From: Micromonospora parva
GTDB taxonomy: Bacteria > Actinomycetota > Actinomycetes > Mycobacteriales > Micromonosporaceae
DNA: 64,000 nucleotides
Assembly: GCF_000718515.1 (NCBI RefSeq)
Contig: NZ_JNZS01000020.1
Span: forward strand, 62,001-126,000
Direction of reading: 5' to 3'
Shown here: positions 1 through 64,000 of the stretch, piece by piece
Layout: every line of letters starts with the position of its first letter
How positions within the stretch are numbered: the stretch's first letter is position 1
The notes under the pieces: generated by a model
Database searches by the model: none
What the model saw: the letters and a program-made list of their open reading frames with translations, nothing else
Told to the model about the DNA's origin: nothing
Made by a program: the position numbers and the translations under genes

Positions 1-1
1 C

Positions 2-1189
2 GTCGCGCTGCCCGCACCCGCGTCCGCCGCGCTGCCCACCGCCGCGGTGGCGCTCGGAGACAGCTTCATCAGTGGCGAGGGCGCCGGGGCGTACACCCCG
101 GTGGTCGACGTCAACGGCGCCAGCCAGGGCTTCCCCGGCTGGACGGCGGCGAACAACAACGCGTTCTTCTGCCACCGCTCGGCGAACGCCTCGCTCCACC
201 AGGCCAACCTGCCGGGCATCCAGAACCGGTTCAACCTGGCCTGCTCCGGCGGCCAGCCGCACGACATCGCCAACGCCTCCCAGGCGCGGGCCAACGGTCG
301 TACCGTGGCCTCGCAGCTGAGCCAGCTGCGCGCCGTCGCGCAGACCCAGGACATCGACCTGGTGCTGATCGGACTCGGTTCCAACAACAGCTCGTTCACC
401 TTCGGCAGCGTCGCGGAGAAGTGCGCCAACCGGTTCATCGCCGACGCCTGGACCGGCTGGTGGGAGTTCTGGGCGTACCTGAACGGCCCGGTGGAGCAGA
501 AGCCGTGCAGCGACGCCGACCTGGCCACCGCCGCGCAGCTCAGCGCCGCGACCGCGGAGACCACGGCGGCCGTACGCCAGATCCTCACCACCCTCGACCA
601 GGTGGACGCGGACGGTCAGCACCGGGTGGTGTTCCAGGACTACACGAACCCGCTGCCGCTGGACCTGAACCAGACGTTCCACGAGGAGGACGGCCGGGAC
701 GACACCCGGGACAAGTTCCGTGACCTCGGCGCCGAGCGGTACGCGGGCGGGTGCCCGATCCACCGGGCCAGCCTGGCGCCGGGGCACCGCTTCTCCCAGG
801 GCCTGGGCAGCATCGTGAAGTCCACCAGGGACACCCTCGCTGCCGAGTTCCCGGCCGACGACCTGGTGTACCTGAACGTGCAGCAGGCCTTCAACGGTGC
901 CCGGCTCTGCGAGCAGACCGGCAGCCCGACCGGCGCGCTGGCCACTCCGATCCGGCTTCAGGACGGCGCGACCGGCACCTTCGTCACCAGCCTCGCCGGC
1001 AAGGACAAGATCGCCATCCAGCGGATCGCGAACACCTGCGTCAGCTACTTCCAGACCTGCCAGGAGTCGTGGCACCCGAACGCCACCGGGCACCAGGTGC
1101 TCGGCCAGTGCCTGAGCGGCGCGGCCTCCACCAGCGCCCGCTCGGTGGCCTGCGTGCGCGCCAGCAACGGGGCCATCTCGGTCTCCTGA
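2..1189 (+). CDS. SGNH/GDSL-family secreted hydrolase, 5' end outside window
   Basis: This is the C-terminal part of an extracellular esterase or lipase of the SGNH fold. The frame is open from base 2, so the true start lies upstream. The first residues (LPAPASAA) look like the end of a signal peptide. The nucleophile block GDSFISGEG follows immediately, then an oxyanion-type block GLGSNNSS and the C-terminal ESWHPNATGH block carrying the catalytic His. The internal GTG at base 47 cannot be the start because it would cut into the GDS block. Several cysteines fit an exported, disulfide-bonded protein. A strong hairpin follows the stop. The substrate cannot be told from the sequence. Confidence 0.85.
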   Translation, partial: VALPAPASAALPTAAVALGDSFISGEGAGAYTPVVDVNGASQGFPGWTAANNNAFFCHRSANASLHQANLPGIQNRFNLACSGGQPHDIANASQARANGRTVASQLSQLRAVAQTQDIDLVLIGLGSNNSSFTFGSVAEKCANRFIADAWTGWWEFWAYLNGPVEQKPCSDADLATAAQLSAATAETTAAVRQILTTLDQVDADGQHRVVFQDYTNPLPLDLNQTFHEEDGRDDTRDKFRDLGAERYAGGCPIHRASLAPGHRFSQGLGSIVKSTRDTLAAEFPADDLVYLNVQQAFNGARLCEQTGSPTGALATPIRLQDGATGTFVTSLAGKDKIAIQRIANTCVSYFQTCQESWHPNATGHQVLGQCLSGAASTSARSVACVRASNGAISVS

Positions 1190-1203
1190 GCGCAGCGTCG
1201 GTC

Positions 1204-1233
1204 GGAGGGCTCCGCCAGGTGGCGGGGCCCTCC
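1204..1233 (+). terminator. Rho-independent-type hairpin after the SGNH hydrolase
   Basis: Arms at 1204-1216 and 1221-1233 pair over 13 positions with one G-U wobble around a 4-base loop. The hairpin starts 14 bases after the stop at 1189. There is no U-tract, as is usual in actinobacteria. Confidence 0.65.
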
Positions 1234-1303
1234 ATCGCGTGCGGCGTCAGCTGCGCCCCGGTCGTCGACGGCCTGCTGCTACCCGCCGGTAACGTCAGGG
1301 CCG

Positions 1304-1309
1304 TAGGCT
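1304..1309 (+). promoter_or_regulatory. -10 hexamer of a leaderless promoter
   Basis: TAGGCT fits TANNNT and lies six bases before the GTG at 1316. No Shine-Dalgarno sequence is present, so transcription probably begins at the start codon. Confidence 0.5.
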
Positions 1310-1315
1310 GGGCCG

Positions 1316-2179
1316 GTGAACGGGGATCTGGAGTACGCGCAGGAGTTCGTCGACGTCGACGGTGGCCGGCTGGGTGTGCAGGTCTATCCGGAACCGTCCG
1401 GAGTGACCGGCGCGCCGGTGGTGGTGATCTGGCCCGCGATGGGCGTCCGGGCCCGCTACTACCGGCCCTTCGCCGCCGCGCTGCGCACCGCGGGGCTGGC
1501 CGTGGTCGTGGCCGACCTGCGCGGCACCGGGGCGAGCACGCCCGCGCCGAGTCGGGCGGACCGGCACGGTTACGCCGAACTGGCCGACGACGTCGGCGCC
1601 GTCCTGGCCGCCCTCAAGCCGCGGCTGGACGGGCGCACCCGAGTGCTTCTCGGGCACTCACTCGGCGGGCAGGCCGCGCTGCTGCACCTCGCCCTGCACG
1701 GCGGCGGCGAGGTGGACGGCTTGGCGCTGGTAGCTGTCGGCATCCCGCACTGGCGGAGCTACCCGGGCCGGCGCGGCCTCGGCGTGCTGCCCTACACCCA
1801 GGGCATCGCCGCCACGGCGGCGCTGCTCGGCGTCTGGCCGGGCTGGGGCTTCGGTGGCCGGCAGGCGCGCGGCGTGATCCGCGACTGGGCGTACACCGCA
1901 CGGACCGGTCGGTTCCCCCGGCTCAACGGTACGGACACCGAGGCCGCGGTCCGCACGGTACGGACACCGGTGCTGGCCGTCAGCGTCGACGACGACCAGT
2001 ACACCCCGCACGAGACCATGGACCACCTCTGCGCGAAGCTCGGCGACGCGCCGGTGACCCGGGAACGGTACACAGTGGCGCAGTCCGGCGCGCCGATGGA
2101 CCACTTCACCTGGGTCCGCGCGGGCGTCCCGCTGGCACGGCGCATCGCCGGTTTCGCCACCGACCTGCCGCCCCGCTGA
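1316..2179 (+). CDS. Alpha/beta hydrolase
   Basis: A 287-residue cytoplasmic serine hydrolase with no signal peptide. The nucleophile elbow GHSLGGQ places the catalytic Ser at about residue 115. The HG-type oxyanion region is replaced by WPAMG near residue 40. A late His in GAPMDHFTWV completes the likely triad. The DLRGTGAS strand-turn is typical of the family. The GTG start is chosen because TAGGCT sits six bases upstream and no ribosome-binding site exists, suggesting a leaderless message. The gene stands alone between a terminator and a small opposite-strand gene. The substrate is unknown. Confidence 0.85.
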   Translation: MNGDLEYAQEFVDVDGGRLGVQVYPEPSGVTGAPVVVIWPAMGVRARYYRPFAAALRTAGLAVVVADLRGTGASTPAPSRADRHGYAELADDVGAVLAALKPRLDGRTRVLLGHSLGGQAALLHLALHGGGEVDGLALVAVGIPHWRSYPGRRGLGVLPYTQGIAATAALLGVWPGWGFGGRQARGVIRDWAYTARTGRFPRLNGTDTEAAVRTVRTPVLAVSVDDDQYTPHETMDHLCAKLGDAPVTRERYTVAQSGAPMDHFTWVRAGVPLARRIAGFATDLPPR

Positions 2180-2213
2180 GCCGTACCGGCCGGTCGGGGG
2201 GGCGCGGGTCGAC

Positions 2214-2381
2214 TCACTCGTCCTCCAGCGGCACCAACTCACCGTCCCGCTCGACCTGGATGTCGGCGTGCTCCTTGCGGGGCGCGACCTCGGCGGTGTT
2301 CCGGTTCGGGTCGTTGTCGGGGTGCATGAGCACCGCGTCTGTTTTGGGGGTCTTCTCCCGGCTCTCGTCCGGCTGCGACAT
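2214..2381 (-). CDS. Small hydrophilic hypothetical protein (55 aa)
   Basis: A 55-residue, strongly charged protein (starts MSQPDESREK, ends VPLEDE) with no hydrophobic segment or cysteine. It is probably disordered and cytoplasmic. It is supported by an ATG with a good GAGGGG ribosome-binding site a few bases upstream and by actinobacterial-style codon use. It is convergent with the alpha/beta hydrolase. No function can be assigned. Confidence 0.6.
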   Translation of the reverse strand: MSQPDESREKTPKTDAVLMHPDNDPNRNTAEVAPRKEHADIQVERDGELVPLEDE

Positions 2382-2579
2382 CGCGTTCCCCTCTCGTCGG
2401 CGTCGCTGGAGGATCTACCCGCCACCGGGCGAACGACTCCTGCCCGGACGAGGCCGACGCACCGACGACACGGATGTCCCGTAGCTGCCCGCCACGACGC
2501 TGATCGGCCCCGGCGCGCCGGGGTTAGCCGCCCGAGCGGCGGGTAAGCCGCACCGCCCGACACGGCGGAAGGGGATCAC

Positions 2580-3209
2580 ATGTCCGAACGGCACACCGCA
2601 CTGCGTTCGATGCACGATCTGGGCCTGGCGGCCTGGTTTGGCGGCTCCCTCATGGGTGCCTTCGGTGTCAACGGCGCAGCGGCGAAAATCAGCGACTCGA
2701 CCCAGCGGCTCCCGGTCGCCTCGGCCGGATGGTCCAAGTGGACCCCGGTCAACGCGGCCGCGATCGGCGCCCACCTGGCCGGCGCCGTCGGCGAACTGGT
2801 GACCGAGAGCCCACGGATGGCGGCCCAGTCCGGCGTCGGCCGGGCCAGCGCCATCAAGACCGCGCTGACCATCGGTGCGCTCGCGGTCACCGGCTACAGC
2901 CGGTTGGTCGGCATGCGGCTGGAGAAGGCCGGCGGCCCGTCGGTGAGCGGTGCCACCGAGCCGAACCACCAGACCCCGGCCAGTGTGGCTTCGTCGCAAC
3001 GGCAGATGAAGCTGCTCCAGTGGGCCATTCCGGCGCTGACCGGGACGCTGGTCGTGGTCACCGCGTACATGGGTGAGCAGCAGAAGCCCGGCCAGGTGTT
3101 CCGCGGGATGCTCGGTCGCGCGGGTGGGATGAAGGGCGCGTCCAAGAGCATGATCAAGATGGCGGGAATGAGCAACGGCAAGCGGCCGATGGCGATGGCC
3201 GGACGCTGA
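2580..3209 (+). CDS. Hypothetical integral membrane protein
   Basis: A 209-residue protein with about four hydrophobic segments (roughly residues 10-30, 58-75, 97-115 and 140-160) separated by short polar loops. It ends in a basic, Gly/Met-rich tail. The ATG at 2580 has a GGAAGGGG ribosome-binding site seven bases upstream. A strong terminator hairpin follows at 3217, so it is a single-gene unit. I do not recognise the family beyond a conserved actinobacterial membrane-protein look. Confidence 0.7.
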   Translation: MSERHTALRSMHDLGLAAWFGGSLMGAFGVNGAAAKISDSTQRLPVASAGWSKWTPVNAAAIGAHLAGAVGELVTESPRMAAQSGVGRASAIKTALTIGALAVTGYSRLVGMRLEKAGGPSVSGATEPNHQTPASVASSQRQMKLLQWAIPALTGTLVVVTAYMGEQQKPGQVFRGMLGRAGGMKGASKSMIKMAGMSNGKRPMAMAGR

Positions 3210-3216
3210 AGCGTCG

Positions 3217-3265
3217 GGCCGGCCGGCGTCCCGCCGCCACCTCGACGGCGGGGCGCCGGCCGGCC
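3217..3265 (+). terminator. Strong 20-bp terminator hairpin
   Basis: Arms 3217-3236 and 3246-3265 pair over 20 positions with one wobble and a 9-base loop. It starts eight bases after the stop at 3209. Confidence 0.75.
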
Positions 3266-3427
3266 CCGCGCGTGTAACCGGAGTGACGACGAATCCCACG
3301 CGACGACGAGTCGGCGCCCGTGCGGCGGCGCGCCGGTGACCTGTCGGGCGGCGAGGGCGGGCGGGCAGCCCGGCCCGAGGACGGCACATCGTCCGCCGGT
3401 GGCGGCGGACCGACGAGCGGGGTGGCC

Positions 3428-3799
3428 ATGACGGCGCACAAGGGACGCAGCGGCGACAACGACCGGCTGGAGCCGGAGGCGACCAACCCGTGGGGCACCG
3501 GCGACGGTTTCGACGCCGACGCGCCCTGGGGCACCGACGACGACTCACCGATGGACGAGGGCAGCGAGGAGACAGCGGTGCCCGAGGGCCGGCGCGGCGA
3601 GCGGCGGGCGGGTGCCCCGGCGGGTCGGACGGGCCCGGCGGGTCGACACGGCTTCGGTTCGGTCGAGCCGACGCGCACGCCGATGGCCGGGCCGGGCGCC
3701 CCACCCGATCCCGCGCCCAGTGGCCGGACCTTCCCCGACGACGCGGAGATCGGCGAGTCGACCCAGGACGCGCTGCGCAGCCGGGGACGGCGGTCCTGA
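3428..3799 (+). CDS. Hypothetical disordered protein
   Basis: A 123-residue Gly/Asp/Pro/Arg-rich protein with no transmembrane segment or recognisable domain. The ATG at 3428 begins MTAHKGRSGDN and gives a plausible hydrophilic N-terminus. An upstream in-frame GTG at 3320 would add a low-complexity leader with no ribosome-binding site, so it is less likely. A WGT motif appears twice (TNPWGTGDGF and DAPWGTDDDS), which favours real coding over chance. It is convergent with the DUF72 gene, 37 bases away. Confidence 0.5.
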   Translation: MTAHKGRSGDNDRLEPEATNPWGTGDGFDADAPWGTDDDSPMDEGSEETAVPEGRRGERRAGAPAGRTGPAGRHGFGSVEPTRTPMAGPGAPPDPAPSGRTFPDDAEIGESTQDALRSRGRRS

Positions 3800-3836
3800 C
3801 CGGACCCGCACCCCGGCCGGCCGGCAGGTGCGCCGG

Positions 3837-4742
3837 TCAACCGTTCGTCGGGACGGCGTGATCGGCGACCATCGTCTCGGTGAGCAGTTGCGCCAGCCGG
3901 GTGGCGTCGCGCTGGGCCTGCCCCGCGCAGCAGTTGTTGAACAGCACGTGCAGCTCGTCGGGGAGAGCCGCGAACTCGGCCAGCCGTCCCGCCCAGTGCC
4001 GCAGCTCGTCCTCGGCGTAGGCGTAGCGGAACTTCTCCTGCTTGTCGCCCTCGACCCAGGCGTCGCTGTGACCGTGGAACCGGACGACCGCCGGCTCCGC
4101 CGTCATGCTCAGGATCGGCGGCACCGACGACGGGTGTCCCTGTGGCATGTCGACGCAGACCACTGACAGGTCGTGGGCGCGGAGCAGGTCCAGGGTGTCC
4201 GCCGCGGCCGCGTCGTCCAACCAGGAGCCGTGCCGCAGCTCGACACCGACCCGCCACGGCCGGCAGCGCTGCGCGAGCTCGACGATCCGGCGTTCGGCCG
4301 CCGGGCTGCGCACCAGCCACGGCGGGAACTGCAACATCACCACACCGAGCTTGCCGGCCGCCGCGATCGGCGCCAGGGCCGCGCGGAACCGGGTCCACAG
4401 CTCGTCGTACGCCCGCTCCGGCAGGTCACGGCGGCGGATCCGGCTCGGGCCGGCGGCCGGACGCAGATCCCGGGGCAGCACGGTGACCGGCGTCGGGTGA
4501 CCGGTGAAGAGGCTGAACGCCTTGACGTCGAAGGTGAAGTCGTCCGGTGTGGCGTCCACCCAGCTCTGGGTCGTCTCCGGCACCGGGATGGCGTAGTAGG
4601 ACGTGTCCACCTCGACCAACGGGAACTGGCTGGCGTAGAAGCCCAGCCGACGCGCCGGCGTGCTGGCCGAGCGGGGGTACCACCCGGAGCGCAGCAGGGA
4701 CTGGTCCGCCCAGGACGACGTGCCCACCTTAATCACAGCCAT
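3837..4742 (-). CDS. DUF72 (YecE-like) protein
   Basis: A 301-residue cytoplasmic TIM-barrel protein of the DUF72/YecE family, whose biochemical role is still not established. The hallmark N-terminus KVGTSSWAD and the motifs VEVDTSYYAIP, FDVKAFSLFTGHP, VVMLQFPPW and GVELRHGSW are all present in order. The C-terminal region has VRFHGHS and the conserved FNNC near the end. The ATG at 4742 is used because family members start just before the KVGTSSW strand; a longer frame to 4847 adds 35 unrelated residues. Confidence 0.85.
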   Translation of the reverse strand: MAVIKVGTSSWADQSLLRSGWYPRSASTPARRLGFYASQFPLVEVDTSYYAIPVPETTQSWVDATPDDFTFDVKAFSLFTGHPTPVTVLPRDLRPAAGPSRIRRRDLPERAYDELWTRFRAALAPIAAAGKLGVVMLQFPPWLVRSPAAERRIVELAQRCRPWRVGVELRHGSWLDDAAAADTLDLLRAHDLSVVCVDMPQGHPSSVPPILSMTAEPAVVRFHGHSDAWVEGDKQEKFRYAYAEDELRHWAGRLAEFAALPDELHVLFNNCCAGQAQRDATRLAQLLTETMVADHAVPTNG

Positions 4743-4876
4743 GTCATTCAGTGGACCGCCATCGACGCGGATCGGCAACCGCTGGCGGTCCTCCGTCGAC
4801 CTGGTGCCGTGCCCGGGAAGTGTCGGTGCCCGGCAATACGGTGGCACCGGGTGGACATCGACGAAAGGGTGGCGGC

Positions 4877-5380
4877 ATGACCAGCACTGAGCAGCTCACC
4901 GGTGAGCGCACCGATCTCCTGCAGGCGCTCCGCAGGCACCGCGGTTTCCTCTTGCAGACCGTCGACGGGCTCACCGATGAGCAGGCGGCCAGTCGCCCCA
5001 CCGTCAGCGGTCTCTGCCTCGGCGGCCTCATCAAGCACGTGGCCGGCGTCGAGCACCGGTGGATGCTCTTCGCGGTGGGCGGCGCGGAGGCGATGGGCCG
5101 CGAGGAGGTCGACTGGGTCGGTCAGTTCCAGATGGCACCGGGCGAGACACTGGCCGGTCTGGTCGAGCGCTTCCAGGAGGTGGCCGCCCGGACCGACGAG
5201 TTGGTCGCCACCCTCGACCTGGACGCGGCGCACCCGTTGCCGCAGGCTCCCTGGTTCGAGCCGGGGGCGAGCTGGACGGTCCGCCGGGTGCTGCTGCACC
5301 TCATCGCCGAGACGTCCCAGCACGCCGGGCACGCCGACATCCTGCGCGAGTCGATCGACGGCGCCAAGACGATGGGCTGA
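4877..5380 (+). CDS. DinB/DUF664 family protein (mycothiol-transferase-like)
   Basis: A 167-residue four-helix-bundle protein of the DinB/DUF664 family, common in mycothiol-producing actinobacteria as metal-dependent S-transferases or isomerases. It shows the typical N-terminal LTGERTDLLQALRRHRGFL helix, the IKHVAGVEHRWM segment with a metal-type His, and the C-terminal signature ETSQHAGHADILRE. The ATG at 4877 has AAAGGGTGG upstream. The substrate is unknown. A second DinB gene lies at 9154-9663. Confidence 0.8.
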   Translation: MTSTEQLTGERTDLLQALRRHRGFLLQTVDGLTDEQAASRPTVSGLCLGGLIKHVAGVEHRWMLFAVGGAEAMGREEVDWVGQFQMAPGETLAGLVERFQEVAARTDELVATLDLDAAHPLPQAPWFEPGASWTVRRVLLHLIAETSQHAGHADILRESIDGAKTMG

Positions 5381-5396
5381 CGCCGACCGTCATCGC

Positions 5397-5435
5397 CACC
5401 GCCTGCGCTGATTCTCGGCCTCACCGCAGGCGGTG
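5397..5435. terminator. Bidirectional hairpin between convergent genes
   Basis: Perfect 11-bp arms CACCGCCTGCG (5397-5407) and CGCAGGCGGTG (5425-5435) overlap the end of the minus-strand gene and follow the plus-strand stop at 5380. Confidence 0.55.
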
Positions 5436-7478
5436 CCGGCGTTCGGTGCTCCGATCTCTCGCGTAGGCGTCGGAGTGACCCCAACGGCCGGGGATGTCGA
5501 GCAGTTCCAGCCGGCCGAACCCCTCGGGCACCGCCGGGTCGACCAGCAGGTTGTCGCCGGTGGGCCGCAGGCCCAGCACGGTGGCGAGCAGCATCAGCAG
5601 GGACCCCGACGACCACGCCTGCGGGCGGCAGCTCGTCGCCAGTTGCACGGGGTAGGTCGTCAGGCTGCGCTCGTAGCCGGCGATCACCTCCGGCACCTCG
5701 CCACCGAGCGTCAGCGTCATGTCGAAGACGCCGGCGGCGATCCGGGCCGCCTGAGCGTCGAGGCGGTAGCGACGCAGCCCGGCGGCGATCACCGCGTTGT
5801 CCGACGGCCACACCGCGCCCAGGTGCGCGCCCACCGGGTTGTAGGTGCGCTGCCCGGTGGCGAACGTGCGTACCCCCCAACCGCTGAACAGTCGCGGCCC
5901 GACCAGGTGCTCGGCTACCGCCTCCGCGCGGTCGTCAGCGACGATCCCGCTCCAGAGCAGGTGCCCCATGTTGGACGCCAGCGCGTCGACCGGCTCTCCG
6001 TACGGGTCGAGCGCCAACGCGTAGTACCCCCGGTGTGGCAACCAGAAGTCCCGGTTGAAGCGCTCCTTCAGCGCTGCCGCCTCCCGTTCCAACCGGTCGG
6101 CGTACGCGAGGTCGCCCCAGAACTCGCGGGCCAGCCGGGCGCCTCGGCGCTTCGCGTCGTACGCGTAACCCTGCAACTCGCAGGTGGCGCGGGGGAAGGC
6201 GGGCTGTCGACCGTGGGCGTCGACGATCGCGTCCGGGGAGTTCTTCCAGCTCTGGTTGACCGCGCCGTAGCGCTCGTTGCGGCGCTGGTAGCGCACGTAG
6301 CCGTCGCCGGTCAGGTCGCCGTACTCGTCGATCCAGTCCAGCGCCATCCGGGCCGGGTGGCGCAGCTCGCGGACCAGGTCCGCGTCACCGGACCAGCGCT
6401 CGTACTCGTCGAGCAGGACGACGAAGAGCGGGGTGGTGTCGGCAGCGCCGTAGTACAACGCGCTCGTCCGTTCGCGGAACGCCCCCGTCTCGCCGTACCG
6501 CAGGTGGGCCAGGATCTTGCCGGGCTCCTCTTCCAGCCAGTCGTCGAGCTGACCGCCCTGCACGAGCGCCAGCATCCGCAGCGTCGACGGGGCCAGTTCG
6601 GGGGTGAACGCCATCGTCTGCAGGCAGGTGATGATGCTGTCCCGCCCGAACAGACCCATCGCCCACGGCAGACCACCGATCGGCACCCGCTCGCGGTACG
6701 AGAACGGCTGGTAGCGCAGCGCCGCCAGGTCCGCGAGGCTGCCCTGGTAGAGCTCTTCCAGGCCGGCGCGCTCGGCCACCAGTTGCGGCGCACGGTCCAG
6801 CCACCGGCTCAGGTCCTCGTCCATCCCCGTGCGCAGGGCGTGCTGGTGCGACTGCAGGTCGGCGCGGAGATCCCGGCCCTCCTCGCCGCCCATGGTCACT
6901 GTGACGTGCAGGTCGGTCTCCCACCTCCCCTCGGGTGGGATGCGGATCCGGAAGGTCATCCCCTGCTCGTCCACGTCGGCGGGGACGGTGCTGCACACCG
7001 TGGTCTCCCGGATGAACCGTTCCCGCTGGTAGCGCAGCACGAGCTGCTGACGCGCCGGGTCGGCGGCGACCTCGACGGCCCGCTGCCGCACCTGCCCGAC
7101 CTCGACGATGTCGGTGAAGTCGCTGGCCATCTCCAGCCGGACGGTGTATTCGGCGGGCTGCGACGAGTGGTTGAGCACCGTGATGTTCTCGTGGAAACAG
7201 TCGTGAACCGAACGGTGCCTGATGATCGACACGTCGGCGTCGATGTAGTGGCTCGCCGTGCCGGGAACCAGGAAGAACCGGGTCTCGAAGTAGGTGAGGT
7301 CGTCCCGGGACAGGGCGTTGGTCCGTTCACCGTCGATCCGCAGCACCCAGTGCGACAGGAACCGGGTGTCGTACGCGAAGAGTCCGACCGGGAGCTGCGG
7401 GTCGGGCTCGATGTCGCCCTGGGCGTCGGTGATGGCGAAGATGTTGCCCGCGATGACGTGCACCAGTTCCTGCTTCAC
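5421..7478 (-). CDS. Glycogen-debranching-type (amylo-alpha-1,6-glucosidase) glycosidase
   Basis: A 685-residue cytoplasmic protein with an N-terminal beta-sandwich of the glycogen-debranching type (about residues 5-200, including GLFAYDTRFLSHW) and a C-terminal (alpha/alpha)6 catalytic barrel (about 230-660). The barrel shows the IGGLPWAMGLFGRDSIIT signature at about residues 267-284 and late blocks GHLLWSG, FSGWGVRTF and YNPVGAHLGAVWPSDNA. Proteins of this family act on alpha-glucans, but many actinobacterial members remain uncharacterised. The start overlaps the stop of the upstream SCP2 gene by four bases (ATGA), so the two are translationally coupled. Confidence 0.85.
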   Translation of the reverse strand: MKQELVHVIAGNIFAITDAQGDIEPDPQLPVGLFAYDTRFLSHWVLRIDGERTNALSRDDLTYFETRFFLVPGTASHYIDADVSIIRHRSVHDCFHENITVLNHSSQPAEYTVRLEMASDFTDIVEVGQVRQRAVEVAADPARQQLVLRYQRERFIRETTVCSTVPADVDEQGMTFRIRIPPEGRWETDLHVTVTMGGEEGRDLRADLQSHQHALRTGMDEDLSRWLDRAPQLVAERAGLEELYQGSLADLAALRYQPFSYRERVPIGGLPWAMGLFGRDSIITCLQTMAFTPELAPSTLRMLALVQGGQLDDWLEEEPGKILAHLRYGETGAFRERTSALYYGAADTTPLFVVLLDEYERWSGDADLVRELRHPARMALDWIDEYGDLTGDGYVRYQRRNERYGAVNQSWKNSPDAIVDAHGRQPAFPRATCELQGYAYDAKRRGARLAREFWGDLAYADRLEREAAALKERFNRDFWLPHRGYYALALDPYGEPVDALASNMGHLLWSGIVADDRAEAVAEHLVGPRLFSGWGVRTFATGQRTYNPVGAHLGAVWPSDNAVIAAGLRRYRLDAQAARIAAGVFDMTLTLGGEVPEVIAGYERSLTTYPVQLATSCRPQAWSSGSLLMLLATVLGLRPTGDNLLVDPAVPEGFGRLELLDIPGRWGHSDAYARDRSTERRHRLR

Positions 7479-7933
7479 GGCCGACCACCCCGAGCGGTCG
7501 TCACGGCCCGGCCAGCAGACACGGCCCCGCCGGCCGGCGCGGTTCGGCCGGCAAGCGCGGCCCGGCCCAGCTCGCGCGGGTGACGGGCGCCGTCCGGCCC
7601 GGAGAAGATCCGCCGCAGCAGCATCAGCAGTTGCACGTTGCCGTGCACTGTCACCTCGTTGCGCAGCAGGCCCGCTCCGGGGTGCAACTCGCCGCGAACC
7701 ATCCGGTCGAAGACCGCCCGGTCGAAGACCGCCCGGTCGGCCCGCACCACCAGCTCGGCGTCCTCGGCCGAACGGGTCACCTGGACGTGTTGGTCGGCGA
7801 TGGTCAGGTACCAGTGGTCGGTGCTGCCGTCGTCACGGACATCCAACCGCAGCGTCCCCGCGGTGGTCTCCGGCAGGTCGGGTCGCCGACCGGTGTCCAG
7901 CTGTCGCAGGTACTGCTCCGCCGTCGCACCCAT
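7475..7933 (-). CDS. SCP2 sterol-binding domain protein
   Basis: A 152-residue single-domain protein of the SCP2 lipid-carrier fold: LRLDVRDDGSTDHWYLTIADQHVQV, then DAELVVRAD, a helix carrying VFDRMV and GELHPGAGLLRNEVTVHGN, ending LLRRIF. Start and ribosome-binding site (GGAGGGG eight bases upstream) are clear. It is the first gene of a two-gene unit overlapping the debranching-type glycosidase. An in-frame tandem duplication of a 15-base unit (7703-7717 and 7718-7732) creates the repeat AVFDRAVFDR in the helix, apparently a recent slippage event that keeps the frame. Confidence 0.8.
   Translation of the reverse strand: MGATAEQYLRQLDTGRRPDLPETTAGTLRLDVRDDGSTDHWYLTIADQHVQVTRSAEDAELVVRADRAVFDRAVFDRMVRGELHPGAGLLRNEVTVHGNVQLLMLLRRIFSGPDGARHPRELGRAALAGRTAPAGGAVSAGRAVTTARGGRP
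7703..7732. repeat. Tandem 15-bp repeat inside the SCP2 gene
   Basis: Two adjacent identical copies of CCGGTCGAAGACCGC duplicate five residues without disturbing the frame. A third, partial copy of the first bases follows. Confidence 0.85.
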
Positions 7934-8097
7934 CAGATCCCCTCCCCACGGTTCCCCGCAGGATCACCCGCGCCCGGGTGAGGCCGGTTCACCCGGAACG
8001 GGTGAGGGTGCCCCGGGGTCGCGCCGGTGGCGGCCCGTTTGCCGCGCGACGAGGTGGGCAGGCCAGTGGTTCAGCCGACACAGACGGGAGCACCGGC

Positions 8098-9144
8098 ATG
8101 CGTGCACTGCGGTTGCGGGAGTGGCAGTCGGAACCGGAGTTGGTCGAGGTCCCCGACCCGACGCCCGGGCCGGGTCAGGTGGTGGTCCGGATCGGCGGTG
8201 CCGGCGCGTGCCACTCCGACCTGCACCTGATGGACGAGTTCGAGCCGGGCACGGTGCCCTGGAACCCGCCGTTCACCCTCGGTCACGAGAACGCCGGCTG
8301 GGTGCACGCCCTCGGCGACGGGGTGACCGGGCTGTCCGTCGGGCAACCGGTCGCGGTGTTCGGGGCATGGGGTTGTGGCACCTGCGCACGCTGTCGGCTC
8401 GGGATCGACCCGTACTGCGAGAACCCTTCCGCCGCGCCGGTGCCGAGCGGAGGCGGTGGGCTCGGACTGGACGGCGGGATGGCCGAGTTCGAACTTGTCC
8501 CGCACGCGCGGCACGTCGTACCTCTACCGGAGGGTCTGGATCCGGTGCAAGCCGCACCGCTGACCGACGCGGGGCTCACCCCGTACCACGCCGTCCGGCG
8601 CTCCTGGCCGAAGCTGCCACCGGGCAGCACGGCCGTGGTGATCGGGGTCGGCGGGCTGGGGCACGTGGGCGTGCAGATCCTCAAGGCCACCACCGCCGCG
8701 CGGGTGATCGCCGTGGACACCCGGGCCGAGGCGCTGCGACTGGCCGAGGAGTGCGGCGCGGATCGCACGGTGACCTCCGGACCGACCGCCGCCGAGGAGA
8801 TCCGGGATGCCACCGGAGGGCGGGGCGCCGACGTGGTGCTGGACTTCGTCGGCGCGGACAGCACCCTGGCGCTCGGCGTGGCGGCGGCCCGCACCGTGGG
8901 CGACCTGACCATCGTGGGGATCGGCGGCGGCACCGTGGGAGTGTCGTTCTTCTCCGTGCCGTACGAGCTGAGTATCGCCACCACCTACTGGGGCAGCCGA
9001 CCCGAGCTGGTGGAGGTGCTCGACCTGGGCGCCCGGGGCCTGGTCCGGCCGAGCATCACCACCTTCGCGCTGGACGACGCCCTGGACGCGTACCGCCAGA
9101 TGCGCGACGGGACCCTGGAGGGCCGGGCGGTGATCGTGCCGTGA
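8098..9144 (+). CDS. Zinc-dependent alcohol dehydrogenase (MDR family)
   Basis: A 348-residue NAD(P)-dependent medium-chain dehydrogenase. Catalytic zinc ligands are Cys38 (GACHSDLH) and His63/Glu64 (GHENAG). The structural-zinc lobe Cys93, Cys96, Cys99 and Cys107 is intact. The Rossmann fold carries GVGGLGHVG and an acidic VDTRAE after beta-2, suggesting NAD preference. The ATG at 8098 has GGGAG upstream; the longer open frame from 7294 is antisense to the SCP2 gene and is not used. It resembles secondary or aryl alcohol dehydrogenases. It is convergent with the DinB gene at 9154 with only nine bases between. Confidence 0.9.
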   Translation: MRALRLREWQSEPELVEVPDPTPGPGQVVVRIGGAGACHSDLHLMDEFEPGTVPWNPPFTLGHENAGWVHALGDGVTGLSVGQPVAVFGAWGCGTCARCRLGIDPYCENPSAAPVPSGGGGLGLDGGMAEFELVPHARHVVPLPEGLDPVQAAPLTDAGLTPYHAVRRSWPKLPPGSTAVVIGVGGLGHVGVQILKATTAARVIAVDTRAEALRLAEECGADRTVTSGPTAAEEIRDATGGRGADVVLDFVGADSTLALGVAAARTVGDLTIVGIGGGTVGVSFFSVPYELSIATTYWGSRPELVEVLDLGARGLVRPSITTFALDDALDAYRQMRDGTLEGRAVIVP

Positions 9145-9153
9145 GCCCGGCCG

Positions 9154-9663
9154 TCAGCCGGCCTCGAGCAGGCCACGCACGTAGGCGGCCTGGCCGACGT
9201 GTTGCAGGTCGTCCTCGACGACGCTGACCAACCGGACGCCGAGGGTGACCGGCGGATCCCACGCCTCGTCGACCACACGGTCCAGGTCCGCCGGGGCCAG
9301 ACCGGCCAGGAAGTCCCCGGTACGCCCGGCGACCGCCCCGTAGTAGTCGATGAGCGCCTGCGCGCTCTCCGGCCTAACCGTCGCGACCTGGGCGGGCGAG
9401 TGCCCGTAGCCGGTGTTGTCGGGGTCGGCGGCGAGCCCGAACCGCCCCGCCCAGTCGCCGCTGGCCCAGATCTGGTCGGCGTCGAGGATCTCGGCGACAT
9501 GATGGTCCTGCACCCGGGTGAGGTGCCAGACCAGCCAGCCGATCGAGTTGGCGCCCGGGGCGGGCTGGTGGCGCAGTTGCTCGGGGCTGAGGCCCTCGAC
9601 CGCCGCGCGGACGAGGTCGGGCAGTCGGTCGTACGCCTCGGTCAGCAGGTCACTCACATTCAC
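9154..9663 (-). CDS. DinB/DUF664 family protein
   Basis: A 169-residue DinB-type four-helix bundle. The N-terminal MNVSDLLTEAYDRLPDLV and SIGWLVWHLTRVQDHHVAEI segments carry metal-type histidines, and VEDDLQHVGQAAYVRGLL closes the bundle in the usual position. It is related only distantly to the other DinB protein of this window (4877-5380). The ATG at 9663 has only a weak AAGGCG upstream. It is probably a mycothiol-dependent transferase or a metalloprotein of unknown substrate. Confidence 0.75.
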   Translation of the reverse strand: MNVSDLLTEAYDRLPDLVRAAVEGLSPEQLRHQPAPGANSIGWLVWHLTRVQDHHVAEILDADQIWASGDWAGRFGLAADPDNTGYGHSPAQVATVRPESAQALIDYYGAVAGRTGDFLAGLAPADLDRVVDEAWDPPVTLGVRLVSVVEDDLQHVGQAAYVRGLLEAG

Positions 9664-9730
9664 GTGCTGCGCCTTCCTGGTCGGTTGCGGATCAGGTACC
9701 GCCGGAGACGGGCGGGCAAACCTCGGCCGC

Positions 9731-9736
9731 TACGGT
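9731..9736 (+). promoter_or_regulatory. -10 hexamer of a leaderless promoter
   Basis: TACGGT lies six bases before the ATG at 9743. No ribosome-binding site is present. Confidence 0.5.
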
Positions 9737-9742
9737 GATCAA

Positions 9743-10258
9743 ATGGTCGCCGCGCTGGAGTTGTACCTGGACCCGGACGCCACCCGCCGGATCCGGGTGC
9801 TCTGGGACGCGCTGGAGGCCGAGGGCGTGCAGAGCATGCGCTCGCTGCTGGAGCAGCGCCACCGTCCACACGTCTCGCTCATGGTGGCGCCCCGGTTCGA
9901 CCCGGAGCAGGTCGCCGAGGCGTTACAGGGGACGGTGGTGGCCGCCCCGTTGCGGCTCGAATTCCAGCACGCCGGCCAGTTCGTCGGTCGGGTGCTCTGG
10001 CTCGGTCCGACGCCCACCCCGGAGTTGCTGGCGCACCACCGGCTGGTGCACGACCGGCTCGCCGCCGCCGGCATCCCCCTCGCCGAGCACTACCAGCCGG
10101 GGCGCTGGGTGCCGCACTGCACGCTGTCCATGCGGGTGCCGAACACGCTGATGGCCGCCGCGGTGCGCCGCTGTCTGGAGGTGTTGCCGCTGGCCGCGAC
10201 GGTGGTCGGCGCGGCGCTCACCGACCATGCCCGGGGCATCGCCCACCCGCTGCCTTGA
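9743..10258 (+). CDS. 2'-5' RNA ligase / 2H phosphoesterase family protein
   Basis: A 171-residue protein of the LigT-like 2H phosphoesterase superfamily. Both catalytic HxT/S motifs are present: His43-x-Ser45 (HRPHVSLMV) and His125-x-Thr127 (WVPHCTLSM), separated by the usual 82 residues. These enzymes act on cyclic or 2'-5' phosphodiesters in RNA or nucleotides; the physiological substrate here is unknown. The ATG at 9743 is preferred because a -10-like TACGGT sits six bases upstream with no Shine-Dalgarno, and the longer frame from 9518 runs antisense into the DinB gene. Confidence 0.85.
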   Translation: MVAALELYLDPDATRRIRVLWDALEAEGVQSMRSLLEQRHRPHVSLMVAPRFDPEQVAEALQGTVVAAPLRLEFQHAGQFVGRVLWLGPTPTPELLAHHRLVHDRLAAAGIPLAEHYQPGRWVPHCTLSMRVPNTLMAAAVRRCLEVLPLAATVVGAALTDHARGIAHPLP

Positions 10259-10466
10259 CCGTGACTCGACCGTCGCTGCGTAATGTCCGGTTTGGCAGGC
10301 GGCAGTCGGAAACCCGAAAACAAGCGGTGCGGAAGTGGCCGGGCGTGGGAAGGTTCGAGTGGCTGTCGTACCGGTGGTGGGCTGCTCACGGGCGGTCCCA
10401 CCCGGCCGGTGGCGCGAATTCACCCCGCGCCGCCCACGGCGGCTTCGACGAGGAGAGGCAGGGCCC

Positions 10467-10652
10467 ATGCAGGCTCAGCGCAGGCCACCGCGCACGGAGC
10501 GGAGCCAGACCCGGGACGACCGGACCGGCGGCGGAATGACCGGGGCAGCCACCCCCCTGACGATCTGGGCGGCCGCCGTACTGCTCGGCCGGATCGGTGC
10601 CGGCGACGACGACGTCGAGGACGAACGGCACATCCTGCGCGGCATCGAGTGA
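10467..10652 (+). CDS. Small hypothetical protein (61 aa)
   Basis: A 61-residue protein: a basic first third (MQAQRRPPRTERSQTRDD), a hydrophobic middle (TPLTIWAAAVLLGRIG) and an acidic tail (DDDVEDERHILRGIE). The ATG at 10467 has AGGAGAGG about ten bases upstream. It could be a small membrane-associated protein. It is convergent with corA, 15 bases away. The 208 bases before it hold no other gene that I can support. Confidence 0.5.
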   Translation: MQAQRRPPRTERSQTRDDRTGGGMTGAATPLTIWAAAVLLGRIGAGDDDVEDERHILRGIE

Positions 10653-10667
10653 GCCGCGGCCAAGGGC

Positions 10668-11792
10668 TCAGAGCCAGCCGCGCCGCTTGAAGATCACATA
10701 GAGGGTGCCGCAGACCAGCAGCATCAACAGCAGCGCGAAGAGGTAACCGAAGCGCCAGTTCAGCTCCGGCATGTGGACGAAGTTCATGCCGTACACGGTG
10801 CCGATGAGCGTGGGAGCGAAGAGGATCGCCGCCCAGGAGGAAACCTTCTTCAGCTCCTCGTTCTGGCTGTAGCTGGCCGCCGTGAGACTGCGCATCTCCT
10901 CGTTCTGCTGCTGCGAGACGAGGGTCGCGTTGACGGTGAGGATGTTCTGCAACAGGTGCCGGAAACCGTCCACCCGCTCCACCACCTGGGTCAGGTGGTC
11001 GGTCACGTCGCGCAGGTAGCGGCGCAGCTCCTCGTCGGCGCTGGCGCTGCCCGCGCCGACGGCCAGCGCGTCGAGCACGCTGAGCAGGGGGCGGGCGGCC
11101 CGCTGGAACTGGATGACCTCGCGGCTGAGGCCGTAGATGCGGCGGCTGGCGTTCGGGTCGCCACCGAACACCTGGGTCTCGATCTCGTCGATGTCGTTCT
11201 CCAGCCCGGCCACCACCGGCGCGTACCCGTCGACGACCTGGTCCAGGATCGCGTACAGGACCGCCTCCGGGCCCCGGGCGAGCATCTGCGCCTCGGTCTC
11301 CATCCGCCGCCGCACCGCGGCCAGGTCCGGTGCCTCACCGTGGCGGACGGTGACCACGAAACCCGGCCCGATGAACAGGTGCAGCTCGGAGAACTCGACC
11401 TCCTCCCGCAGGTCGTCGTAGCGGGCGGCGCGCAGCACCACGAACAGGGTGTGGCCGTAGCGCTCCAGCTTGGGCCGCTGGTGGGCGTTGATCGCGTCCT
11501 CGACCGCCAGGTCGTGCAGCCGGAACTCGCGGGCCAGTGAGGTGATCTGCTCGATGTCGGGCCGGTACAACCCGATCCAGGCCATCGCGTCGTCCTGCTC
11601 CTGCAGGCAGCGGTACGTCTCGGCGAGGCCGGACGGCGAGGCGAACCGGTGCCCCCGGAGGTAGACCGCGCTGTCCACCAGGCCGTGGGAGGCTGCGGGC
11701 GACTCCGGGGGCGGCACCACGCCGACCCTCGTCTCGTACTCGTCGAGTTGACGGCCGAAGCCACCACCCGGGCGGAAACGACGGCCGACCAT
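10668..11792 (-). CDS. corA: CorA-family magnesium/cobalt transporter
   Basis: A 374-residue pentameric Mg2+ channel of the inner membrane. The long N-terminal cytoplasmic domain (about 1-310) contains the helical funnel, and the C-terminus has two transmembrane helices. The selectivity signature YGMNF lies at the end of the first helix, followed by a loop with MPEL and a C-terminal basic tail (FKRRGWL). The ATG at 11792 has a GGAGGGG ribosome-binding site; the extra 46 residues of the longer frame are antisense to the next gene's promoter. It is divergent from the APC permease across about 140 bases. Confidence 0.9.
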
Positions 11793-11931
11793 GCCCTGTC
11801 CCCTCCCCCGGTGCCGTCCGGTCCGGACCGGGAGGCTGCATCCCCGGTGCCCTGGGCCCGAAACCCGCCGGGGTGTCGGCTGGGTTCCGCGCACCGGCGG
11901 ACGGCAGCGGCCCCATGGGCGGATACTCACG

Positions 11932-13902
11932 GTGACCGTGAGCGGGATGACGGGGGACGCGCCGGTGACGTTCGACAGACGCGCCGGCCGGTTGCGGGGG
12001 TGGCTGCTCGCCGGCTCGGACCAGGCCGTGCAGCACCCGGGACCGCACGGGCGCCCGCCGGAGCACCGGCACCACCCGTGGTGGAAGGTGATGTGCCTGA
12101 CCGGTGTGGACTACTTCTCCACGCTGGGTTACCAGCCGGGCATCGCGGCGCTGGCCGCCGGGGCGCTCTCGCCGGTGGCGACGCTGGTGCTGGTGCTGGT
12201 GACGCTGCTGGGCGCGTTGCCGGTCTACCGGCGGGTGGCGGTGGAGAGCCCGCACGGTGAGGGTTCCATCGCGATGCTGGTCCGCCTGCTGAGCTACTGG
12301 CCGGGCAAGCTGCTGGTGCTGGTGCTGCTCGGTTTCGCGGCCACCGACTTCATCATCACCATCACCCTCTCGGCGGCCGACGCGACGGCGCACATCGACG
12401 AGAACCCCTTCTGGCCGAGTGCGCTCAAGGGGCACGAGGTGCTGGTCACACTGCTGCTCGTGTCGCTGCTGGGCGCGGTGTTCCTCAAGGGATTCACCGA
12501 GGCGATCGGGATCGCCGTCGTCCTGGTCGCGGTCTACCTGACGCTGAACGCGGTGGTGGTGGCCGACGCGCTGTGGCGGGTGGTGAGGCATCCGAGCGCG
12601 GTGGGCGACTGGACCACCGCGCTGACCACCGGGCACGGCGACCCGTGGTTGGTGGTCGGGCTGTCGCTGCTGGTCTTTCCGAAGCTGGCGTTGGGTCTGT
12701 CCGGCTTCGAGACCGGGGTGGCGGTGATGCCGAGCGTACGGGGTGACCCGCAGGATTCGGAGGCACGACCGCTGGGCCGGATCCGTGGCGCGCGCCGGCT
12801 GCTCACCACCGCAGCGGTGATCATGAGCGTTTTTCTGATCACCAGCAGCGTGACGACAACGGTGCTGATCCCGCCGGACGCCTTCCAGCCGGGCGGGCCG
12901 GCGAACGGGCGGGCGCTGGCCTATCTGGCACACGCTCACCTCGGCGAGGTGTTCGGCACCATCTACGACCTGTCCACCATCGGGATCCTCTGGTTCGCCG
13001 GGGCGTCGGCGATGGCTGGTCTGCTCAACCTCGTGCCGCGCTACCTGCCCCGCTACGGCATGGCGCCGACCTGGGCGCGAGCCGTCCGGCCGCTGGTGCT
13101 GGTCTTCACCTCGGTGGCGTTCCTGATCACGATCGTCTTCGAGGCCAGCGTGGACGCGCAGGGCGGCGCGTACGCCACCGGGGTGCTGGTGTTGATCACC
13201 TCGGCCGCGACGGCGGTGACGCTCGCGGCGCTGCGGCAGCGTCAGCGCGGTCGCACCATCGCGTTCGGCGTCATCGCGGTGATCTTCGTCTACACGACGC
13301 TGGCGAACGTGGTGGAACGCCCCAGTGGCGTCAAGATCGCCGCTTGTTTCATCGGCGGGATCATCCTGGTGTCGGTGTTGTCCCGGCTGATGCGGGCCTA
13401 CGAGCTGCGCGTCGATCACGTCGAACTGGATCCGGCCGCGGCCCGGATCATCGACGAACGCGCCGGCCGGCGGATCCGCCTCATCGCGCACGAACCCGAC
13501 CGGCGCGACGAGGCGGAGTACCGCGCCAAGCTCGCCCAGACCATGGCGGACAACGACTTCCCCGACGACAGCGACGTCATCTTCGTCGAGGTCGAGGTCA
13601 CCGACCCGTCCGACTTCGAGACCGAGGTGCTGGTCCGCGGCAGCGTCGTCGACGGCCGCTTCCCGGTGCTCAGCCTGGCCAGTTCGTCGGTGCCCACCGC
13701 GCTGGCCGCCCTGCTGCTGGAGATCCGCGACCGCAGCCGTCGGCGGCCCCACATCTACTTCGAGTGGTCCGAGGGCGGCCCGGTTCGCAACTTCCTGCGC
13801 TACCTGGCGTTCGGGCAGGGCGCGATCGCCTCGGTGACCCGGGAGATCCTGCGCCGCCAGGAACCCGACCCACACCGTCGACCGCACGTGCACGCCGGCT
13901 GA
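11932..13902 (+). CDS. APC-superfamily amino-acid permease-like transporter
   Basis: A protein of about 656 residues with a cytoplasmic N-terminus, 10-12 transmembrane helices (about residues 40-480) and a hydrophilic C-terminal domain of about 160 residues (from [16 protein letters not shown]). Early motifs [17 protein letters not shown] and GEGSIAML fit an APC transporter. The C-terminal soluble domain is longer than in classical amino-acid permeases and may regulate transport. The start is uncertain: in-frame GTG codons at 11932 and 11938 and ATG at 11947 are all possible; 11932 has a GGGCGGA sequence nine bases upstream. The substrate is unknown. Confidence 0.75.
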
Positions 13903-13984
13903 CCTGGGCGCGGACGGCTCGTCGCGCACGGTGAGCGTGGTCATACCGACTGGACGCGGCACCCGTTGGTGCTGCTAGCCTCGG

Positions 13985-14105
13985 CGCAGGTCATGAGCGC
14001 CAGCGCGAAGCCCCGGCTCGCTGGCCGGCAACCCTCCTCCGCGGTGGGGTGCCCCGGGTGAAGACCAGGCACCGGCACGACGTCGGTGCAAGCGTGGCCT
14101 GGCAC
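13985..14105 (+). promoter_or_regulatory. SAM-IV riboswitch
   Basis: The sequence matches the actinobacterial SAM-IV aptamer. GGTCATGAG opens the P1 stem at 13989, followed by the conserved CCCCGGCTCGCTGGCCGGC and AACCCTCC, then GCGGTGGGGTGCCCCGGGTG and the closing GACC at 14063-14066. A downstream hairpin with CACCG/CGGTG arms (about 14071-14089) fits the extra 3' stem that separates SAM-IV from SAM-I. It lies 27 bases upstream of the leader peptide and about 270 bases upstream of the ABC transporter genes. A self-complementary CCCGGG occurs in the aptamer (14053-14058) and beside the leader ribosome-binding site (14121-14126), a possible route to translational control. A weak -10-like TAGCCT lies at 13976. 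Confidence 0.85.
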
Positions 14106-14132
14106 CCAGGTCAGCACAGACCCGGGAGAACC

Positions 14133-14273
14133 ATGCGCATCCTCAGCACCACCCCACCGACTGACGTCGCGGACCTCCGCACCGGTCGACCCTCGCCCGC
14201 ACTGACCCGGCGACGGCACGTGGACACGATGCGAATGTGCAGCGCCGCCTGTCGTCGCGGCACCGCGCTCTAG
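14133..14273 (+). CDS. Cysteine-containing leader peptide
   Basis: A 46-residue small frame with its own GGGAGA ribosome-binding site, ending RRRHVDTMRMCSAACRR plus five residues. The RHVDxxR..S..C arrangement is what I know from short actinobacterial leader peptides that precede sulfur and cysteine uptake genes. The two Cys codons are at 14238-14240 and 14250-14252, near the stop. It sits between the SAM-IV riboswitch and the transporter operon, so its translation probably reports cysteine supply to the downstream genes. It is longer than typical leader peptides of this kind (about 20-30 residues). Confidence 0.7.
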   Translation: MRILSTTPPTDVADLRTGRPSPALTRRRHVDTMRMCSAACRRGTAL

Positions 14274-14296
14274 CACCACCCTCCCGAAACCCCTTT

Positions 14297-14335
14297 CCAC
14301 CGGTACGCCCATCGGGCGCGCCGTCGGTGGCGCGC
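14297..14335 (+). terminator. Possible attenuator with mutually exclusive hairpins
   Basis: Structure A pairs CCACCG (14297-14302) with CGGTGG (14325-14330), enclosing CGCCC/GGGCG (14306-14310 with 14314-14318). Structure B pairs GCGCGCC (14316-14322) with GGCGCGC (14329-14335) around a 6-base loop. A and B share bases and cannot form together. The element lies between the leader peptide stop and the first transporter gene. There is no U-tract, so termination is an inference. Confidence 0.45.
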
Positions 14336-14373
14336 ACCCACGCCCGCCGAGACACCACCCTTCGGAGACACCA

Positions 14374-15240
14374 GTGCGATTCCTTCCCGCAGTGACCCGT
14401 GCCGCCGCCCTGGGGGCGGCGACGATCCTGGCCGCCACCGCCCTCACCGCCTGCGGCGACGACAGCTCGTCCGACGCCACCACCAACCCGTACGGCCTGG
14501 CCCAGCCGGGCGTGCTGCGCGCCGGCACGCTGACCGACGCCCCGCCGAACGTGTACCTCAAGGACGGCAGGTTCACCGGCTTCGACAACGACCTGCTGAC
14601 CGCCGTGGCCGGCAAGCTCGGCCTCACTGTGGAGTTCGTCGGCACCGACTTCTCCGCGCTGCTCAGCCAGGTCAACAACCGCAAGTTCGACGTTGGCAGC
14701 TCCTCGATCACCATCACCGAGGCCCGCAAGAAGACAGTCGACTTCGGCAACGGCTACGACTTCGGCTACTTCGGCCTGGACGTCCCGGCCGGCTCGCCGA
14801 TCACCAACTTCGACCAGCTCACCGGCAAGCGGGTGGTGGTGGTGCAGGGCACGGTCCAGGACGACTACGCCACCGGCAAGCAGCTGAACCCGGTGCGGGT
14901 GCCGGACTACAACGGTGCGATCAACCAGCTCAAGGCGGGCACCGCCGACGCGTGGATCGCCCCGGCGGAGATCGGCGAGAAGTCGGCCGCCGACAGCAAC
15001 GGCAAGATCACCGTGGCGGCCAAGCAGCTCAGCCCGGCACCGACCGCGTACGCCGTGGCCAAGGGCAACGACAAGCTGCGCGAGGCGCTGAACAAGAGCC
15101 TCGACGAGGTCATCGCCGATGGCACCTGGACCCGGTTGCAGGCGCAGTACTACCCGGGCCGGCCGATCCCGGCGGACTTCAAGCCGGGCAGCGGCGCGGT
15201 CACTGTGGCGCCGTCGGCGTCCGCGTCGGCGGCGTCCTGA
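14374..15240 (+). CDS. Amino-acid ABC transporter substrate-binding lipoprotein
   Basis: A 288-residue periplasmic-binding-type lipoprotein of the polar amino-acid family (SBP_bac_3). The signal peptide ends in the lipobox LTAC with lipidated Cys27. Two-lobed fold signatures follow: FTGFDNDLLTAVAGKLGL, ITITEARKKTVDFG and VVVQGTVQDDYA. It delivers substrate to the permease and ATPase encoded next. The start codon is GTG with GGAGA upstream. Position behind a SAM-IV riboswitch and a Cys leader peptide suggests a sulfur amino acid such as cystine, but ligand residues cannot settle that. Confidence 0.85.
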   Translation: MRFLPAVTRAAALGAATILAATALTACGDDSSSDATTNPYGLAQPGVLRAGTLTDAPPNVYLKDGRFTGFDNDLLTAVAGKLGLTVEFVGTDFSALLSQVNNRKFDVGSSSITITEARKKTVDFGNGYDFGYFGLDVPAGSPITNFDQLTGKRVVVVQGTVQDDYATGKQLNPVRVPDYNGAINQLKAGTADAWIAPAEIGEKSAADSNGKITVAAKQLSPAPTAYAVAKGNDKLREALNKSLDEVIADGTWTRLQAQYYPGRPIPADFKPGSGAVTVAPSASASAAS

Positions 15241-15279
15241 ACCGGTGACGAGCGAGCGGGGCGGTAGGAGAGGCGACAC

Positions 15280-16050
15280 ATGGATCCGTTGAGCACCCTG
15301 TGGGAAACGTTCTTCGACTGGGACTCGATGCGCGAGGCGCTGCCCGAGATGCTGACCGTCGGGTTGCCCAACACGCTGATCCTGGCGGTCTCCGCCGCTC
15401 TGCTCGGCTCGGTGCTGGGCCTGCTGCTGGCCGTCGCGGGGATCTCCCGCAGCCGCTGGTTGCGATGGCCGGCGCGGGTCTACACCGACGTGTTCCGGGG
15501 GCTGCCGGCCGCCGCGACGATCCTGCTGATCGGCGTCGGGTTGGCCCCGCTGGGCATGCAGGTCTGGGGACCGGACCCCTACCCGTTGGGCATCCTGGCG
15601 CTGTCGCTCATCGCTGCCGCGTACATCGGGGAGATCTTCCGCTCGGGCATCCAGTCGGTGGAGGCCGCCCAGTTGGAGGGCGCCCGGGCGCTCGGTTTCT
15701 CCTGGGCCGACGCGATGCGGCTGGTGATCGTCCCGCAGGGCATCCGGCGGGTGCTGCCGGCCTGGGTGAACCAGCTCATCGCGCTGATCAAGGACTCCAG
15801 CCTGGTCTACTTCCTCGGTCTGGTGGCCAGCCAGCGGGAGCTGTTCCGGATCGGGCAGGACTACGCGGCCACCACCGGTAACGAGTCGGCGCTGCTGCTG
15901 GCGGGCCTGTGCTACCTGGCGTTGACCGTTCCGTTGACGCACGTCGTCAACTGGATCGACCGCCGGCTGCGCAACGGTCGGCCGGCCACCGCGCCGACAG
16001 ACGAGGACGACGACACCGCGCCGTACGCGATGGAAGGGGATCGGCGATGA
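15280..16050 (+). CDS. Amino-acid ABC transporter permease (PAAT/HisM type)
   Basis: A 256-residue inner-membrane permease with about five transmembrane segments. It has the family N-terminus (GLPNTLILAVSAALLGSVLG) and the EAA loop EAAQLEGARALGFSWADAMRLVIVPQG near residues 127-153, which docks the ATPase. A GGTAGGAGAGG ribosome-binding site precedes the ATG. The 3' end overlaps the ATPase start by four bases (ATGA). A single permease gene suggests a homodimer. Confidence 0.9.
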   Translation: MDPLSTLWETFFDWDSMREALPEMLTVGLPNTLILAVSAALLGSVLGLLLAVAGISRSRWLRWPARVYTDVFRGLPAAATILLIGVGLAPLGMQVWGPDPYPLGILALSLIAAAYIGEIFRSGIQSVEAAQLEGARALGFSWADAMRLVIVPQGIRRVLPAWVNQLIALIKDSSLVYFLGLVASQRELFRIGQDYAATTGNESALLLAGLCYLALTVPLTHVVNWIDRRLRNGRPATAPTDEDDDTAPYAMEGDRR

Positions 16051-16790
16051 CCGCCGCCAGCACGACCTCGGTCAGCCTCGACGTACGCGACGTGCACCTC
16101 GCCTTCGGACCGAACCGGGTGCTGCGTGGCGTCGACCTGTCGGTGCCGCGTGGCGCGACGGCCTGTGTCATCGGCCCGTCCGGGTCGGGCAAGTCCACAC
16201 TGCTGCGCACCATCAACCGGCTGATCGAACCGGACCGGGGCGACGTGCTGCTGGACGGGCGCAGCGTGCGGGGCGACGACCCGGACGCGCTGCGGCAGCG
16301 GGTGGGCATGGTGTTCCAGCAGTTCAACCTCTTCCCGCACATGAGCGTGCTGCGCAACGTCACGCTGGCGCTGCGCCGACTGCGCAAGCTCGGTGAGGAC
16401 GAGGCGGACGCGCTCGCCCGCGCCCAGTTGGAGCTGGTGGGGCTTGCCGGCAAGGCGAACTCCCGACCGGCGCAACTCTCCGGTGGTCAGCAGCAACGGG
16501 TAGCGATCGCCCGTGCGCTGGCGCTGCGGCCCGAGGTGATGCTCTTTGACGAGGCGACCTCGGCGCTCGACCCGGAGCTGGTCAAGGGTGTGCTCGGGGT
16601 GATGGCCGACCTGTCCGCCGCCGGAATGACCATGGTGGTGGTGACCCACGAGATGGGCTTCGCCCGGCAGGTCGCCGACACCGTCGCCTTCATGGACCGG
16701 GGTGTGGTGCTGGAGGCCGGCCCGCCCGAGGCCGTCTTCGAGCGGGCCGAACATCCGCGGCTGCGCCGGTTCCTCGACCAGGTGCTCTGA
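16047..16790 (+). CDS. Amino-acid ABC transporter ATP-binding protein
   Basis: A 247-residue nucleotide-binding subunit of the GlnQ/HisP type. It has Walker A GPSGSGKST (about residues 44-52), Q-loop FQQFNLFPHMSVLRN, the signature LSGGQQQRVAIARAL, Walker B MLFDEATSALDPE and switch His in VVTHEMGFARQVAD. Translation is coupled to the permease through an ATGA overlap. It closes the riboswitch-controlled three-gene importer operon; a short hairpin follows the stop. Confidence 0.92.
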   Translation: MTAASTTSVSLDVRDVHLAFGPNRVLRGVDLSVPRGATACVIGPSGSGKSTLLRTINRLIEPDRGDVLLDGRSVRGDDPDALRQRVGMVFQQFNLFPHMSVLRNVTLALRRLRKLGEDEADALARAQLELVGLAGKANSRPAQLSGGQQQRVAIARALALRPEVMLFDEATSALDPELVKGVLGVMADLSAAGMTMVVVTHEMGFARQVADTVAFMDRGVVLEAGPPEAVFERAEHPRLRRFLDQVL

Positions 16791-16791
16791 G

Positions 16792-16807
16792 CCGCGCGGG
16801 CGCGCGG
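16792..16807. terminator. Short GC hairpin between convergent genes
   Basis: CCGCGC (16792-16797) pairs with GCGCGG (16802-16807) around a 4-base loop, just after the ATPase stop and ten bases from the antiporter stop. Confidence 0.4.
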
Positions 16808-16817
16808 TGGCCGACGG

Positions 16818-18395
16818 TCACTCGTTGGGTTCGCGCCCCAGCAGCCGGATCTCCTCGTTGTCCAGCGCGGACTGGAGTTCCTGCAACACCAGGTCGTCGA
16901 TTTCCCGGTTGTCGCGCAGTCGGGTGACCTCCCGCCTCTTGTGCGCGAGGACGCCGAGGCGCAGTTGCCGTTCCAGCCGGCGCTCATCGGCGATGGTCCC
17001 ACCGCCCTCGTTGAGGTCCTCCAGGTGCCGCTGGTACTCGGCCTCCAGCCGACGCACCGAATCACCCTGGACACCGATCTCCGCGGCGACCTGCGGGAGG
17101 GCGGCCAGGCCCGCCTCGGCGGCCCGCCGCCGGGCGTGCCGGGCCTCGTCGACGCGTCCCGGGTCGCCGCTGAGCCCGGCCCAGCGCACCACCAGCGGCA
17201 GGGTGGTGCCCTGCAGGAGCATGATCAGCACGATCACCAGCGCGGTGACGAAGATGATCAGGTCGCGTTCGACAACCGGCCGGCCATCCACAGTCATCGT
17301 CGGGACGGCCAGGGCGGCGGCGAGCGACACCGCACCCCGGAAACCGGCCCAGCCCCCGACGGTCCCCACCCGCCAGCCGGAGGGACCTCGACCGACGTCG
17401 TCCACCATCCGGCGGCGGCGCAGTCGCGCCGACTGCGCTGTGACATAGATGAAGAGCAGCCGGGTGGCCACGACGACCACCGTGACCACCAGCGCGATCA
17501 GCAGCGCCCGCTGCGGCGACGTGCTGGTGATGCCCCGCACCGCGCGGGGAATCTGCGTGCCGAGCAGGACGAACAGGCCACCGTTGATCAGGAAGGTGGA
17601 CAGGTCCCAGAACGCGAACGCCAGCACCCGGGACCGGGCGCGGATCACCCGCGGGCCGGCGTAGGACAGCACCAGGCCGGCGACCACCACCGCCAACACA
17701 CCGCTGGCATGCACCGAGTCGGCGAGCAGGAAGGCGCCGAACGGGGTCAGCACGCTGAGCGCGCCCTCGCGCAGCGGATCGTCGAGCCGTTTGCGGACCA
17801 GCACCACGGCGGCCCCCACCAGCAGACCGGCGACCACACCGCCGACGCTGGCGCCGACGAACTCCTCGCCGACGCCGAGCACGCCCGGCTCGGCGCTCTG
17901 GCTGAGCAGACCCACTGCCACCGCGAAGACCACCAGCGCGGTGCCGTCGTTGATCAGGCTCTCCGCGTGCAGGGTGGTGAGCAGCTTGCGGGGCAACCGC
18001 TTGGCCAGACCGGTGACCGCGGCGGCGTCGGTCGGCGCGAGGACCGCGCCGAGCACCCAGGCAGCGGCGGGGTTCACCCCGAACGCCTGCGCGGCGTACG
18101 ACACGGTGACCATGGTGAGCACCACCAGCACCACGGCGAGCATCCCGATCACCGGCAGGTTGGCGCGGATCTCGCGCAGGCTGATGGTGAGGCTCTCCCG
18201 GTACAGGATCGCCGGCAGGAAGATCAGCAGGACCAGATCCGGTTCCAGGGTGACCTCGGACAGCGGCGGCGTGAACCCGAGCAGCACGCCCAACGCGATG
18301 AGCAGGACCGGCGGGGCCACCCGGTACCGACCGCCGACGGTGGTACCGACGAGCACTGTGACACCGAGCACCACGATCAGGACGAGCGCCTCCAC
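16818..18395 (-). CDS. Na+/H+ antiporter (CPA1 family)
   Basis: A 525-residue cation/proton antiporter with 12 or so transmembrane helices (about residues 1-410) and a hydrophilic, helical C-terminal tail. Family motifs include PTDAAAVTGLAKRLP, the ion-binding INDGTALVVFAVAVG and GWAGFRGAVSLAAALAVP. It exports Na+ (or K+) in exchange for protons and supports pH and salt homeostasis. The GTG start at 18395 has a GAGGGGGT ribosome-binding site; the longer frame adds an Arg-rich stretch without a site. It is convergent with the amino-acid importer. Confidence 0.88.
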   Translation of the reverse strand: MEALVLIVVLGVTVLVGTTVGGRYRVAPPVLLIALGVLLGFTPPLSEVTLEPDLVLLIFLPAILYRESLTISLREIRANLPVIGMLAVVLVVLTMVTVSYAAQAFGVNPAAAWVLGAVLAPTDAAAVTGLAKRLPRKLLTTLHAESLINDGTALVVFAVAVGLLSQSAEPGVLGVGEEFVGASVGGVVAGLLVGAAVVLVRKRLDDPLREGALSVLTPFGAFLLADSVHASGVLAVVVAGLVLSYAGPRVIRARSRVLAFAFWDLSTFLINGGLFVLLGTQIPRAVRGITSTSPQRALLIALVVTVVVVATRLLFIYVTAQSARLRRRRMVDDVGRGPSGWRVGTVGGWAGFRGAVSLAAALAVPTMTVDGRPVVERDLIIFVTALVIVLIMLLQGTTLPLVVRWAGLSGDPGRVDEARHARRRAAEAGLAALPQVAAEIGVQGDSVRRLEAEYQRHLEDLNEGGGTIADERRLERQLRLGVLAHKRREVTRLRDNREIDDLVLQELQSALDNEEIRLLGREPNE

Positions 18396-18507
18396 GCCTA
18401 CCCCCTCGGACCATGGCCGACGGCGGACGCGCCGGTGGCTCCATCTGACCGCACCGGTCGGTGCGTTCCGGCGGAAACCGGCAAGTTGTGGTGGTCGCGG
18501 GTGCGGA

Positions 18508-21500
18508 TCAGGCCCCGGCACGGGCGCGGGCGGTCACCGCACCGGCCGTACGACGGTGTTCGGCCGCCTCCTCGTCCCGGCCCAGGGCGGCGGCCAGGTC
18601 GGCGAGGTGCCCGGCCACCGGTCCGACGGTGAGCACCCCGCTGCCCGCTGCCAACTCACCGGCGGCCGGCAGCAGTTCGGCGTGAACCCGGGTCATCGTG
18701 GCCCGGTCGCCGAGCACGCGCGCCGCCCGACCGACGAGGCAGAGCCGTACCTCCCGCAGCAGGTCGTGCGGTCCCTCGGGAAGGGCCCGCAGGGCGGCCG
18801 CGGCGGCGTCCCGTTCACCGGCGGCGAGCAGCAGCAGTGGTCGGACCCACGGTTCGTGCGGACCCCAGTCCAGGTCCGCCCCGTCGTCAGCGCCGGTGAT
18901 CAGCCGGTCCGCACCGCCGGGCCCGGTGGCCGGCCAGTCGGTGCCGATGGTGTCGGCAAGCCGCAGGCCGAGCAGTGCCAACGGGAGCAGGCCCCGGGTC
19001 AGCCCCGGCATGCCCTCGGCGCTCGTGCGGTCGGCTGCCGAGGCGTACGCCCGCGCTGCCGCCGCCGAGTCGCCGTCGAGCGCCAGCCGCAGTGCGGCGT
19101 ACCACCTGGTGAAGACGCCGACCAATGGCAGCTCGTACCGCTCGGCGAGATCGTCGGCGGCGCGCGCGTGGGTATCCGCGCCGGGCCGGTCGGCCAGCGC
19201 GCAGCTGGCCTGGACCAGGACGAGGTGACCGAGCACCTCGAAGGTCACCAGCTGGTGCCGGACGGCCAGGTCGACCAGGTCGACGCCGATCCGGGCCCGC
19301 GCGCCGGCCAGACCGACGCGGTGAAAGGAGTGCATGAAGCGGGCGTTGAGCGCGAAGGCCACCAGCCCCGGATCGCCGACGCTGCGGGCGATCGCCTCGG
19401 CCTCGTCGGCGGCACGGCGGCCACGATCGGTGGTGGTGCCGCGCAGTTCCAGCGCGAGGGTGCTCAGCAGCCGGCTGCGCTGCGCCGAGCGGACCGGGCC
19501 GAGCGCTGTCAGCGCGTGTTCGGCGGCCCGGACGATGTGCCCGGAGAGCACGTCGTCGTCGTTGCGCGTCCAACTGGCGGGCACGTCGAAGCCGGCCAGC
19601 GCCTCCTGGATCAGCTGGGGGTCGCCGGTGGACTCGGCGGCGGCGATCGCCTCGGCGCGCCGTCGCCGCGCGTCGGCCAACCGGCCCGTCACCGCCAGCG
19701 CCCGCCCCAGGCCGAGCAGCGCGGTCACCCGCCCGCCCGGCTCGACCCCACCGGCGCGGTCGTACGCGTCGATCGCCTGACCCCACAGCCGAGCCGCCTC
19801 ATGGGGGTTGCCGCCCCGTTCGGCCCGCTCGGCCGCCACCCGGGCGTACCTCGACGCCTCAGCGGCCGCGACCGGCCCACCGGCGCGCAGCAGGTGGTAC
19901 GCGAGGGCCGCCGGTTCGACGGGTTCCCGCTGTCGCAGCACCTCGGCGACGGCAGCGTGCCAGGCGCAGCGGCGCGACGCGGACAGGTCGGCGTAGAGCG
20001 TGTCGCGAACCAGGATGTGGGTGAAACGCAGCCGCCCGTCGGGCTCCCGCTCGCTGAGGAATCCGGCTGCCAGGGCGCGGTCCACGGCGTCCAGCACCGC
20101 CGCCGGGTCACCGGCCAGCACGCCCAGCACGTCCGGGTCGAGGTCCCGGCCGAGCACTGCCGCCTGGCGCAGCACGGTACGGGTCGGGGCGGGCAGCTGC
20201 GCCAACCGGTGCCGGATCACGTCGCGTACGCCGGGCGGCACGGCGGCCAGCCCCGACTCCCCGGCGGCCGCGTACAACTGGGCCAGTTCGCGGACGAAGA
20301 AGGGGTTACCGCCGCTGCGGTTGTGGATCGACCGGGCGGTGGCCTGGTCCAGTTCCGCACCGACGATGGCGCCGGCCAGCTCACCGGTCGCCGACGCGGG
20401 CAGGCCGGCGAGGTACTCCCGGACCGGCTCCAGCCCGGCGGCGCGGGCCAGGGTGGCGGTCAGCTCCGGGCTGATCTCGGTGGCCCGGTAGGTGCCGAGG
20501 ATCAGCACCGGCCCGCTGGCCGGTTGCGGGCCGGTGAGCAGCGCGGTCAACAGGTCCAGGGTGTCACCGTCGGCGCGGTGCAGATCATCGAGGACCAGGA
20601 GGACCGGCGCTCGGTCGGCGACCGCCGTGAGCAGCGACGCCACCGCGCGGTGCCGGCGGAACCGCACCGTGGCGGGGTCGGCCGGTTCCGTCGGGTCGTC
20701 TTCCGGGTCGGCGGTGACGACGGGGGCGTTCGGCCCGGCGAGCGCGTCGGTGATCTGGGTCCAGGGCCACGCCGGCGGGGCGCCCTCGTACTCCGGGCTG
20801 CGTCCCCACGCCGTGGTCCAGCCCTGGGCGGCGAGTTGCCGGGTCACCGCCTCGGCCAGCGCCGTCTTGCCGGCGCCCGGGTCGCCGCTGAGCAGGGCGA
20901 GTGTGGGCTGGTGGCCCCGGGACGCGGCGTCGGCGGCGCGCCGCAGCCGCTCCAGCTCGGCGTCGCGGCCGACGAACGGGCGCTGCCCGGCCGCGACGGG
21001 GCGAGCCGGCTCGCCGAGGCCGGGGGCGACCGGCCGGTCGACCGGTGGGGTGAGGTGCGGGGCCTGGGCCAGGATGTCGGCTTCCAGTTGTCGCAGCTCG
21101 GGCCCCGGGTCCACGCCCAGCTCGGTCACCAGGACGTGGCGGGCCTCCCGCAGCGCGGCCAGCGCGTCGCCCTGCCGGCCGGCGCGGTAGCGGGCCACGG
21201 CGAGCAGCCGCCAGGCGTCCTCGCGCAGCGGATAGCTGGCCAGGTGTGCCGGTAGGTCGGCGGCGGCCTCGTCCGGTCGGCCCACCGCCAGCAGCGCCTC
21301 CGCCCGCCGCTCGACGGCGAGCATCCGCAGCTCGTTCAGCCGGTTGATCTCCGCGACCGCCCAGGACTCGTTGGCGCAGTCGGCGTACGCGGGCCCGCGC
21401 CAGAGGTCGAGCGCCGCATCCAGCGCGGCCACGGCCGGTGTGGGACGGCCGGCCGCCAGCAGGTCCGCCGCCTCGCCGACGGCGGCCTCGAATCGTCCGG

Positions 21501-21837
21501 CGTCCACCGCGTCCGGGGCGACCTTCAGCACGTACCCGGGTGGTTCGGTGACCAGGATCCGGGGCGGCTGCCGGGGTGGTCGATCGGGCTCCAGGGCCCG
21601 GCGCAGGTCGGCGACGAACGTCCGGATGGCGCCCACCGCGCCGTCCGGTGCGACCTCCCACAGGTCGTCGACGAGGCGCTCCACCGGCACCACCCGGCCG
21701 TGGGCGATCAACAGCCGGCCCAGCACCAGGCGCTGCCGGTGGCCCCGCAACGGGACCGGGCCGTGCTCGGTCGCGGCGATCACCGGCCCGAGTACGCCGA
21801 AGGTCACCGCGACGGGCGCCGTCAGCTGCCTGGTCAT
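18508..21837 (-). CDS. SARP/BTAD transcriptional regulator with AAA ATPase domain
   Basis: A 1109-residue AfsR-like regulator. The N-terminal winged-helix DNA-binding domain occupies about 10-105 (VTFGVLGPV ... GYVLKV) and the BTAD domain about 112-255, ending ELGVDPGPELRQLE. An AAA/STAND ATPase follows, with Walker A GDPGAGKT at 318-325 and Walker B VLLVLDDLHRAD. The C-terminal half is helical and TPR-like and binds unknown partners. The ATG at 21837 is preceded six bases upstream by a -10-like TACTGT and no ribosome-binding site, suggesting a leaderless message. It is divergent from the hydrolase at 21976. No biosynthetic megasynthase is nearby, so the regulon is not evident. Confidence 0.85.
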   Translation of the reverse strand: MTRQLTAPVAVTFGVLGPVIAATEHGPVPLRGHRQRLVLGRLLIAHGRVVPVERLVDDLWEVAPDGAVGAIRTFVADLRRALEPDRPPRQPPRILVTEPPGYVLKVAPDAVDAGRFEAAVGEAADLLAAGRPTPAVAALDAALDLWRGPAYADCANESWAVAEINRLNELRMLAVERRAEALLAVGRPDEAAADLPAHLASYPLREDAWRLLAVARYRAGRQGDALAALREARHVLVTELGVDPGPELRQLEADILAQAPHLTPPVDRPVAPGLGEPARPVAAGQRPFVGRDAELERLRRAADAASRGHQPTLALLSGDPGAGKTALAEAVTRQLAAQGWTTAWGRSPEYEGAPPAWPWTQITDALAGPNAPVVTADPEDDPTEPADPATVRFRRHRAVASLLTAVADRAPVLLVLDDLHRADGDTLDLLTALLTGPQPASGPVLILGTYRATEISPELTATLARAAGLEPVREYLAGLPASATGELAGAIVGAELDQATARSIHNRSGGNPFFVRELAQLYAAAGESGLAAVPPGVRDVIRHRLAQLPAPTRTVLRQAAVLGRDLDPDVLGVLAGDPAAVLDAVDRALAAGFLSEREPDGRLRFTHILVRDTLYADLSASRRCAWHAAVAEVLRQREPVEPAALAYHLLRAGGPVAAAEASRYARVAAERAERGGNPHEAARLWGQAIDAYDRAGGVEPGGRVTALLGLGRALAVTGRLADARRRRAEAIAAAESTGDPQLIQEALAGFDVPASWTRNDDDVLSGHIVRAAEHALTALGPVRSAQRSRLLSTLALELRGTTTDRGRRAADEAEAIARSVGDPGLVAFALNARFMHSFHRVGLAGARARIGVDLVDLAVRHQLVTFEVLGHLVLVQASCALADRPGADTHARAADDLAERYELPLVGVFTRWYAALRLALDGDSAAAARAYASAADRTSAEGMPGLTRGLLPLALLGLRLADTIGTDWPATGPGGADRLITGADDGADLDWGPHEPWVRPLLLLAAGERDAAAAALRALPEGPHDLLREVRLCLVGRAARVLGDRATMTRVHAELLPAAGELAAGSGVLTVGPVAGHLADLAAALGRDEEAAEHRRTAGAVTARARAGA

Positions 21838-21843
21838 GGCACC

Positions 21844-21849
21844 ACAGTA
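21844..21849 (-). promoter_or_regulatory. -10 hexamer of a leaderless promoter
   Basis: TACTGT on the minus strand lies six bases before the ATG at 21837. No Shine-Dalgarno sequence is present. Confidence 0.5.
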
Positions 21850-21975
21850 GGCGGGCGGCCCGGCCGGCACTGATCGGACGCTGACCGGCTGCTGATCACC
21901 GGCGGGCAGGCTCGACGAGGTACGACGGCGACGGGCCACCGCCCCCGCCGGCACTGCTCACCAGGAAGATTTCCC

Positions 21976-22854
21976 GTGGACCCCAGGATCAACGGATTCG
22001 ACTACCGCCGCGTCACCGTCGCCGACGGGGTGACGCTCAACGCCGCCGTGGGCGGCTCCGGGCCGGCGGTCGTGCTGTTGCACGGCTTTCCGCAGACCCA
22101 CCTCATGTGGCGGCACGTCGCGGCCGACCTGGCCGCCGACCACACTGTCATCTGCCCCGACCTGCGCGGCTACGGCGACAGCGACAAGCCGCTCGACACC
22201 GACGGCACCGGGTACGCCAAGCGCACCATGGCCGCCGACATCGTGGCGCTGGCCGGCGCGCTCGGTCACGACCGGTTCGCGTTGGCCGGGCACGACCGGG
22301 GTGCCCTGGTCGCGTTCCGGGCCGGCCTCGACCACCCGGCGGCTGTCAGCCAGCTGGCCCTGCTCGACGTGCTACCCACCCTGGACATGTGGGACGTGCT
22401 GCACGGCACCAGCGCCGGTGTCGCGTTCCACCTGTACCTGATGGCGCAGCCGCCCGGCCTGCCCGAGAAGCTGATCGCCGGCAGCCCGGACGCCTTCTTC
22501 GGTCACTTCCTGGACATCTGGACCCGTGACCCGGAGGCCCTTCCGGCGCACGTGCGGGCCGCGTACCTGCGGGCGTCCCGCGAGGCGGTCCCCTCGATCG
22601 TCGCCGACTACCGGGCGTCGGCCGGGATCGACGTGGCGCACGACTCCGCTGACCGGGCGGCCGGCAACCAGCTGCGGATGCCGGTGACGGTGCTCCAGCA
22701 GGACTGGGGCGCGGCGCTGGGCTACGACGCGGCGGCGGTGTGGCGGGCCTGGGCGCCGGACCTGGAGCACCAGACGGTCAGCTGCGGACACTTCATGGCG
22801 GAGGAGGCCCCGGCCGAGGTGCTCCGGGCGGTGCGCGCCCTGCTTGCGCGTTGA
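21976..22854 (+). CDS. Alpha/beta hydrolase, haloacetate dehalogenase-like
   Basis: A 292-residue alpha/beta hydrolase. The nucleophile is Asp107 in GHDRGALVAFR, not Ser, with the HGFPQ oxyanion turn near residue 36 and the catalytic His at about 272 (VSCGHFMAEEAP). Asp nucleophile plus the adjacent Arg is the pattern of fluoroacetate/haloacetate dehalogenases and epoxide hydrolases; the DRG motif and PDLRGYGDSDKP favour the former. The GTG start has AGGAAG upstream. The substrate is not proven and many such enzymes hydrolyse other compounds. Confidence 0.82.
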   Translation: MDPRINGFDYRRVTVADGVTLNAAVGGSGPAVVLLHGFPQTHLMWRHVAADLAADHTVICPDLRGYGDSDKPLDTDGTGYAKRTMAADIVALAGALGHDRFALAGHDRGALVAFRAGLDHPAAVSQLALLDVLPTLDMWDVLHGTSAGVAFHLYLMAQPPGLPEKLIAGSPDAFFGHFLDIWTRDPEALPAHVRAAYLRASREAVPSIVADYRASAGIDVAHDSADRAAGNQLRMPVTVLQQDWGAALGYDAAAVWRAWAPDLEHQTVSCGHFMAEEAPAEVLRAVRALLAR

Positions 22855-23223
22855 CCGATCGGCGACCCAGTCACCCCACTGTCACCCTCGGTAAGATATC
22901 CGACACCGACCGTCGGCGAGGTGGTGGAACGACCGGGTCGCCGCCTGCCGCGCACATGCCGTCCAGAGGCCTCTGAAATGCGCCCTGACCTGCGGTAATA
23001 CGACGTTACGCCAGGTGGACGACAACCGGTCATCGGTGCTACACAGGCAGATAACGGCAGCCAACGACGTCTGGTCGCTCCGTACTTCTCGCCCAACGAC
23101 CGTCAGCAGGCAACGCACCACTGGGGGCCTCGCCGCACGGATCGCCGCTCGACAGCGCGACCCACCCAACGGCACTGGTCCGCCGGCCACTGCCGGACGT
23201 CGGTCCTGGACCAAGGAGTTGCC
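22855..23223. other. Intergenic region with palindromes
   Basis: No gene is supported in these 369 bases, which are less GC-rich than their surroundings. A perfect 12-base palindrome CAGAGGCCTCTG lies at 22964-22975, and an imperfect one reading GGTAATACGACGTTACGCC lies about 20 bases further on. A -10-like TAAGAT occurs near 22892. These may be regulatory sites for the following two-gene unit. Confidence 0.4.
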
Positions 23224-23673
23224 GTGGGAAACCTCCGTATCCGATCCCGCCACCAGCCGTACGAGATCGCTGTCCTGGCCGCGGCGCCGCTGTGCGGCGT
23301 GCTGATGCTGACCCTCAACGTCCGTCCGACATCAGTTCAGACGTCCATGCCGGCACCGATCCAGGTCGCCTGGGAACTGGGGCTGATCGCGGTGGGCGTG
23401 GGTGGGCTACTGGGCATCGTGTGGCCCGGCCGGCTCTCCACCGGGCTCGGCCTCGAACTCGCGTCGGTGCTGGTGCTCGGCACGATCACCGGCATGTACG
23501 CGGTTGCCGTACTGGTGATGTCCGGCCGGAACTCCCTCGTCGCGATCTCGTTCGTGATGGCGGTGACTGTGGGATCGCTCTGGCGGGCCGCACAGATCGC
23601 CATCGACCTGCGTCGCCTGGCCCGCGCCTGCGAACTCGTCACCTACGAACAGTTGCGGACAGGTGTCACGTGA
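23224..23673 (+). CDS. Hypothetical membrane protein
   Basis: A 149-residue protein with four hydrophobic segments: YEIAVLAAAPLCGVLMLTL, LGLIAVGVGGLLGIVW, ELASVLVLGTITGMYAVAVL and LVAISFVMAVTVGSL. A short cytoplasmic helix (AQIAIDLRRLARACELVTYEQL) ends it. The GTG start has a GGAG ribosome-binding site. The stop overlaps the GTG of the next gene (GTGA), so the two are co-translated. No family is recognised; such pairs occur in prophage-derived and small accessory modules. Confidence 0.65.
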   Translation: MGNLRIRSRHQPYEIAVLAAAPLCGVLMLTLNVRPTSVQTSMPAPIQVAWELGLIAVGVGGLLGIVWPGRLSTGLGLELASVLVLGTITGMYAVAVLVMSGRNSLVAISFVMAVTVGSLWRAAQIAIDLRRLARACELVTYEQLRTGVT

Positions 23674-24068
23674 ACAGCTCACCCCCACCGGCGGCACCGC
23701 ACTGGGTGCAGGTGGCGCTCAGCGTGCTCGGCATCCTCGGCGGCGGCACCGGCCTGGCCGCGATCGCCGCCGTTGTGGTGCAGCGGGGCAAGTTCAAGGC
23801 CGATGCCGCCGACACCCTCACCGAGGCCGCCCTCACCCTCGTGCAGCCGTTGCAGACCCGGATCACCCAGTTGGAGGGCGAGGCGCTCAGCGCCCGGTCC
23901 GAGCTGGGCACGCTCCGCGAGCAGGTCAACCAGTTGCAGTTCGTGGTCCGGGTGCTCACCCGGACGCTGGACCGCTGGCGTGCCGCCATTCGTGCCCCGG
24001 ACGCCACGCTGCGGAAGGTCCGCGCGACGGTGGCGGAGTCCGACCGGATCCCCGAGATGGACCGTTGA
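23670..24068 (+). CDS. Membrane-anchored coiled-coil protein
   Basis: A 132-residue protein with a short Pro-rich N-terminus, one hydrophobic helix (about 12-35, SVLGILGGGTGLAAIAAVVV) and a heptad-patterned coiled coil (about 60-105, TRITQLEGEALSARSEL onward). The arrangement is that of a single-pass protein that oligomerises on one face of the membrane. It is coupled to the preceding membrane protein by a four-base overlap, so the two probably form one complex. The function is unknown. Confidence 0.65.
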   Translation: MNSSPPPAAPHWVQVALSVLGILGGGTGLAAIAAVVVQRGKFKADAADTLTEAALTLVQPLQTRITQLEGEALSARSELGTLREQVNQLQFVVRVLTRTLDRWRAAIRAPDATLRKVRATVAESDRIPEMDR

Positions 24069-24125
24069 CGCCGACGCGGCCCAGCGCCGCCCTCGCGCCC
24101 GGCGCAGCTCAGCGCCGTCGGCGTC
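24067..24125. terminator. Compound bidirectional terminator
   Basis: Outer arms GACGCCGAC (24067-24075) and GTCGGCGTC (24117-24125) enclose an inner CGGCGC/GCGCCG hairpin (24100-24105 with 24112-24117). It separates convergent genes. Confidence 0.5.
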
Positions 24126-24134
24126 CGGCGCAGC

Positions 24135-26291
24135 TCAGCCCGCGGCTCGCAGGCGTGCGATGAGGTCGTTCACCGCGGCCCGGAAGTCGGGGTCGGTTTC
24201 CCCCGGATGATGCCCCCGTAGCACTGGCGCAGACCGCTCCCCCGGTGCCGGCAGCAGGTCCGTCGGGTCCCGCAACCGCCGGTCGACGTGACTCGCCGGA
24301 TCGGCCGGGTCCGCAGGCGGATCGCCGGGCCGGTGTGCGGCGAAGACCCACCCGCCGACCGGGTCGGTGTCCCGCCAGAGGTTGAGCCACCGCCAGCCGA
24401 CCCGCTCCCCCACCTCACGAAGCATCTCCTCGTTGAAGTAGGCCGGAAAGAGCCGGGCGTACAGGCGGTCCAGCGGTGACCCGTAGGTGAGCAGGGCGAC
24501 CCGTTGACCTACCTGCGGGGGCAGCCGCAGCACCGCGAGCGCGAGCAGCGCGGACCCGTGGCTGTGCCCACAGAGCAGCACCCCGACGTGACGCTCGGCG
24601 AGCTGGCTGATCCGGTCGGCCAACTCCGGCACCGCGCGGTCGGCGTAGCTCGGCGGCGCGAACGGGTGCGCGGCCCGGGGCCAGAAGGTGCCCAGGTCCC
24701 ACAGGATGCCGACGTGCCGACGGAACCAGTTGGTCCGAAAGGCGAACACACCGCCGGCCAACAGCGTGAACGCCAACGCGGCGATGAGGTAGCTGCTCCC
24801 GTTGAGCCCCATCTCGATCACTCCGGCCGGCAGCCCGAGAAACCGCCGCGCCAACTCCTCCGGATCACGCCCGGTGCCCCCCACCAGACTCGTGGTCAGG
24901 CCGATCACCCCGAGCGCCGCGTACGTGACGGCCAGCAGACCCCACCACTCGGTGAACCGGGCCCGGGCGACGGTCTTCGTCGTCAACCGCAGCCGACCGA
25001 CCGCCTCCGGCGCTACGTCCGGGAAGTCGCGGGCGGTGATGGCCGCCGCCGCCCGCAGCCGACGCCGCCGGGACACGACTGTCATCACGGCACACAGCAG
25101 CGCCGCCGCGACGAAGTGCAGGAAGAAGGCCAGCAGCGTCCAGCGGTACGGCAACGGTGGCCCCCCGTCACCGCGGTAGCCGCCGAGCAACTCCCCGCTC
25201 TGGTAGACGAGGTCGGCGGAGAGCCCACCGGCCAGGCCGACCGCGATGGTGGCGAGGACGGCCGCCCCCAGACCGGCGGGCAGCGCGGACCGGCCGCCCA
25301 CCCGACCGTGGTGCCCCAGCACCACCGCGCTGAGCAGCACCAGCAGGGCCATCTGGCCGAGCAGTGCCCCACCCGCGATTCCGCCGTAGCCGGGCAGCCC
25401 GGTCGCCGGCGCCCAACCCCGCGGGTCCGCCGCCACGACGGCCAGGGTCGCCGCGCACAGGCCGGCCGCCGTGCGGGCGGTCCAGCTGGCCGTTCGCATG
25501 GTCGCCGGCCGGTCGATCACTCCCGGAGCGGCGAGCAGCCCGACGCAGGCCAGCAGCACCGCCGCGTTGAGCGCCAGCAGCAGCGTCGTCCCGAACGTCG
25601 CGCCGCCGACGCGGCGGGCCGTGAGCAGCACGAGGTCGAGTACGGCGAGCGCGGCGGCGACATGGATCGCGCGCAGCCGGCGCACCAGCGGCTCCATCGC
25701 CCACAGTGGATGATCGGTCGGGCCGGACCAGCGGGTACCCAGTAGGCGCAGGAGCACCACCGCCGCGATCGGCAGGAGCGCCAACACGGCCAGCCGCTCC
25801 CCGACGTGCCGGCCGTCGAGTCCGGCCATCGTGTCGAAGGGCGGGCGGCACCGGGCCGCGCCGAGACAGCGCCAGGCGATCAGGTCGAGGGCGACCCCGG
25901 CGACGGACACCACGTACAACACGGTGAGGTTGAGCGCGAGGAGCCGACACAGCACGTCGACCCCGGCCGCGCGGTGGCGGCCCGTGGGTCGCATCCACAC
26001 CGCCACGTTGCCGAGCATGAACGGCAGCAGGAAGACCATGGCGAGGGTCCGGCCGACGGTGCCGGAGGGCAGGTCACCCCAGCGGTACGCCTCCAGCGTC
26101 ACCCCGCCCGGTTCGGCGTCGTCCGATCGGGCGTCGCGGTGGAAGCCCCCGCTGTCGTCGCCGGCGACCTGCCGGACCTGCGGCCGGTCGAGGATGACAG
26201 TGGGGTCGCCCCCGGACACGCCGTGCACCCGCAACTCCACCACGTCGGGTCGTCGCGGCTGGTCGCCGTGCTGTCGTCCCTGCTCGGTCAT
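24135..26291 (-). CDS. Large membrane protein with C-terminal lipase-like domain
   Basis: A 718-residue protein. The N-terminus carries VVELRVHGVSGGDP. About ten transmembrane segments follow (roughly 90-510), and then a soluble C-terminal domain with an alpha/beta-hydrolase elbow GHSHGSALLALAVL (Ser577). The following TYGSPLDRLYARLFP strand, an Asp in WRDTDPVGGW near 643 and His694 in GHHPGETDPDF make a credible catalytic triad. It looks like a membrane-tethered lipase or esterase of unknown substrate. Its ATG overlaps the stop of the small upstream gene (ATGA). Confidence 0.72.
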   Translation of the reverse strand: MTEQGRQHGDQPRRPDVVELRVHGVSGGDPTVILDRPQVRQVAGDDSGGFHRDARSDDAEPGGVTLEAYRWGDLPSGTVGRTLAMVFLLPFMLGNVAVWMRPTGRHRAAGVDVLCRLLALNLTVLYVVSVAGVALDLIAWRCLGAARCRPPFDTMAGLDGRHVGERLAVLALLPIAAVVLLRLLGTRWSGPTDHPLWAMEPLVRRLRAIHVAAALAVLDLVLLTARRVGGATFGTTLLLALNAAVLLACVGLLAAPGVIDRPATMRTASWTARTAAGLCAATLAVVAADPRGWAPATGLPGYGGIAGGALLGQMALLVLLSAVVLGHHGRVGGRSALPAGLGAAVLATIAVGLAGGLSADLVYQSGELLGGYRGDGGPPLPYRWTLLAFFLHFVAAALLCAVMTVVSRRRRLRAAAAITARDFPDVAPEAVGRLRLTTKTVARARFTEWWGLLAVTYAALGVIGLTTSLVGGTGRDPEELARRFLGLPAGVIEMGLNGSSYLIAALAFTLLAGGVFAFRTNWFRRHVGILWDLGTFWPRAAHPFAPPSYADRAVPELADRISQLAERHVGVLLCGHSHGSALLALAVLRLPPQVGQRVALLTYGSPLDRLYARLFPAYFNEEMLREVGERVGWRWLNLWRDTDPVGGWVFAAHRPGDPPADPADPASHVDRRLRDPTDLLPAPGERSAPVLRGHHPGETDPDFRAAVNDLIARLRAAG

Positions 26292-26470
26292 CGGGGCCGC
26301 TGTCCGTGTCGCAGCTGGTCGGGCACGCCACTCTCACCGGATCGCCGGATGAACCGCCACAGCCCCGGCATCGCGTCGAACATCACCCAGAGCAGCAGGG
26401 CGACGATCAGCGGGGCCCGGTCCGAGTCTTCCCGCCGGAGCAGCAGCCGTCCCGGAAGCCTGCCCGCCAT
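26288..26470 (-). CDS. Small single-pass membrane protein (60 aa)
   Basis: A 60-residue protein with a basic N-terminus (MAGRLPGRLLLRRED) and one transmembrane helix (APLIVALLLWVMFDAMPGLW), ending in a polar tail. The ATG at 26470 has a GGGAAGGG ribosome-binding site; the GTG six bases upstream lacks one. It overlaps the large lipase-like membrane protein by four bases and is probably its partner subunit. Confidence 0.65.
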   Translation of the reverse strand: MAGRLPGRLLLRREDSDRAPLIVALLLWVMFDAMPGLWRFIRRSGESGVPDQLRHGQRPR

Positions 26471-26566
26471 CGCCACCCTTCCCCGGCCGCAGCTGCCACC
26501 GCCGCCCCAGTCGTACCACCCGGACGGCCGGGCCTGGGCGGGTTCCGCCGAGCCCGGGCGTCGCGG

Positions 26567-27502
26567 TCAACGGCCGGTGCCGCGCCGCGCGATCAGGTCG
26601 GACGCCACGCTCCAGAGCCGCTCGGCGTTGCCGGGGTCGACGGCGTAGCCGGCCACGCCGCTGTAGTCGGCCGGCCGTTCGCTGACGATCGGGGCCTCGG
26701 CGCAGTCCTCGAAGTAGCGACCCCCGACCCCGTCCAGCAGCGGGGAGGCCGCGAGCAGCACCGAGGTCGCCGCGCCCTGTTGCGGGGTCTTCTGCCGTTC
26801 CTTGGGCGTACGCAGGCCGCCGGTGTGCTTCTGCAGACCGGTGGCGATGGCGCCCGGGTTGAGCGCGTTGGCGTGGATGCCCTCGCCCGCCCAGCGGCGG
26901 GTGACTTCCACGGCGAGCAGCGCCTCGGCGCTCTTGGACTGCCCGTAGGCCAGCAGCGGGTCGTACGGCCGGAACGCGAAGTGCAGGTCGTCGAAGATCA
27001 CCGGGGAGAAGAGATTGCCGCTGGAGCTGACCGACACCACCCGGGCGCCGCCGGCCGCGGCGAGGGCGTCGTGCAGGCCGACGGTCAACGCGAAGTGCCC
27101 CATGAAGTTGGTGGCGAACTGCATCTCCCAGCCCTCGGCGGTGCGCTCCAGCTCGGGCAACGCCATGATCCCGGCGTTGTTGACAAGGATGTGCAGTGGC
27201 TGGTCCCAGCCGGCGACGAACTGGCGTACCGAATCCTGGTCTGCCAGGTCCAGCGCGCGGACGGTGACCCGCTGCGCGCCGATGCTGGCCGCGATGTCGG
27301 CGGCGGCCTGCTCACCCGCCGCGACCCGGCGGACCGCGAGCACGACGTCGGCGCCGGCGGCGGCGAGCGAACGCGCCGTCTCGACGCCGATTCCGGCGGC
27401 GCCGCCGGTGATCACGGCCCGCTTGCCGGTCAGGTCGACCCCGGCGAGGACCTCGTCGGCGGTCGAGGCGAAACCGAAGGGGGTGGTGATGGGCTCTGTC
27501 AT
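26567..27502 (-). CDS. Short-chain dehydrogenase/reductase
   Basis: A 311-residue classical SDR. The cofactor motif TGGAAGIG lies at 32-39, NNAG near 108-111, the catalytic Ser near 160, and Tyr186/Lys190 in AYGQSK. An Arg pair (VRRV) after beta-2 suggests NADP(H). The long N-terminus and closing segment (PILTGVGGRYFEDC-type region) resemble the retinol/WW-dehydrogenase-like subgroup. Its usual divergent partner, an MmyB-type regulator, survives only as a fragment at 27634. Confidence 0.88.
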   Translation of the reverse strand: MTEPITTPFGFASTADEVLAGVDLTGKRAVITGGAAGIGVETARSLAAAGADVVLAVRRVAAGEQAAADIAASIGAQRVTVRALDLADQDSVRQFVAGWDQPLHILVNNAGIMALPELERTAEGWEMQFATNFMGHFALTVGLHDALAAAGGARVVSVSSSGNLFSPVIFDDLHFAFRPYDPLLAYGQSKSAEALLAVEVTRRWAGEGIHANALNPGAIATGLQKHTGGLRTPKERQKTPQQGAATSVLLAASPLLDGVGGRYFEDCAEAPIVSERPADYSGVAGYAVDPGNAERLWSVASDLIARRGTGR

Positions 27503-27621
27503 TGCTGTCCCGTCTCTCGATCACGCTTACCCCGACACTGTCACCCCATGGGCCGGGGCTAGCCGGTTCCCTGTTTTTCCTGGTAGTGACAGGACCAGTC
27601 TGGGCGGCCGGTGGCTGCTCC

Positions 27622-27627
27622 TACGAT
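27622..27627 (+). promoter_or_regulatory. -10 hexamer before the regulator remnant
   Basis: TACGAT lies six bases before the GTG at 27634, so the promoter of the broken gene appears to be intact. Confidence 0.4.
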
Positions 27628-27633
27628 GGGCGG

Positions 27634-27789
27634 GTGAGCACGGCCGGCCCGCTCGGCGAATATCTGCGTGCCCGGCGCGAGCTGATCGGGCCGGGTGACG
27701 TCGGGTTGCCGGGCAGCCCGTCGGCGCGGTCACTCGCCCGGCTGGCCCGCAGGGTCGGCAGGGCGGCGGACCGGGGCGCGTCGCGCTGA
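27634..27789 (+). pseudogene. Remnant of an MmyB-type XRE-family regulator
   Basis: Only 51 codons remain. The first 24 residues (MSTAGPLGEYLRARRELIGP, then GDVGLPG) match the start I know from helix-turn-helix regulators with an MmyB ligand-binding domain (LGxFLRARRELxxPxDVGLP). The DNA-binding helices and the whole ligand domain, about 230 residues, are missing. The rest (SPSARSLARLARRVGRAADR) is Arg-rich and unlike the family. Such regulators normally sit divergent to an SDR gene, exactly as here. It may be a deletion remnant. Confidence 0.55.
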
Positions 27790-27804
27790 CCCGAACCGGC
27801 CGGG

Positions 27805-28572
27805 CTACCGGTTGGCCGCCCGCTCGGCGACCACCACCGAGATGCCGTCGAGGACGCGTTGCAGACCGAACTCGAACGCGTACTCCGGGCCGTACGCGGC
27901 GCCGTGCTGCTGGCCGGCAGCGGTGCCGACCCGCGAGGCGATCGGGTAGGCGCCCGCCGTCATGAACCGCTCCAGCCAGGGCGCGTGCGACTGCCACCAC
28001 TGGCCGTCGGTCATGCCGGTCTCGCGCTCCAGGTCGACCACCTCGGAAGCGGCGCGCGCGGCGCTCTTCACGTGACCGAGCACGAGGGTGAGCACCGCGT
28101 CGACCTCGACGTCGGTGAGCCCGATGTCGACGATCGCGGCGAGCTCGTAGTCGTACTTGGCCATCAGGTGCGGGCCGAGGACCGGTCGGGTCGTCTCGGC
28201 CCGCAGCATCCAGGGGTGCCGCTGGTAGAGCGCCAGGTTGTCGCGGGCGATCCGCTCCAGCCGGGTGCGCCAGTCGCCCTCGACGGCGGGTCGCGGCATC
28301 TCGCCGTACGCGGTGTCGATCATGACGGCGACGAGTTCGGCCTTGCCCGGCACGTAGGTGTAGACGGACATGGTGCCGACGCCCAGCGCCTCGGCGACCC
28401 GGCGCATGGTCAGCGCGTCGAGCCCTTCGGTGTCGGCGATGTCGATCGCGGCCCGGACCACCCGGTCGACGCTGAGCGCCGGGCCGGCGCTGCGGCTGGT
28501 CGGCTCCCGGGTGCGCCAGAGAAGGGCCAGGCTGCGGGCCGGGTCCGCGGTCGCCTTACGCTCAGTCGCCAT
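27805..28572 (-). CDS. TetR/AcrR-family transcriptional regulator
   Basis: A 255-residue regulator. The N-terminal helix-turn-helix domain (about 32-85) has VDRVVRAAIDIADTEGLDAL and MRRVAEALGVGTMSVYTYV. The C-terminal ligand-binding domain is of the TetR_C (tetracycline-repressor) type, with a regular helical pattern. It probably represses a transport or detoxification gene; the divergent neighbours and the nearby SDR are candidates. The ATG at 28572 has a -10-like TAGCAT nine bases upstream and no clear Shine-Dalgarno, so the 5' leader is very short or absent. Confidence 0.82.
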   Translation of the reverse strand: MATERKATADPARSLALLWRTREPTSRSAGPALSVDRVVRAAIDIADTEGLDALTMRRVAEALGVGTMSVYTYVPGKAELVAVMIDTAYGEMPRPAVEGDWRTRLERIARDNLALYQRHPWMLRAETTRPVLGPHLMAKYDYELAAIVDIGLTDVEVDAVLTLVLGHVKSAARAASEVVDLERETGMTDGQWWQSHAPWLERFMTAGAYPIASRVGTAAGQQHGAAYGPEYAFEFGLQRVLDGISVVVAERAANR

Positions 28573-28634
28573 AGTCCCGCCATGCTAACCGCCGGTGCCG
28601 TACGTCGTACCGGCAGCGGGGCCAGCGACGACAG

Positions 28635-28670
28635 CGGTGTGGGAAGGTTCTCGGGAACCCTCCCACACCG
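28635..28670 (-). terminator. Terminator of the GH25 gene
   Basis: Arms 28635-28650 and 28655-28670 pair at 15 of 16 positions around a 4-base loop, 12 bases beyond the stop of the minus-strand gene. Confidence 0.7.
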
Positions 28671-28681
28671 AGCGGTCGTGC

Positions 28682-29763
28682 TCAGAGAAGTCGGATGGCG
28701 TCCCACTGCCAGGAGGCGCTGGCCGGCACGGTCAGGCTGCCGGTGAACGCCCCGAACCCACCGCTGGTGTTCGCCAGCGCGGTGTGCATGGTGATCGACC
28801 CGTCCGCCTGGCAGTACATCGCCGCGAGGTCGGTACGGCCGTCGCCGTTGTGGTCGCCCGTGATGCTTCGGAACGAGTCCCACTTCCACGAGTTCGCCGG
28901 GAGCTTGTAGCTGCCGGTGAACGTGCCGAACCCGCCGCTGGTGGTGCCCAGCGAGGTGAACAGCTCGATGGACTCGTCCTTGTAGCGGTAGAACATGCCG
29001 GCGTCGTCGCGACCGTCACCGTTGAAGTCACCGGTGGTCAGGCGGATCGCGTCCCAGTACCAACCCGCACTCGCCGGGACGGTCAGGCTGCCGGTGAACG
29101 CCGCGAAGCCACCGCTGGTGTTCGCCAGTGCGGTGTGCATGGTGATCGACCCGTCGGCCTGGTAGTACATGGCCGCCAGATCCGAGCGCCCGTCGCCGTT
29201 GTAGTCACCGGCGATGGTCCGGAACGAGTTCCACTTCCACGAGTTCGCCGGGATCTTGTAGCTGCCGGTGAAGGTGCCGAACCCGCCACTGGTGGTGCCC
29301 AGCGAGGTGAACAACTCGATGGACTCGTCCTTGTGGTGGTAGAGCATCGCCGCGTCGTCGCGTCCGTCGCCGTTGAAGTCACCGCTGGTCAGCCGGATCG
29401 CGTCCCACTTCCAGGCCGCATTCGCCGGAACAGTCAGGCTGCCGGTGAACGCCCCGAACCCACCACTGGTGTTCGCCAAGGCGGTGTGCATGGTGATCGA
29501 CCCGTCGGCCTGGTAGTACATCGCCCCCAGATCCGAACGCCCGTCACCGTTGAAGTCACCCACGATGCTGCGGAACGAGTCCCACTTCCACGAATTCGCC
29601 GGCAGCTTGTAACTGCCGAAGTACGCCCCGAACCCGCCACTGGCGTTGGCCAGCGAGGTGAACAACTCGATCGAGTCGTCGTTGTAGTGGTACAGCATGG
29701 CGGCGTCGTCGCGACCGTCGCCGTTGAAGTCCCCGGACAGTTGCACCACGTCCGGGTCCGCGA
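28682..29763 (-). repeat. Copy 1 of a 1.08-kb duplicated repeat module
   Basis: This 3' segment of the GH25 gene aligns with 30699-31780 at a constant offset of 2017 bases; positions at both ends show the same offset, so there is no net insertion or deletion. Internally it has a 351-base period. Confidence 0.85.
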
Positions 29764-30580
29764 CCGGAGTCGGCGCCGGGCTGCCGCCGGCTAGCGCCTG
29801 GAGCTGGCTGAGGCTTCCGTTGAACACGTCCTGGTCGCCCGGCAGGGAGCCGCTGTCCGAGTACTGCCACAGGGTGAACTGGTTCCAGCCCGCGGGCAAC
29901 GGCTTGTACGTGGAGCTGTAGTTGGCGATGAAGAGCGGGTTGGCGCCGAACGTCGCGTTGTTGCCGGTGCACGGATTCCACCAGTTGGTGTTCGTGTAGA
30001 TCATCGTTCGCTGGCCGGTGCGCGCGTAGACCCGGTCCACGAACTGCTTGACCCACGTCGACATCTGGCTCGTGCTCAGCCCGTAACACGGGGACGGCGC
30101 GCCCGACCCCTCCCAGGGCCATTCGATGTCCAGCATCGGGATGAGCGTCTTGCCGTCCTGGGAGTACTGGGCGTGGTCGAGGAAGTAGTTCGCCTGGCTG
30201 GTGCCGTCGGACTTGTCGGGGCGGGCGTAGTGGTAGGCGCCGGCCAGGATGCCGTTCTGCTTCGCGCCTCGGAAGTTGGCGGTGAAGGAGCTGTCGATGA
30301 AGGAGAGCCCCTCGGTGGCCTTGGCGTAGGAGAACTTCGCGCCCGCGGCGGCCACCGTCGACCAGTTGATGGTGCCCTGATGGTGTGAGACGTCGATGCC
30401 CGTCACCGGATAGCCCGGGGGCACCGCCGCAGTCGCTGTCATTCGGGAAAGGTCGGAGATGGCCGGGTGTCCGTTCGGGGCGTCGGCGCCCGGGTCCTTG
30501 GCGACGGCCGGTGTGGCGACCGCGAGCAGGGCGACCGCTGCCAACGCGGCGATGGCGCCCGACCTCGTTGTACTGATCAT
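28682..30580 (-). CDS. Secreted GH25 lysozyme with VCBS/FG-GAP repeat domain
   Basis: A 632-residue secreted muramidase. The signal peptide ends near AVA27. The GH25 catalytic domain spans about residues 58-270, with Asp63 (TGIDVSHHQG) and Asp151/Glu153 (PMLDIEW) in the active site. A short linker leads to six calcium-loop repeats of about 58 residues, arranged as three 117-residue pairs, each with DxNGDGRxD. These form a beta-propeller-like module, probably for wall or glycan binding. Start: ATG at 30580 with GAGGAG upstream. The repeat half is duplicated in the next gene. It would cleave peptidoglycan between MurNAc and GlcNAc. Confidence 0.9.
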   Translation of the reverse strand: MISTTRSGAIAALAAVALLAVATPAVAKDPGADAPNGHPAISDLSRMTATAAVPPGYPVTGIDVSHHQGTINWSTVAAAGAKFSYAKATEGLSFIDSSFTANFRGAKQNGILAGAYHYARPDKSDGTSQANYFLDHAQYSQDGKTLIPMLDIEWPWEGSGAPSPCYGLSTSQMSTWVKQFVDRVYARTGQRTMIYTNTNWWNPCTGNNATFGANPLFIANYSSTYKPLPAGWNQFTLWQYSDSGSLPGDQDVFNGSLSQLQALAGGSPAPTPVADPDVVQLSGDFNGDGRDDAAMLYHYNDDSIELFTSLANASGGFGAYFGSYKLPANSWKWDSFRSIVGDFNGDGRSDLGAMYYQADGSITMHTALANTSGGFGAFTGSLTVPANAAWKWDAIRLTSGDFNGDGRDDAAMLYHHKDESIELFTSLGTTSGGFGTFTGSYKIPANSWKWNSFRTIAGDYNGDGRSDLAAMYYQADGSITMHTALANTSGGFAAFTGSLTVPASAGWYWDAIRLTTGDFNGDGRDDAGMFYRYKDESIELFTSLGTTSGGFGTFTGSYKLPANSWKWDSFRSITGDHNGDGRTDLAAMYCQADGSITMHTALANTSGGFGAFTGSLTVPASASWQWDAIRLL

Positions 30581-30653
30581 TGCTGGTTACTCCTCGGCGT
30601 ACGGGCGCGGGTGGGCGCCGGCTGATGCTGGTCTGGTCCGACGTGGCGACGCG

Positions 30654-30686
30654 CGCGGGAGGGCTCGACGGTCGAGCCCTCCCGCG
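30654..30686 (-). terminator. Perfect 15-bp terminator hairpin
   Basis: Arms CGCGGGAGGGCTCGA (30654-30668) and TCGAGCCCTCCCGCG (30672-30686) flank a 3-base loop. It lies 13 bases after the NlpC-like gene and upstream of the GH25 gene, so the two hydrolases are probably separate transcripts. Confidence 0.75.
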
Positions 30687-30698
30687 GCGAGGGGCGAA

Positions 30699-31780
30699 TC
30701 AGAGAAGGCGGATGGCGTCCCAGTACCAGGAGGCGCTGGCCGGCACGGTCAGGCTGCCGGTGAAGGCACCGAACCCACCGCTGGTGTTCGCCAACGCGGT
30801 GTGCATCGTGATCGATCCGTCGGCCTGGTAGTACATGGCGGCCACGTCCGACCGGCCGTCGCCGTTGTGGTCTCCGGTGATCGTCTTGAACGAACCCCAC
30901 TTCCAGGAGTTCGCGGGGAGCTTGTAGCTGCCGGTGAAGGAGCCGAACCCGCCACTGGCGTTGCCGAGCGAGGTGAACAGCTCGATCGACTCGTCCTTGT
31001 AGCGGTAGAGCATTCCGGCGTCGTCGCGGCCGTCACCGTTGAAGTCACCGGTGGTCAACCGCACGGAGTCCCACTTCCAGTAGGCGCTGGCCGGCACGGT
31101 CAGGCTGCCGGTGAAGGCACCGAACCCACCACTGGTGTTCGCCAACGCGGTGTGCATGGTGATCGACCCGTCGGCCTGGTAGTACATGGCGGCCAGATCC
31201 GAACGCCCGTCACCGTTGTAGTCACCAGCGATGGTCCGGAACGAGTCCCACGTCCAGGCGTTCGCCGGGATCTTGTAGCTGCCGGTGAACGTGCCGAACC
31301 CGCCACTGGTGGTGCCCAGCGAGGTGAACAACTCGATCGAGTCGTCCTTGTGGTGGTAGAGCATCGCCGCGTCGTCGCGTCCGTCGCCGTTGAAGTCACC
31401 GCTGGTCAGCCGGATCGCGTCCCACTTCCAGGCCGCACTCGCCGGTACGGTCAGGCTGCCGGTGAACGCCCCGAACCCACCACTGGTGTTCGCCAACGCG
31501 GTGTGCATCGTGATCGACCCGTCCGCCTGGTAGTACATCGCCCCCAGATCCGAACGCCCGTCACCGTTGAAGTCACCCACGATGGTCCGGAACGAGTTCC
31601 ACTTCCACGAATTCGCCGGCAGCTTGTAACTGCCGAAGTACGCCCCGAACCCGCCACTGGCGTTGGCCAGCGAGGTGAACAACTCGATCGACGAGTCCTT
31701 GTGGAGGTACAGCATGGCGGCGTCGTCGCGACCGTCACCGTTGAAGTCCCCGGACAGTTGCACCACGTTCGGGTCCGCGA
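30699..31780 (-). repeat. Copy 2 of the 1.08-kb duplicated repeat module
   Basis: Collinear with 28682-29763, including the 351-base internal period and the same order of calcium-loop units. The catalytic domains in front of the two copies are unrelated. Confidence 0.85.
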
Positions 31781-32402
31781 CCGGCGTTGGCTCCGGCTCC
31801 GGCTCCGGTGTCGGCTCGGTGGCCTCGATACCGGTTCGCCGGATGGGTTTGTAGGTCCTCAGGTCGTCCCAACCGTTGAAGCCGCGTGAGCCCGTGTTGT
31901 TGTTCGCGTACGGGTTCTGCACCGTCTGCCCGTCGCTGTTGAACGAGTAGACATAGGCGCCCTTGGAGTGGTCGTTCTTGTCCTTCCAGAACGCGAAGAG
32001 CTCGATGTGGCCGCTGCGCACCATGGCGTCACCGGGCTGGAAGTCGTTGATGCTGCCGAGCGTGGTCCACATGGCGTTGCTGCCCTGGAACTGGTCGGTG
32101 ACATAGCTCTGGGAGAGGTGCCAGGCCATCGAGACGAGACCTGAACAGTCCCGCCGGTAGGTGTGCGAACCGTCGACGTCCTTGGCCCAGGTGCCGGTCT
32201 GGGTGTACGTGATGTCGCGATCGACCCAGTTCTGTGCGCGGTCGAGCATCTCGGTCCGGGTGATCGGCCCGTTGATCGATGACGCCTCGGCGGGCGAGAT
32301 CGTGAGCAGGGCGTTCGCCCCGATGACCGCGAGGCTCAGCGCCGCGCCGGCGATCAGCCGGGTCGTGTACTGCCGGTTTCCGCGTGCTGCGAAGAATCGC
32401 AT
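30699..32402 (-). CDS. Secreted NlpC/P60-like hydrolase with VCBS/FG-GAP repeats
   Basis: A 567-residue secreted protein. The signal peptide ends near PAEA40. The papain-like catalytic domain (about 45-190) has Cys86 in RRDCSGLVSMAW and His132 in GDAMVRSGHIELF, the pattern of NlpC/P60-type peptidoglycan endopeptidases or amidases. A Pro/Glu/Thr linker (TEPTPEPEPEPTP) leads to six calcium-loop repeats almost identical to those of the adjacent GH25 enzyme. The ATG at 32402 has GGAGG upstream. It probably cuts peptide bonds in peptidoglycan, complementing its muramidase neighbour. Confidence 0.85.
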   Translation of the reverse strand: MRFFAARGNRQYTTRLIAGAALSLAVIGANALLTISPAEASSINGPITRTEMLDRAQNWVDRDITYTQTGTWAKDVDGSHTYRRDCSGLVSMAWHLSQSYVTDQFQGSNAMWTTLGSINDFQPGDAMVRSGHIELFAFWKDKNDHSKGAYVYSFNSDGQTVQNPYANNNTGSRGFNGWDDLRTYKPIRRTGIEATEPTPEPEPEPTPVADPNVVQLSGDFNGDGRDDAAMLYLHKDSSIELFTSLANASGGFGAYFGSYKLPANSWKWNSFRTIVGDFNGDGRSDLGAMYYQADGSITMHTALANTSGGFGAFTGSLTVPASAAWKWDAIRLTSGDFNGDGRDDAAMLYHHKDDSIELFTSLGTTSGGFGTFTGSYKIPANAWTWDSFRTIAGDYNGDGRSDLAAMYYQADGSITMHTALANTSGGFGAFTGSLTVPASAYWKWDSVRLTTGDFNGDGRDDAGMLYRYKDESIELFTSLGNASGGFGSFTGSYKLPANSWKWGSFKTITGDHNGDGRSDVAAMYYQADGSITMHTALANTSGGFGAFTGSLTVPASASWYWDAIRLL

Positions 32403-32777
32403 AGCAGGTGTCCTCCAATGCAAAAGGTGGTTTTTCGGGCCGGTGAAGGGCCCGTCGGGGCAGCCGGCATCGCCTCGGGGGCAATGACAGCCACCGATCG
32501 CCGGTTAGAGTCGCTGCGAACGTGCAAGATCACGAGGGCTGCCGGCACCCCGGCGGCTCTCTGCGCATCGTTCGATGAAGTTGTTGCTGGCGGCTCCTCT
32601 CGGAAGGGGAAGTGCACTGGTCGGTCGTGCTCGCCTCTCCGGTAGCGGTGCATCGGATCGGCTGTGGCAAAACCTTCGCAGCCGCATTCGGTAGGGAAGC
32701 TGAACGAATTCTTGACAAGCACGTCCGGCCTGGTGACGGCCGATGTGGACGACCAAACGGGGCGCGGGGGCGATGCC
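32403..32777. other. Divergent intergenic region, lower GC
   Basis: These 375 bases separate the NlpC-like gene and the SARP gene. TTGACA occurs at 32712-32717 on the plus strand, but no good -10 follows at 17-19 bases. On the minus strand GGAGG at about 32410 is the ribosome-binding site of the hydrolase. I looked for the c-di-AMP (ydaO) riboswitch common before such hydrolases and did not see its core. Confidence 0.4.
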
Positions 32778-35700
32778 GTGGAACTTCGAATACTCGGCGA
32801 ACTACAGATCCAGGTGGCCGGCCGGCCGATCGAACTCGGTCCGCTGAAACAGCGCCTGGTGCTGGCGGCCCTGGCCGTCGACGTCGGTCGGGGCGTACCG
32901 GTCGAGATGCTGATCGACCGGGTGTGGGACGGCTCGCCCCCGGCGGACGCCCGCGGGGTGCTCTACACCTACATCACCCGGATCCGCCGGCTGCTCGCCG
33001 CCGCCGCGCTCGGGGAGGGCGTCAGCCCGATCACGGTGGCCCGGCGGGCGGGCGGGTACCAGTTGGAGGCCGCCGACGACCGGGTGGACCTGCGGCGACT
33101 GCGCACCCTGAGCGAGCAGATCCAGCACCTCGACGCGGATGACCCGCGACGGGCGCAGCTGCTGCGTCAGGCGGTCGAGCTGTGGCGCGGCGACCCGCTG
33201 GACGGGCTGCCCGGCGACTGGGCGGCCCGGGTCCGGGAACGACTGCGTCAGCAGGCGCTCGGCACGCTGGTGGAGTGGGCGGAGAGCGAGTTGCGCCAGG
33301 GCCGTCCCGGGCCGGTGGCCGACCGGCTCAGCCAGGCGTTGGAACGCGACCCACTCACCGAACCCCTCGTCCTGCACCTGATGCGCGCGCTGCACCTCGG
33401 CGGGCGACGCGCCGAGGCGCTGGACCAGTACGCCCGGACCCGCGCCCTGCTCTCCGACGAGTTGGGCGTCGACCCGGGCAGCGAGCTGCAGCTCCTGCAC
33501 CAACGCATCCTGCGCGACGAGTCGGTGCCGCGTCCGGCGGTCGAGCGCGAACCGACGCCGCCACCCGCCGTGGCCCCACCACAGCCGGTCGCGTCGACCG
33601 ACCCGGACGAGCAGGACCAGCCGGACGACGCACCGCGTGCCGGGCGGGCCGGCCCTGGCTGCCAGCTACCACCCCCGCTGCCGGACCACACCGGATGTGA
33701 GGCGGAGATCGAGCAGGCGCTGACCGCCCTGGCCCAGCCTCAGCAGACGCTCACCGCACGGCCACCGCTGATGCTGTCCGGGCCCGGCGGCGTCGGCAAG
33801 ACCTCGCTCAGCGTCCGACTCGCCCACCTGCTGCGCACCAGCTACCCGGACGGGCAGATCTTCGTGGGGCTCGACGGCCGGCGCAGCGACCCGGTCAGCG
33901 TCCTCAATCAGGTCCTGCGTGCCCTGGGCGTGTCGAACGTCCAGCAGCTGCGCAGCACCGAGGAGAAGCTGGGCCAGTACCGGTCGGCCATCAGCGGACG
34001 ACGCATCCTGATCGTCCTCGACGCGGCCGTCAGCGCCGAGGAGGTCCGTCCGCTGGTGCCGGGCGACTCGGGCTGCGCCCTGATCGCCACCAGTCGGGCC
34101 CGGCTGACCACTGTTCCCGGGGCGCACCACGTCGAGCTGACGATGTTCAACTCCCAGCAGTCGCTGGCCCTGCTCGGGCAGATGATCGGCGCGGACCGGG
34201 TCGCTCGTGAGCCGGCGGCGGCGCAGACGCTCGTCGAACTCTGCGCCGGCCTGCCGCTCGCCCTGCGCATCGTCGGTGCGCGGCTGACCGCCCGACCACA
34301 CCAGCGGATCGCCCGGCTCGCCGACCGGCTGCGCAACGAGCGCAACCGGCTCGACGAGATGACCGCCGACGGGCTGGCGGTCCGGCTCAGCGTGGCGGTC
34401 AGCTACCAGGGCCTCGACCCGGCCGCGCGGCGGATCTTCCGGTTGCTCGGCTTCATGGGGGCGCCCACCTTCGCCGAGTGGCTGGGCGCGGCGCTGCTGG
34501 GCGAACCGGTCGACGTCACCGAGGACCTGCTGGACCTGTTGGTCGACGCCCGGCTGATCGAGGTGGTGTCGGACCCGGTGCACCGCACGGTGCGCTACCG
34601 GATGCACGACCTGGTTCGGCTGTACGCGTACGAGCGTGCCGTCGAGGAGGACAGCACCGCCGAACTGCACACCGCGGTGGCCCGGGTGTTGACCGCGGCA
34701 ACCGAGCTCAGCGAGCGCCTCGGCGAGCGGCTTCCGCACGCGGTGCCACCGCTGTACCGGCAACCGCCGATGCCGGTCAGTCTGCAGTCCTGTGTGCTCG
34801 CCGCGGATCACCTGCGGCCGGGCTGGCTCGACGCCGAGGGCGCGTGCCTGGTCGCCGCGGTGGAACGCGCGGCCGAACTCGACATGGACGCCGCCGCCTG
34901 TGCGTTGGCCGACGCGCTGGTCTTCGCCTCGTTCGCGGTCCGCAACGACTTCGTGAGCTGGGACCGTACCCACGCGGCGGCGATCGGCGTCGCCCGCCGC
35001 ACGGGCAACCGGGTGGCGCAGGCCGTCATCGAGTGCGGCATCGGGCTGCTCCGCTACAAGGAGGACCGGTTCGACGAGGCGGAGCGCTACTTTCCCGCCG
35101 CTGTGGCGCTCTTCGACGAGGCCGGTCACCAGGCGGGGGCCGCCGCCGCGCGCAACGGTCTCGGCACCGTGCTGCGCGAGGTGGGACGGCATCACGAGGC
35201 GATCCCGTTGTTGACGGCCGCCGCCGAGACGCTGGCCCGACTCGGCGACGAGAACGGCGCCGCGCACGCCCGCTACGGGCTCGGGCACTGTCACCGCGAG
35301 TTGGGGGACGACGCGGCGGCCACCGCGCGGCTCGGCGAGGCGATCGGCGCGTACCGCACCCTCGGCCACTGGCGGGGCGAGGCCATCGCCACCCGTGCCA
35401 TCGGCCTGGTGCACCGGGCACGAGGCGAGTTGGGCGAGGCGGAGGAGTGGTGCACTCGCGCACACGCCCTGATCGTGGAGCATCAGGACGAGCACATCGC
35501 CTGCTACACGTCGCAGGCGCTGGCGAAGATCTGGCTGCGCCAGGGGAAGGTCGACCAGGCCCGGGGGCCGCTCGACCGTTCTCTGATCACCTGCAAGCGG
35601 CTCCACGACCGGCTGGGCACCGCCCTCGTGCAGCGCACCATCGGTGAGCTGCACCTCGCCGCCGGCCACCTCGACGACGCGGTCCGCGCACTGGGGCTGG

Positions 35701-35954
35701 CGTACGACGGATGGCAGGCCCTCGGGCACGACCTGGGCCGGGCGCGAACCCTGCGCGACACCGGGATGGTCCGGGCGGCGGCCGGTGACCTGCCGGGGGC
35801 TCACACCGCCTGGGCCGACGCCCTGGCCGTGTTCACCAGGTTGGGCACCCGGGAGGCCGCGGAGGCTCCGGGCTGGCACCGGGCCTGCGGCCCCGACTGT
35901 GGCTCCGTCTTCGGGTCGCCCGCCGGCGGCCCGCTGGCCGTGTCGGCCGCCTGA
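32778..35954 (+). CDS. AfsR/SARP-type regulator with NB-ARC and TPR domains
   Basis: A 1058-residue AfsR-like regulator. The winged-helix domain (about 1-95, MELRILGELQIQV) and BTAD (about 100-245, ending DELGVDPGSELQLLH) are followed by a Pro-rich linker. An NB-ARC ATPase comes next, with Walker A SGPGGVGKTSL near 333 and IATSRARLTTVPGAHHVEL, then a C-terminal TPR region from about 740. The GTG start at 32778 matches the family N-terminus and has GGGGGCGA upstream; the frame is open to 32664, so a longer N-terminus is possible. It sits divergent to the peptidoglycan-hydrolase pair. Confidence 0.85.
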   Translation: MELRILGELQIQVAGRPIELGPLKQRLVLAALAVDVGRGVPVEMLIDRVWDGSPPADARGVLYTYITRIRRLLAAAALGEGVSPITVARRAGGYQLEAADDRVDLRRLRTLSEQIQHLDADDPRRAQLLRQAVELWRGDPLDGLPGDWAARVRERLRQQALGTLVEWAESELRQGRPGPVADRLSQALERDPLTEPLVLHLMRALHLGGRRAEALDQYARTRALLSDELGVDPGSELQLLHQRILRDESVPRPAVEREPTPPPAVAPPQPVASTDPDEQDQPDDAPRAGRAGPGCQLPPPLPDHTGCEAEIEQALTALAQPQQTLTARPPLMLSGPGGVGKTSLSVRLAHLLRTSYPDGQIFVGLDGRRSDPVSVLNQVLRALGVSNVQQLRSTEEKLGQYRSAISGRRILIVLDAAVSAEEVRPLVPGDSGCALIATSRARLTTVPGAHHVELTMFNSQQSLALLGQMIGADRVAREPAAAQTLVELCAGLPLALRIVGARLTARPHQRIARLADRLRNERNRLDEMTADGLAVRLSVAVSYQGLDPAARRIFRLLGFMGAPTFAEWLGAALLGEPVDVTEDLLDLLVDARLIEVVSDPVHRTVRYRMHDLVRLYAYERAVEEDSTAELHTAVARVLTAATELSERLGERLPHAVPPLYRQPPMPVSLQSCVLAADHLRPGWLDAEGACLVAAVERAAELDMDAAACALADALVFASFAVRNDFVSWDRTHAAAIGVARRTGNRVAQAVIECGIGLLRYKEDRFDEAERYFPAAVALFDEAGHQAGAAAARNGLGTVLREVGRHHEAIPLLTAAAETLARLGDENGAAHARYGLGHCHRELGDDAAATARLGEAIGAYRTLGHWRGEAIATRAIGLVHRARGELGEAEEWCTRAHALIVEHQDEHIACYTSQALAKIWLRQGKVDQARGPLDRSLITCKRLHDRLGTALVQRTIGELHLAAGHLDDAVRALGLAYDGWQALGHDLGRARTLRDTGMVRAAAGDLPGAHTAWADALAVFTRLGTREAAEAPGWHRACGPDCGSVFGSPAGGPLAVSAA

Positions 35955-36073
35955 AAGGCCGCTCCGCCTGCGGATTCAAGGTTTGTTCCAGCTCTGGCAG
36001 AGGCACGGCTCCTACCGTCGTCGGCGGGTCCGGGAAGTCAATCCGACCCGACCGACGAGGTAGGGAGTCAGCT

Positions 36074-36679
36074 GTGCGAGTTCGAGGCAGTGACGTGGCG
36101 ATGGCGGTGGCGATGGCCCTGACGTGTGCGGTGGCGGGATGTGGGCAACCCGCCCCGCGCTCGGTCGGAGCGCCGGCCGCCAGCTCGCCCGGGTCCACCC
36201 CGTCGACACCACCGCCGACCGGTGGTCCGTCGCCCTCCGTCGACACTGCGCCGACCGCGACCGCCGGGCCGACCGCGAACGCCGGGCGGGGCCCGGCGAG
36301 CGACGCGGCGACCGTCGCCGGTGACGGTTCGGGTCGGGCCGCCGCCGGTGCCGGCGCACCAGCGGAAGGCGGCGGAGCGCCGGATCGGGCAATCGACACC
36401 GACACCACCTGTACGCCCAGCACGTTGCAGGCGGCCAGCCAGGCGCTGCTGGGCGGCGTGCGGATCGCCCGAGTGGAGGTCTTCGCCTGTCGGAACTCCT
36501 ATGCCCGGCTGACCGCCGTACCGGCCGGCTCGCCGGACACCCTTCCCGAACCGCAGATCTTTTTGAAGCGGTCCGGGGCGCAGTGGCAGCTCGCCGGGCA
36601 GGCGGCGGCGAACATCGACTGTGGCGACGGCGGCCTGGCACCGGCCATCAGCACGGCCTGCGGCGCGCTGGCCGGTTGA
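36074..36679 (+). CDS. Hypothetical lipoprotein
   Basis: A 201-residue predicted lipoprotein. The signal peptide has the lipobox AVAGC with Cys23. A low-complexity Pro/Ser/Thr/Ala/Gly segment (about 25-105) acts as a spacer. The C-terminal domain (about 110-201) has three Cys (TTCTPSTL, VFACRNSYARL and NIDCGDGGL) and a fourth near the end (STACGAL), so two disulfides are likely. The GTG start has GGGAG upstream. No family is recognised. It lies 119 bases after the SARP gene and may share regulation with it. Confidence 0.7.
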   Translation: MRVRGSDVAMAVAMALTCAVAGCGQPAPRSVGAPAASSPGSTPSTPPPTGGPSPSVDTAPTATAGPTANAGRGPASDAATVAGDGSGRAAAGAGAPAEGGGAPDRAIDTDTTCTPSTLQAASQALLGGVRIARVEVFACRNSYARLTAVPAGSPDTLPEPQIFLKRSGAQWQLAGQAAANIDCGDGGLAPAISTACGALAG

Positions 36680-36718
36680 CGTCCGGCGTGGACCGCTGCT
36701 CGCGTTGGCGGTGCCCGT

Positions 36719-38353
36719 TCAGAGCGCCTCGCTGTCGTCGGAGAGCGTGGGGCCGGCGGCGGCGGGCACCAGGTGTCGGACCTCGGGCTCCCCGTCGGTC
36801 AGCTCCCGGGCCCGTTGCTCGGCCGCGCGGTCCTCACCGGTCAACCGGCCGCCGTGCTGGCGCAGGTGCTCGTCCCAGGACGGCACCACATACACCTCGA
36901 CGAAGCGATCCACCGTCTCGGCCGGGCGAAACAGCCCCCAGCGCATCGCCCCGGTCCGCTGCCGCGCGCCACGCACCAGGTCCATCGCCGCCAGGAACTG
37001 TTGGGCCCGCTCCGGCCGGACGGTGTACTGCACCGTCACCAGCACCGGCCCCACCCCCGGGTCCGGTTCGTGCGCCAGGTGCAACTGTGGCCAGTACGCC
37101 GCCGGTTCACGGTTCACCGACCGGAGGTCGGGCAGCGGCCAGATCCGGCTCGTCAGGGTGCCGACCAGCATCAGCGCCGCCGCCGCCAGGTACGCGAGGA
37201 CCAACCCGCCCATGTCGGCCACCAGCCCCCAGAGCAGCGCGCCGACCGCCTGCCCACCGGCGAAGCACACCTGGTAGACGGCCAGGCCCCGCGCGCGTAC
37301 CCAGCTGGGCAGGAAGAGCTGCATCTCGGCATTGACGTTGGCCAGCACGGTCACCCAGGCCATCCCGGCGGGCAGCAGGGCGAGCAGCACCAGCGGCACC
37401 ACCGGCACGGTGCCGACCACGGTCAGCGCCACCGTGAACAGAGCCCCGGCGATCAGCAGGAGCTGGTTGGCCGACAGTCGGGTGCGGATCACGGCCAGCA
37501 GCACACCGCCACCGATGGCGCCCACGCCGAGGGCGGCCAGCAGCACCCCGTACCCACCGGAGCCCAGCCCCAGCCGGCGACTCGCGACCAACGGCAGCAA
37601 CGCCCACAACGCGCTGGCCGGGACCACGAAGACCAACGCGCGGCGCAACAGCCGGCGCACCGTCGGCGAGTGACGGACGTAGCGGCTGCCGGCCCGCAAC
37701 GCGGCGGTGAACCGCTCGGGCACCTCGACCGCGCGGGCGTTGTCGGGCCGCCAGCGCCACAGCGCGTACGCGAAGACGCCGAAGGCGACCGCGTTGATGC
37801 CGAAGACCGGGGCGACGCCGGTACGGGCGATCAGCACACCGGCCACCGCGGGACCGACCGCCCGCGCCACGTTCACGCTGATCGAACCGAGCGCGGACGC
37901 CGACCGCAGCTGGTCCTGCGGCACCAGCTCCGGGATCACCGCCGCCCAGGCCGGCAGGGTCAACGCCTGCCCGACCCCGAACGCGAAGGTGAGGGTGAGC
38001 AGCAGCGCCGGCGGCATCCGGCCGGTGACTGTGAGCAGTGTCAACGCCACCGCCACCGCCACCAGGAACAGCTGCACGGCGATCAGCAGGTGCCGGCGGT
38101 CGAAGCTGTCGGCCAGCACCCCGGCGGGCAACGCCAGCAGCAGCACCGGCAGCAGACTGGCCGTCTGCACCAACGCGACCAGGGTGGGGGCGTTGGAGTG
38201 GTTGATCAGCAGCCACTGCGCGCCGACGGTCTGCATCCAGGTGCCGATGTTGGCGGCGAGCAGGGCCAGCCACAGGTTGCGGTAGACCGCCGTCCGCAGC
38301 GGCGCCCACGCCGAGGCCGGACGGTCGGCGGGTCCGGCTGCGGCCGTCACCAC
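36719..38353 (-). CDS. MFS transporter (MFS_3/EntS-like) with C-terminal extension
   Basis: A 544-residue major-facilitator exporter. Twelve transmembrane helices occupy about 15-410, with signatures NIGTWMQTVGAQWLL, GVLADSFDRRHLL and FGVGQALTLPAWAAVIPELV. A soluble C-terminal domain (about 435-530: VLVTVQYTVRPERAQQFLAAM, DRFVEVYVVPSWDEHLRQH) resembles the antibiotic-monooxygenase/ferredoxin-like fold seen in MFS_3 proteins. The GTG start overlaps the upstream SDR gene by seven bases, so the two are one transcription unit. It probably exports a small molecule modified by that SDR. Confidence 0.85.
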   Translation of the reverse strand: MVTAAAGPADRPASAWAPLRTAVYRNLWLALLAANIGTWMQTVGAQWLLINHSNAPTLVALVQTASLLPVLLLALPAGVLADSFDRRHLLIAVQLFLVAVAVALTLLTVTGRMPPALLLTLTFAFGVGQALTLPAWAAVIPELVPQDQLRSASALGSISVNVARAVGPAVAGVLIARTGVAPVFGINAVAFGVFAYALWRWRPDNARAVEVPERFTAALRAGSRYVRHSPTVRRLLRRALVFVVPASALWALLPLVASRRLGLGSGGYGVLLAALGVGAIGGGVLLAVIRTRLSANQLLLIAGALFTVALTVVGTVPVVPLVLLALLPAGMAWVTVLANVNAEMQLFLPSWVRARGLAVYQVCFAGGQAVGALLWGLVADMGGLVLAYLAAAALMLVGTLTSRIWPLPDLRSVNREPAAYWPQLHLAHEPDPGVGPVLVTVQYTVRPERAQQFLAAMDLVRGARQRTGAMRWGLFRPAETVDRFVEVYVVPSWDEHLRQHGGRLTGEDRAAEQRARELTDGEPEVRHLVPAAAGPTLSDDSEAL

Positions 38354-39042
38354 CGCCCGTCCGCGCGCAGCACGCGCTCACCGGAGACGTAGAGGTCGTC
38401 GGGTTCGAGCAGCAGCAACCGGACGACCTCGGTGGCGACCTGTTCGGGCATGGCGTACACCTCGTCCAGGAACTCGGCACCCACCCGTTCCTGCAGTCGG
38501 GTCGGCATCGGCCCGGGGTGCAGCTGCATCACCTTGACCCGGTTGCTGTGCTGCGCCTCGGCCAGCGAGTCGACCAGGCTGTTGCCGTAGCTCTTGGTGG
38601 CCCGGTAGACGGGGATGCCGGGCCGGGGGGCCGCCAACGCCAGCGCGCCGATGTAGACGACGTTGCCGTGGCCCTGCCGGTCAAGGTGCCGCACCGCCTC
38701 CCGCAGCAGGTACGTGATGCCCAGAACGTTGATCTCCACGGCCCGCCGGATGTGCTCCACCGACAGGTCCCCCAGGTCGCCGCCCGCCCACATGGAGGCG
38801 CAGGCCGCCACCCCGTCGATGGTGCCGTAGCGCTCGACCACCCCGGCGAAGGAGTCGCGGACCTGCTCGTAGGAGGAGACGTCGCAGACCGCCCCGTCGC
38901 AACCCAACTCGTCGGTCGCCGCGGCGACCTCGGCCGGCACGTTGCCGAACACCACAACCCGGTGCTCGTCGACGAGCAGTCGGGCCACCGCGAGACCGAG
39001 ACCGCTGGTCCCGCCGACCACCACGAAGGTTCTGGCACCCAT
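38347..39042 (-). CDS. SDR-family oxidoreductase
   Basis: A 231-residue short-chain dehydrogenase/reductase. The cofactor motif GGTSGLG lies at 10-16, Tyr146/Lys150 in PVYRATK form the catalytic pair, and a GPMPTRL segment follows. The usual catalytic Ser strand reads VVYIGALALA, so Ser is replaced; NNAG is replaced by AACAS. Activity may be reduced or altered. The ATG at 39042 has GGAGAGAC upstream; the longer frame extends antisense over the histidine kinase. It is the first gene of an operon with the MFS exporter and divergent from a two-component system. Confidence 0.82.
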   Translation of the reverse strand: MGARTFVVVGGTSGLGLAVARLLVDEHRVVVFGNVPAEVAAATDELGCDGAVCDVSSYEQVRDSFAGVVERYGTIDGVAACASMWAGGDLGDLSVEHIRRAVEINVLGITYLLREAVRHLDRQGHGNVVYIGALALAAPRPGIPVYRATKSYGNSLVDSLAEAQHSNRVKVMQLHPGPMPTRLQERVGAEFLDEVYAMPEQVATEVVRLLLLEPDDLYVSGERVLRADGRW

Positions 39043-39191
39043 GTCTCTCCAGCCGCCGCCGACACCGGTCACGCAGGCCGCGTGACGGCCCGTTCTTCCC
39101 CTTTCCGGACCCCGCACACCCGTTCGCGGGTAGTGCTGGGCATACCCCGAAGAGTGGATCTGGACGGCTGGGGCAGCCAGCCGCTGCCGAT

Positions 39192-39197
39192 TAGCGT
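39192..39197 (+). promoter_or_regulatory. -10 hexamer of a leaderless promoter
   Basis: TAGCGT lies seven bases before the ATG at 39205 of the histidine kinase gene. No ribosome-binding site is present. Confidence 0.5.
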
Positions 39198-39204
39198 CTG
39201 CGGC

Positions 39205-40497
39205 ATGACCACGGAACACCCTTCGCACCTGGCCGAGGCGCTGCGCCGCCGCCGCTGGCTGCTCACCGCGTGGCCCTGGCGGGCGCTGGCCTACCTGGTG
39301 ACCACCGTGCCGATCGCCGGCGTGCTCACCGTCGGGCTGCTCGTCATCGGCGCGCCCCTGCTGGCCGCCGTCAACGCGTTCCGCCTGCACGGCCGGCCGC
39401 CGAGCGTCGCGCTGACGCTGTTCCTGGCCACCGGCAGCCTCATCCTGCTGGCGTTGGCCCCGCTGGTCAGCTTTCCGGTGGCCGCCGTCGAGCGGTGGCG
39501 GGTCGGGCTCGTCGACGGTCGTGCGCTGCCCTCGTCGCCGTGGCCGGGCCTGGTCGCCCGCTACCGCAGCGCCGCGACCTGGCGGGAGGTGGCGTACCTG
39601 TTCTGGCTGGGCGGCTTCGCGCCGGTCGCGTACTGGGTGTTCCTGCTGCTGGTCCTGCTGGACCTCGGGATGATCTCCAGCCCCTGGCTGGCCGGCGACG
39701 CCAACCAGCCGGTGGTGATCTGGCAGCCGATCGACAGCACCGGCGAAGCCGTCCCGTACGCGATCGTGGGGGTGCTGCTGATCCCGGTGCTCTGGTACGC
39801 CGTCGGCCTGCTCGCCGCCGTGCAGGCGGCCGTGGCCCGGTGGCTGCTGGCTCATCCGGTGGACGCGGCGGCGCTGCGCGAGGTCACCCGCTCCCGCACC
39901 CGACTGGTCGGGGCGTACGAGGCCGAACGCCGCCGCATCGAACGCGACCTGCACGACGGCGCACAGCCCCGACTCACCAGCCTCACCCTGCAGCTGGGGC
40001 TGGCCCGGCTGGACGTGCCCGAGGACTCCCCCGCCTCCCGACCCCTCGCCGTGGCGCACGACCAGGCAAGGGGCCTGATGGTGATGCTGCGGCAGTTGGT
40101 GCACGGCATCCGCCCGCAGAGTCTCACCGACCTCGGCCTGGCCGGTGCGGTACGCGAACTGGCCGACGCCGCCACCATCCCGGTCACCGTGCGCGCCGAC
40201 CTGCACGGCGAGCTGCCGGAGATCGTGGAGACCACCGCCTACTTCGTGGTCTCCGAGGCGCTGGGCAACGTCGCCCGGCACGCCCGGGCTACCCGCGCCG
40301 ACGTCCGCCTCACCCAGGCCGGCGGTGACCTCGTCGTCGAGGTGACCGACGACGGCCACGGCGGCGCCGACCCGGCGCGGGGCACCGGCCTGACCGGGCT
40401 CGCCGACCGGGTCGCCGCCGTGGGCGGCCGGCTGCTGCTGTCCAGCCCGGCCGGCGGGCCTACAGTGGTGCGGGTGGAGCTGCCATGCCGTCGGTGA
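39205..40497 (+). CDS. NarL-family sensor histidine kinase
   Basis: A 430-residue membrane sensor kinase. Several N-terminal transmembrane segments (about 25-215) make a membrane sensor with little extracellular domain. The HisKA_3 dimerisation helix carries the phosphoacceptor His250 in RIERDLHDGAQPRLTSL. The HATPase domain (about 325-430) has VVSEALGNVARHARAT, VEVTDDGHGGAD and GTGLTGLADRVAAVGG. The gene overlaps its response regulator by 13 bases. A -10-like TAGCGT seven bases upstream of the ATG suggests a leaderless message. The ligand is unknown; the divergent SDR-MFS operon is a likely target. Confidence 0.88.
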   Translation: MTTEHPSHLAEALRRRRWLLTAWPWRALAYLVTTVPIAGVLTVGLLVIGAPLLAAVNAFRLHGRPPSVALTLFLATGSLILLALAPLVSFPVAAVERWRVGLVDGRALPSSPWPGLVARYRSAATWREVAYLFWLGGFAPVAYWVFLLLVLLDLGMISSPWLAGDANQPVVIWQPIDSTGEAVPYAIVGVLLIPVLWYAVGLLAAVQAAVARWLLAHPVDAAALREVTRSRTRLVGAYEAERRRIERDLHDGAQPRLTSLTLQLGLARLDVPEDSPASRPLAVAHDQARGLMVMLRQLVHGIRPQSLTDLGLAGAVRELADAATIPVTVRADLHGELPEIVETTAYFVVSEALGNVARHARATRADVRLTQAGGDLVVEVTDDGHGGADPARGTGLTGLADRVAAVGGRLLLSSPAGGPTVVRVELPCRR

Positions 40498-41150
40498 CCC
40501 GGGTGGTGCTCGCCGAGGACGAGGTGCTGCTGCGCGAGGGTCTGGTGGCGCTGCTGAACCGCTTCGACTTCACTGTCTGCGCCGCCGTCGGCTCCGCACC
40601 GGACCTGCTGGCCGCGGCCCGCGAACACCAACCGGACCTGGTGCTGACCGACATCCGGATGCCACCGGGCCGCCGCGACGACGGGCTGCGCGCGGCCGTC
40701 GCGTTGCGCGCCGACCGACCCCAGCTGCCGGTCGTGGTGCTCAGCCAGTACGTGCAGACCGGCTACGCGGCGGCGCTGCTGGACAGCGGCGACGGCCAAC
40801 GGGTGGGCTACCTGCTCAAGGACCGCGTCGCCGAGGTCACCGAGTTCGTCGACACGCTGCGCCGGGTCGCCGACGGCGGCACGGCCATCGACCCGGACGT
40901 GGTCCGGCAGCTTCTGCACCGCCCCCGCGATCCGCTCGCCGCGCTGTCCGCCCGGGAGCGCGAGGTGTTGGCGCTGCTCGCCGAGGGGCGCTCCAACGCG
41001 TCGATCGCCGGCCGCCTGCACGTCAGCGAGGCGGCGGTCGGCAAGCACGTCGGCAACATCCTGGTGAAGCTCGACCTGCCCCCCAGCGACGACACCAACC
41101 GCCGGGTGCTCGCGGTCCTCACCTACCTGCGCGCCGACGCCGCGAGCTGA
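40485..41150 (+). CDS. NarL/LuxR-family response regulator
   Basis: A 221-residue response regulator. The receiver domain (about 5-125) has acidic residues Glu11/Asp12, phosphoacceptor Asp56 (LVLTDIRMPPG) and the conserved Lys in GYLLKDRV. The C-terminal LuxR helix-turn-helix (about 150-215) reads LSAREREVLALLAEGRSNASIA and AAVGKHVGNILVKL. The start lies inside the kinase gene (13-base overlap), so translation is coupled. It activates or represses DNA once phosphorylated by the kinase. Confidence 0.9.
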   Translation: MPSVTRVVLAEDEVLLREGLVALLNRFDFTVCAAVGSAPDLLAAAREHQPDLVLTDIRMPPGRRDDGLRAAVALRADRPQLPVVVLSQYVQTGYAAALLDSGDGQRVGYLLKDRVAEVTEFVDTLRRVADGGTAIDPDVVRQLLHRPRDPLAALSAREREVLALLAEGRSNASIAGRLHVSEAAVGKHVGNILVKLDLPPSDDTNRRVLAVLTYLRADAAS

Positions 41151-41249
41151 CCAGCGCCGGGCCGCGACCGGGCACGACCGCCCGGGGCGTAGATTCGATC
41201 AGCGGGGCCGCCGTCACCAGGGCACGGCCCGGGGAGACGGGGGCACGGC

Positions 41250-42311
41250 ATGGCGAAGGCGCTGCGGGTTGGTCTGCTGGGGTACGGGCTGGCGGGCCGG
41301 GTGTTCCACGCGCCGCTGATCGCCGCGACCCCGGGCCTGCGGCTCGACGCCATCGTGACCCGTGATCCGCAGCGGCGCGAGCAGGCCCGACAGCACTTCC
41401 CGGACGCCCGCCTGGTCGACGACGCCGACGAGCTGTGGCGTACCCCTGCTGACCTGGACCTGGTCGTGGTGGCGACGCCGAACCGGCAGCACGTGCCGAT
41501 GGCGCGCGCGGCGCTCGCCGCCGGCCTGCCAGTCGTCGTCGACAAGCCCCTCTCCCCGACCGCCGCGGAGGGCCGCACGCTGGTCGACGAGGCGACCGAG
41601 CGCGGGGTGCCGCTGACGGTCTTTCAGAACCGCCGCTGGGACGGCGACTTCCTGACCGTCCGCCACCTGGTCGAGCGGGGCGAGTTGGGGCGGGTGCTGC
41701 GCTTCGAGTCCCGGTTCGAGCGGTTCCGCCCGACCATCAAGCCGGGCTGGCGGGAGCTCGCCGGCCCGGAGGAGGCCGGTGGTGCCCTCTTCGACCTCGG
41801 CGCCCACCTCGTCGACCAGGCGGTGCAGCTGTTCGGCCGGGTCGACCGCGTCTACGCGGAGGTGGACCGTCGCCGCGCGGGCGCAGCCGTCGACGACGAC
41901 GCCTTCGTGGCGTTGACCCACGCCAACGGGGTCCACTCGCACCTGTGGATGGGCGCGGTGACCGCTCAGCTCGGGCCGCGCCTGCGGGTGCTGGGCGATC
42001 GGGCCGGCTACACCAGCTACGGGCTGGACGTGCAGGAGGCGGCGCTGCACGACGGCGGCCGACCGGACCAGCCGGGCTGGGGCGAGGTCCCGCCGGAGCG
42101 CTACGGCCTGCTCGGTGTCGACGGTGACCTGCGGCCGGTGCCGACCGCGCCGGGCGCGTACCAGAGTTTCTACGCACAGGTGGCGGCCGCGTTGCGCGAC
42201 GGCACACCGATGCCGGTGGACCCACGGGACTCGGTCCACACGGTCGAGCTGATCGAGCTGGCGCACCGGTCGGCGGCCGAGGGCGTGGTGCTGCCGGTCC
42301 CGACCGTCTGA
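41250..42311 (+). CDS. Gfo/Idh/MocA-family oxidoreductase
   Basis: A 353-residue NAD(P)-dependent oxidoreductase. The N-terminal Rossmann domain has GLLGYGLAGRVFHAPLI and LVVVATPNRQHVPMA, and the DKPLSPTAAEG loop carries the conserved Lys of the EKP-type motif. The C-terminal beta-sheet domain has the GGALFDLGAHLVDQAVQLFG block with the catalytic-type His. It acts on sugars, inositols or related polyols; the substrate is not evident. The ATG at 41250 has GGGAGACGGGGG upstream. It stands alone after the two-component genes. Confidence 0.88.
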   Translation: MAKALRVGLLGYGLAGRVFHAPLIAATPGLRLDAIVTRDPQRREQARQHFPDARLVDDADELWRTPADLDLVVVATPNRQHVPMARAALAAGLPVVVDKPLSPTAAEGRTLVDEATERGVPLTVFQNRRWDGDFLTVRHLVERGELGRVLRFESRFERFRPTIKPGWRELAGPEEAGGALFDLGAHLVDQAVQLFGRVDRVYAEVDRRRAGAAVDDDAFVALTHANGVHSHLWMGAVTAQLGPRLRVLGDRAGYTSYGLDVQEAALHDGGRPDQPGWGEVPPERYGLLGVDGDLRPVPTAPGAYQSFYAQVAAALRDGTPMPVDPRDSVHTVELIELAHRSAAEGVVLPVPTV

Positions 42312-42533
42312 CCGGTTCGCACGTCCCGTCACCTGGGCTGCTGAGGCGTACGCGGAAAACCGGTGGAGCGGCGCCGCCGTGCGCCGTTACCGTGCTGCGC
42401 AACCACGTCGTCTAGGCAAGGACGTGCCGTTGTACACCCTGTGAGACCTCCCGAGAGCTGATCTGTCGCGCGTCGCGCCTGTGCGCCGCGCTCCTTTTTG
42501 CTGCGGACTTCTCACTGAAACCGGTGTACCTCT

Positions 42534-43082
42534 GTGCTCATCAATTGGGCCGTCGTGCCCACCTGCCTGCCCATCATTCGCCGCCGTTGCCACGGGTGCG
42601 CGTCCCAGCGCCTTCGGGCGAGCGGCAAGTTCCGGGTCAACGCCAACCACAAGCTCATCGATACCTGGCTGCTCGCGCTCTGTACCGAGTGCGGGGAGAC
42701 GGCGAAGCTCACCGTCCTGGAGCGGATGACCGTGCGCACCATCCCACCCGAGATGCTGGACCGGCTCCACGCCAACGAGCCCGGCCTGACCGCCGAACTG
42801 CTCCAGGATCCGGACGTCCAGCACCGCAACCGGTTCACCCTGGACTGGACCGACGCCTGGCGTCTCGACACCGCCGGATCGGATCACCTGGACTGTGACG
42901 TGCTCGACGTCGCGGTCCGCAACGCGGCACGGATCCCGGTCCGGCCGACCCGGCTGATCGCCGACGGTTGTGGTCTGTCGCGGGGCGAGGTCAGCCGACT
43001 CATCACGGAGGGGAAGGTTGTTTCGGCGGCCCGGTTGAGCGGCAAGCTCTCCGGCGACTTCACCTTCACGCTGAAACGCTGA
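42534..43082 (+). CDS. DUF1062 family protein
   Basis: A 182-residue cytoplasmic protein matching the DUF1062 family. The N-terminal zinc-ribbon-like part reads LINWAVVPTCLPIIRRRCHGC, with a second Cys pair in ALCTECGE about 30 residues later. The C-terminal half is helical with the conserved VRPTRLIADGCGLSRGEVSRLITEGKV, which resembles a helix-turn-helix or S4-like fold. The start is a GTG without a good ribosome-binding site. The family function is unknown; the paired CxxC motifs suggest zinc binding and the C-terminus nucleic-acid contact. Confidence 0.78.
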   Translation: MLINWAVVPTCLPIIRRRCHGCASQRLRASGKFRVNANHKLIDTWLLALCTECGETAKLTVLERMTVRTIPPEMLDRLHANEPGLTAELLQDPDVQHRNRFTLDWTDAWRLDTAGSDHLDCDVLDVAVRNAARIPVRPTRLIADGCGLSRGEVSRLITEGKVVSAARLSGKLSGDFTFTLKR

Positions 43083-43186
43083 CCCGTCCTCGGGGTCTGT
43101 CCGGCACGACGCCGGGCAGGCCCCGAGGGCCTGTTCCACAAGAACTGGCCGGCCTGCGGCGGGCCCGGACGACGACCGGCGGCGTT

Positions 43187-43229
43187 GCGGTTTCGTCCGG
43201 ATACGACACCGGTATCCGGACGAAACCGC
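43187..43229. repeat. Perfect 18-bp inverted repeat
   Basis: Left arm 43187-43204 (begins GCGGTTTCGTCC), 7-base loop, right arm 43212-43229 (begins GTATCCGGACG). All 18 positions pair. It lies 105 bases after the DUF1062 stop and also falls inside the reading frame of a short minus-strand gene start, which it appears to interrupt. Confidence 0.85.
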
Positions 43230-43316
43230 GCCTTGCCGGAGGTCGGCGAGCCGGCGCTCGGCCTCCCGGATCTCCTCGTCGAGCCTGCTGTTCTCCTCGT
43301 CGGGGCCCTGCGACAT
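43230..43316 (-). pseudogene. Start of a small coiled-coil protein, interrupted by an inverted repeat
   Basis: An ATG at 43316 has a strong GGAGGTC ribosome-binding site six bases upstream and begins MSQGPDEENSRLDEEIREAE, then RRLADLRQGA, a convincing charged helix. After about 31 residues the frame runs into the 18-bp inverted repeat and then continues antisense over the DUF1062 gene with Arg/Pro-rich nonsense. Either the real gene once continued and was truncated, or the repeat was inserted. The rest is not supported as coding. Confidence 0.45.
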
Positions 43317-43519
43317 GGGCGACCTCCATCGGGCGCGACCGGCAGCCCTGCGAGTACCCGAACTGACGGCGGGGACACGAGGGCCCGCCCGCTCTTGAGG
43401 CGGCGTGGCCGGTGGGTGACCGCTGCGCGCTGTCGGCACCGACGTACCGAGCGCCGGGCCGGTCGGCGGGCGCGCCGGGCTGGAACCCGGGAGCGTTGCC
43501 GACCCGGCCCGGTGCCGGA

Positions 43520-43741
43520 TCAGCGCTGCTTCAGCTCGCGCCAGGATGGGTGGGTGCCGCGCCAGGCGTCGGCGAGGATGGCCGCCGAGGCCCGGCTGGG
43601 GCACTGCTGCACCCGCTCACGACCCGACGCCCCACCGATCTGGGCGCGGACCTCCCAACCCTGCCCGTCAGTACGGATGTACACGTCCCGGCGCCCGCGC
43701 GGGGTCGTGTCTCCGTTCCACCAGTGCTCCTCCACCTTCAT
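43520..43741 (-). CDS. Small hypothetical protein (73 aa)
   Basis: A 73-residue soluble protein (begins MKVEEHWWNGDT, ends WRELKQR). Alternating polar/aromatic residues (DVYIRTDGQGWEVRAQIGG) suggest a small beta-sheet followed by a helix (SRASAAILADAW). A TATACG sequence lies eight bases upstream of the ATG and there is no ribosome-binding site, so it may be leaderless. It lies in a repeat-rich stretch between the DUF1062 and NYN genes. I do not recognise the family with confidence. Confidence 0.6.
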   Translation of the reverse strand: MKVEEHWWNGDTTPRGRRDVYIRTDGQGWEVRAQIGGASGRERVQQCPSRASAAILADAWRGTHPSWRELKQR

Positions 43742-43862
43742 TCGCCGACCGTATAGCAATTCCCGCCCCGAGGGTACGGCGCAGGTATGACCGGACCGGG
43801 GCAAGGGTGACAATCCGGGCGCATTTCCGCCCAACCGTTGACGGTTCGAAACCATAACGGGC

Positions 43863-43898
43863 GGTTCTCCCGCTCCTGAGTTGCGCATCAGGAGAACC
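43863..43898. repeat. Imperfect hairpin, GGTTCTCC / GGAGAACC
   Basis: GGTTCTCC at about 43863 and GGAGAACC near 43891 flank inner CCTGA and TCAGG arms. It lies upstream of the small minus-strand gene and between it and the larger inverted repeat. Confidence 0.45.
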
Positions 43899-43938
43899 CC
43901 ACCCTGCCCCACCCCCGCAACTCCCACCGCCCACCGCT

Positions 43939-43998
43939 GTTGATCAAGAACTTTGCGTCACCAATCGCGCCGTCGATGACGCAAACTTCTTGATCAAC
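43939..43998. repeat. 22-bp inverted repeat, GTTGATCAAGAA family
   Basis: Arms 43939-43960 (begins GTTGATCAAGAA) and 43977-43998 (ends CTTGATCAAC) pair at 21 of 22 positions around a 16-base loop. It starts 25 bases beyond the minus-strand NYN gene stop. AT-rich GTTGATCA palindromes of this kind recur between genes in Micromonospora relatives to my knowledge; here it may serve as a terminator or be a REP-like element. Confidence 0.8.
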
Positions 43999-44022
43999 AC
44001 GGCAGGGCGTGGGAAGGGAGGG

Positions 44023-45105
44023 TCAGGGGTGGGTTGTCAGGAGGTAGTCGTCGGCTTCGGGGCTCCAGCGGAGGTCCAGTACGCCGGCGGTGGCGGCGGC
44101 CTTGCAGAACTGCAGGAAGCTGCGGTAGCCGAGCTTCTTCTCGCTGAAGTCCGGGCGGGCCCGGCGTACCTGGTTCTTCAGCCCGGACAGCGCCACCGGG
44201 TTGCCGCCGCTGCCCAGGTCCGCCACGACGCCCCGGAGTAGGCCGAACGCCACCTCGCGGTCGCCGTGCTCGGGCAGCGACACCTCGGGGTCACCCTTGG
44301 CCGGCCCCTCGGCCAGCTCGATCACGTTGCGTTCGGCGAGGTGGCGCAGCAGCTCACCGAAGGTGCGGAAGCCGTAGTCGGACTCACTGAAGGTCGGGTC
44401 CTTGCGCAGCAGGGTGCGCTTGAGCCGGGACGCGGTGACCTCACCGTTGGCGCTGCCCTGCAGGCCGGCGACCGACTGGGCGACCTGTACGGCGAGCGCG
44501 TCCGCGTCCCGGTCGGGCTCCGCCTCCTGCGGTCGACGGTCCACCTCCTGCTCCGGCTCGGGCGGGCGCTGTTCCGCGCCGGCCTGCCGGGCGGCGGAAC
44601 GCGCGCGCCCACCACGAGCCGGCGGGATGTCCACGCCCTCCAGCCGGTCGTAGTAGAGGAACTCGTCGCACGCCGGGGGCAGCAGCCCCGAGGTGGACCC
44701 CTCGACCCCGACGCCGATGACCCGCTTGTTCAGCTCCCGCAGCTTGTGCACCAGCGGGGTGAAGTCGCTGTCACCGCTACAGATCACGAAGGTGGAGATG
44801 TACTCGCGTTCGAACGCCAACTCGATCGCGTCGACGGCCATCTTGATGTCCGCGGCGTTCTTGCGGGAGGCGCCCATCCGTTGCGGGATCTCGATCAGCT
44901 CGACGTGGGAGCGGGTGAGCATCCGGCGGTCCTCGTCGAAGTAGGACCAGTCGGCGTACGCCCGGCGGACCACCACCCGGCCCCGTTCGGCCAACGCGTC
45001 GGCGATGGGCCGGAAGTCGAAGGCTACGCCGCCGCGATGGTCACGCGCGCCCAGCGCGAGGTTCTCGTAGTCGAGAAAGAGGGCGATCCGGTCTTCTTGA
45101 TCCAC
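44023..45105 (-). CDS. NYN-domain ribonuclease-like protein with two OST-HTH/LOTUS domains
   Basis: A 360-residue protein. The N-terminal NYN (PIN-like) domain (about 5-165) has acidic metal-binding positions Asp12 (ALFLDYENLALG), the Asp in ADIKMAVDAI and CSGDSDFTPLV. A charged linker (about 170-205) precedes two tandem OST-HTH/LOTUS modules (about 206-275 and 285-355: TFSESDYGFRTFGELLRHLAE and DFSEKKLGYRSFLQFCKAA). This layout fits an RNA-binding endoribonuclease. The GTG start is preceded seven bases upstream by TAGGCT, with no ribosome-binding site. Confidence 0.88.
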   Translation of the reverse strand: MDQEDRIALFLDYENLALGARDHRGGVAFDFRPIADALAERGRVVVRRAYADWSYFDEDRRMLTRSHVELIEIPQRMGASRKNAADIKMAVDAIELAFEREYISTFVICSGDSDFTPLVHKLRELNKRVIGVGVEGSTSGLLPPACDEFLYYDRLEGVDIPPARGGRARSAARQAGAEQRPPEPEQEVDRRPQEAEPDRDADALAVQVAQSVAGLQGSANGEVTASRLKRTLLRKDPTFSESDYGFRTFGELLRHLAERNVIELAEGPAKGDPEVSLPEHGDREVAFGLLRGVVADLGSGGNPVALSGLKNQVRRARPDFSEKKLGYRSFLQFCKAAATAGVLDLRWSPEADDYLLTTHP

Positions 45106-45112
45106 GCGGATC

Positions 45113-45118
45113 AGCCTA
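45113..45118 (-). promoter_or_regulatory. -10 hexamer of a leaderless promoter
   Basis: TAGGCT on the minus strand lies seven bases before the GTG at 45105. Confidence 0.5.
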
Positions 45119-45322
45119 CGCCGGGCGCGAGCTGGTCGGGGCGGGCGACGCGCGACACCTCAACTCGACAACCGTCCATTTCTTGCGGCCTTATAGTCGT
45201 CTTTTTTCGTTGTTCGATAGGTGTCTTGCAGTGCCATGTTCGGTGCTGCATCATGACGATCAATGTCGGGCGTCGGGGGCGCCGGGCGGACCTCCACCAC
45301 CACCCACTCAGGAGGGTCACCG

Positions 45323-47350
45323 ATGTTTCGCAGCCTCACGCCGACGCGGGGACGGCCCGGCGGCACCGCCGTCGCGCTCGCGGCCGGTCTCGCCGTGCTG
45401 GTCGCCGGGCCCACCTCGGCCGCCGCCAGTCCACAGGGGTCCGCCGGCGCGCGGCCGGTGGTCACCCGCGCCGCCCTCGACCCGGCGCTGGTCGCCGGGC
45501 GCGGCGCGGACGTCGGCTTCCTGGAGCAGGAAGCGGAGAACGCGCGCACCAACGGCGAGATCATCGGGCCGGACCGGTCCGCCTACACCCTGCCCGCGGA
45601 GGCCTCCGGCCGCCGGGCGGTCCGGCTCACCCCCGGGGAGTACGTGGAGTTCGTCCTGCCCAGCGCGGCGAACGGGATCACCGTGCGGTACAGCATCCCG
45701 GACGCGCCGCAGGGAGGTGGGATCACCGCGCCGCTGAAGGTCGCGGTGAACGGCAAGCATCTGCGCACCATGACGCTCACCTCGCAGTACTCGTGGCTCT
45801 ACAACCAGTACCCCTTCACCAACGACCCGCAGGCCGGGCTGCTGCACCCGGACTGGTGGATCACCGAGTGCCAGTGCGTGCCGTCGGCCACCACGCCGTA
45901 CCCGAGCATCAGCACACCGTTCCGGCCCACCCACTTCTACGACGAGCAGCGGCTCCTGCTCGGGCGTACGTACCGGGCCGGCGACACTGTCCGGCTCACC
46001 GCGCCGCCCGGCAGCGCCGCCGCCTGGACGGTCATCGACCTGCTCGACTCCGAACTGGTCGCCCCGCCGCGTGTCCGGCTGCTCGCGGCGAACGTGCTCG
46101 CCTTCGGCGCCGACCCGACCGGCCGGCGGGACTCCGCCGACGCGCTGGACCGGGCCATCGCCTTCGCCCGGCGCGCCCACCTCACCGTGTACCTCCCGCC
46201 GGGCACCTACCAGGTCAACCGGCACGTCATCGTCGACGACGTGACCATCGAGGGCGCCGGCAACTGGCACACCATCATCAAGGGCCGCGAGGTCGCCCTG
46301 CCGGCCCCCGCGCCGGACGGCTCGGTGCACACCGGAGTCGGGTTCTACGGTCGGGACGCCGCCGACGGCGGCAGCCGCAACGTGCACCTCTCCGGCTTCG
46401 CCATCGAGGGCGACGTGCGGGAGCGCATCGACACCGACCAGGTCAACGCGATCGGCGGGGCGATGAGCGACTCCACCATCGACGGGCTCTACCTGCACCA
46501 CACCAAGGCGGGCCTGTGGTTCGACGGCCCGATGCGCAACGTCCGGGTCACCAACAACATCATCGTCGACCAGATCGCCGACGCCCTCAACTTCCACACC
46601 GGGGTGACCGACTCCCTGGTCGCGCACAACTTCGTCCGCAACACCGGCGACGACGGCCTGGCGATGTGGTCGGAGAAGACGGCCAACGCGCGGAACACGT
46701 TCGACCACAACACCGTGCAGTCACCGACCCTGGCCAACGGCATCGCCATCTACGGCGGCACCGACACCACCGTCTCGCACAACCTCGTCGCCGACCCGGT
46801 ACGTGAGGGCAGCGGCCTGCACGCCGGGTCCCGCTTCGGCGCGGAGCCGTTCACCGGGCACCTGCGGTTCACCAACAACACCACCGCCCGCGCCGGCACG
46901 TACGAGCTGAACTGGAACATCGGCCTGGGGGCGATCTGGCTCTTCGCCCTGGATCGCAGCATCGAGGCGGGCATCGAGGTGACCGGCGACGCGTACCTGG
47001 ACAACACGTACAACGCGATCATGCTGGTCAGCGACTGGCCGGTGAAGGACCTCTACTCGATCTCCGACGTGCGGTTCCGGGACGTCCGGGTCGACGGCAC
47101 CGGCACCTCGGTGGTCAGCGCCCGCACGGCCGGGTCCGCCTCGTTCGCCAACGTGGACGCCCGCAACGTCGGCGCGGTCGGCGTCAACAACTGCGGATCG
47201 TTCCACTTCACCGCGGCCGGCTCGGAGTTCACAGTGACCGACCTCGGCGGTAACGACGGCGGGTGGCTCGCACCGTGGCTGCTGCCCAACACCATCACCT
47301 GCGACGACCGGCCGCCCGTGTCGCCGCCCCCGCCTCCTGCGCGGTGGTGA
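45323..47350 (+). CDS. Secreted right-handed beta-helix glycoside hydrolase (GH87 mycodextranase-like)
   Basis: A 675-residue secreted enzyme. The signal peptide covers about 1-35. The N-terminal carbohydrate-binding-like domain (about 55-235) starts LEQEAENARTNGEIIGPDRS. A pectate-lyase-like beta-helix follows from about 245: FGADPTGRRDSADALDRAI, VDDVTIEGAGNWHTII, then coils with DQVNAIGGAMSDSTIDGLYL, TKAGLWFDGPMRN and NTGDDGLAMW. These match what I recall of GH87 alpha-1,3-glucanases, though GH55-type glucanases are an alternative. The ATG at 45323 has AGGAGGGT upstream. The upstream 217 bases include an AT-rich stretch (45180-45230) that may hold the promoter. Confidence 0.75.
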   Translation: MFRSLTPTRGRPGGTAVALAAGLAVLVAGPTSAAASPQGSAGARPVVTRAALDPALVAGRGADVGFLEQEAENARTNGEIIGPDRSAYTLPAEASGRRAVRLTPGEYVEFVLPSAANGITVRYSIPDAPQGGGITAPLKVAVNGKHLRTMTLTSQYSWLYNQYPFTNDPQAGLLHPDWWITECQCVPSATTPYPSISTPFRPTHFYDEQRLLLGRTYRAGDTVRLTAPPGSAAAWTVIDLLDSELVAPPRVRLLAANVLAFGADPTGRRDSADALDRAIAFARRAHLTVYLPPGTYQVNRHVIVDDVTIEGAGNWHTIIKGREVALPAPAPDGSVHTGVGFYGRDAADGGSRNVHLSGFAIEGDVRERIDTDQVNAIGGAMSDSTIDGLYLHHTKAGLWFDGPMRNVRVTNNIIVDQIADALNFHTGVTDSLVAHNFVRNTGDDGLAMWSEKTANARNTFDHNTVQSPTLANGIAIYGGTDTTVSHNLVADPVREGSGLHAGSRFGAEPFTGHLRFTNNTTARAGTYELNWNIGLGAIWLFALDRSIEAGIEVTGDAYLDNTYNAIMLVSDWPVKDLYSISDVRFRDVRVDGTGTSVVSARTAGSASFANVDARNVGAVGVNNCGSFHFTAAGSEFTVTDLGGNDGGWLAPWLLPNTITCDDRPPVSPPPPPARW

Positions 47351-47352
47351 AC

Positions 47353-47387
47353 GCGGTGGGCGGTCCGGCATCCGGGCCGCCCACCGC
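47353..47387. terminator. Perfect 11-bp terminator hairpin
   Basis: GCGGTGGGCGG (47353-47363) pairs with CCGCCCACCGC (47377-47387). It begins three bases after the beta-helix hydrolase stop and faces the convergent gene. Confidence 0.7.
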
Positions 47388-47405
47388 ACACTCGGGACAG
47401 GCGGG

Positions 47406-48041
47406 TCAGCGCACCCGGGCGTACGCCAGTGGCACGCTCGTCGGCTGACCATCCCACCTGCCGCTCAGGGTGGCCCCGGTGGCCCCGTCGGCCCCGGCCC
47501 CGGGCCGCCGGACGACCACCAGTTCGACGGTGTCGGTGCTGATGAGCGTGCTGTCCCCGTCGACGACCCGGCGCAGGGCGCCGACCGGGGGCGGGTTGTC
47601 GCTGCCGGTCTCGCTGACCTCGATCGTCATCGTCGGCTCGCGTACCTCGCGCCGGCCGTCGACCTCGAAGTACTGCTCCGCCTGGCCGCCACCGGTGAGG
47701 ATCGCGTGGGCGAGCGCGGCGGCGTACACCGGGTCGGCGCAGCCGTCGTACACCCAGCGTCGGCCGAGCGCCGAGTGCTCGGTGGTGCCGACCAGCCACT
47801 GCTCGGCACCGTCGAGAGGGGTGGCGCGGTAGGTGAGGGGGACCTGGTGGACCGGCCCGTCGGCGGCGGCGACCAGCATCGTCTCGATGCCGACCTCGCC
47901 GGCCGGGTCGTCGAAGCGGTAGGCGCCCCGGCTCACCACCTCGACGCCGGTCGGTCCGGCGAACCATTGTCGGTCGGGCAGCCAGGCCGTCAGCAGGTTC
48001 AGCTTCGTGGGGTGCAGGGTCGCCCTGTGCAGCAGTGCCAT
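47406..48041 (-). CDS. Lone maltokinase N-terminal cap-like domain protein
   Basis: A 211-residue protein matching only the N-terminal cap of maltokinases. It starts MALLHRATLHPTKLNLLTAWLP, then RQWFAGP, FDDPAGEVGIETMLV, HQVPLTYRATPLDGAEQWLVGTTEHSALGRRWVYDG and PVYAAALAHAIL. Full maltokinases are about 450 residues with a kinase lobe that is absent here. Stand-alone cap proteins occur in actinobacteria with unknown role. The ATG has TAGGCT six bases upstream and no ribosome-binding site. It lies 13 bases after the SRPBCC-TM-CBM gene on the same strand. Confidence 0.75.
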   Translation of the reverse strand: MALLHRATLHPTKLNLLTAWLPDRQWFAGPTGVEVVSRGAYRFDDPAGEVGIETMLVAAADGPVHQVPLTYRATPLDGAEQWLVGTTEHSALGRRWVYDGCADPVYAAALAHAILTGGGQAEQYFEVDGRREVREPTMTIEVSETGSDNPPPVGALRRVVDGDSTLISTDTVELVVVRRPGAGADGATGATLSGRWDGQPTSVPLAYARVR

Positions 48042-48047
48042 GACGGC

Positions 48048-48053
48048 AGCCTA
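48048..48053 (-). promoter_or_regulatory. -10 hexamer of a leaderless promoter
   Basis: TAGGCT lies six bases before the ATG at 48041, in the 13-base gap to the upstream gene, so the second gene may have its own start. Confidence 0.45.
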
Positions 48054-48054
48054 G

Positions 48055-49146
48055 TCAGAGGCCGGCGCACTGTTGCCCGCCGATCGTGCAGCTCTCCGGC
48101 TCCCGGGCCTTCGGCCGGCTGTCGCGGACGTCGAAGCTGATCGTCTGGGATCCCCCGGCCGGCACGGCGGTTCCGGTGAAGGTGATCACCCGTTTGTCCT
48201 GTCGCCAGTTCGCGCCGTCCACGTCGTCGACTGTGGTGCCCTCGGCGAGGGTGACCACCACCGCCCAGTCCGCCACCGCGGCGGTGCCGGGATTGCCGAC
48301 CACGATCTCGCCGGTGTAGCCGAACAGCCGGCTGGAGTCGGTCTGGTAGCGGGCCGTCATGGGCGTCGGTGGCGGGGGTGGCGCAGCCGACTCGGTGGTG
48401 CGCGAGGGCTTCGCCGACGGGGTCCGGCTCGGCCGGGTGGTCGGTGACGCGGTGACCCGCGTGGGGCGCGCCGAGGGGGTCGCCGTGGGCGCGACGGTGC
48501 TCCGGGCCGGGGTCACCGTCGGCGACGCGCTGGGGGCCGGTGCGGGCGCGGCGACCGGCTCCGGGTCGGGCGGCAACGTCACCCAGGCCGCTGTCCCGGC
48601 CAGCAGCACCGCCCCGGCCACAACGGCGACCAGCGTGCGACGCCGGCGGGGGTTGCGGCCGGCCCCGCCGCGTACGCCGAGCACCGGCAGTTCCGCTGTC
48701 ATCCCACCGTCGGCGCGGCGCAGGTCGACCTGCTGGAAGGCGAGCCAGTCGAGAATGGCCGGCAGCCGCACGGTGAGCGCCTGCCGCAGCTGTTGCTCAC
48801 GGGGCTCGTGCTGCTCGCCGGACCACGCGCCGTGCGTGCTGACCTCCCGGAGCTCCAACCGGCAGCCCTGCTTGGTGGCGGTGACCGTGCAGGTCAGCTC
48901 GCTGAGCCGGCCAGCCTCGTCGCAGGACAGCACGAGGAGGTCCGGCTCCTGTCGCTCGGTCACCTCGACCTCGACGTTGGCGTCGAAGCCGGGCAGGCCG
49001 GCGGTGTGCAGCAGCAGCCGGTCCGGCACGCCCTCGACCGTCTCGGCCTCGGCGAACCACCGGCCGAGCAACTGCCGGTCGGTCAGGGCGAGCCAGACCC
49101 GCTCAGCCGGGTGGGACAGGTCGACCTGCGCACCGATCTCGATCAC
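48055..49146 (-). CDS. SRPBCC domain - transmembrane - CBM2-like fusion
   Basis: A 363-residue protein with an unusual order. A cytoplasmic SRPBCC/AHSA1 domain spans about 1-145 (VDLSHPAERVWLALTDRQLL, the family START-like N-terminus). A basic stop-transfer (RRRR) and one transmembrane helix follow at about 171-190. A Pro/Ser/Thr linker spans about 191-265, and the outer domain about 266-363 resembles a CBM2-like beta-sandwich (GEIVVGNPGTAAVADWAVVV, WRQDKRVITFTG, VPAGGSQTISFDV) with two Cys near the end. It could couple an intracellular ligand domain to an extracellular glycan-binding domain. GTG start with TAGAGT six bases upstream. Confidence 0.7.
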   Translation of the reverse strand: MIEIGAQVDLSHPAERVWLALTDRQLLGRWFAEAETVEGVPDRLLLHTAGLPGFDANVEVEVTERQEPDLLVLSCDEAGRLSELTCTVTATKQGCRLELREVSTHGAWSGEQHEPREQQLRQALTVRLPAILDWLAFQQVDLRRADGGMTAELPVLGVRGGAGRNPRRRRTLVAVVAGAVLLAGTAAWVTLPPDPEPVAAPAPAPSASPTVTPARSTVAPTATPSARPTRVTASPTTRPSRTPSAKPSRTTESAAPPPPPTPMTARYQTDSSRLFGYTGEIVVGNPGTAAVADWAVVVTLAEGTTVDDVDGANWRQDKRVITFTGTAVPAGGSQTISFDVRDSRPKAREPESCTIGGQQCAGL

Positions 49147-49152
49147 GGCGAG

Positions 49153-49158
49153 ACTCTA
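49153..49158 (-). promoter_or_regulatory. -10 hexamer of a leaderless promoter
   Basis: TAGAGT on the minus strand lies six bases before the GTG at 49146. Confidence 0.5.
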
Positions 49159-49213
49159 ACCGGTTGCCCGCCGGGCCTGTCCCGCCCGCCCGAGCCGGTT
49201 GCCGGCGCCCTGA

Positions 49214-50263
49214 TCAGCCCCAGCGAGCGGACCGTGCGACCACTGTGGCCAGCGCGGCCCGGGCGTCGGCACTCACCTCGGCGACCACCTGCGCCGCCGG
49301 CAGCTCCCGGGCCAGCGGGTGGGCCTGCCCGGCCCACAGGTTGGCCACCGACGCGTCCCCGTCGCGCCGGGCGGCGGCCAGCAGTGGGCGCGTCAGGTGG
49401 AGCACCTGGGGGTAACCGCGCGGTGCCACCGCGTCGTGTTGGCGCAGGAAGTCGTTGGCCACCCCACGGGCCCGCTTACCGGTGTACGACCGGGTCAACG
49501 CGGTCGGCGTGGCGCCGGCCACCGCCGCCCGGTGCATCGGCGAGCTGCCCGCCTCCGGGCAGCGCAGGAAGGCCGTGCCGAGTTGCGCGGCGGCGGCGCC
49601 GGCGGCCAGCACGGCGGCCACCGCGGGACCGTCGACGAGGCCGCCCGCGGCCACCAGCGGCCGGTCACAGCGGGCGGCGGTCAGCCGGAGCAGCGGCAGC
49701 ACCCCGTAGTCGTCGTCGTCCGGCAGGCCGCCACGATGCCCACCGGCCTCGGTGCCCTGCACCACCACGGCGTCCACACCGAGGTCGGCGGCGGCGGTCG
49801 CGGCGTCCGGGCGGGTGACGGTGGCCCACACCTCGGTGCCCCGCTCGCGCAGGGCGGTCACCGCCGCCCGGTCGGGCAGACCGAACACGAAGGACACGAC
49901 CGGAACCGGGTCCGCGAGCAGCGCGGCCAGCTTCTCCGGGTACGCGTCGTCGCCTCCCACCGGCTCGCCCAGGCTCACCCCGCGCTGCCCGGCCTGCGGG
50001 GCGAGCCGTTCGGCGTACGCCTGGATGGCCGCCTCGTCGACGCCGCCGGGGTCGGGCAGGAAGACGTTGACACCGAACGGCCGGTCGGTGCGGGCGCGGA
50101 CCTCGGCGACGTCGGCGACCAACCGTTCGGTGTCGATCATTCCGGCGGCGAGGAAGCCCAGTCCGCCCGCCGCGGACACGGCGGCCACGAGCGCGGGGGT
50201 GGACGGGCCGCCGGCCATCGGGGCGGCGATGATCGGGTGGCGCAACGTGGACAGGACGGACAT
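49214..50263 (-). CDS. Nitronate monooxygenase-family flavoprotein
   Basis: A 349-residue FMN-dependent TIM-barrel enzyme of the nitronate monooxygenase (2-nitropropane dioxygenase) family. N-terminal HPIIAAPMAGGPSTPALVAAVSAAGGLGFLAAG, GVNVFLPDP, VVVQGTEAGGHRGG, PLVAAGGLVDG and AQLGTAFLRCPEAG are family blocks for flavin binding and the catalytic His in the GGH turn. It oxidises alkyl nitronates such as propionate 3-nitronate and may be a detoxifying enzyme. The ATG at 50263 is immediately preceded by GGATGGAGGG, with AGGA about ten bases upstream. Confidence 0.85.
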   Translation of the reverse strand: MSVLSTLRHPIIAAPMAGGPSTPALVAAVSAAGGLGFLAAGMIDTERLVADVAEVRARTDRPFGVNVFLPDPGGVDEAAIQAYAERLAPQAGQRGVSLGEPVGGDDAYPEKLAALLADPVPVVSFVFGLPDRAAVTALRERGTEVWATVTRPDAATAAADLGVDAVVVQGTEAGGHRGGLPDDDDYGVLPLLRLTAARCDRPLVAAGGLVDGPAVAAVLAAGAAAAQLGTAFLRCPEAGSSPMHRAAVAGATPTALTRSYTGKRARGVANDFLRQHDAVAPRGYPQVLHLTRPLLAAARRDGDASVANLWAGQAHPLARELPAAQVVAEVSADARAALATVVARSARWG

Positions 50264-50292
50264 CCCTCCATCCTGCCGCAGGCCCGGGCCGC

Positions 50293-51402
50293 TCACTGGC
50301 GCGCGGTGTGCCTCCAGCGCAGCACGCCGGCCAGCCCGAGCAGGAGCACCAGCGTCCCCGCTCCGGCCACCAGCGGCCACGTCCGCCCACCCGCGCCGCC
50401 GATCTCCCCGGCGGCCGGACGGACCGCCGTGGGCGACACCGGGTCGACGGACTCCGTGGCGGGAGTGGCGGTGGCCGTGGTGGCGGTGGCCGGGTAGCGC
50501 AGGATCGTCGGGCGGCTGGTGGGTTGGCCGGCGGCCTCGGAGACGGTGAGCAACGACCGGCCGTCGCGACTGTAGGTGATCGATTCGCCCTGGGGCTCGT
50601 CCGGCAGCGGGGTGATCCGCGCGGTGCCGGTGGTCAACGCGCGGACCACGTCGCCGTCGGGCACGTCGTACTCGAAGGCGTCGGCATAGCTGCGCAGCGC
50701 CACCCGCCGTCCGTCCGGGGCGGCCGCCGCGCCGGTGATCACCCCGCGCCCCAGGAAGGAGAACGGGTTGCTGGTCGTGGTCGTCGGCAGTGTCACCTGG
50801 CCCAGCGCGGTCAACGGCGTCGTCGCGTCCGCCCGCAGCGCGGTGGTCGGCGCGTAGAGGAAGCCGGTGCCACTGCCGCCCTTGGTGATGATCAGCGGCC
50901 GACCGGACGCGTCGAGCAGCAGCGCCTCGGCGTCGTGCGGACGGTCCGGGTAGGTCATCCGGTGCAGCACCGGTTGCTCCGCCCCCGGCGCGAGTCGCCA
51001 CACCCCGACCGTCGGCCGGGACCGGTCGTTGTCGCCGATGTCGGCGACCCAGACGGTGCCGTCCCGGCCGACGGCCAGGTCCTCCGTGTCCCGGGGCCGG
51101 GACGGGAAGGAGACAGTTCGCCGCACCGCGCACCGCTGGTCGAGGAAGAAGATCCGGCGGCGCGCCTCGTCGTCGGCCCCGTCGTTGATCACCACGTACC
51201 CGTCGTCGGTGGCGACCATCCCGGAGATCTCGCGGAGCCGGTTGTCCCGCACCTCGCAGACCGGCGTGCCCGCCGCCGCGCCCGCCGAGGCGGTGCCTGG
51301 CACCAGCGCCACCGCCGGCGGCAGCACGCCAGCGAGCAACACGGTCAGCACCGCCAGCGCGCGAGCACGCCGCCCCCAGGTCAACCGTCCGCGTACCCGC
51401 AT
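50293..51402 (-). CDS. Secreted beta-propeller-like protein with C-terminal membrane anchor
   Basis: A 369-residue exported protein. The signal peptide has a long basic N-terminus and ends near ASAGAAA. The middle (about 50-290) has repeated blade-like strands with GRDGTVWVADIGDND and DRPHDAEALLLDASGRPLIITKGG, typical of secreted propellers of unknown substrate. A Pro/Thr-rich segment (about 300-335) leads to a C-terminal helix (WPLVAGAGTLVLLLGLAGVL) and Arg-rich tail, a sortase-like anchor lacking an LPXTG. The ATG has GGAGGGTGGGCG upstream. Confidence 0.7.
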   Translation of the reverse strand: MRVRGRLTWGRRARALAVLTVLLAGVLPPAVALVPGTASAGAAAGTPVCEVRDNRLREISGMVATDDGYVVINDGADDEARRRIFFLDQRCAVRRTVSFPSRPRDTEDLAVGRDGTVWVADIGDNDRSRPTVGVWRLAPGAEQPVLHRMTYPDRPHDAEALLLDASGRPLIITKGGSGTGFLYAPTTALRADATTPLTALGQVTLPTTTTSNPFSFLGRGVITGAAAAPDGRRVALRSYADAFEYDVPDGDVVRALTTGTARITPLPDEPQGESITYSRDGRSLLTVSEAAGQPTSRPTILRYPATATTATATPATESVDPVSPTAVRPAAGEIGGAGGRTWPLVAGAGTLVLLLGLAGVLRWRHTARQ

Positions 51403-51547
51403 CGCCCACCCTCCTCGTCGCGGCCGTCAGCGGCCACCCGCCCATCCTGGCCGATCCCGGCCAGCGGCGGCGGTCATCCGGGGGACGCACCCGGACCCCT
51501 GGTCGATGTACTGTCGCTGCGCCCGATTCTGCAGCCGGAGGATGTCC

Positions 51548-52513
51548 ATGACCGTGCGCGACACCAGGCCGGCCGACCGGTTCGGGCGACGGCTGCTGCG
51601 CCGCCTCGGCCGCCCGGCCGGTGGCGCCGCCGTCGCGTGGGTGCCGCTCGCCGCGGTCATCTGTGGCCTCTTCACCGGCGCGCTGGCGAGCCGGGCCGCC
51701 TGGGAGACGTCTCGGCCGCAACCCGACCGGGCCGAGGCCGCCGCCATCCTCACCGAGGTCTTTCCCGGGCACGACCTCGGTGAGATCGACACCCCGCCGG
51801 CCCTCTTCGTCGTCTACGGGCACGCGCTGCGTCTGAAGACCGTCAAGACACTGCTGTTCGGTGACGGCGGCGAATATCAGGAGAGCGCCACCGGCGCCGC
51901 TGCCTTCGGCGCGCCATCGGTGCCCGCCGCACAGACCGTCGCGGTGGCCAGGGAGCGCCTGACCGGTGCCGGCTGGCGGGTGTACGACCCTCAGGTGTCC
52001 GACCGGGTCGGCTGCGCGGACAAGCTCTGCGCCACCCCGGAGGCGATCAGCGACACCGCGCTGACCGCCCGACGTGGCGACACCATCCTGAATGCCTCGA
52101 TCTCCTCCCAGACAGCCGTGGACGCCACGTACCTCTCGGTCGAGCTGCACCGGGCGCCGCCGCCCCTGGTGGTCCCCGCCGGAGTGCTCGCCACGGTGCT
52201 CGGCGCGGTGGCCGGCTGGATGGTCTTCGGCTGGGTCAGCCGGCGCACCGAGGGGCGTCGACGCCGGGGCGCGGTGAACGGCCTGGTCGGGGTGGCCACG
52301 GTGCTGTGGTGGCTGCCGGTGCCGCTGAGCGTCCCCGTCCTGTTGGGGCACCATCGGGACGAGCCACACCCGGCCTGGCATCCGTACTGGGAGTGGTTGG
52401 GCCAGCCGACCGCCTCGCTGCTCTTCCTGGTCGGCGCCGGGTGCGCGCTGCTGGCGCTGGGGCTGGCCGCCGGACCCCGTCGGGGCACCACACCCGAGGC
52501 GGCGACCGGCTGA
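51548..52513 (+). CDS. Hypothetical integral membrane protein
   Basis: A 321-residue protein. One N-terminal transmembrane helix (about 28-48) precedes an extracytoplasmic domain (about 50-205) with Cys in GCADKLCAT. Three more membrane helices follow (about 216-236, 250-272 and 293-313). The ATG at 51548 has GGAGG seven bases upstream; an ATG six bases earlier lies on top of that site. No family is recognised. It is convergent with the SGNH-ricin gene and divergent from the propeller gene. Confidence 0.65.
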   Translation: MTVRDTRPADRFGRRLLRRLGRPAGGAAVAWVPLAAVICGLFTGALASRAAWETSRPQPDRAEAAAILTEVFPGHDLGEIDTPPALFVVYGHALRLKTVKTLLFGDGGEYQESATGAAAFGAPSVPAAQTVAVARERLTGAGWRVYDPQVSDRVGCADKLCATPEAISDTALTARRGDTILNASISSQTAVDATYLSVELHRAPPPLVVPAGVLATVLGAVAGWMVFGWVSRRTEGRRRRGAVNGLVGVATVLWWLPVPLSVPVLLGHHRDEPHPAWHPYWEWLGQPTASLLFLVGAGCALLALGLAAGPRRGTTPEAATG

Positions 52514-52554
52514 CCGCCGTCGCACCGGTCCGGGCCCGCCCAGGGCCGGCCCCG

Positions 52555-52582
52555 CCAGGGTACGACGTGGGCCGGACCCTGG
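52555..52582. terminator. Hairpin between convergent genes
   Basis: CCAGGGT (52555-52561) pairs with ACCCTGG (52576-52582) across a 14-base loop, between the stops at 52513 and 52590. Confidence 0.45.
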
Positions 52583-52589
52583 GCGTCCG

Positions 52590-53999
<1,410 letters not shown>

Positions 54000-54272
54000 A
54001 TGAGCACGTACCGGGATGAACAGGGCGGCACGATCCCTCCTCCGGAGGCGGACGCCCTTGAGCAACGACAGGACGCGTTCGACGTCGGCCCGCCGGACCG
54101 GGTGTCGGGTGACGTGGACCCGGAGGCGGCCGAGGCCGACCTGGCCGAGCAGGGCGCCTTCCCGGCGGGCACGCTCGAGGAGGTGACGTCGCTGCCGGCC
54201 GACGCCAACCCGGCGGACGCCCTCGAACAGCGTCAGGAGATCCCGGCCCGCGACGAGGGACGTCGCACCTGA
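54000..54272 (+). CDS. Small acidic hypothetical protein with a repeated motif
   Basis: A 90-residue acidic, Ala/Pro/Glu-rich protein without hydrophobic segments, probably disordered. The motif ADALEQRQ occurs twice (near residues 17-24 and 73-80), followed by similar charged residues. The ATG at 54000 has GGGAGG seven bases upstream, and a strong hairpin follows 52 bases after the stop. I recognise no family; similar small acidic proteins seem common in the Micromonosporaceae. Confidence 0.6.
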   Translation: MSTYRDEQGGTIPPPEADALEQRQDAFDVGPPDRVSGDVDPEAAEADLAEQGAFPAGTLEEVTSLPADANPADALEQRQEIPARDEGRRT

Positions 54273-54324
54273 GCCACGCCCGCCCCGCCACCACACGGGC
54301 CCAGCCGACCTGGTCTTCAACGGG

Positions 54325-54362
54325 TGATGCCTGTGGGTCATAAAGATGACCCACAGGCATCA
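54325..54362 (+). terminator. Perfect 17-bp terminator hairpin
   Basis: Arms 54325-54341 and 54346-54362 pair fully around the loop AAAG. It lies after the small acidic protein gene and before the convergent mntH. Confidence 0.75.
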
Positions 54363-54424
54363 TGCTCGTGGGGAGTCGAACCCAGGCGGCCCGCCGGCTC
54401 AGCCGACGGCGCTGACCGGCCGGC

Positions 54425-55693
54425 TCAGCCGGCGGCCACCTGCCAGAGGAGGAACGCGTTGAGCGCGACCACCAGCACGGCCACCAGGGACGCGGCGGCG
54501 GTGGTGAGCGGGTGGTTGACGAGGTTGCCCATCAGGTCGCGGCGGCGGGTGAAGGCGACCACCGGGATCAGCGCGAACGGGATGCCGAAGCTGAGGATGA
54601 CCTGGGACAGCACGAGCGCCCGGGTCGGGTCGAGGCCGATGGCGAGCACCCCCAGTGCGGGCAGCAGGGTGACCAGCCGACGCAGCAGCAGCGGGATCCG
54701 GCGCCGCAGGAAGCCCTGCATGATCACTTCTCCGGCGTAGGTGCCCACGCTCGTGGAGGCGAGCCCCGAGACCAGCAGGGCGACGGCGAAGCCGAACGCG
54801 GCGGCGGTCCCGATGCTCTGGCCGAGCCCGGCGTGCACCCCCTCCAGACTGTCCGCACCGCCCGGGCCACCGCCCCGGAAGCTGGCCGCGGCGATCAGCA
54901 GCATGGCGAGGTTGACCGCGCCGGCCACGCTCAGGGCGAGCAGGACGTCGGTGCGCTGACCGCGGAACAGGATCCGACGCTCGGCGTCGTCGGCGGCGGG
55001 AATGCGGTCCCGGGTGAGCGCGGAGTGCACGTAGATGACGTGCGGCATCACTGTCGCGCCGAGGATGCCGGCGGCCAGCAGCACGCTGTCCGTGCCCTGC
55101 AGGCGCGGCACCAGACCGGCCATCGCCGAGCCGGGATCGGAGCCGGAGGCGAGCAGGTTGGCGGCGAAGGCCAGCACGATCACCCCGAGCAGGACGGCGA
55201 TGGCGACCTCGAAGGCGCGGTAGCCGCGTGAGCGCAGCGCGAGCACGGCGAACGCGGCGGTGCCGATGATGATCCCGCCGGGCAGCAGGGGAATGCCGAA
55301 GAGCAGGTACAGGGCCACCGCCCCACCGATCACCTCGGCCAGGTCGGTGGCCATGGCGACCAGCTCGGCCTGCACCCACATCATCCGGTTCACCGGCCGG
55401 GGCAGGCGTTCCCGGCACAGCTCGGGCAGGCTGCGCCCGGTGGCCAGACCCAGCTTCGCGGTGAGGGTCTGCACCAGCATCGCCATCAGGTTGGCCACCA
55501 CCACGACCCAGACCAGCAGATAGCCGTAGCGGGCACCGGCGGCGGAGTTGGTGGCGAAGTTGCCGGGATCGACGTAGGCGACGGCGGCGACGAACGCCGG
55601 GCCGAGCAGGATCAGCCGGCCGCGTACCCGGCCCCGGGCGCGAGCGGCCTGTAGTGGAGTCGTCCTCGACGTCGTCAGTTCGTTGGTGACCAT
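54425..55693 (-). CDS. mntH: NRAMP-family divalent metal transporter
   Basis: A 422-residue inner-membrane Mn2+/Fe2+ symporter with 11 transmembrane helices. The metal-binding TM1 motif AYVDPGNFATN and the TM6 motif GATVMPHVIYVHSAL are intact, and the conserved transport signature in TM8 region (SGLASTSVGTYAGEVIMQGF) is present. The ATG at 55693 has GGAGGGG upstream; the longer frame to 55900 lies under the divergent regulator promoter. It is divergent from the GntR-ABC operon. No Mn-responsive site is obvious. Confidence 0.9.
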   Translation of the reverse strand: MVTNELTTSRTTPLQAARARGRVRGRLILLGPAFVAAVAYVDPGNFATNSAAGARYGYLLVWVVVVANLMAMLVQTLTAKLGLATGRSLPELCRERLPRPVNRMMWVQAELVAMATDLAEVIGGAVALYLLFGIPLLPGGIIIGTAAFAVLALRSRGYRAFEVAIAVLLGVIVLAFAANLLASGSDPGSAMAGLVPRLQGTDSVLLAAGILGATVMPHVIYVHSALTRDRIPAADDAERRILFRGQRTDVLLALSVAGAVNLAMLLIAAASFRGGGPGGADSLEGVHAGLGQSIGTAAAFGFAVALLVSGLASTSVGTYAGEVIMQGFLRRRIPLLLRRLVTLLPALGVLAIGLDPTRALVLSQVILSFGIPFALIPVVAFTRRRDLMGNLVNHPLTTAAASLVAVLVVALNAFLLWQVAAG

Positions 55694-55880
55694 CGAACCC
55701 CTCCCCCTCCACGCGGATCGCTGCCGGTCCCTTCCCGTCGGGCTGGCCCGTCGGGGCCAACCGCTGGCCTGCCGGTGCCACCTGGGCCGGCCCGGCACCC
55801 GCGAGCCGACAGTGCGCGCGGGGGTGAACGGGCCGGGGCGGGCTTGACAGCTCACCGGGCAACGATGAAGCTGTCTATTA

Positions 55881-55898
55881 GTCCTACTGTCGTAGGAC
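55881..55898. promoter_or_regulatory. Palindromic operator before the GntR gene
   Basis: GTCCTAC (55881-55887) and GTAGGAC (55892-55898) flank a 4-base spacer, 21 bases before the GntR start. TACTGT inside it (55885-55890) is a candidate -10, so repressor binding would block the promoter. TTGACA lies at 55844-55849. Confidence 0.6.
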
Positions 55899-55918
55899 AA
55901 CAGGAAGGATCATCGCGA

Positions 55919-56326
55919 GTGATCGAGTTCGTACTGGACAGCCGGTCGAAGGTGAACACCTACATGCAGCTCGTGCAGCAGGTGAAACAGGCGCTGCGGG
56001 TCGGCCTGCTGACGCCGGGAGACCAGTTGCCGAAGGTCCGGGACGTCGCGCAATCCCTGGCGATCAACCCGAACACGGTGCTGAAGGCGTACCGGGAGTT
56101 GGAGATCGAGGGTCTGGTCGGCGGCCGGCCCGGGGTGGGCACCTTCGTCCAACGCACCCTGGCCGGGGCGTCCCTGCCCAATCAGGCCGAGTTGCGCGAC
56201 GACCTGGTCGCCTGGCTGCACCGGGCGCAGGCCGCCGGCCTCACGGCCGAGGACGTCATCGCCCTGGTGGAGACGACGCTGCGCGCCACCCTCGCCGACG
56301 ACGCCCCGCAGAAGGAGCCCGCGTGA
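55919..56326 (+). CDS. GntR-family (YtrA-like) transcriptional regulator
   Basis: A 135-residue GntR regulator of the short YtrA type. The winged-helix domain (about 10-80) reads QLVQQVKQALRVGLLTPGDQL, PKVRDVAQSLAINPNTVLKAY and GLVGGRPGVGTFV. The short helical C-terminus (about 85-135) only dimerises. It precedes and overlaps an ABC exporter, the classical layout in which this regulator represses its own operon and is released by an envelope-related signal. The GTG start has AAGGA upstream. It probably binds the palindrome at 55881-55898. Confidence 0.88.
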   Translation: MIEFVLDSRSKVNTYMQLVQQVKQALRVGLLTPGDQLPKVRDVAQSLAINPNTVLKAYRELEIEGLVGGRPGVGTFVQRTLAGASLPNQAELRDDLVAWLHRAQAAGLTAEDVIALVETTLRATLADDAPQKEPA

Positions 56327-57237
56327 ACGCAACGAGAGGACAAGGGATGGACATGGTCTTGGAAGCAGACCGGCTCGGCAAGCGGTACGGCAGCACCTGG
56401 GCCTTACGGGACTGCTCACTGCATCTGCCGGCCGGGCGGATCGCCGCGCTGGTCGGGCCCAACGGCGCGGGCAAGAGCACGCTGTTGCACCTGGCCGTCG
56501 GGCTGCTCAAGCCCACCGAGGGCACGGTCCGGGTGTTCGGCCGGTCTCCCTACGGCGACACGGACGGGCTGGCCGACATCGGCTTCGTCGCCCAGGACAC
56601 CCCGCTGTACCGGGACTTCACGGCGTCCGAGTTGGTCATCGCCGGCGGCAAGCTGAACAAACGGTGGGACGCGGGGTTGGCCCGCAAGCGGCTGGCCCAG
56701 CTCGGCATACCGCCGGACAAGCCGGTCGGCAAGCTCTCCGGCGGTCAACGGGCCCAGGTCGCGCTCGCCCTGGCACTGGCCAAGCAGCCACGGCTGCTGC
56801 TGCTCGACGAACCGGTCGCCAGCCTCGACCCGCTGGCCCGACGGGAGTTCCTCCAGTCGCTGATGGGCAGCGTCGCGGAGTCAGGCACCACCGTCCTGCT
56901 CTCCTCACACCTGCTGGCCGACCTGGAACGCGTCTGCGACTACCTGATCGTGCTCAACGCCTCCCAGGTGCAGCTCACCGGCGCGGTCGACGACCTGGTC
57001 GCCGAGCACCGGCAGCTGGTCGGCCCCCGTCACGACGGCGGCGTCATCGGGGGCGTCACCGCCGTGATCCGGGCCAGCCACACCGACCGGCAGACCACCC
57101 TGCTGGTCCGCACCGACGGGCCGGTCACCGATCCGGCCTGGACGATCCGCGAGGTCAGCCTGGAGGACGTCGTGTTGGCCTACCTGGCCGACGGCACCAC
57201 GCAGACCAGTCACAGCGAGTGGGGAGTGGCAGCATGA
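56323..57237 (+). CDS. ABC transporter ATP-binding protein
   Basis: A 304-residue ATPase. Walker A VGPNGAGKST, Q-loop IGFVAQDTPLYRDF, signature KLSGGQRAQVALALAL, Walker B LLLLDEPVASLDPLAR and switch His in SSHLLADLERV. A C-terminal extension (about 215-304) follows. The GTG at 56323 overlaps the GntR stop and has a fine AAGGAG site; an ATG at 56347 is an alternative. With the next gene it forms an export or bacitracin-type detoxification system under GntR control. Confidence 0.88.
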   Translation: MNATRGQGMDMVLEADRLGKRYGSTWALRDCSLHLPAGRIAALVGPNGAGKSTLLHLAVGLLKPTEGTVRVFGRSPYGDTDGLADIGFVAQDTPLYRDFTASELVIAGGKLNKRWDAGLARKRLAQLGIPPDKPVGKLSGGQRAQVALALALAKQPRLLLLDEPVASLDPLARREFLQSLMGSVAESGTTVLLSSHLLADLERVCDYLIVLNASQVQLTGAVDDLVAEHRQLVGPRHDGGVIGGVTAVIRASHTDRQTTLLVRTDGPVTDPAWTIREVSLEDVVLAYLADGTTQTSHSEWGVAA

Positions 57238-58223
57238 TCTGGTTGACCTGGCGGCAACACCGCAAGCAGGCGTTCTTCACAGTGCTGGCGCTCGCGGCGC
57301 TGGCCGCCATGCTGGTGCCGATCGGTCTGTCGATGCGGCACACCTTCTCCGATCTTGGGCTGGCGGACTGCGCACGTCAGCTCGCGGACACCAATGTGAC
57401 GGCGGCGACCAGGGAGGCCTGCGACGCGGGTTTCCGCCGCTTCGGCAACCAGTACAGCAGCCTGAACCTGGTGGCCGTACTGCTGGTCTCCCTGCCGGTG
57501 CTGGTCGGTCTGTTCTGGGGTGCACCACTGGTCGCCCGCGAGGTGGAGCACGGCACGCACCGGTTCGTCTGGACCCAGGGCGTCGGCCGGACCCGCTGGG
57601 CCCTCGTGAAGTTCGGGCTGGTGGGCGCGGCCGTCCTGGTTCTCGCGGCGGTCTACGGGCTGGGCATGTCGTGGTGGGTCGACCCGCTGACCCAGGCCGC
57701 GTACGAGGGCCGGCTCGGCATGATCGTCTTCGACCTGCAGGGCATCGCGCCGATCGGCTACACCCTCTTCGCCGTCGCGCTCGGCATCTTCGCCGGCACG
57801 ATGTGGAAGCGGATGCTGCCCGCCATGGGCATCACCCTCGCCGGGTTCATCGGCGTACGGGCGGCGGTGGAGATCCTGGCCCGACCGCACTACCAGCCGG
57901 CCCGCACCCAGACCTTCCCGATCGAGGGGGAAGGGCCACCGGAGGTCAGCCGGGGGGACTGGATCCTCACCCAGGGTGTGCGCAACCCGGACGGGACGAT
58001 GATCGCGGAGGACACCCGGATCCAGTGCCCGCCGGGCGGGAAGGCCCCGGACGGCCGGGTCTGCGGGGCCGAGTTGGGCCTCGAACCGGGCGCGTACAAC
58101 TGGCAGCTGTACCAGCCGGCGGACCGGTTCTGGCTGTTCCAGGGCATCGAGACCGGCATCTTCGTCGCCCTGGCCCTGCTCCTGCTCTATCTCGCCGTCC
58201 GCCGGGTCCGCCGGATCGCCTAA
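57234..58223 (+). CDS. ABC transporter permease
   Basis: A 329-residue membrane subunit. The N-terminus MIWLTWRQHRKQAFF leads to about six transmembrane helices, with a large loop (about 225-300) containing two Cys (IQCPPGGKAPDGRVCGAE). The start overlaps the ATPase stop by four bases. It completes the GntR-ABC operon. The two-Cys extracytoplasmic loop may contact a substrate. A hairpin follows the stop. Confidence 0.82.
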   Translation: MIWLTWRQHRKQAFFTVLALAALAAMLVPIGLSMRHTFSDLGLADCARQLADTNVTAATREACDAGFRRFGNQYSSLNLVAVLLVSLPVLVGLFWGAPLVAREVEHGTHRFVWTQGVGRTRWALVKFGLVGAAVLVLAAVYGLGMSWWVDPLTQAAYEGRLGMIVFDLQGIAPIGYTLFAVALGIFAGTMWKRMLPAMGITLAGFIGVRAAVEILARPHYQPARTQTFPIEGEGPPEVSRGDWILTQGVRNPDGTMIAEDTRIQCPPGGKAPDGRVCGAELGLEPGAYNWQLYQPADRFWLFQGIETGIFVALALLLLYLAVRRVRRIA

Positions 58224-58228
58224 CCGGT

Positions 58229-58275
58229 TGACGGGTGCTCGTCGGGGCGGCGGGGGCCTCGGCGATCACCCGTCA
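58229..58275. terminator. Hairpin between convergent genes
   Basis: TGACGGGTG (58229-58237) pairs with CACCCGTCA (58267-58275). The right arm overlaps the last bases of the minus-strand gene. Confidence 0.5.
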
Positions 58276-59361
58276 GCGGGGAAGGTCCACGGTCAGCGAC
58301 AGCCAGGACGCGAGGTCGTGCACCTCGTCGTGCACGGCGGTGGTCACGTCGGGGGTGAAGGGCACGTCCTCGTGGATGGCGTGCACGGTGAGGATGCCGC
58401 GCCGACGATCGGCCGTGGCGTCCAGCTTTCCGACGAGCCGGTCGCCGTGCAGGATCGGCAACGCGAAGTAGCCCCACCGCCGACCCGCCCTGGGTTTGTA
58501 CATCTCCAGCACGTAGTCGTACGCGAAGAGGTCCGCGAGGCGGACCCGGTCGTGCACCAGCCTGTCGAACGGCGACAACAACGCCGTACGACCGGTGAAG
58601 GGCTGCCCGAGCGCGGCCGGGTCAACCCGCCACTGGCCCGCGACTCCCTCGATCACCGCTGGCTCGCCCGCGTCACCGACCTCGGCCGGCTCGCCGGGCA
58701 CCACCACCGCCTTCTCCCGGGCGATGCCCAGCGCCCGCAGCCGTCGCTCGTTGCGGAGCCGGCGTGCCTGCTCCAGCTCGACGACGGGCACGCCGGCCGG
58801 GTAGACCCGCTCCGCCACGTCCCAGAGCCGCTGTCGGCCCTGGCGGCCGGCGATCGCGACCTCGCCGCGCAGGACCAGGAACTCCAGCATCTGGGTGACG
58901 TTGCGGTTGTTGGTCCAGCCTGACGACGGCCACGGCACGACGCTCGTGTCCGGGATGTCGCGGGACAGCAGCGGACCGGAGCGGCCGAGCAGGTCGAGCA
59001 CGTCGCGCCGGAACGAGTCGTTGGCGCGCAGCCACTCGCGGTGGCGCTCGTGACCGGGCGCCGCCGCCATCGCCGCGAGGAAGAGCCCCAGGTCGTCCAT
59101 CGGACGCACCATCGCCTGGTGTTCGAACAGCGTCCGGTCCCGTTCGAGGGCGTCGCGCAACTGCGTCGGCTGGTACGACGAACCGAGCCGGCTCCAGCAG
59201 ACGAGATCGGCGCTGGGCGCGACGGCGGCCGTCGGGTCGAGCTGCACCAGGGTCAACTGACGGACCACTGTGAGAAGGTCGCTCGGGCGCGGGGCGGCCA
59301 GCAGTTGGGCCCGGATGGCGATCCGTCGCGCCTGGGCCCGATCGAGTCGGTGCACGTCCAC
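58273..59361 (-). CDS. AlkX/YcaQ-like DNA glycosylase (HTH_42 family)
   Basis: A 362-residue winged-helix DNA glycosylase of the AlkZ-like family, which unhooks interstrand crosslinks and other alkylated bases. Catalytic-type motif Gln-Leu-Asp at residues 40-42 (TLVQLDPTAAVAPSADLV) is the Q-Phi-D variant I associate with the housekeeping AlkX branch, not the Q-Phi-Q antibiotic self-resistance branch. Later blocks LLSPFDRLVHDRVR, YDYVLEMYKP and RWGYFALPILHGDRLVGKLD are also conserved. The GTG at 59361 has TAGGCT seven bases upstream and no ribosome-binding site; an upstream ATG at 59391 is possible. Confidence 0.82.
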   Translation of the reverse strand: MDVHRLDRAQARRIAIRAQLLAAPRPSDLLTVVRQLTLVQLDPTAAVAPSADLVCWSRLGSSYQPTQLRDALERDRTLFEHQAMVRPMDDLGLFLAAMAAAPGHERHREWLRANDSFRRDVLDLLGRSGPLLSRDIPDTSVVPWPSSGWTNNRNVTQMLEFLVLRGEVAIAGRQGRQRLWDVAERVYPAGVPVVELEQARRLRNERRLRALGIAREKAVVVPGEPAEVGDAGEPAVIEGVAGQWRVDPAALGQPFTGRTALLSPFDRLVHDRVRLADLFAYDYVLEMYKPRAGRRWGYFALPILHGDRLVGKLDATADRRRGILTVHAIHEDVPFTPDVTTAVHDEVHDLASWLSLTVDLPR

Positions 59362-59368
59362 GCCGGCG

Positions 59369-59374
59369 AGCCTA
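59369..59374 (-). promoter_or_regulatory. -10 hexamer of a leaderless promoter
   Basis: TAGGCT on the minus strand lies seven bases before the GTG at 59361, the same arrangement as the NYN gene. Confidence 0.5.
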
Positions 59375-59431
59375 GCGGCGCTCAGCGGCATCGACCGGGC
59401 CCAGCGAGTCGGATTGCTCAGCGGCTCGTGC

Positions 59432-60262
59432 TCAGTCGGCCAGCCGCCGGTACCGGAGGACCGAGAGTGGCAGGAAGACCGCCACCAGGACGAGCGGCCA
59501 GAGCACCGCCAGCCACGGGTAGTGCTGCGCAGCCCAGGAGTCACCGCCCCAACCGGGGTTGCCGAACAGCTCGCGGGTGGCGCCGACGGTCGCCGACAGC
59601 GGGTTCCACGCGGCCACCGCACCGAGCCAGGCGGGCATGGTGGACGGTGCCACGAACGCGTTGGAGAGGAAGCCGAGCGGAAACTCCAGGGTCTGCACGG
59701 CCACCACGGCCGTCTGTCCACGGGTGACCAGCCCGAGGAAGATGCCGACCCAGATCAGGGCGAAGCGCAGCAGCAGGATCAACCCCACCGCCGCCAGCGT
59801 GGCCGCGGCCCCGCCGTGCGCCCGCCACCCGATTGCCAGACCGGTCAGCAGCAGGACTCCGAGGGTGACCAGCGCGAACAGCATGTCGGCCACCGCCCGG
59901 GCCGCCAGCGGCGCCAGCGGGGAAACGGGCATCGATCGGAGCCGGTCGGTCACGCCGCGCTCCAGGTCCTCGGCGACGGCCACCGTGGTGAGGCTGATGC
60001 CGAAGACCATGGTCATCACGAACATGCCGGGCATCAGGAACTCCCGGTAGCTGCCGCCGCCGGGCACCTGCAACGCGCCACCGAACAGGTAGGCGAACAT
60101 CAGCACGATCAGGATGTTGAAGCCGAGCGAGGCGATCAGCGGGCCGGGGTCGCGTCGCCACCGGGCCAGGTTGCGCCAGATCAGGGTGCCGCTGTCGGCC
60201 AGGAGGGCGGGACGGCCGGGCGTCAGATCCACCGCCGGGGCCGGCATGCTCACCGCGCTCAT
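59432..60262 (-). CDS. ABC-2 type permease (DrrB-like)
   Basis: A 276-residue permease with six transmembrane helices. Signatures DSGTLIWRNLARWRRDPG, GGGSYREFLMPGMFVMTMVFG, ERGVTDRLRSMPVSPLA and the late FLSNAFVAPSTMPAWLGAVAAWNPLSA are the DrrB-type ABC-2 blocks. The start overlaps the upstream ATPase stop by four bases. It probably exports a drug or lipid-like compound as a partner of the DrrA-like ATPase. Confidence 0.88.
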   Translation of the reverse strand: MSAVSMPAPAVDLTPGRPALLADSGTLIWRNLARWRRDPGPLIASLGFNILIVLMFAYLFGGALQVPGGGSYREFLMPGMFVMTMVFGISLTTVAVAEDLERGVTDRLRSMPVSPLAPLAARAVADMLFALVTLGVLLLTGLAIGWRAHGGAAATLAAVGLILLLRFALIWVGIFLGLVTRGQTAVVAVQTLEFPLGFLSNAFVAPSTMPAWLGAVAAWNPLSATVGATRELFGNPGWGGDSWAAQHYPWLAVLWPLVLVAVFLPLSVLRYRRLAD

Positions 60263-61227
60263 GCCACCACCTCGGCGGTCGGTGCCCGGTCTCCGGTGAG
60301 GTGCAGGAACACGTCGTCCAGGGTCGGTCGGCGCAGCGCGACGTCCGCCACCGGGACGTTCACGGCGTCGAGCGCCCGCAACACGTCGACGAGCGCGCCG
60401 GCCCGGTGACCGACCCGGACGCTCACCATCCGCCGGTCCACGTCGACAGTCGGTTCGTCGTCGACCGCCCGGCGGACCTCGGCGACGGCGACGGCGAGGT
60501 CGGTCGGCGCCGCGACGACCACCTCGATCCGGTCGCCGCCGAGCCGGGTCTTCAGGTCGTCCGGCGTACCCTCGGCGATCACCCGGCCGGCCTCGACCAC
60601 CGAGATCCGGTCGGCGAGTTGGTCGGCCTCGTCCAGGTGCTGGGTGGTGAGCAGCACTGTGGTGCCGGTGCGCACCAACTCCCGGACCGACTCCCACACC
60701 TCGTTGCGCCCGCGCGGGTCCAGCCCGGTGGTGGGCTCGTCGAGGAAGAGGACCGCGGGGGCCAGGATCATGCCGGCCGCCAGGTCGAGCCGGCGGCGCA
60801 TCCCTCCCGAGTACGTGCTGACCGGCTGCTCGGCGGCGTCGGCGAGACCGAAGCGTTCCAGCAGCTCGGCCGCCCGCTGCCGGGCCCGCCGGCGACCGAG
60901 GTGGAACAGCCGGCCGAAGAGCACCAGGTTCTGCCGACCGCTGAGCGCCTCGTCGAGCGCGGGATGCTGCCCCACCAGACCGATGCGGTAGCGCACCTGG
61001 TCGGGCTGGTTCGTCACGTCGAACCCGGCGACCTCGGCACGACCCTCGTCCAGCCGTAGCAGTGTGGACAGGATCCGTACCGAGGTGGTCTTGCCGGCAC
61101 CGTTCGGGCCGAGCAGGCCGCACACCGTTCCCTGCGGCACCCGCAGGTCGAAGCCGTCCAGCGCGTACCGCTCCCGGTATCGCTTGCGCAGCCCCTGGGC
61201 CGCTATCGCGTCGCCTCTTGTCGTCAC
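60259..61227 (-). CDS. ABC transporter ATP-binding protein (DrrA-like)
   Basis: A 322-residue ATPase of the daunorubicin-resistance DrrA family. Walker A LLGPNGAGKTTSVRIL, Q-loop VGQHPALDEALSGRQNL, signature YSGGMRRRLDLAAGM, Walker B VLFLDEPTTGLDPRGR and switch His in TTQHLDEAD. A C-terminal DrrA extension (about 235-322) ends with DVFLHLTGDR. The GTG start has GAGGGAG upstream. A palindromic operator overlaps the promoter (61256-61278). Whether it handles an own antibiotic is unknown. Confidence 0.9.
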   Translation of the reverse strand: MTTRGDAIAAQGLRKRYRERYALDGFDLRVPQGTVCGLLGPNGAGKTTSVRILSTLLRLDEGRAEVAGFDVTNQPDQVRYRIGLVGQHPALDEALSGRQNLVLFGRLFHLGRRRARQRAAELLERFGLADAAEQPVSTYSGGMRRRLDLAAGMILAPAVLFLDEPTTGLDPRGRNEVWESVRELVRTGTTVLLTTQHLDEADQLADRISVVEAGRVIAEGTPDDLKTRLGGDRIEVVVAAPTDLAVAVAEVRRAVDDEPTVDVDRRMVSVRVGHRAGALVDVLRALDAVNVPVADVALRRPTLDDVFLHLTGDRAPTAEVVA

Positions 61228-61255
61228 AGCGCTCCCTCACCACGTTGTCAGCACG

Positions 61256-61278
61256 CCTACCGTACAACATACGGTAGG
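61256..61278. promoter_or_regulatory. Palindromic operator over the drrAB-like promoter
   Basis: CCTACCGTA (61256-61264) and TACGGTAGG (61270-61278) are perfect 9-bp arms around 5 bases. On the minus strand TATGTT inside it is a candidate -10. It looks like a TetR-type site, yet no TetR gene is adjacent. Confidence 0.65.
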
Positions 61279-61339
61279 CCGTACGAGAATGCTGAGCGCG
61301 TCGAAGCCCACAGCACAGCGAGGGAGGTGAGAAGGGGGA

Positions 61340-61359
61340 GCCCGCCGGAGCCGGCGGGC
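61340..61359 (-). terminator. Terminator of the ROK gene
   Basis: GCCCGCCG (61340-61347) pairs with CGGCGGGC (61352-61359) around a 4-base loop, ten bases past the stop of the minus-strand ROK gene. Confidence 0.55.
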
Positions 61360-61368
61360 ACTCCACGG

Positions 61369-62631
61369 CTAGCCGGGTTCGTTGGTCCCGACCTGGCCCG
61401 CGACGCCGACGTTCAGCGGATCGGCCAGGAGCTTGTCGAACGCCAACTCGGCGGCACCGATCAGGACCGCGTCGCGCCCGAGTGCCGCCGCGCGCAACCG
61501 CAGGTGCTCACGGGAGGCCGGCAGTGGCATGGTGTCCAGGCGGTCCCGGACCACGTCCGCCCCGGCGGTGAAGATGTCGCGCAGCGCGCCGCCGAACACC
61601 ACGAGGTCCGGGTTGACCACGTTGACCAGATTCGCCACGCCGAAGCCGAGCCAGTCCGCCACCCGCTCGACCGCCGCGCGGGCGGTCGGGTCGCCGTCCG
61701 CTGCCGCGCGCAGCACCTCGGCCACCGCCGCGCGGTCGCTCGGGTCACGGCCCGCGTGGCGCAACAGCGCGGCTTCGGAGATCTCGGTTTCCCAGCAGCC
61801 GCGTGAACCGCAGCCGCAGGGCAGGCCGTTGGGATTGACGACCATGTGGCCGACCTTGCCACTGTGACCCCGGTGGCCGACCACCAGTCGGCCACCGATG
61901 ATGATGCCGGCGCTGATGCCGAGGTCGCCGTGCAGGTATATGACGTCGTCGACACCGACCGCGACGCCGCGCACGTGCTCGGCCAGGCCGGCGATGTCGG
62001 CAAGGTCGCCGGCCACGAAACCGGGGCCGGCGCTGAACTCCGCCCCCAGCGCGGCGCCGAGAGTCTCGTCCATGCTGGCGATCCGGATCCTGCCGTCCGG
62101 GTCGCGGGTGGTGTCGGTGACCCCGGCGGCGCCGCCGACCAGCAGCGCGTCGCCCACCACGGCGCGTTCCATGTCCCGGACCAGGTCGGCGAGGGGTCCG
62201 ACGGCGTCGATCGCCGACATGCCGCTGGGTCGCGGGAACTCCCGCCGATCGAGGATCTGCCCGCCGAGGCCGACCCGGGCGGCACGCAGCCGGTCGGCGT
62301 CGATACTCAACGCGTGGGCGTAGACCCGGTCGGAGCGGGGACTGACCACCAGTGAGGGGCGGCCGGCGCGGCGGGTGGTGGCCGGCGCCTCCTCGGTGAC
62401 CAGGCCGCTGGTGACCAGGTCGGCCGCGAGGGCGCCGATGGTGCTTCGGTTGAGCCCGAGCCGGCTGGTCAGCTCGGCGCGGGACGTCGGTCCGTGCAGG
62501 TGGACGTAGCGCAGAACAGCGCCGAGGTTCTGCCGCCGGATCTCCTCCTGGCTGGCGCCGGGGAGCGACGGCAGCGGGGATTCAGCGTTGCGGCCGACGC
62601 CGGCTGGCCTGGACCGTACTGGTGCCGCCAC
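61369..62631 (-). CDS. ROK-family transcriptional regulator
   Basis: A 420-residue ROK (repressor, ORF, kinase) protein. The N-terminal winged helix (about 30-95) has RQNLGAVLRYVHLHGPTSRAE and RLGLNRSTIGALAADL. The ROK fold (about 100-420) has IYLHGDLGISAGIIIGGRLV and a zinc motif CGCGSRGCWETEIS that is the family hallmark. The GTG start has GGAAGGAGG upstream. It lies immediately downstream of the sugar-uptake operon on the same strand, separated by a terminator, and probably represses it in response to a sugar. Confidence 0.88.
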   Translation of the reverse strand: MAAPVRSRPAGVGRNAESPLPSLPGASQEEIRRQNLGAVLRYVHLHGPTSRAELTSRLGLNRSTIGALAADLVTSGLVTEEAPATTRRAGRPSLVVSPRSDRVYAHALSIDADRLRAARVGLGGQILDRREFPRPSGMSAIDAVGPLADLVRDMERAVVGDALLVGGAAGVTDTTRDPDGRIRIASMDETLGAALGAEFSAGPGFVAGDLADIAGLAEHVRGVAVGVDDVIYLHGDLGISAGIIIGGRLVVGHRGHSGKVGHMVVNPNGLPCGCGSRGCWETEISEAALLRHAGRDPSDRAAVAEVLRAAADGDPTARAAVERVADWLGFGVANLVNVVNPDLVVFGGALRDIFTAGADVVRDRLDTMPLPASREHLRLRAAALGRDAVLIGAAELAFDKLLADPLNVGVAGQVGTNEPG

Positions 62632-62683
62632 GGTCAGACCTCCTTCCGGGTCGATGCCGGTTGGTGCGGGGGTGCACTGACGA

Positions 62684-62719
62684 CGATGGGTCCCGGAAGA
62701 GGAGACCCGGGACCCATCG
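62684..62719 (-). terminator. Perfect 13-bp terminator hairpin
   Basis: CGATGGGTCCCGG (62684-62696) pairs with CCGGGACCCATCG (62707-62719) around ten bases, about 25 bases past the sugar-binding protein stop. Confidence 0.75.
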
Positions 62720-62743
62720 GCGTTGCTACCTACCGTGCGGTGA

Positions 62744-63847
62744 TTACTTGGTGAGCGGCGCGAGCTTCGGGTCGTTGGCGTACGCCTCAGCCGCGTTCGC
62801 CTTGGTGACGGCGACCGGCGGGAGCAGGAACGTGTCGACGACCTTGCTGCCGTTGTTGTACGACTCGGTGTCGTTCACCTGCGGCTTGTCACCGGCCTGG
62901 AGAGCCTTGACCATGTTGATGGTCTCCTTCACCAGGTTGCGGGTGTCCTTGTTGATCGTCATGTACTGCTCGCCAGCGACGATCGACTTGACCGACTCGA
63001 CCTCGGAGTCCTGACCGGTGACCACCGGGATCGGCTTGCCGGCACCCTTGACCGAGGTCAGGATGGCGCGGGCCAGGGTGTCGTTCGGGGAGAGGACGCC
63101 GTCCAGCTCCTTGTTGCCGTAGGTCGAGGTCAGCAGCTGGTCCATGCGGGCCTGCGCACCCTCGGCCTTCCAGCCCTGGATGGCGGTCTGCTTGACGTCC
63201 TTCTGACCCGAGGCGACAACGACGTTGCCCTTGTCGATCTCCGGCTTGAGCACGTCCATCGCGCCGTTGAAGAAGACACCGGCGTTGTTGTCGTCCGGCG
63301 AGCCGGAGAACAGTTCGATGTTGTACGGGCCGTTCGGCTTCTTGGCCTTCATGCCGTCCAGCAGGGCCTGGCCCTGGAGCTGGCCGACCTTGAAGTTGTC
63401 GAACGCGACGTAGTAGTCGAGGTCCGGCGTGTTGGTGATGAGCCGGTCGTACGCGATCACCTTGGCACCGGCGGCGTGCGCCGCGGCGACCTGGGTCGAC
63501 AGCTGCGCGGCGTCGGTCGCGCCGATGACGATGACCTTGGCGCCCTTGGTGGTCATGGCGGTGATCTGGGCCTGCTGGTCGGCGACAGTGGTCGACGCGC
63601 CCGCGTACTGCACGTCAGCCTGGAAACCGGCCTCCTTGAGACCGTTGGTGAACAGGTCGCCGGCGAGGACCCAGTTCTCCGAGGTCTTGGCCGGAAGGGC
63701 CACGCCGATCAGGGAGTTGGCAGCGAAGCCCTTGGCGGCCTCGCCGCCGGAGTCGCTGTCGCCGTCACGGCCGGAGCCGCAGCCAGCGAGGGCCAGCATG
63801 GCGGCGGCGCTGACCGCGACCACCGACGTGCCGAAGAATTTACGCAT
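62744..63847 (-). CDS. Sugar ABC transporter substrate-binding lipoprotein (ChvE/XylF-like)
   Basis: A 367-residue periplasmic-binding-type lipoprotein. The signal peptide ends in the lipobox LAGC with Cys23. Two-lobed fold of the ribose/xylose class: IGVALPAKTSENWVLAGDLF, KVIVIGATDAAQL, GAKVIAYDRLITNT, VVTGQDSEVESVKSIVAGEQYMTI. It is close to multiple-monosaccharide (ChvE/XylF-like) binders for xylose, arabinose or glucose. It follows another gene by 51 bases and precedes a terminator, then the ROK repressor. The ATG has AAAGGCA about 14 bases upstream, which is a weak site. Confidence 0.87.
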   Translation of the reverse strand: MRKFFGTSVVAVSAAAMLALAGCGSGRDGDSDSGGEAAKGFAANSLIGVALPAKTSENWVLAGDLFTNGLKEAGFQADVQYAGASTTVADQQAQITAMTTKGAKVIVIGATDAAQLSTQVAAAHAAGAKVIAYDRLITNTPDLDYYVAFDNFKVGQLQGQALLDGMKAKKPNGPYNIELFSGSPDDNNAGVFFNGAMDVLKPEIDKGNVVVASGQKDVKQTAIQGWKAEGAQARMDQLLTSTYGNKELDGVLSPNDTLARAILTSVKGAGKPIPVVTGQDSEVESVKSIVAGEQYMTINKDTRNLVKETINMVKALQAGDKPQVNDTESYNNGSKVVDTFLLPPVAVTKANAAEAYANDPKLAPLTK

Positions 63848-63899
63848 GGTGAGGACTTGCCTTTCTTGAGGTGTAACAGGGTGGTGAGGTCGGTGGCCG

Positions 63900-64000
63900 T
63901 CAGCCGGACACCGCTGCCTTGGCGGGCTCGCGCTCCGCGTCCGGCGGTGAGGCGGGTGGGGCGGAGTCGTCGCGGCGGAAGGGCCGCATCAGGCTCCCGA
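63900..64000 (-). CDS. C-terminal end of an upstream gene (partial)
   Basis: Only the last 33 codons are inside the window; they end REPAKAAVSG before the TGA at 63900-63902. The polar, Pro/Asp/Glu-rich tail after LMRPFRRDD fits the cytoplasmic C-terminus of a sugar ABC transporter permease, as expected beside the sugar-binding protein 52 bases downstream. Identity cannot be proved from so few residues. Confidence 0.5.
   Translation of the reverse strand, partial: GSLMRPFRRDDSAPPASPPDAEREPAKAAVSG

What the first reader, a model, noticed from the sequence alone, without database searches (positions are those of the whole stretch)
13985..16790. SAM-IV riboswitch and cysteine leader peptide stacked before one amino-acid ABC importer
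The aptamer core and the leader peptide with its own ribosome-binding site lie in series ahead of three overlapping or closely spaced transporter genes. SAM-IV elements are known in actinobacteria, and Cys-rich leader peptides are known before sulfur genes. The two together, before a polar-amino-acid importer, suggest dual sensing of SAM and cysteine. The importer might therefore be a cystine or sulfur amino-acid transporter.
Basis: partly seen in the sequence, partly recalled or inferred. Interest (0 to 1): 0.75.

Follow-up and report, generated by a model that had tools for sequence, protein, structure and literature searches.

The report
SAM riboswitch gating a cysteine-sensing leader
In soil bacteria of the genus Micromonospora, an RNA switch for the sulfur compound SAM sits directly in front of a tiny gene of a cysteine-sensing type that itself sits in front of an amino-acid importer, so two sulfur signals appear to be read in series before one transporter is made.

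Summary
A complete SAM-IV aptamer lies at 13989-14100 (104.2 bits, cut-off 38). A 46-aa leader ORF follows, then a three-gene polar amino-acid ABC importer. The leader's Shine-Dalgarno (14124-14129) and ATG (14133) abut the aptamer's 3' helices; it ends in RRHVDTMRMCSAACRRGTAL. The order recurs at 73 of 73 importer loci whose aptamer could be located, with 15 start-to-motif lengths, all multiples of 3. In the sister genus Plantactinospora the same leader and importer follow a different SAM aptamer class, SAM-I, whose 3' end overlaps the leader's Shine-Dalgarno (5 of 5 genomes read). That two classes sit at the same place argues that SAM control of the leader is selected. My reading: SAM gates the leader; ribosome behaviour at its last Cys codon then sets the importer. 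Both switching steps are inferred; two folding tests of simple models were negative. Unexpected: this Cys codon is nearly always UGU (73/73 here; 30/30 before a sulfite-reductase-like gene; 117 of 123 family matches across the class), against 13-19% in genes. Riboswitch-gated uORFs and Cys leaders are each known; my searches found neither the combination nor the UGU bias. The substrate is unproven.

The parts
13939..13956 (+). conserved upstream block (GGTCATACCGACTGGACG in the window)
   Evidence: recurs with small variation in the 17 loci printed; role unknown
13976..13981 (+). -10-like hexamer TAGCCT
   Evidence: TANNNT begins 13 or 14 nt before the aptamer's first base in 73 of 73 loci; the sigma-70 consensus scan of 13800-16900 found no promoter
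13989..14100 (+). SAM-IV riboswitch aptamer (RF00634)
   Evidence: cmscan 104.2 bits; 72 aligned loci, most core columns invariant
14096..14112 (+). candidate anti-sequestor helix GGCCTGG(14096-14102)/CCAGGTC(14106-14112), overlapping the aptamer's 3' end
   Evidence: can pair in 72 of 73 loci (the miss, L030, was mis-anchored by the script); RNAalifold consensus helix
14109..14122 (+). candidate sequestor hairpin GGTC/GACC next to the leader SD, exclusive with the helix above
   Evidence: can pair in 72 of 73 (same miss); one locus changed on both sides (GGCC/GGCC), two with a G-U pair
14124..14129 (+). Shine-Dalgarno of the leader (GGGAGA)
   Evidence: sequence; SD-like string plus start found in 73 of 73
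14133..14273 (+). leader peptide ORF, 46 aa, MRILSTTPPTDVADLRTGRPSPALTRRRHVDTMRMCSAACRRGTAL
   Evidence: start-to-motif distance divisible by 3 in 73 of 73, 15 distinct lengths
14211..14225 (+). RRHVD codons of the leader
   Evidence: R, R, H and D invariant in 73 of 73, V in 69 and I in 4, with all four CGN codons in use for both Arg
14250..14252 (+). last Cys codon, TGT
   Evidence: TGT in 73 of 73 importer leaders
14274..14300 (+). C-rich, G-poor tract after the leader stop
   Evidence: first 27 nt after the stop: mean C 0.55, G 0.16; C more than twice G in 62 of 73
14301..14323 (+). hairpin HP1
   Evidence: at least two hairpins of 6 bp or more in 70 of 73 spacers, 21.35 on average (maximum 28) in 20 rounds of shuffling
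14324..14350 (+). hairpin HP2
14364..14368 (+). Shine-Dalgarno of the importer (GGAGA)
   Evidence: sequence; GGAG invariant in the 66 sequences of alignment A2
14374..15240 (+). substrate-binding lipoprotein, family 3
   Evidence: PF00497, 108.2 bits
15280..16050 (+). ABC permease
   Evidence: PF00528, 89.5 bits; TIGR01726 above cut-off
16047..16790 (+). ABC ATPase
   Evidence: PF00005, 127.9 bits

Best explanation
A two-input leader RNA controls a probable sulfur amino-acid importer. Shown by sequence: a SAM-IV aptamer, two mutually exclusive helices, the SD and ATG of a 46-aa leader peptide of the actinobacterial Cys-leader type, a 100-nt spacer with two conserved hairpins, then the importer; in Plantactinospora a SAM-I aptamer takes the place of SAM-IV and overlaps the leader SD. 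Inferred: when SAM is plentiful the bound aptamer hides the leader SD, the leader is not translated, and the importer stays off. When SAM is low the leader is translated and the ribosome tests cysteine at the UGU codon; scarce Cys-tRNA stalls it there, which raises importer expression. Both metabolites would have to be low for full expression. How the stall is passed on across the spacer (hairpin rearrangement, Rho, or reinitiation) is unresolved.
For: SAM-IV 104.2 bits. Aptamer core plus RRHVD leader at 73 of 73 importer loci in which the aptamer could be located: the window and 72 of the 73 fetched loci L003-L075; L062 has the leader but N in the aptamer stretch. SAM-IV in 115 of 121 genomes of the genus; the exact string of aptamer end plus platform in 58 of 63 genus members and 3 of 187 other family members. 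The 30 best SAM-IV loci and 30 loci, which overlap each other and L003-L075, all carry the leader. SAM-I (52.7 and 57.6 bits, cut-off 44.4) before the same leader and importer in Plantactinospora L076 and L077, its last pairs overlapping the leader SD; three further genomes of that genus have SAM-I, in-frame leader and importer. Leader coding: frame kept through 15 lengths, aa invariant while Arg codons vary. Helices beside the leader SD in 72 of 73. Sulfur link: in the same genome three other leaders precede a nitrite/sulfite reductase, a rhodanese and an NMT1-type binding protein. TGT bias. Precedents for both halves: riboswitch-gated uORFs in M. tuberculosis (PMC11260477, PMC12810186), Cys-rich uORFs in mycobacteria (PMC4633059 passages).
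Against: The importer SD was no more accessible in folds with a ribosome at either Cys codon (mean unpaired 0.28 and 0.28, n = 67 and 71) than with none (0.31, n = 71); it rose only when the fold began about 30 nt past the stop (0.39). So simple SD release by the stall is not supported. Masking the aptamer's 3' strand did not change leader-SD accessibility consistently (0.358 against 0.349, or 0.341 against 0.369 with a longer fragment, n = 72), so the direction of the SAM-IV switch is not shown. Sequestor and anti-sequestor hardly vary, so covariation says little. The leader is below both NCBIfam cut-offs and was not among the two matches at E 0.001 in its own genome. The first Cys is absent in 6 of 73. 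The binding protein does not look cystine-specific. No expression data were available.
Confidence: 0.62

Rival explanations
1. Two independent controls: the SAM riboswitch acts on transcription or mRNA stability of the whole operon, and the Cys leader acts separately on the importer; their adjacency is only ancestry.
For: 2 of 7 importer loci outside the group (L078, L080) have the leader with no SAM riboswitch at gathering score, and the second SAM-IV of this genome stands before an aminotransferase gene without a leader, so each works alone elsewhere. The folding test does not show SAM-IV changing leader-SD access.
Against: Aptamer 3' helices adjoin the leader SD in 72 of 73 SAM-IV loci, and in Plantactinospora the SAM-I model itself ends on the leader SD. 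The leader frame from that SD is kept through 15 lengths.
Confidence: 0.18
2. The leader is an arrest peptide: the nascent RRHVDxxRxxSxxC chain plus a metabolite stalls the ribosome, and the Cys codon is not a gauge of charged tRNA.
For: The peptide motif is conserved at amino-acid level with varying codons and across the class, more than codon-starvation leaders need; only one Cys is invariant in the importer leader.
Against: An arrest peptide explains a conserved Cys but not why its codon is nearly always TGT.
Confidence: 0.2
3. Rho- or RNase-based attenuation: an untranslated leader exposes the C-rich tract and transcription ends before the importer; cysteine plays at most a minor part.
For: C-rich, G-poor tract after the stop; no intrinsic-terminator-like site in the leader (both sites found in 13800-16900 lie inside the transporter genes); a Rho-coupled riboswitch uORF is reported in M. 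tuberculosis (PMC12810186).
Against: The tract is only about 27 nt and is followed by stable hairpins. Leaders of this kind stand before sulfur genes without a riboswitch, which argues for a sensing role of their own.
Confidence: 0.25
4. The short ORF is a chance open frame in GC-rich DNA.
For: GC-rich DNA has many open frames.
Against: Frame, start, motif and last codon kept in 73 of 73.
Confidence: 0.01

Closest known systems
SAM-IV riboswitch, RF00634
   Same: Complete aptamer, 104.2 bits; upstream of a probably sulfur-linked operon.
   Different: The nearest start codon belongs to a sensory-type leader ORF, not to the metabolic gene. S. lividans (PMC8079986) and C. glutamicum (PMC3890552) list SAM-IV before annotated genes (passages seen).
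M. tuberculosis ppe2 B12 riboswitch and pe20 Mbox, each controlling a uORF (PMC11260477: abstract and discussion read; PMC12810186: abstract, introduction and discussion read)
   Same: A translational riboswitch whose direct target is a small ORF ahead of the operon.
   Different: In the sections read those uORFs are not described as sensing an amino acid; here the ORF is of the Cys-leader type, so two metabolites would be read in series.
Cys leader ORFs of actinobacteria (PMC1262725 passages: cys operons of Mycobacterium and P. acnes, cbs of B. longum; PMC4633059 passages; Canestrari 2020 not held, recalled, cited in PMC13236596 and PMC9094748 passages)
   Same: Cys-containing uORF before sulfur genes, ribosome pausing proposed as the sensor.
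   Different: Here one invariant Cys rather than a Cys run, an SD-led start, and a riboswitch in front.
NCBIfam NF042936 (Ms4527A Cys-rich leader) and NF042934 (putative leader peptide)
   Same: Residues 23-41 align over nearly the whole model.
   Different: Below both curated cut-offs; N-terminal extension of 14 to 30 codons before the motif.
uORFC-8-2 motif before cysS in Rhodobacterales (PMC8632094, passages seen)
   Same: Cys-codon attenuator leader.
   Different: There UGC dominates with some UGU; here the last Cys codon is UGU.

Membership tests
SAM-IV riboswitch (RF00634) | covariance-model score above gathering score, full length | tested here: met
   104.2 against 38 bits, model 1-116
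SAM-IV riboswitch (RF00634) | binds SAM | not testable with these tools
   needs in-line probing
Actinobacterial Cys-rich leader peptide (NF042936/NF042934) | NCBIfam score at or above the curated cut-off | tested here: not met
   22.8 against 45 and 17.8 against 27 bits, though E 5e-5 and 0.0019; not filed as a formal member
Actinobacterial Cys-rich leader peptide (NF042936/NF042934) | conserved motif with terminal Cys in a short in-frame ORF | tested here: met
   73 of 73
Actinobacterial Cys-rich leader peptide (NF042936/NF042934) | stands before a gene of sulfur metabolism | tested here: inconclusive
   importer substrate unknown; three sister leaders in the genome precede a sulfite/nitrite reductase, a rhodanese and an NMT1-type protein
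Actinobacterial Cys-rich leader peptide (NF042936/NF042934) | expression of the downstream gene responds to cysteine | not testable with these tools
   needs reporter assays
Riboswitch-gated uORF (ppe2/pe20 type) | aptamer-linked helices bearing on the uORF's SD | tested here: inconclusive
   helices possible in 72 of 73 and SAM-I model overlapping the SD in Plantactinospora, but the accessibility test shows no consistent shift
Polar amino-acid ABC importer | family-3 binding protein, HEQR-type permease, ATPase | tested here: met
   PF00497, PF00528, PF00005; TIGR01726 71.1 against 42.2
Cystine-specific importer (NCBIfam equivalogs) | equivalog cut-off | tested here: not met
   80.4/312, 112.7/300 (the permease's best hit) and 253.7/406 bits

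The most novel reading that the evidence does not exclude
A series logic gate in one mRNA: a SAM riboswitch, SAM-IV in one genus and SAM-I in its sister, licenses translation of a second sensor, a leader peptide whose near-invariant wobble codon UGU gauges charged Cys-tRNA. The UGU bias would hold for a whole actinobacterial family of cysteine leaders, so that decoding of one synonymous codon, not cysteine content, is the sensor.
Probability: 0.35. Interest if true: 0.8.

Novelty: new variant of a known kind. Interest (0 to 1): 0.68.

Why it matters
It would be a riboswitch whose direct product is another sensor, giving an mRNA that integrates SAM and cysteine before paying for an importer, with two unrelated origins of the SAM part suggested by two aptamer classes in sister genera. 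It makes testable predictions: loss of the leader start should uncouple both signals, and a silent UGU-to-UGC change should alter regulation. The UGU bias, if confirmed, ties cysteine sensing in many actinobacteria to decoding of one codon.

Tried and rejected
Minimal leader starting at the internal ATG 14229: not preferred. The upstream RRHVD codons are conserved at amino-acid level and most relatives read GTCGAC there, not an SD-like string (alignment A2). The internal ATG is nevertheless invariant in the 73 loci, so a second start is not excluded.

Importer SD sequestered until a ribosome stalls at Cys: not supported by ensemble folds of 71 loci (L053 and L064 dropped because the script found no SD). 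RNAalifold on the spacer alignments gave weak structures because MAFFT mis-aligns the spacer; folding each sequence showed the tandem hairpins.

SAM-IV switching of the leader SD by masking the aptamer's 3' strand: no consistent effect. The same test inside one search gave identical values because the constraint was evidently not applied; it is void.

My first view that four outgroup loci carry the leader without a SAM riboswitch rested on a SAM-IV regex and was wrong: two of the four have SAM-I.

My first view that the last Cys codon is always TGT rested on 50 of the 123 matches. Reading the other 73 gave 67 TGT, 4 TGC and 2 matches without Cys.

UGU kept for pairing with the importer's SD region (GACA): not sufficient; GACA is there in 62 of 73 loci, UGU in 73 of 73. 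Third positions of neighbouring codons vary.

A MetQ-type methionine importer elsewhere in the genome: none found with PF03180 (0 of 1; 7 of 14 control genomes ring). This leaves the importer open for methionine too.

Literature: 10 searches gave no report, in the listings and passages seen, of a SAM riboswitch stacked on a leader peptide or of the UGU bias; the library holds only open-licence papers.
Full report
What is there. The window carries one Rfam match above gathering score: SAM-IV at 13989-14100 on the plus strand, 104.2 bits against 38, complete. Downstream, in order, are an SD (GGGAGA, 14124-14129), an ATG at 14133, an ORF of 46 codons with its stop at 14271-14273, a 100-nt spacer, and three importer genes: a family-3 binding protein (14374-15240), a permease (15280-16050) and an ATPase (16047-16790). 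A -10-like TAGCCT begins 13 nt before the aptamer; TANNNT begins 13 or 14 nt before it in 73 of 73 loci, so transcription probably begins close to the aptamer's first base. The simple sigma-70 scan found no promoter.

Is it conserved? A scan of genome contigs with the binding protein kept 80 loci. L003-L075 (73 loci) are labelled Micromonospora, two Verrucosispora, one unnamed Micromonosporaceae and one Couchioplanes. In 72 of these 73 the aptamer core was found by regex; L062 has N there but has the leader. With the window that makes 73 loci scored. All 73 have the leader in frame with an SD-led start (ATG 68, GTG 5), and the distance from start to motif, measured without assuming the frame, is a multiple of 3 in all 73, over 15 different lengths from 42 to 90 nt. 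In the motif R, R, H, D, an internal M and the last C are invariant, while both Arg use all four CGN codons, so the peptide is under selection. In a separate genus sample SAM-IV occurs in 115 of 121 genomes. The exact string of aptamer end plus platform occurs in 58 of 63 genus members and in 3 of 187 other members of the family, all three in one genus. The 30 best SAM-IV loci and 30 loci all carry the leader; they overlap each other and L003-L075 (L125, for one, lies on a contig of the same length as L040), so they add breadth rather than independent counts. Two of the three other-genus loci (L126, L127) have SAM-IV at 113.3 and 109.7 bits and the importer downstream (tblastn 91 and 88%).

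A second SAM aptamer class at the same place. Checking the seven importer loci outside the group (L076-L082) with Rfam showed SAM-I (RF00162), not SAM-IV, before the leader and importer in both Plantactinospora loci: 52.7 bits (L076, 3508-3598) and 57.6 bits (L077, 3539-3631), cut-off 44.4. The model's last pairs end on the leader's SD (GGAGG), and the leader starts with GTG 6 or 8 nt further on, in frame with RRHVDLCRTSTMLC. A family-wide SAM-I search listed further short matches; I fetched five of them. The fifth region (L340, another genus) has no leader, and none of the 30 strongest SAM-I loci has one by regex. Of the other outgroups, L078 (Kitasatospora) and L080 (Actinoallomurus) have the leader without any SAM riboswitch at gathering score, and L079, L081 and L082 have neither by my regex and Rfam. 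The leader is thus the common part, and the SAM aptamer is exchangeable in class. This raised my confidence in the explanation from 0.55 to 0.62 and the interest from 0.62 to 0.68.

What does the riboswitch control? Between SAM-IV and the leader start are two helices that exclude each other: GGCCTGG/CCAGGTC, which overlaps the aptamer's 3' end, and GGTC/GACC beside the SD. Both can form in 72 of 73 loci; the miss is a script anchoring failure in L030. One locus has both sides of GGTC/GACC changed with pairing kept, and the consensus fold shows the first helix. This is the layout of a translational expression platform acting on the leader start. The second SAM-IV of the genome precedes an aminotransferase class V gene with no leader between. 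A thermodynamic test did not show a consistent effect of masking the aptamer's 3' strand on SD accessibility, so that SAM turns the leader off is inferred from how SAM riboswitches behave and from the SAM-I overlap, not shown.

What does the leader sense? Its C-terminal half resembles the NCBIfam Cys-rich leader models at E 5e-5 and 0.0019, below their cut-offs. Such leaders are common: 50 of 60 genomes of the class match NF042934 at E 0.001, 45 above its cut-off; in the window's genome two other leaders do, the window's own does not reach E 0.001. In the same genome three others precede a nitrite/sulfite reductase (L123), a rhodanese (L196) and an NMT1-type binding protein (L233). Cysteine-related uORFs are described for mycobacteria (passages of PMC1262725, PMC4633059, PMC13236596; the main paper, Canestrari 2020, is not held and is recalled).

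The UGU bias. The last Cys codon of the motif is TGT in 73 of 73 importer leaders, in the further importer leaders read (L076, L077, L078, L080, L126, L127; L338, L341, L342), in 30 of 30 leaders before the sulfite-reductase-like gene (30 of the 41 genomes matched), and in 117 of the 123 matches listed by the protein-level family search across the class (30 of 30; 20 of 20; 67 of 73). The six others: two matches have no Cys (L288, L301), two end before the motif's last Cys (L265, L292), one lies in a Cys run (L287), and one is a plain exception with TGC (L277). Earlier Cys codons in the same 123 matches are TGC 69, TGT 10. In importer leaders the first Cys is TGC in 64 of the 67 that have it. 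Ordinary genes use TGT for 115 of 855 Cys codons (importer loci) and 23 of 120 (window), and 52 of 306 (class loci). The search was by protein, so it could not select the codon. Neighbouring third positions vary, and pairing with GACA near the importer SD does not explain it (62 of 73). The simplest reading is that wobble decoding of UGU by the single Cys tRNA (recalled) makes a slow, supply-sensitive codon. An unseen RNA-level constraint remains possible. I found no report of this.

How does the leader act on the importer? Unresolved. The spacer (55 to 147 nt, median 103) starts with a C-rich tract and holds at least two hairpins in 70 of 73 loci, against 21.35 on average in shuffles. Release of the importer SD by a stalled ribosome is not supported by ensemble folding. 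Rho-dependent control, as reported for the M. tuberculosis pe20 Mbox (PMC12810186), and reinitiation, as for ppe2 (PMC11260477), are open.

Substrate. The binding protein's best solved relatives are deoxyfructosyl-amino-acid binding proteins (163.5 bits); cystine equivalogs are far below cut-off, although the permease's best NCBIfam hit is the cystine one. No MetQ-type lipoprotein was found in this genome. A sulfur amino acid is likely from the regulation alone; cystine in particular is a guess.

Verdict. Real, conserved, and a new combination of two known devices, found with two SAM aptamer classes, and with an unexpected codon bias in the leader.

Noticed in passing
leader family across the class: L185-L307: The last Cys codon in the family match is TGT in 117 of 123, while earlier Cys codons in the same matches are TGC 69, TGT 10.
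   Followed up: partly
L076 3508-3598, L077 3539-3631, L338, L341, L342: Plantactinospora puts SAM-I instead of SAM-IV before the same leader and importer; the SAM-I model ends on the leader's SD.
   Followed up: partly
G000:C24:44742 (L123), C2:34391 (L196), C12:29126 (L233): Three further Cys-type leaders in the same genome, before a nitrite/sulfite reductase, a rhodanese and an NMT1-type binding protein.
   Followed up: partly
L002 (G000:C2:56678): Second SAM-IV of the genome, directly before an aminotransferase class V gene; its 3' side also seems to offer alternative helices near the gene's SD (read by eye).
   Followed up: partly
window 11791-13902: 703-aa ORF that looks like a multi-spanning transporter, without any Pfam or NCBIfam match at 1e-3; it ends 87 nt before the aptamer.
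   Followed up: no
window 13939-13956: Block GGTCATACCGACTGGACG, recurring with small variation in the 17 loci printed; possible regulator site or -35 region.
   Followed up: no
L026, spacer after the leader stop: A long, nearly perfect inverted repeat stands where the tandem hairpins are elsewhere, perhaps an inserted element.
   Followed up: no
G012, G025, G060, G077, G080, G100: 6 of 121 genus genomes show no SAM-IV; whether their importer keeps the leader was not checked.
   Followed up: no
S. lividans metL leader (PMC8079986 Table 4, passage seen): The leader before metNIQ is called methionine-dependent there but ends in CMCRRMCAF; it could sense cysteine as well. It matches no NCBIfam model.
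   Followed up: no
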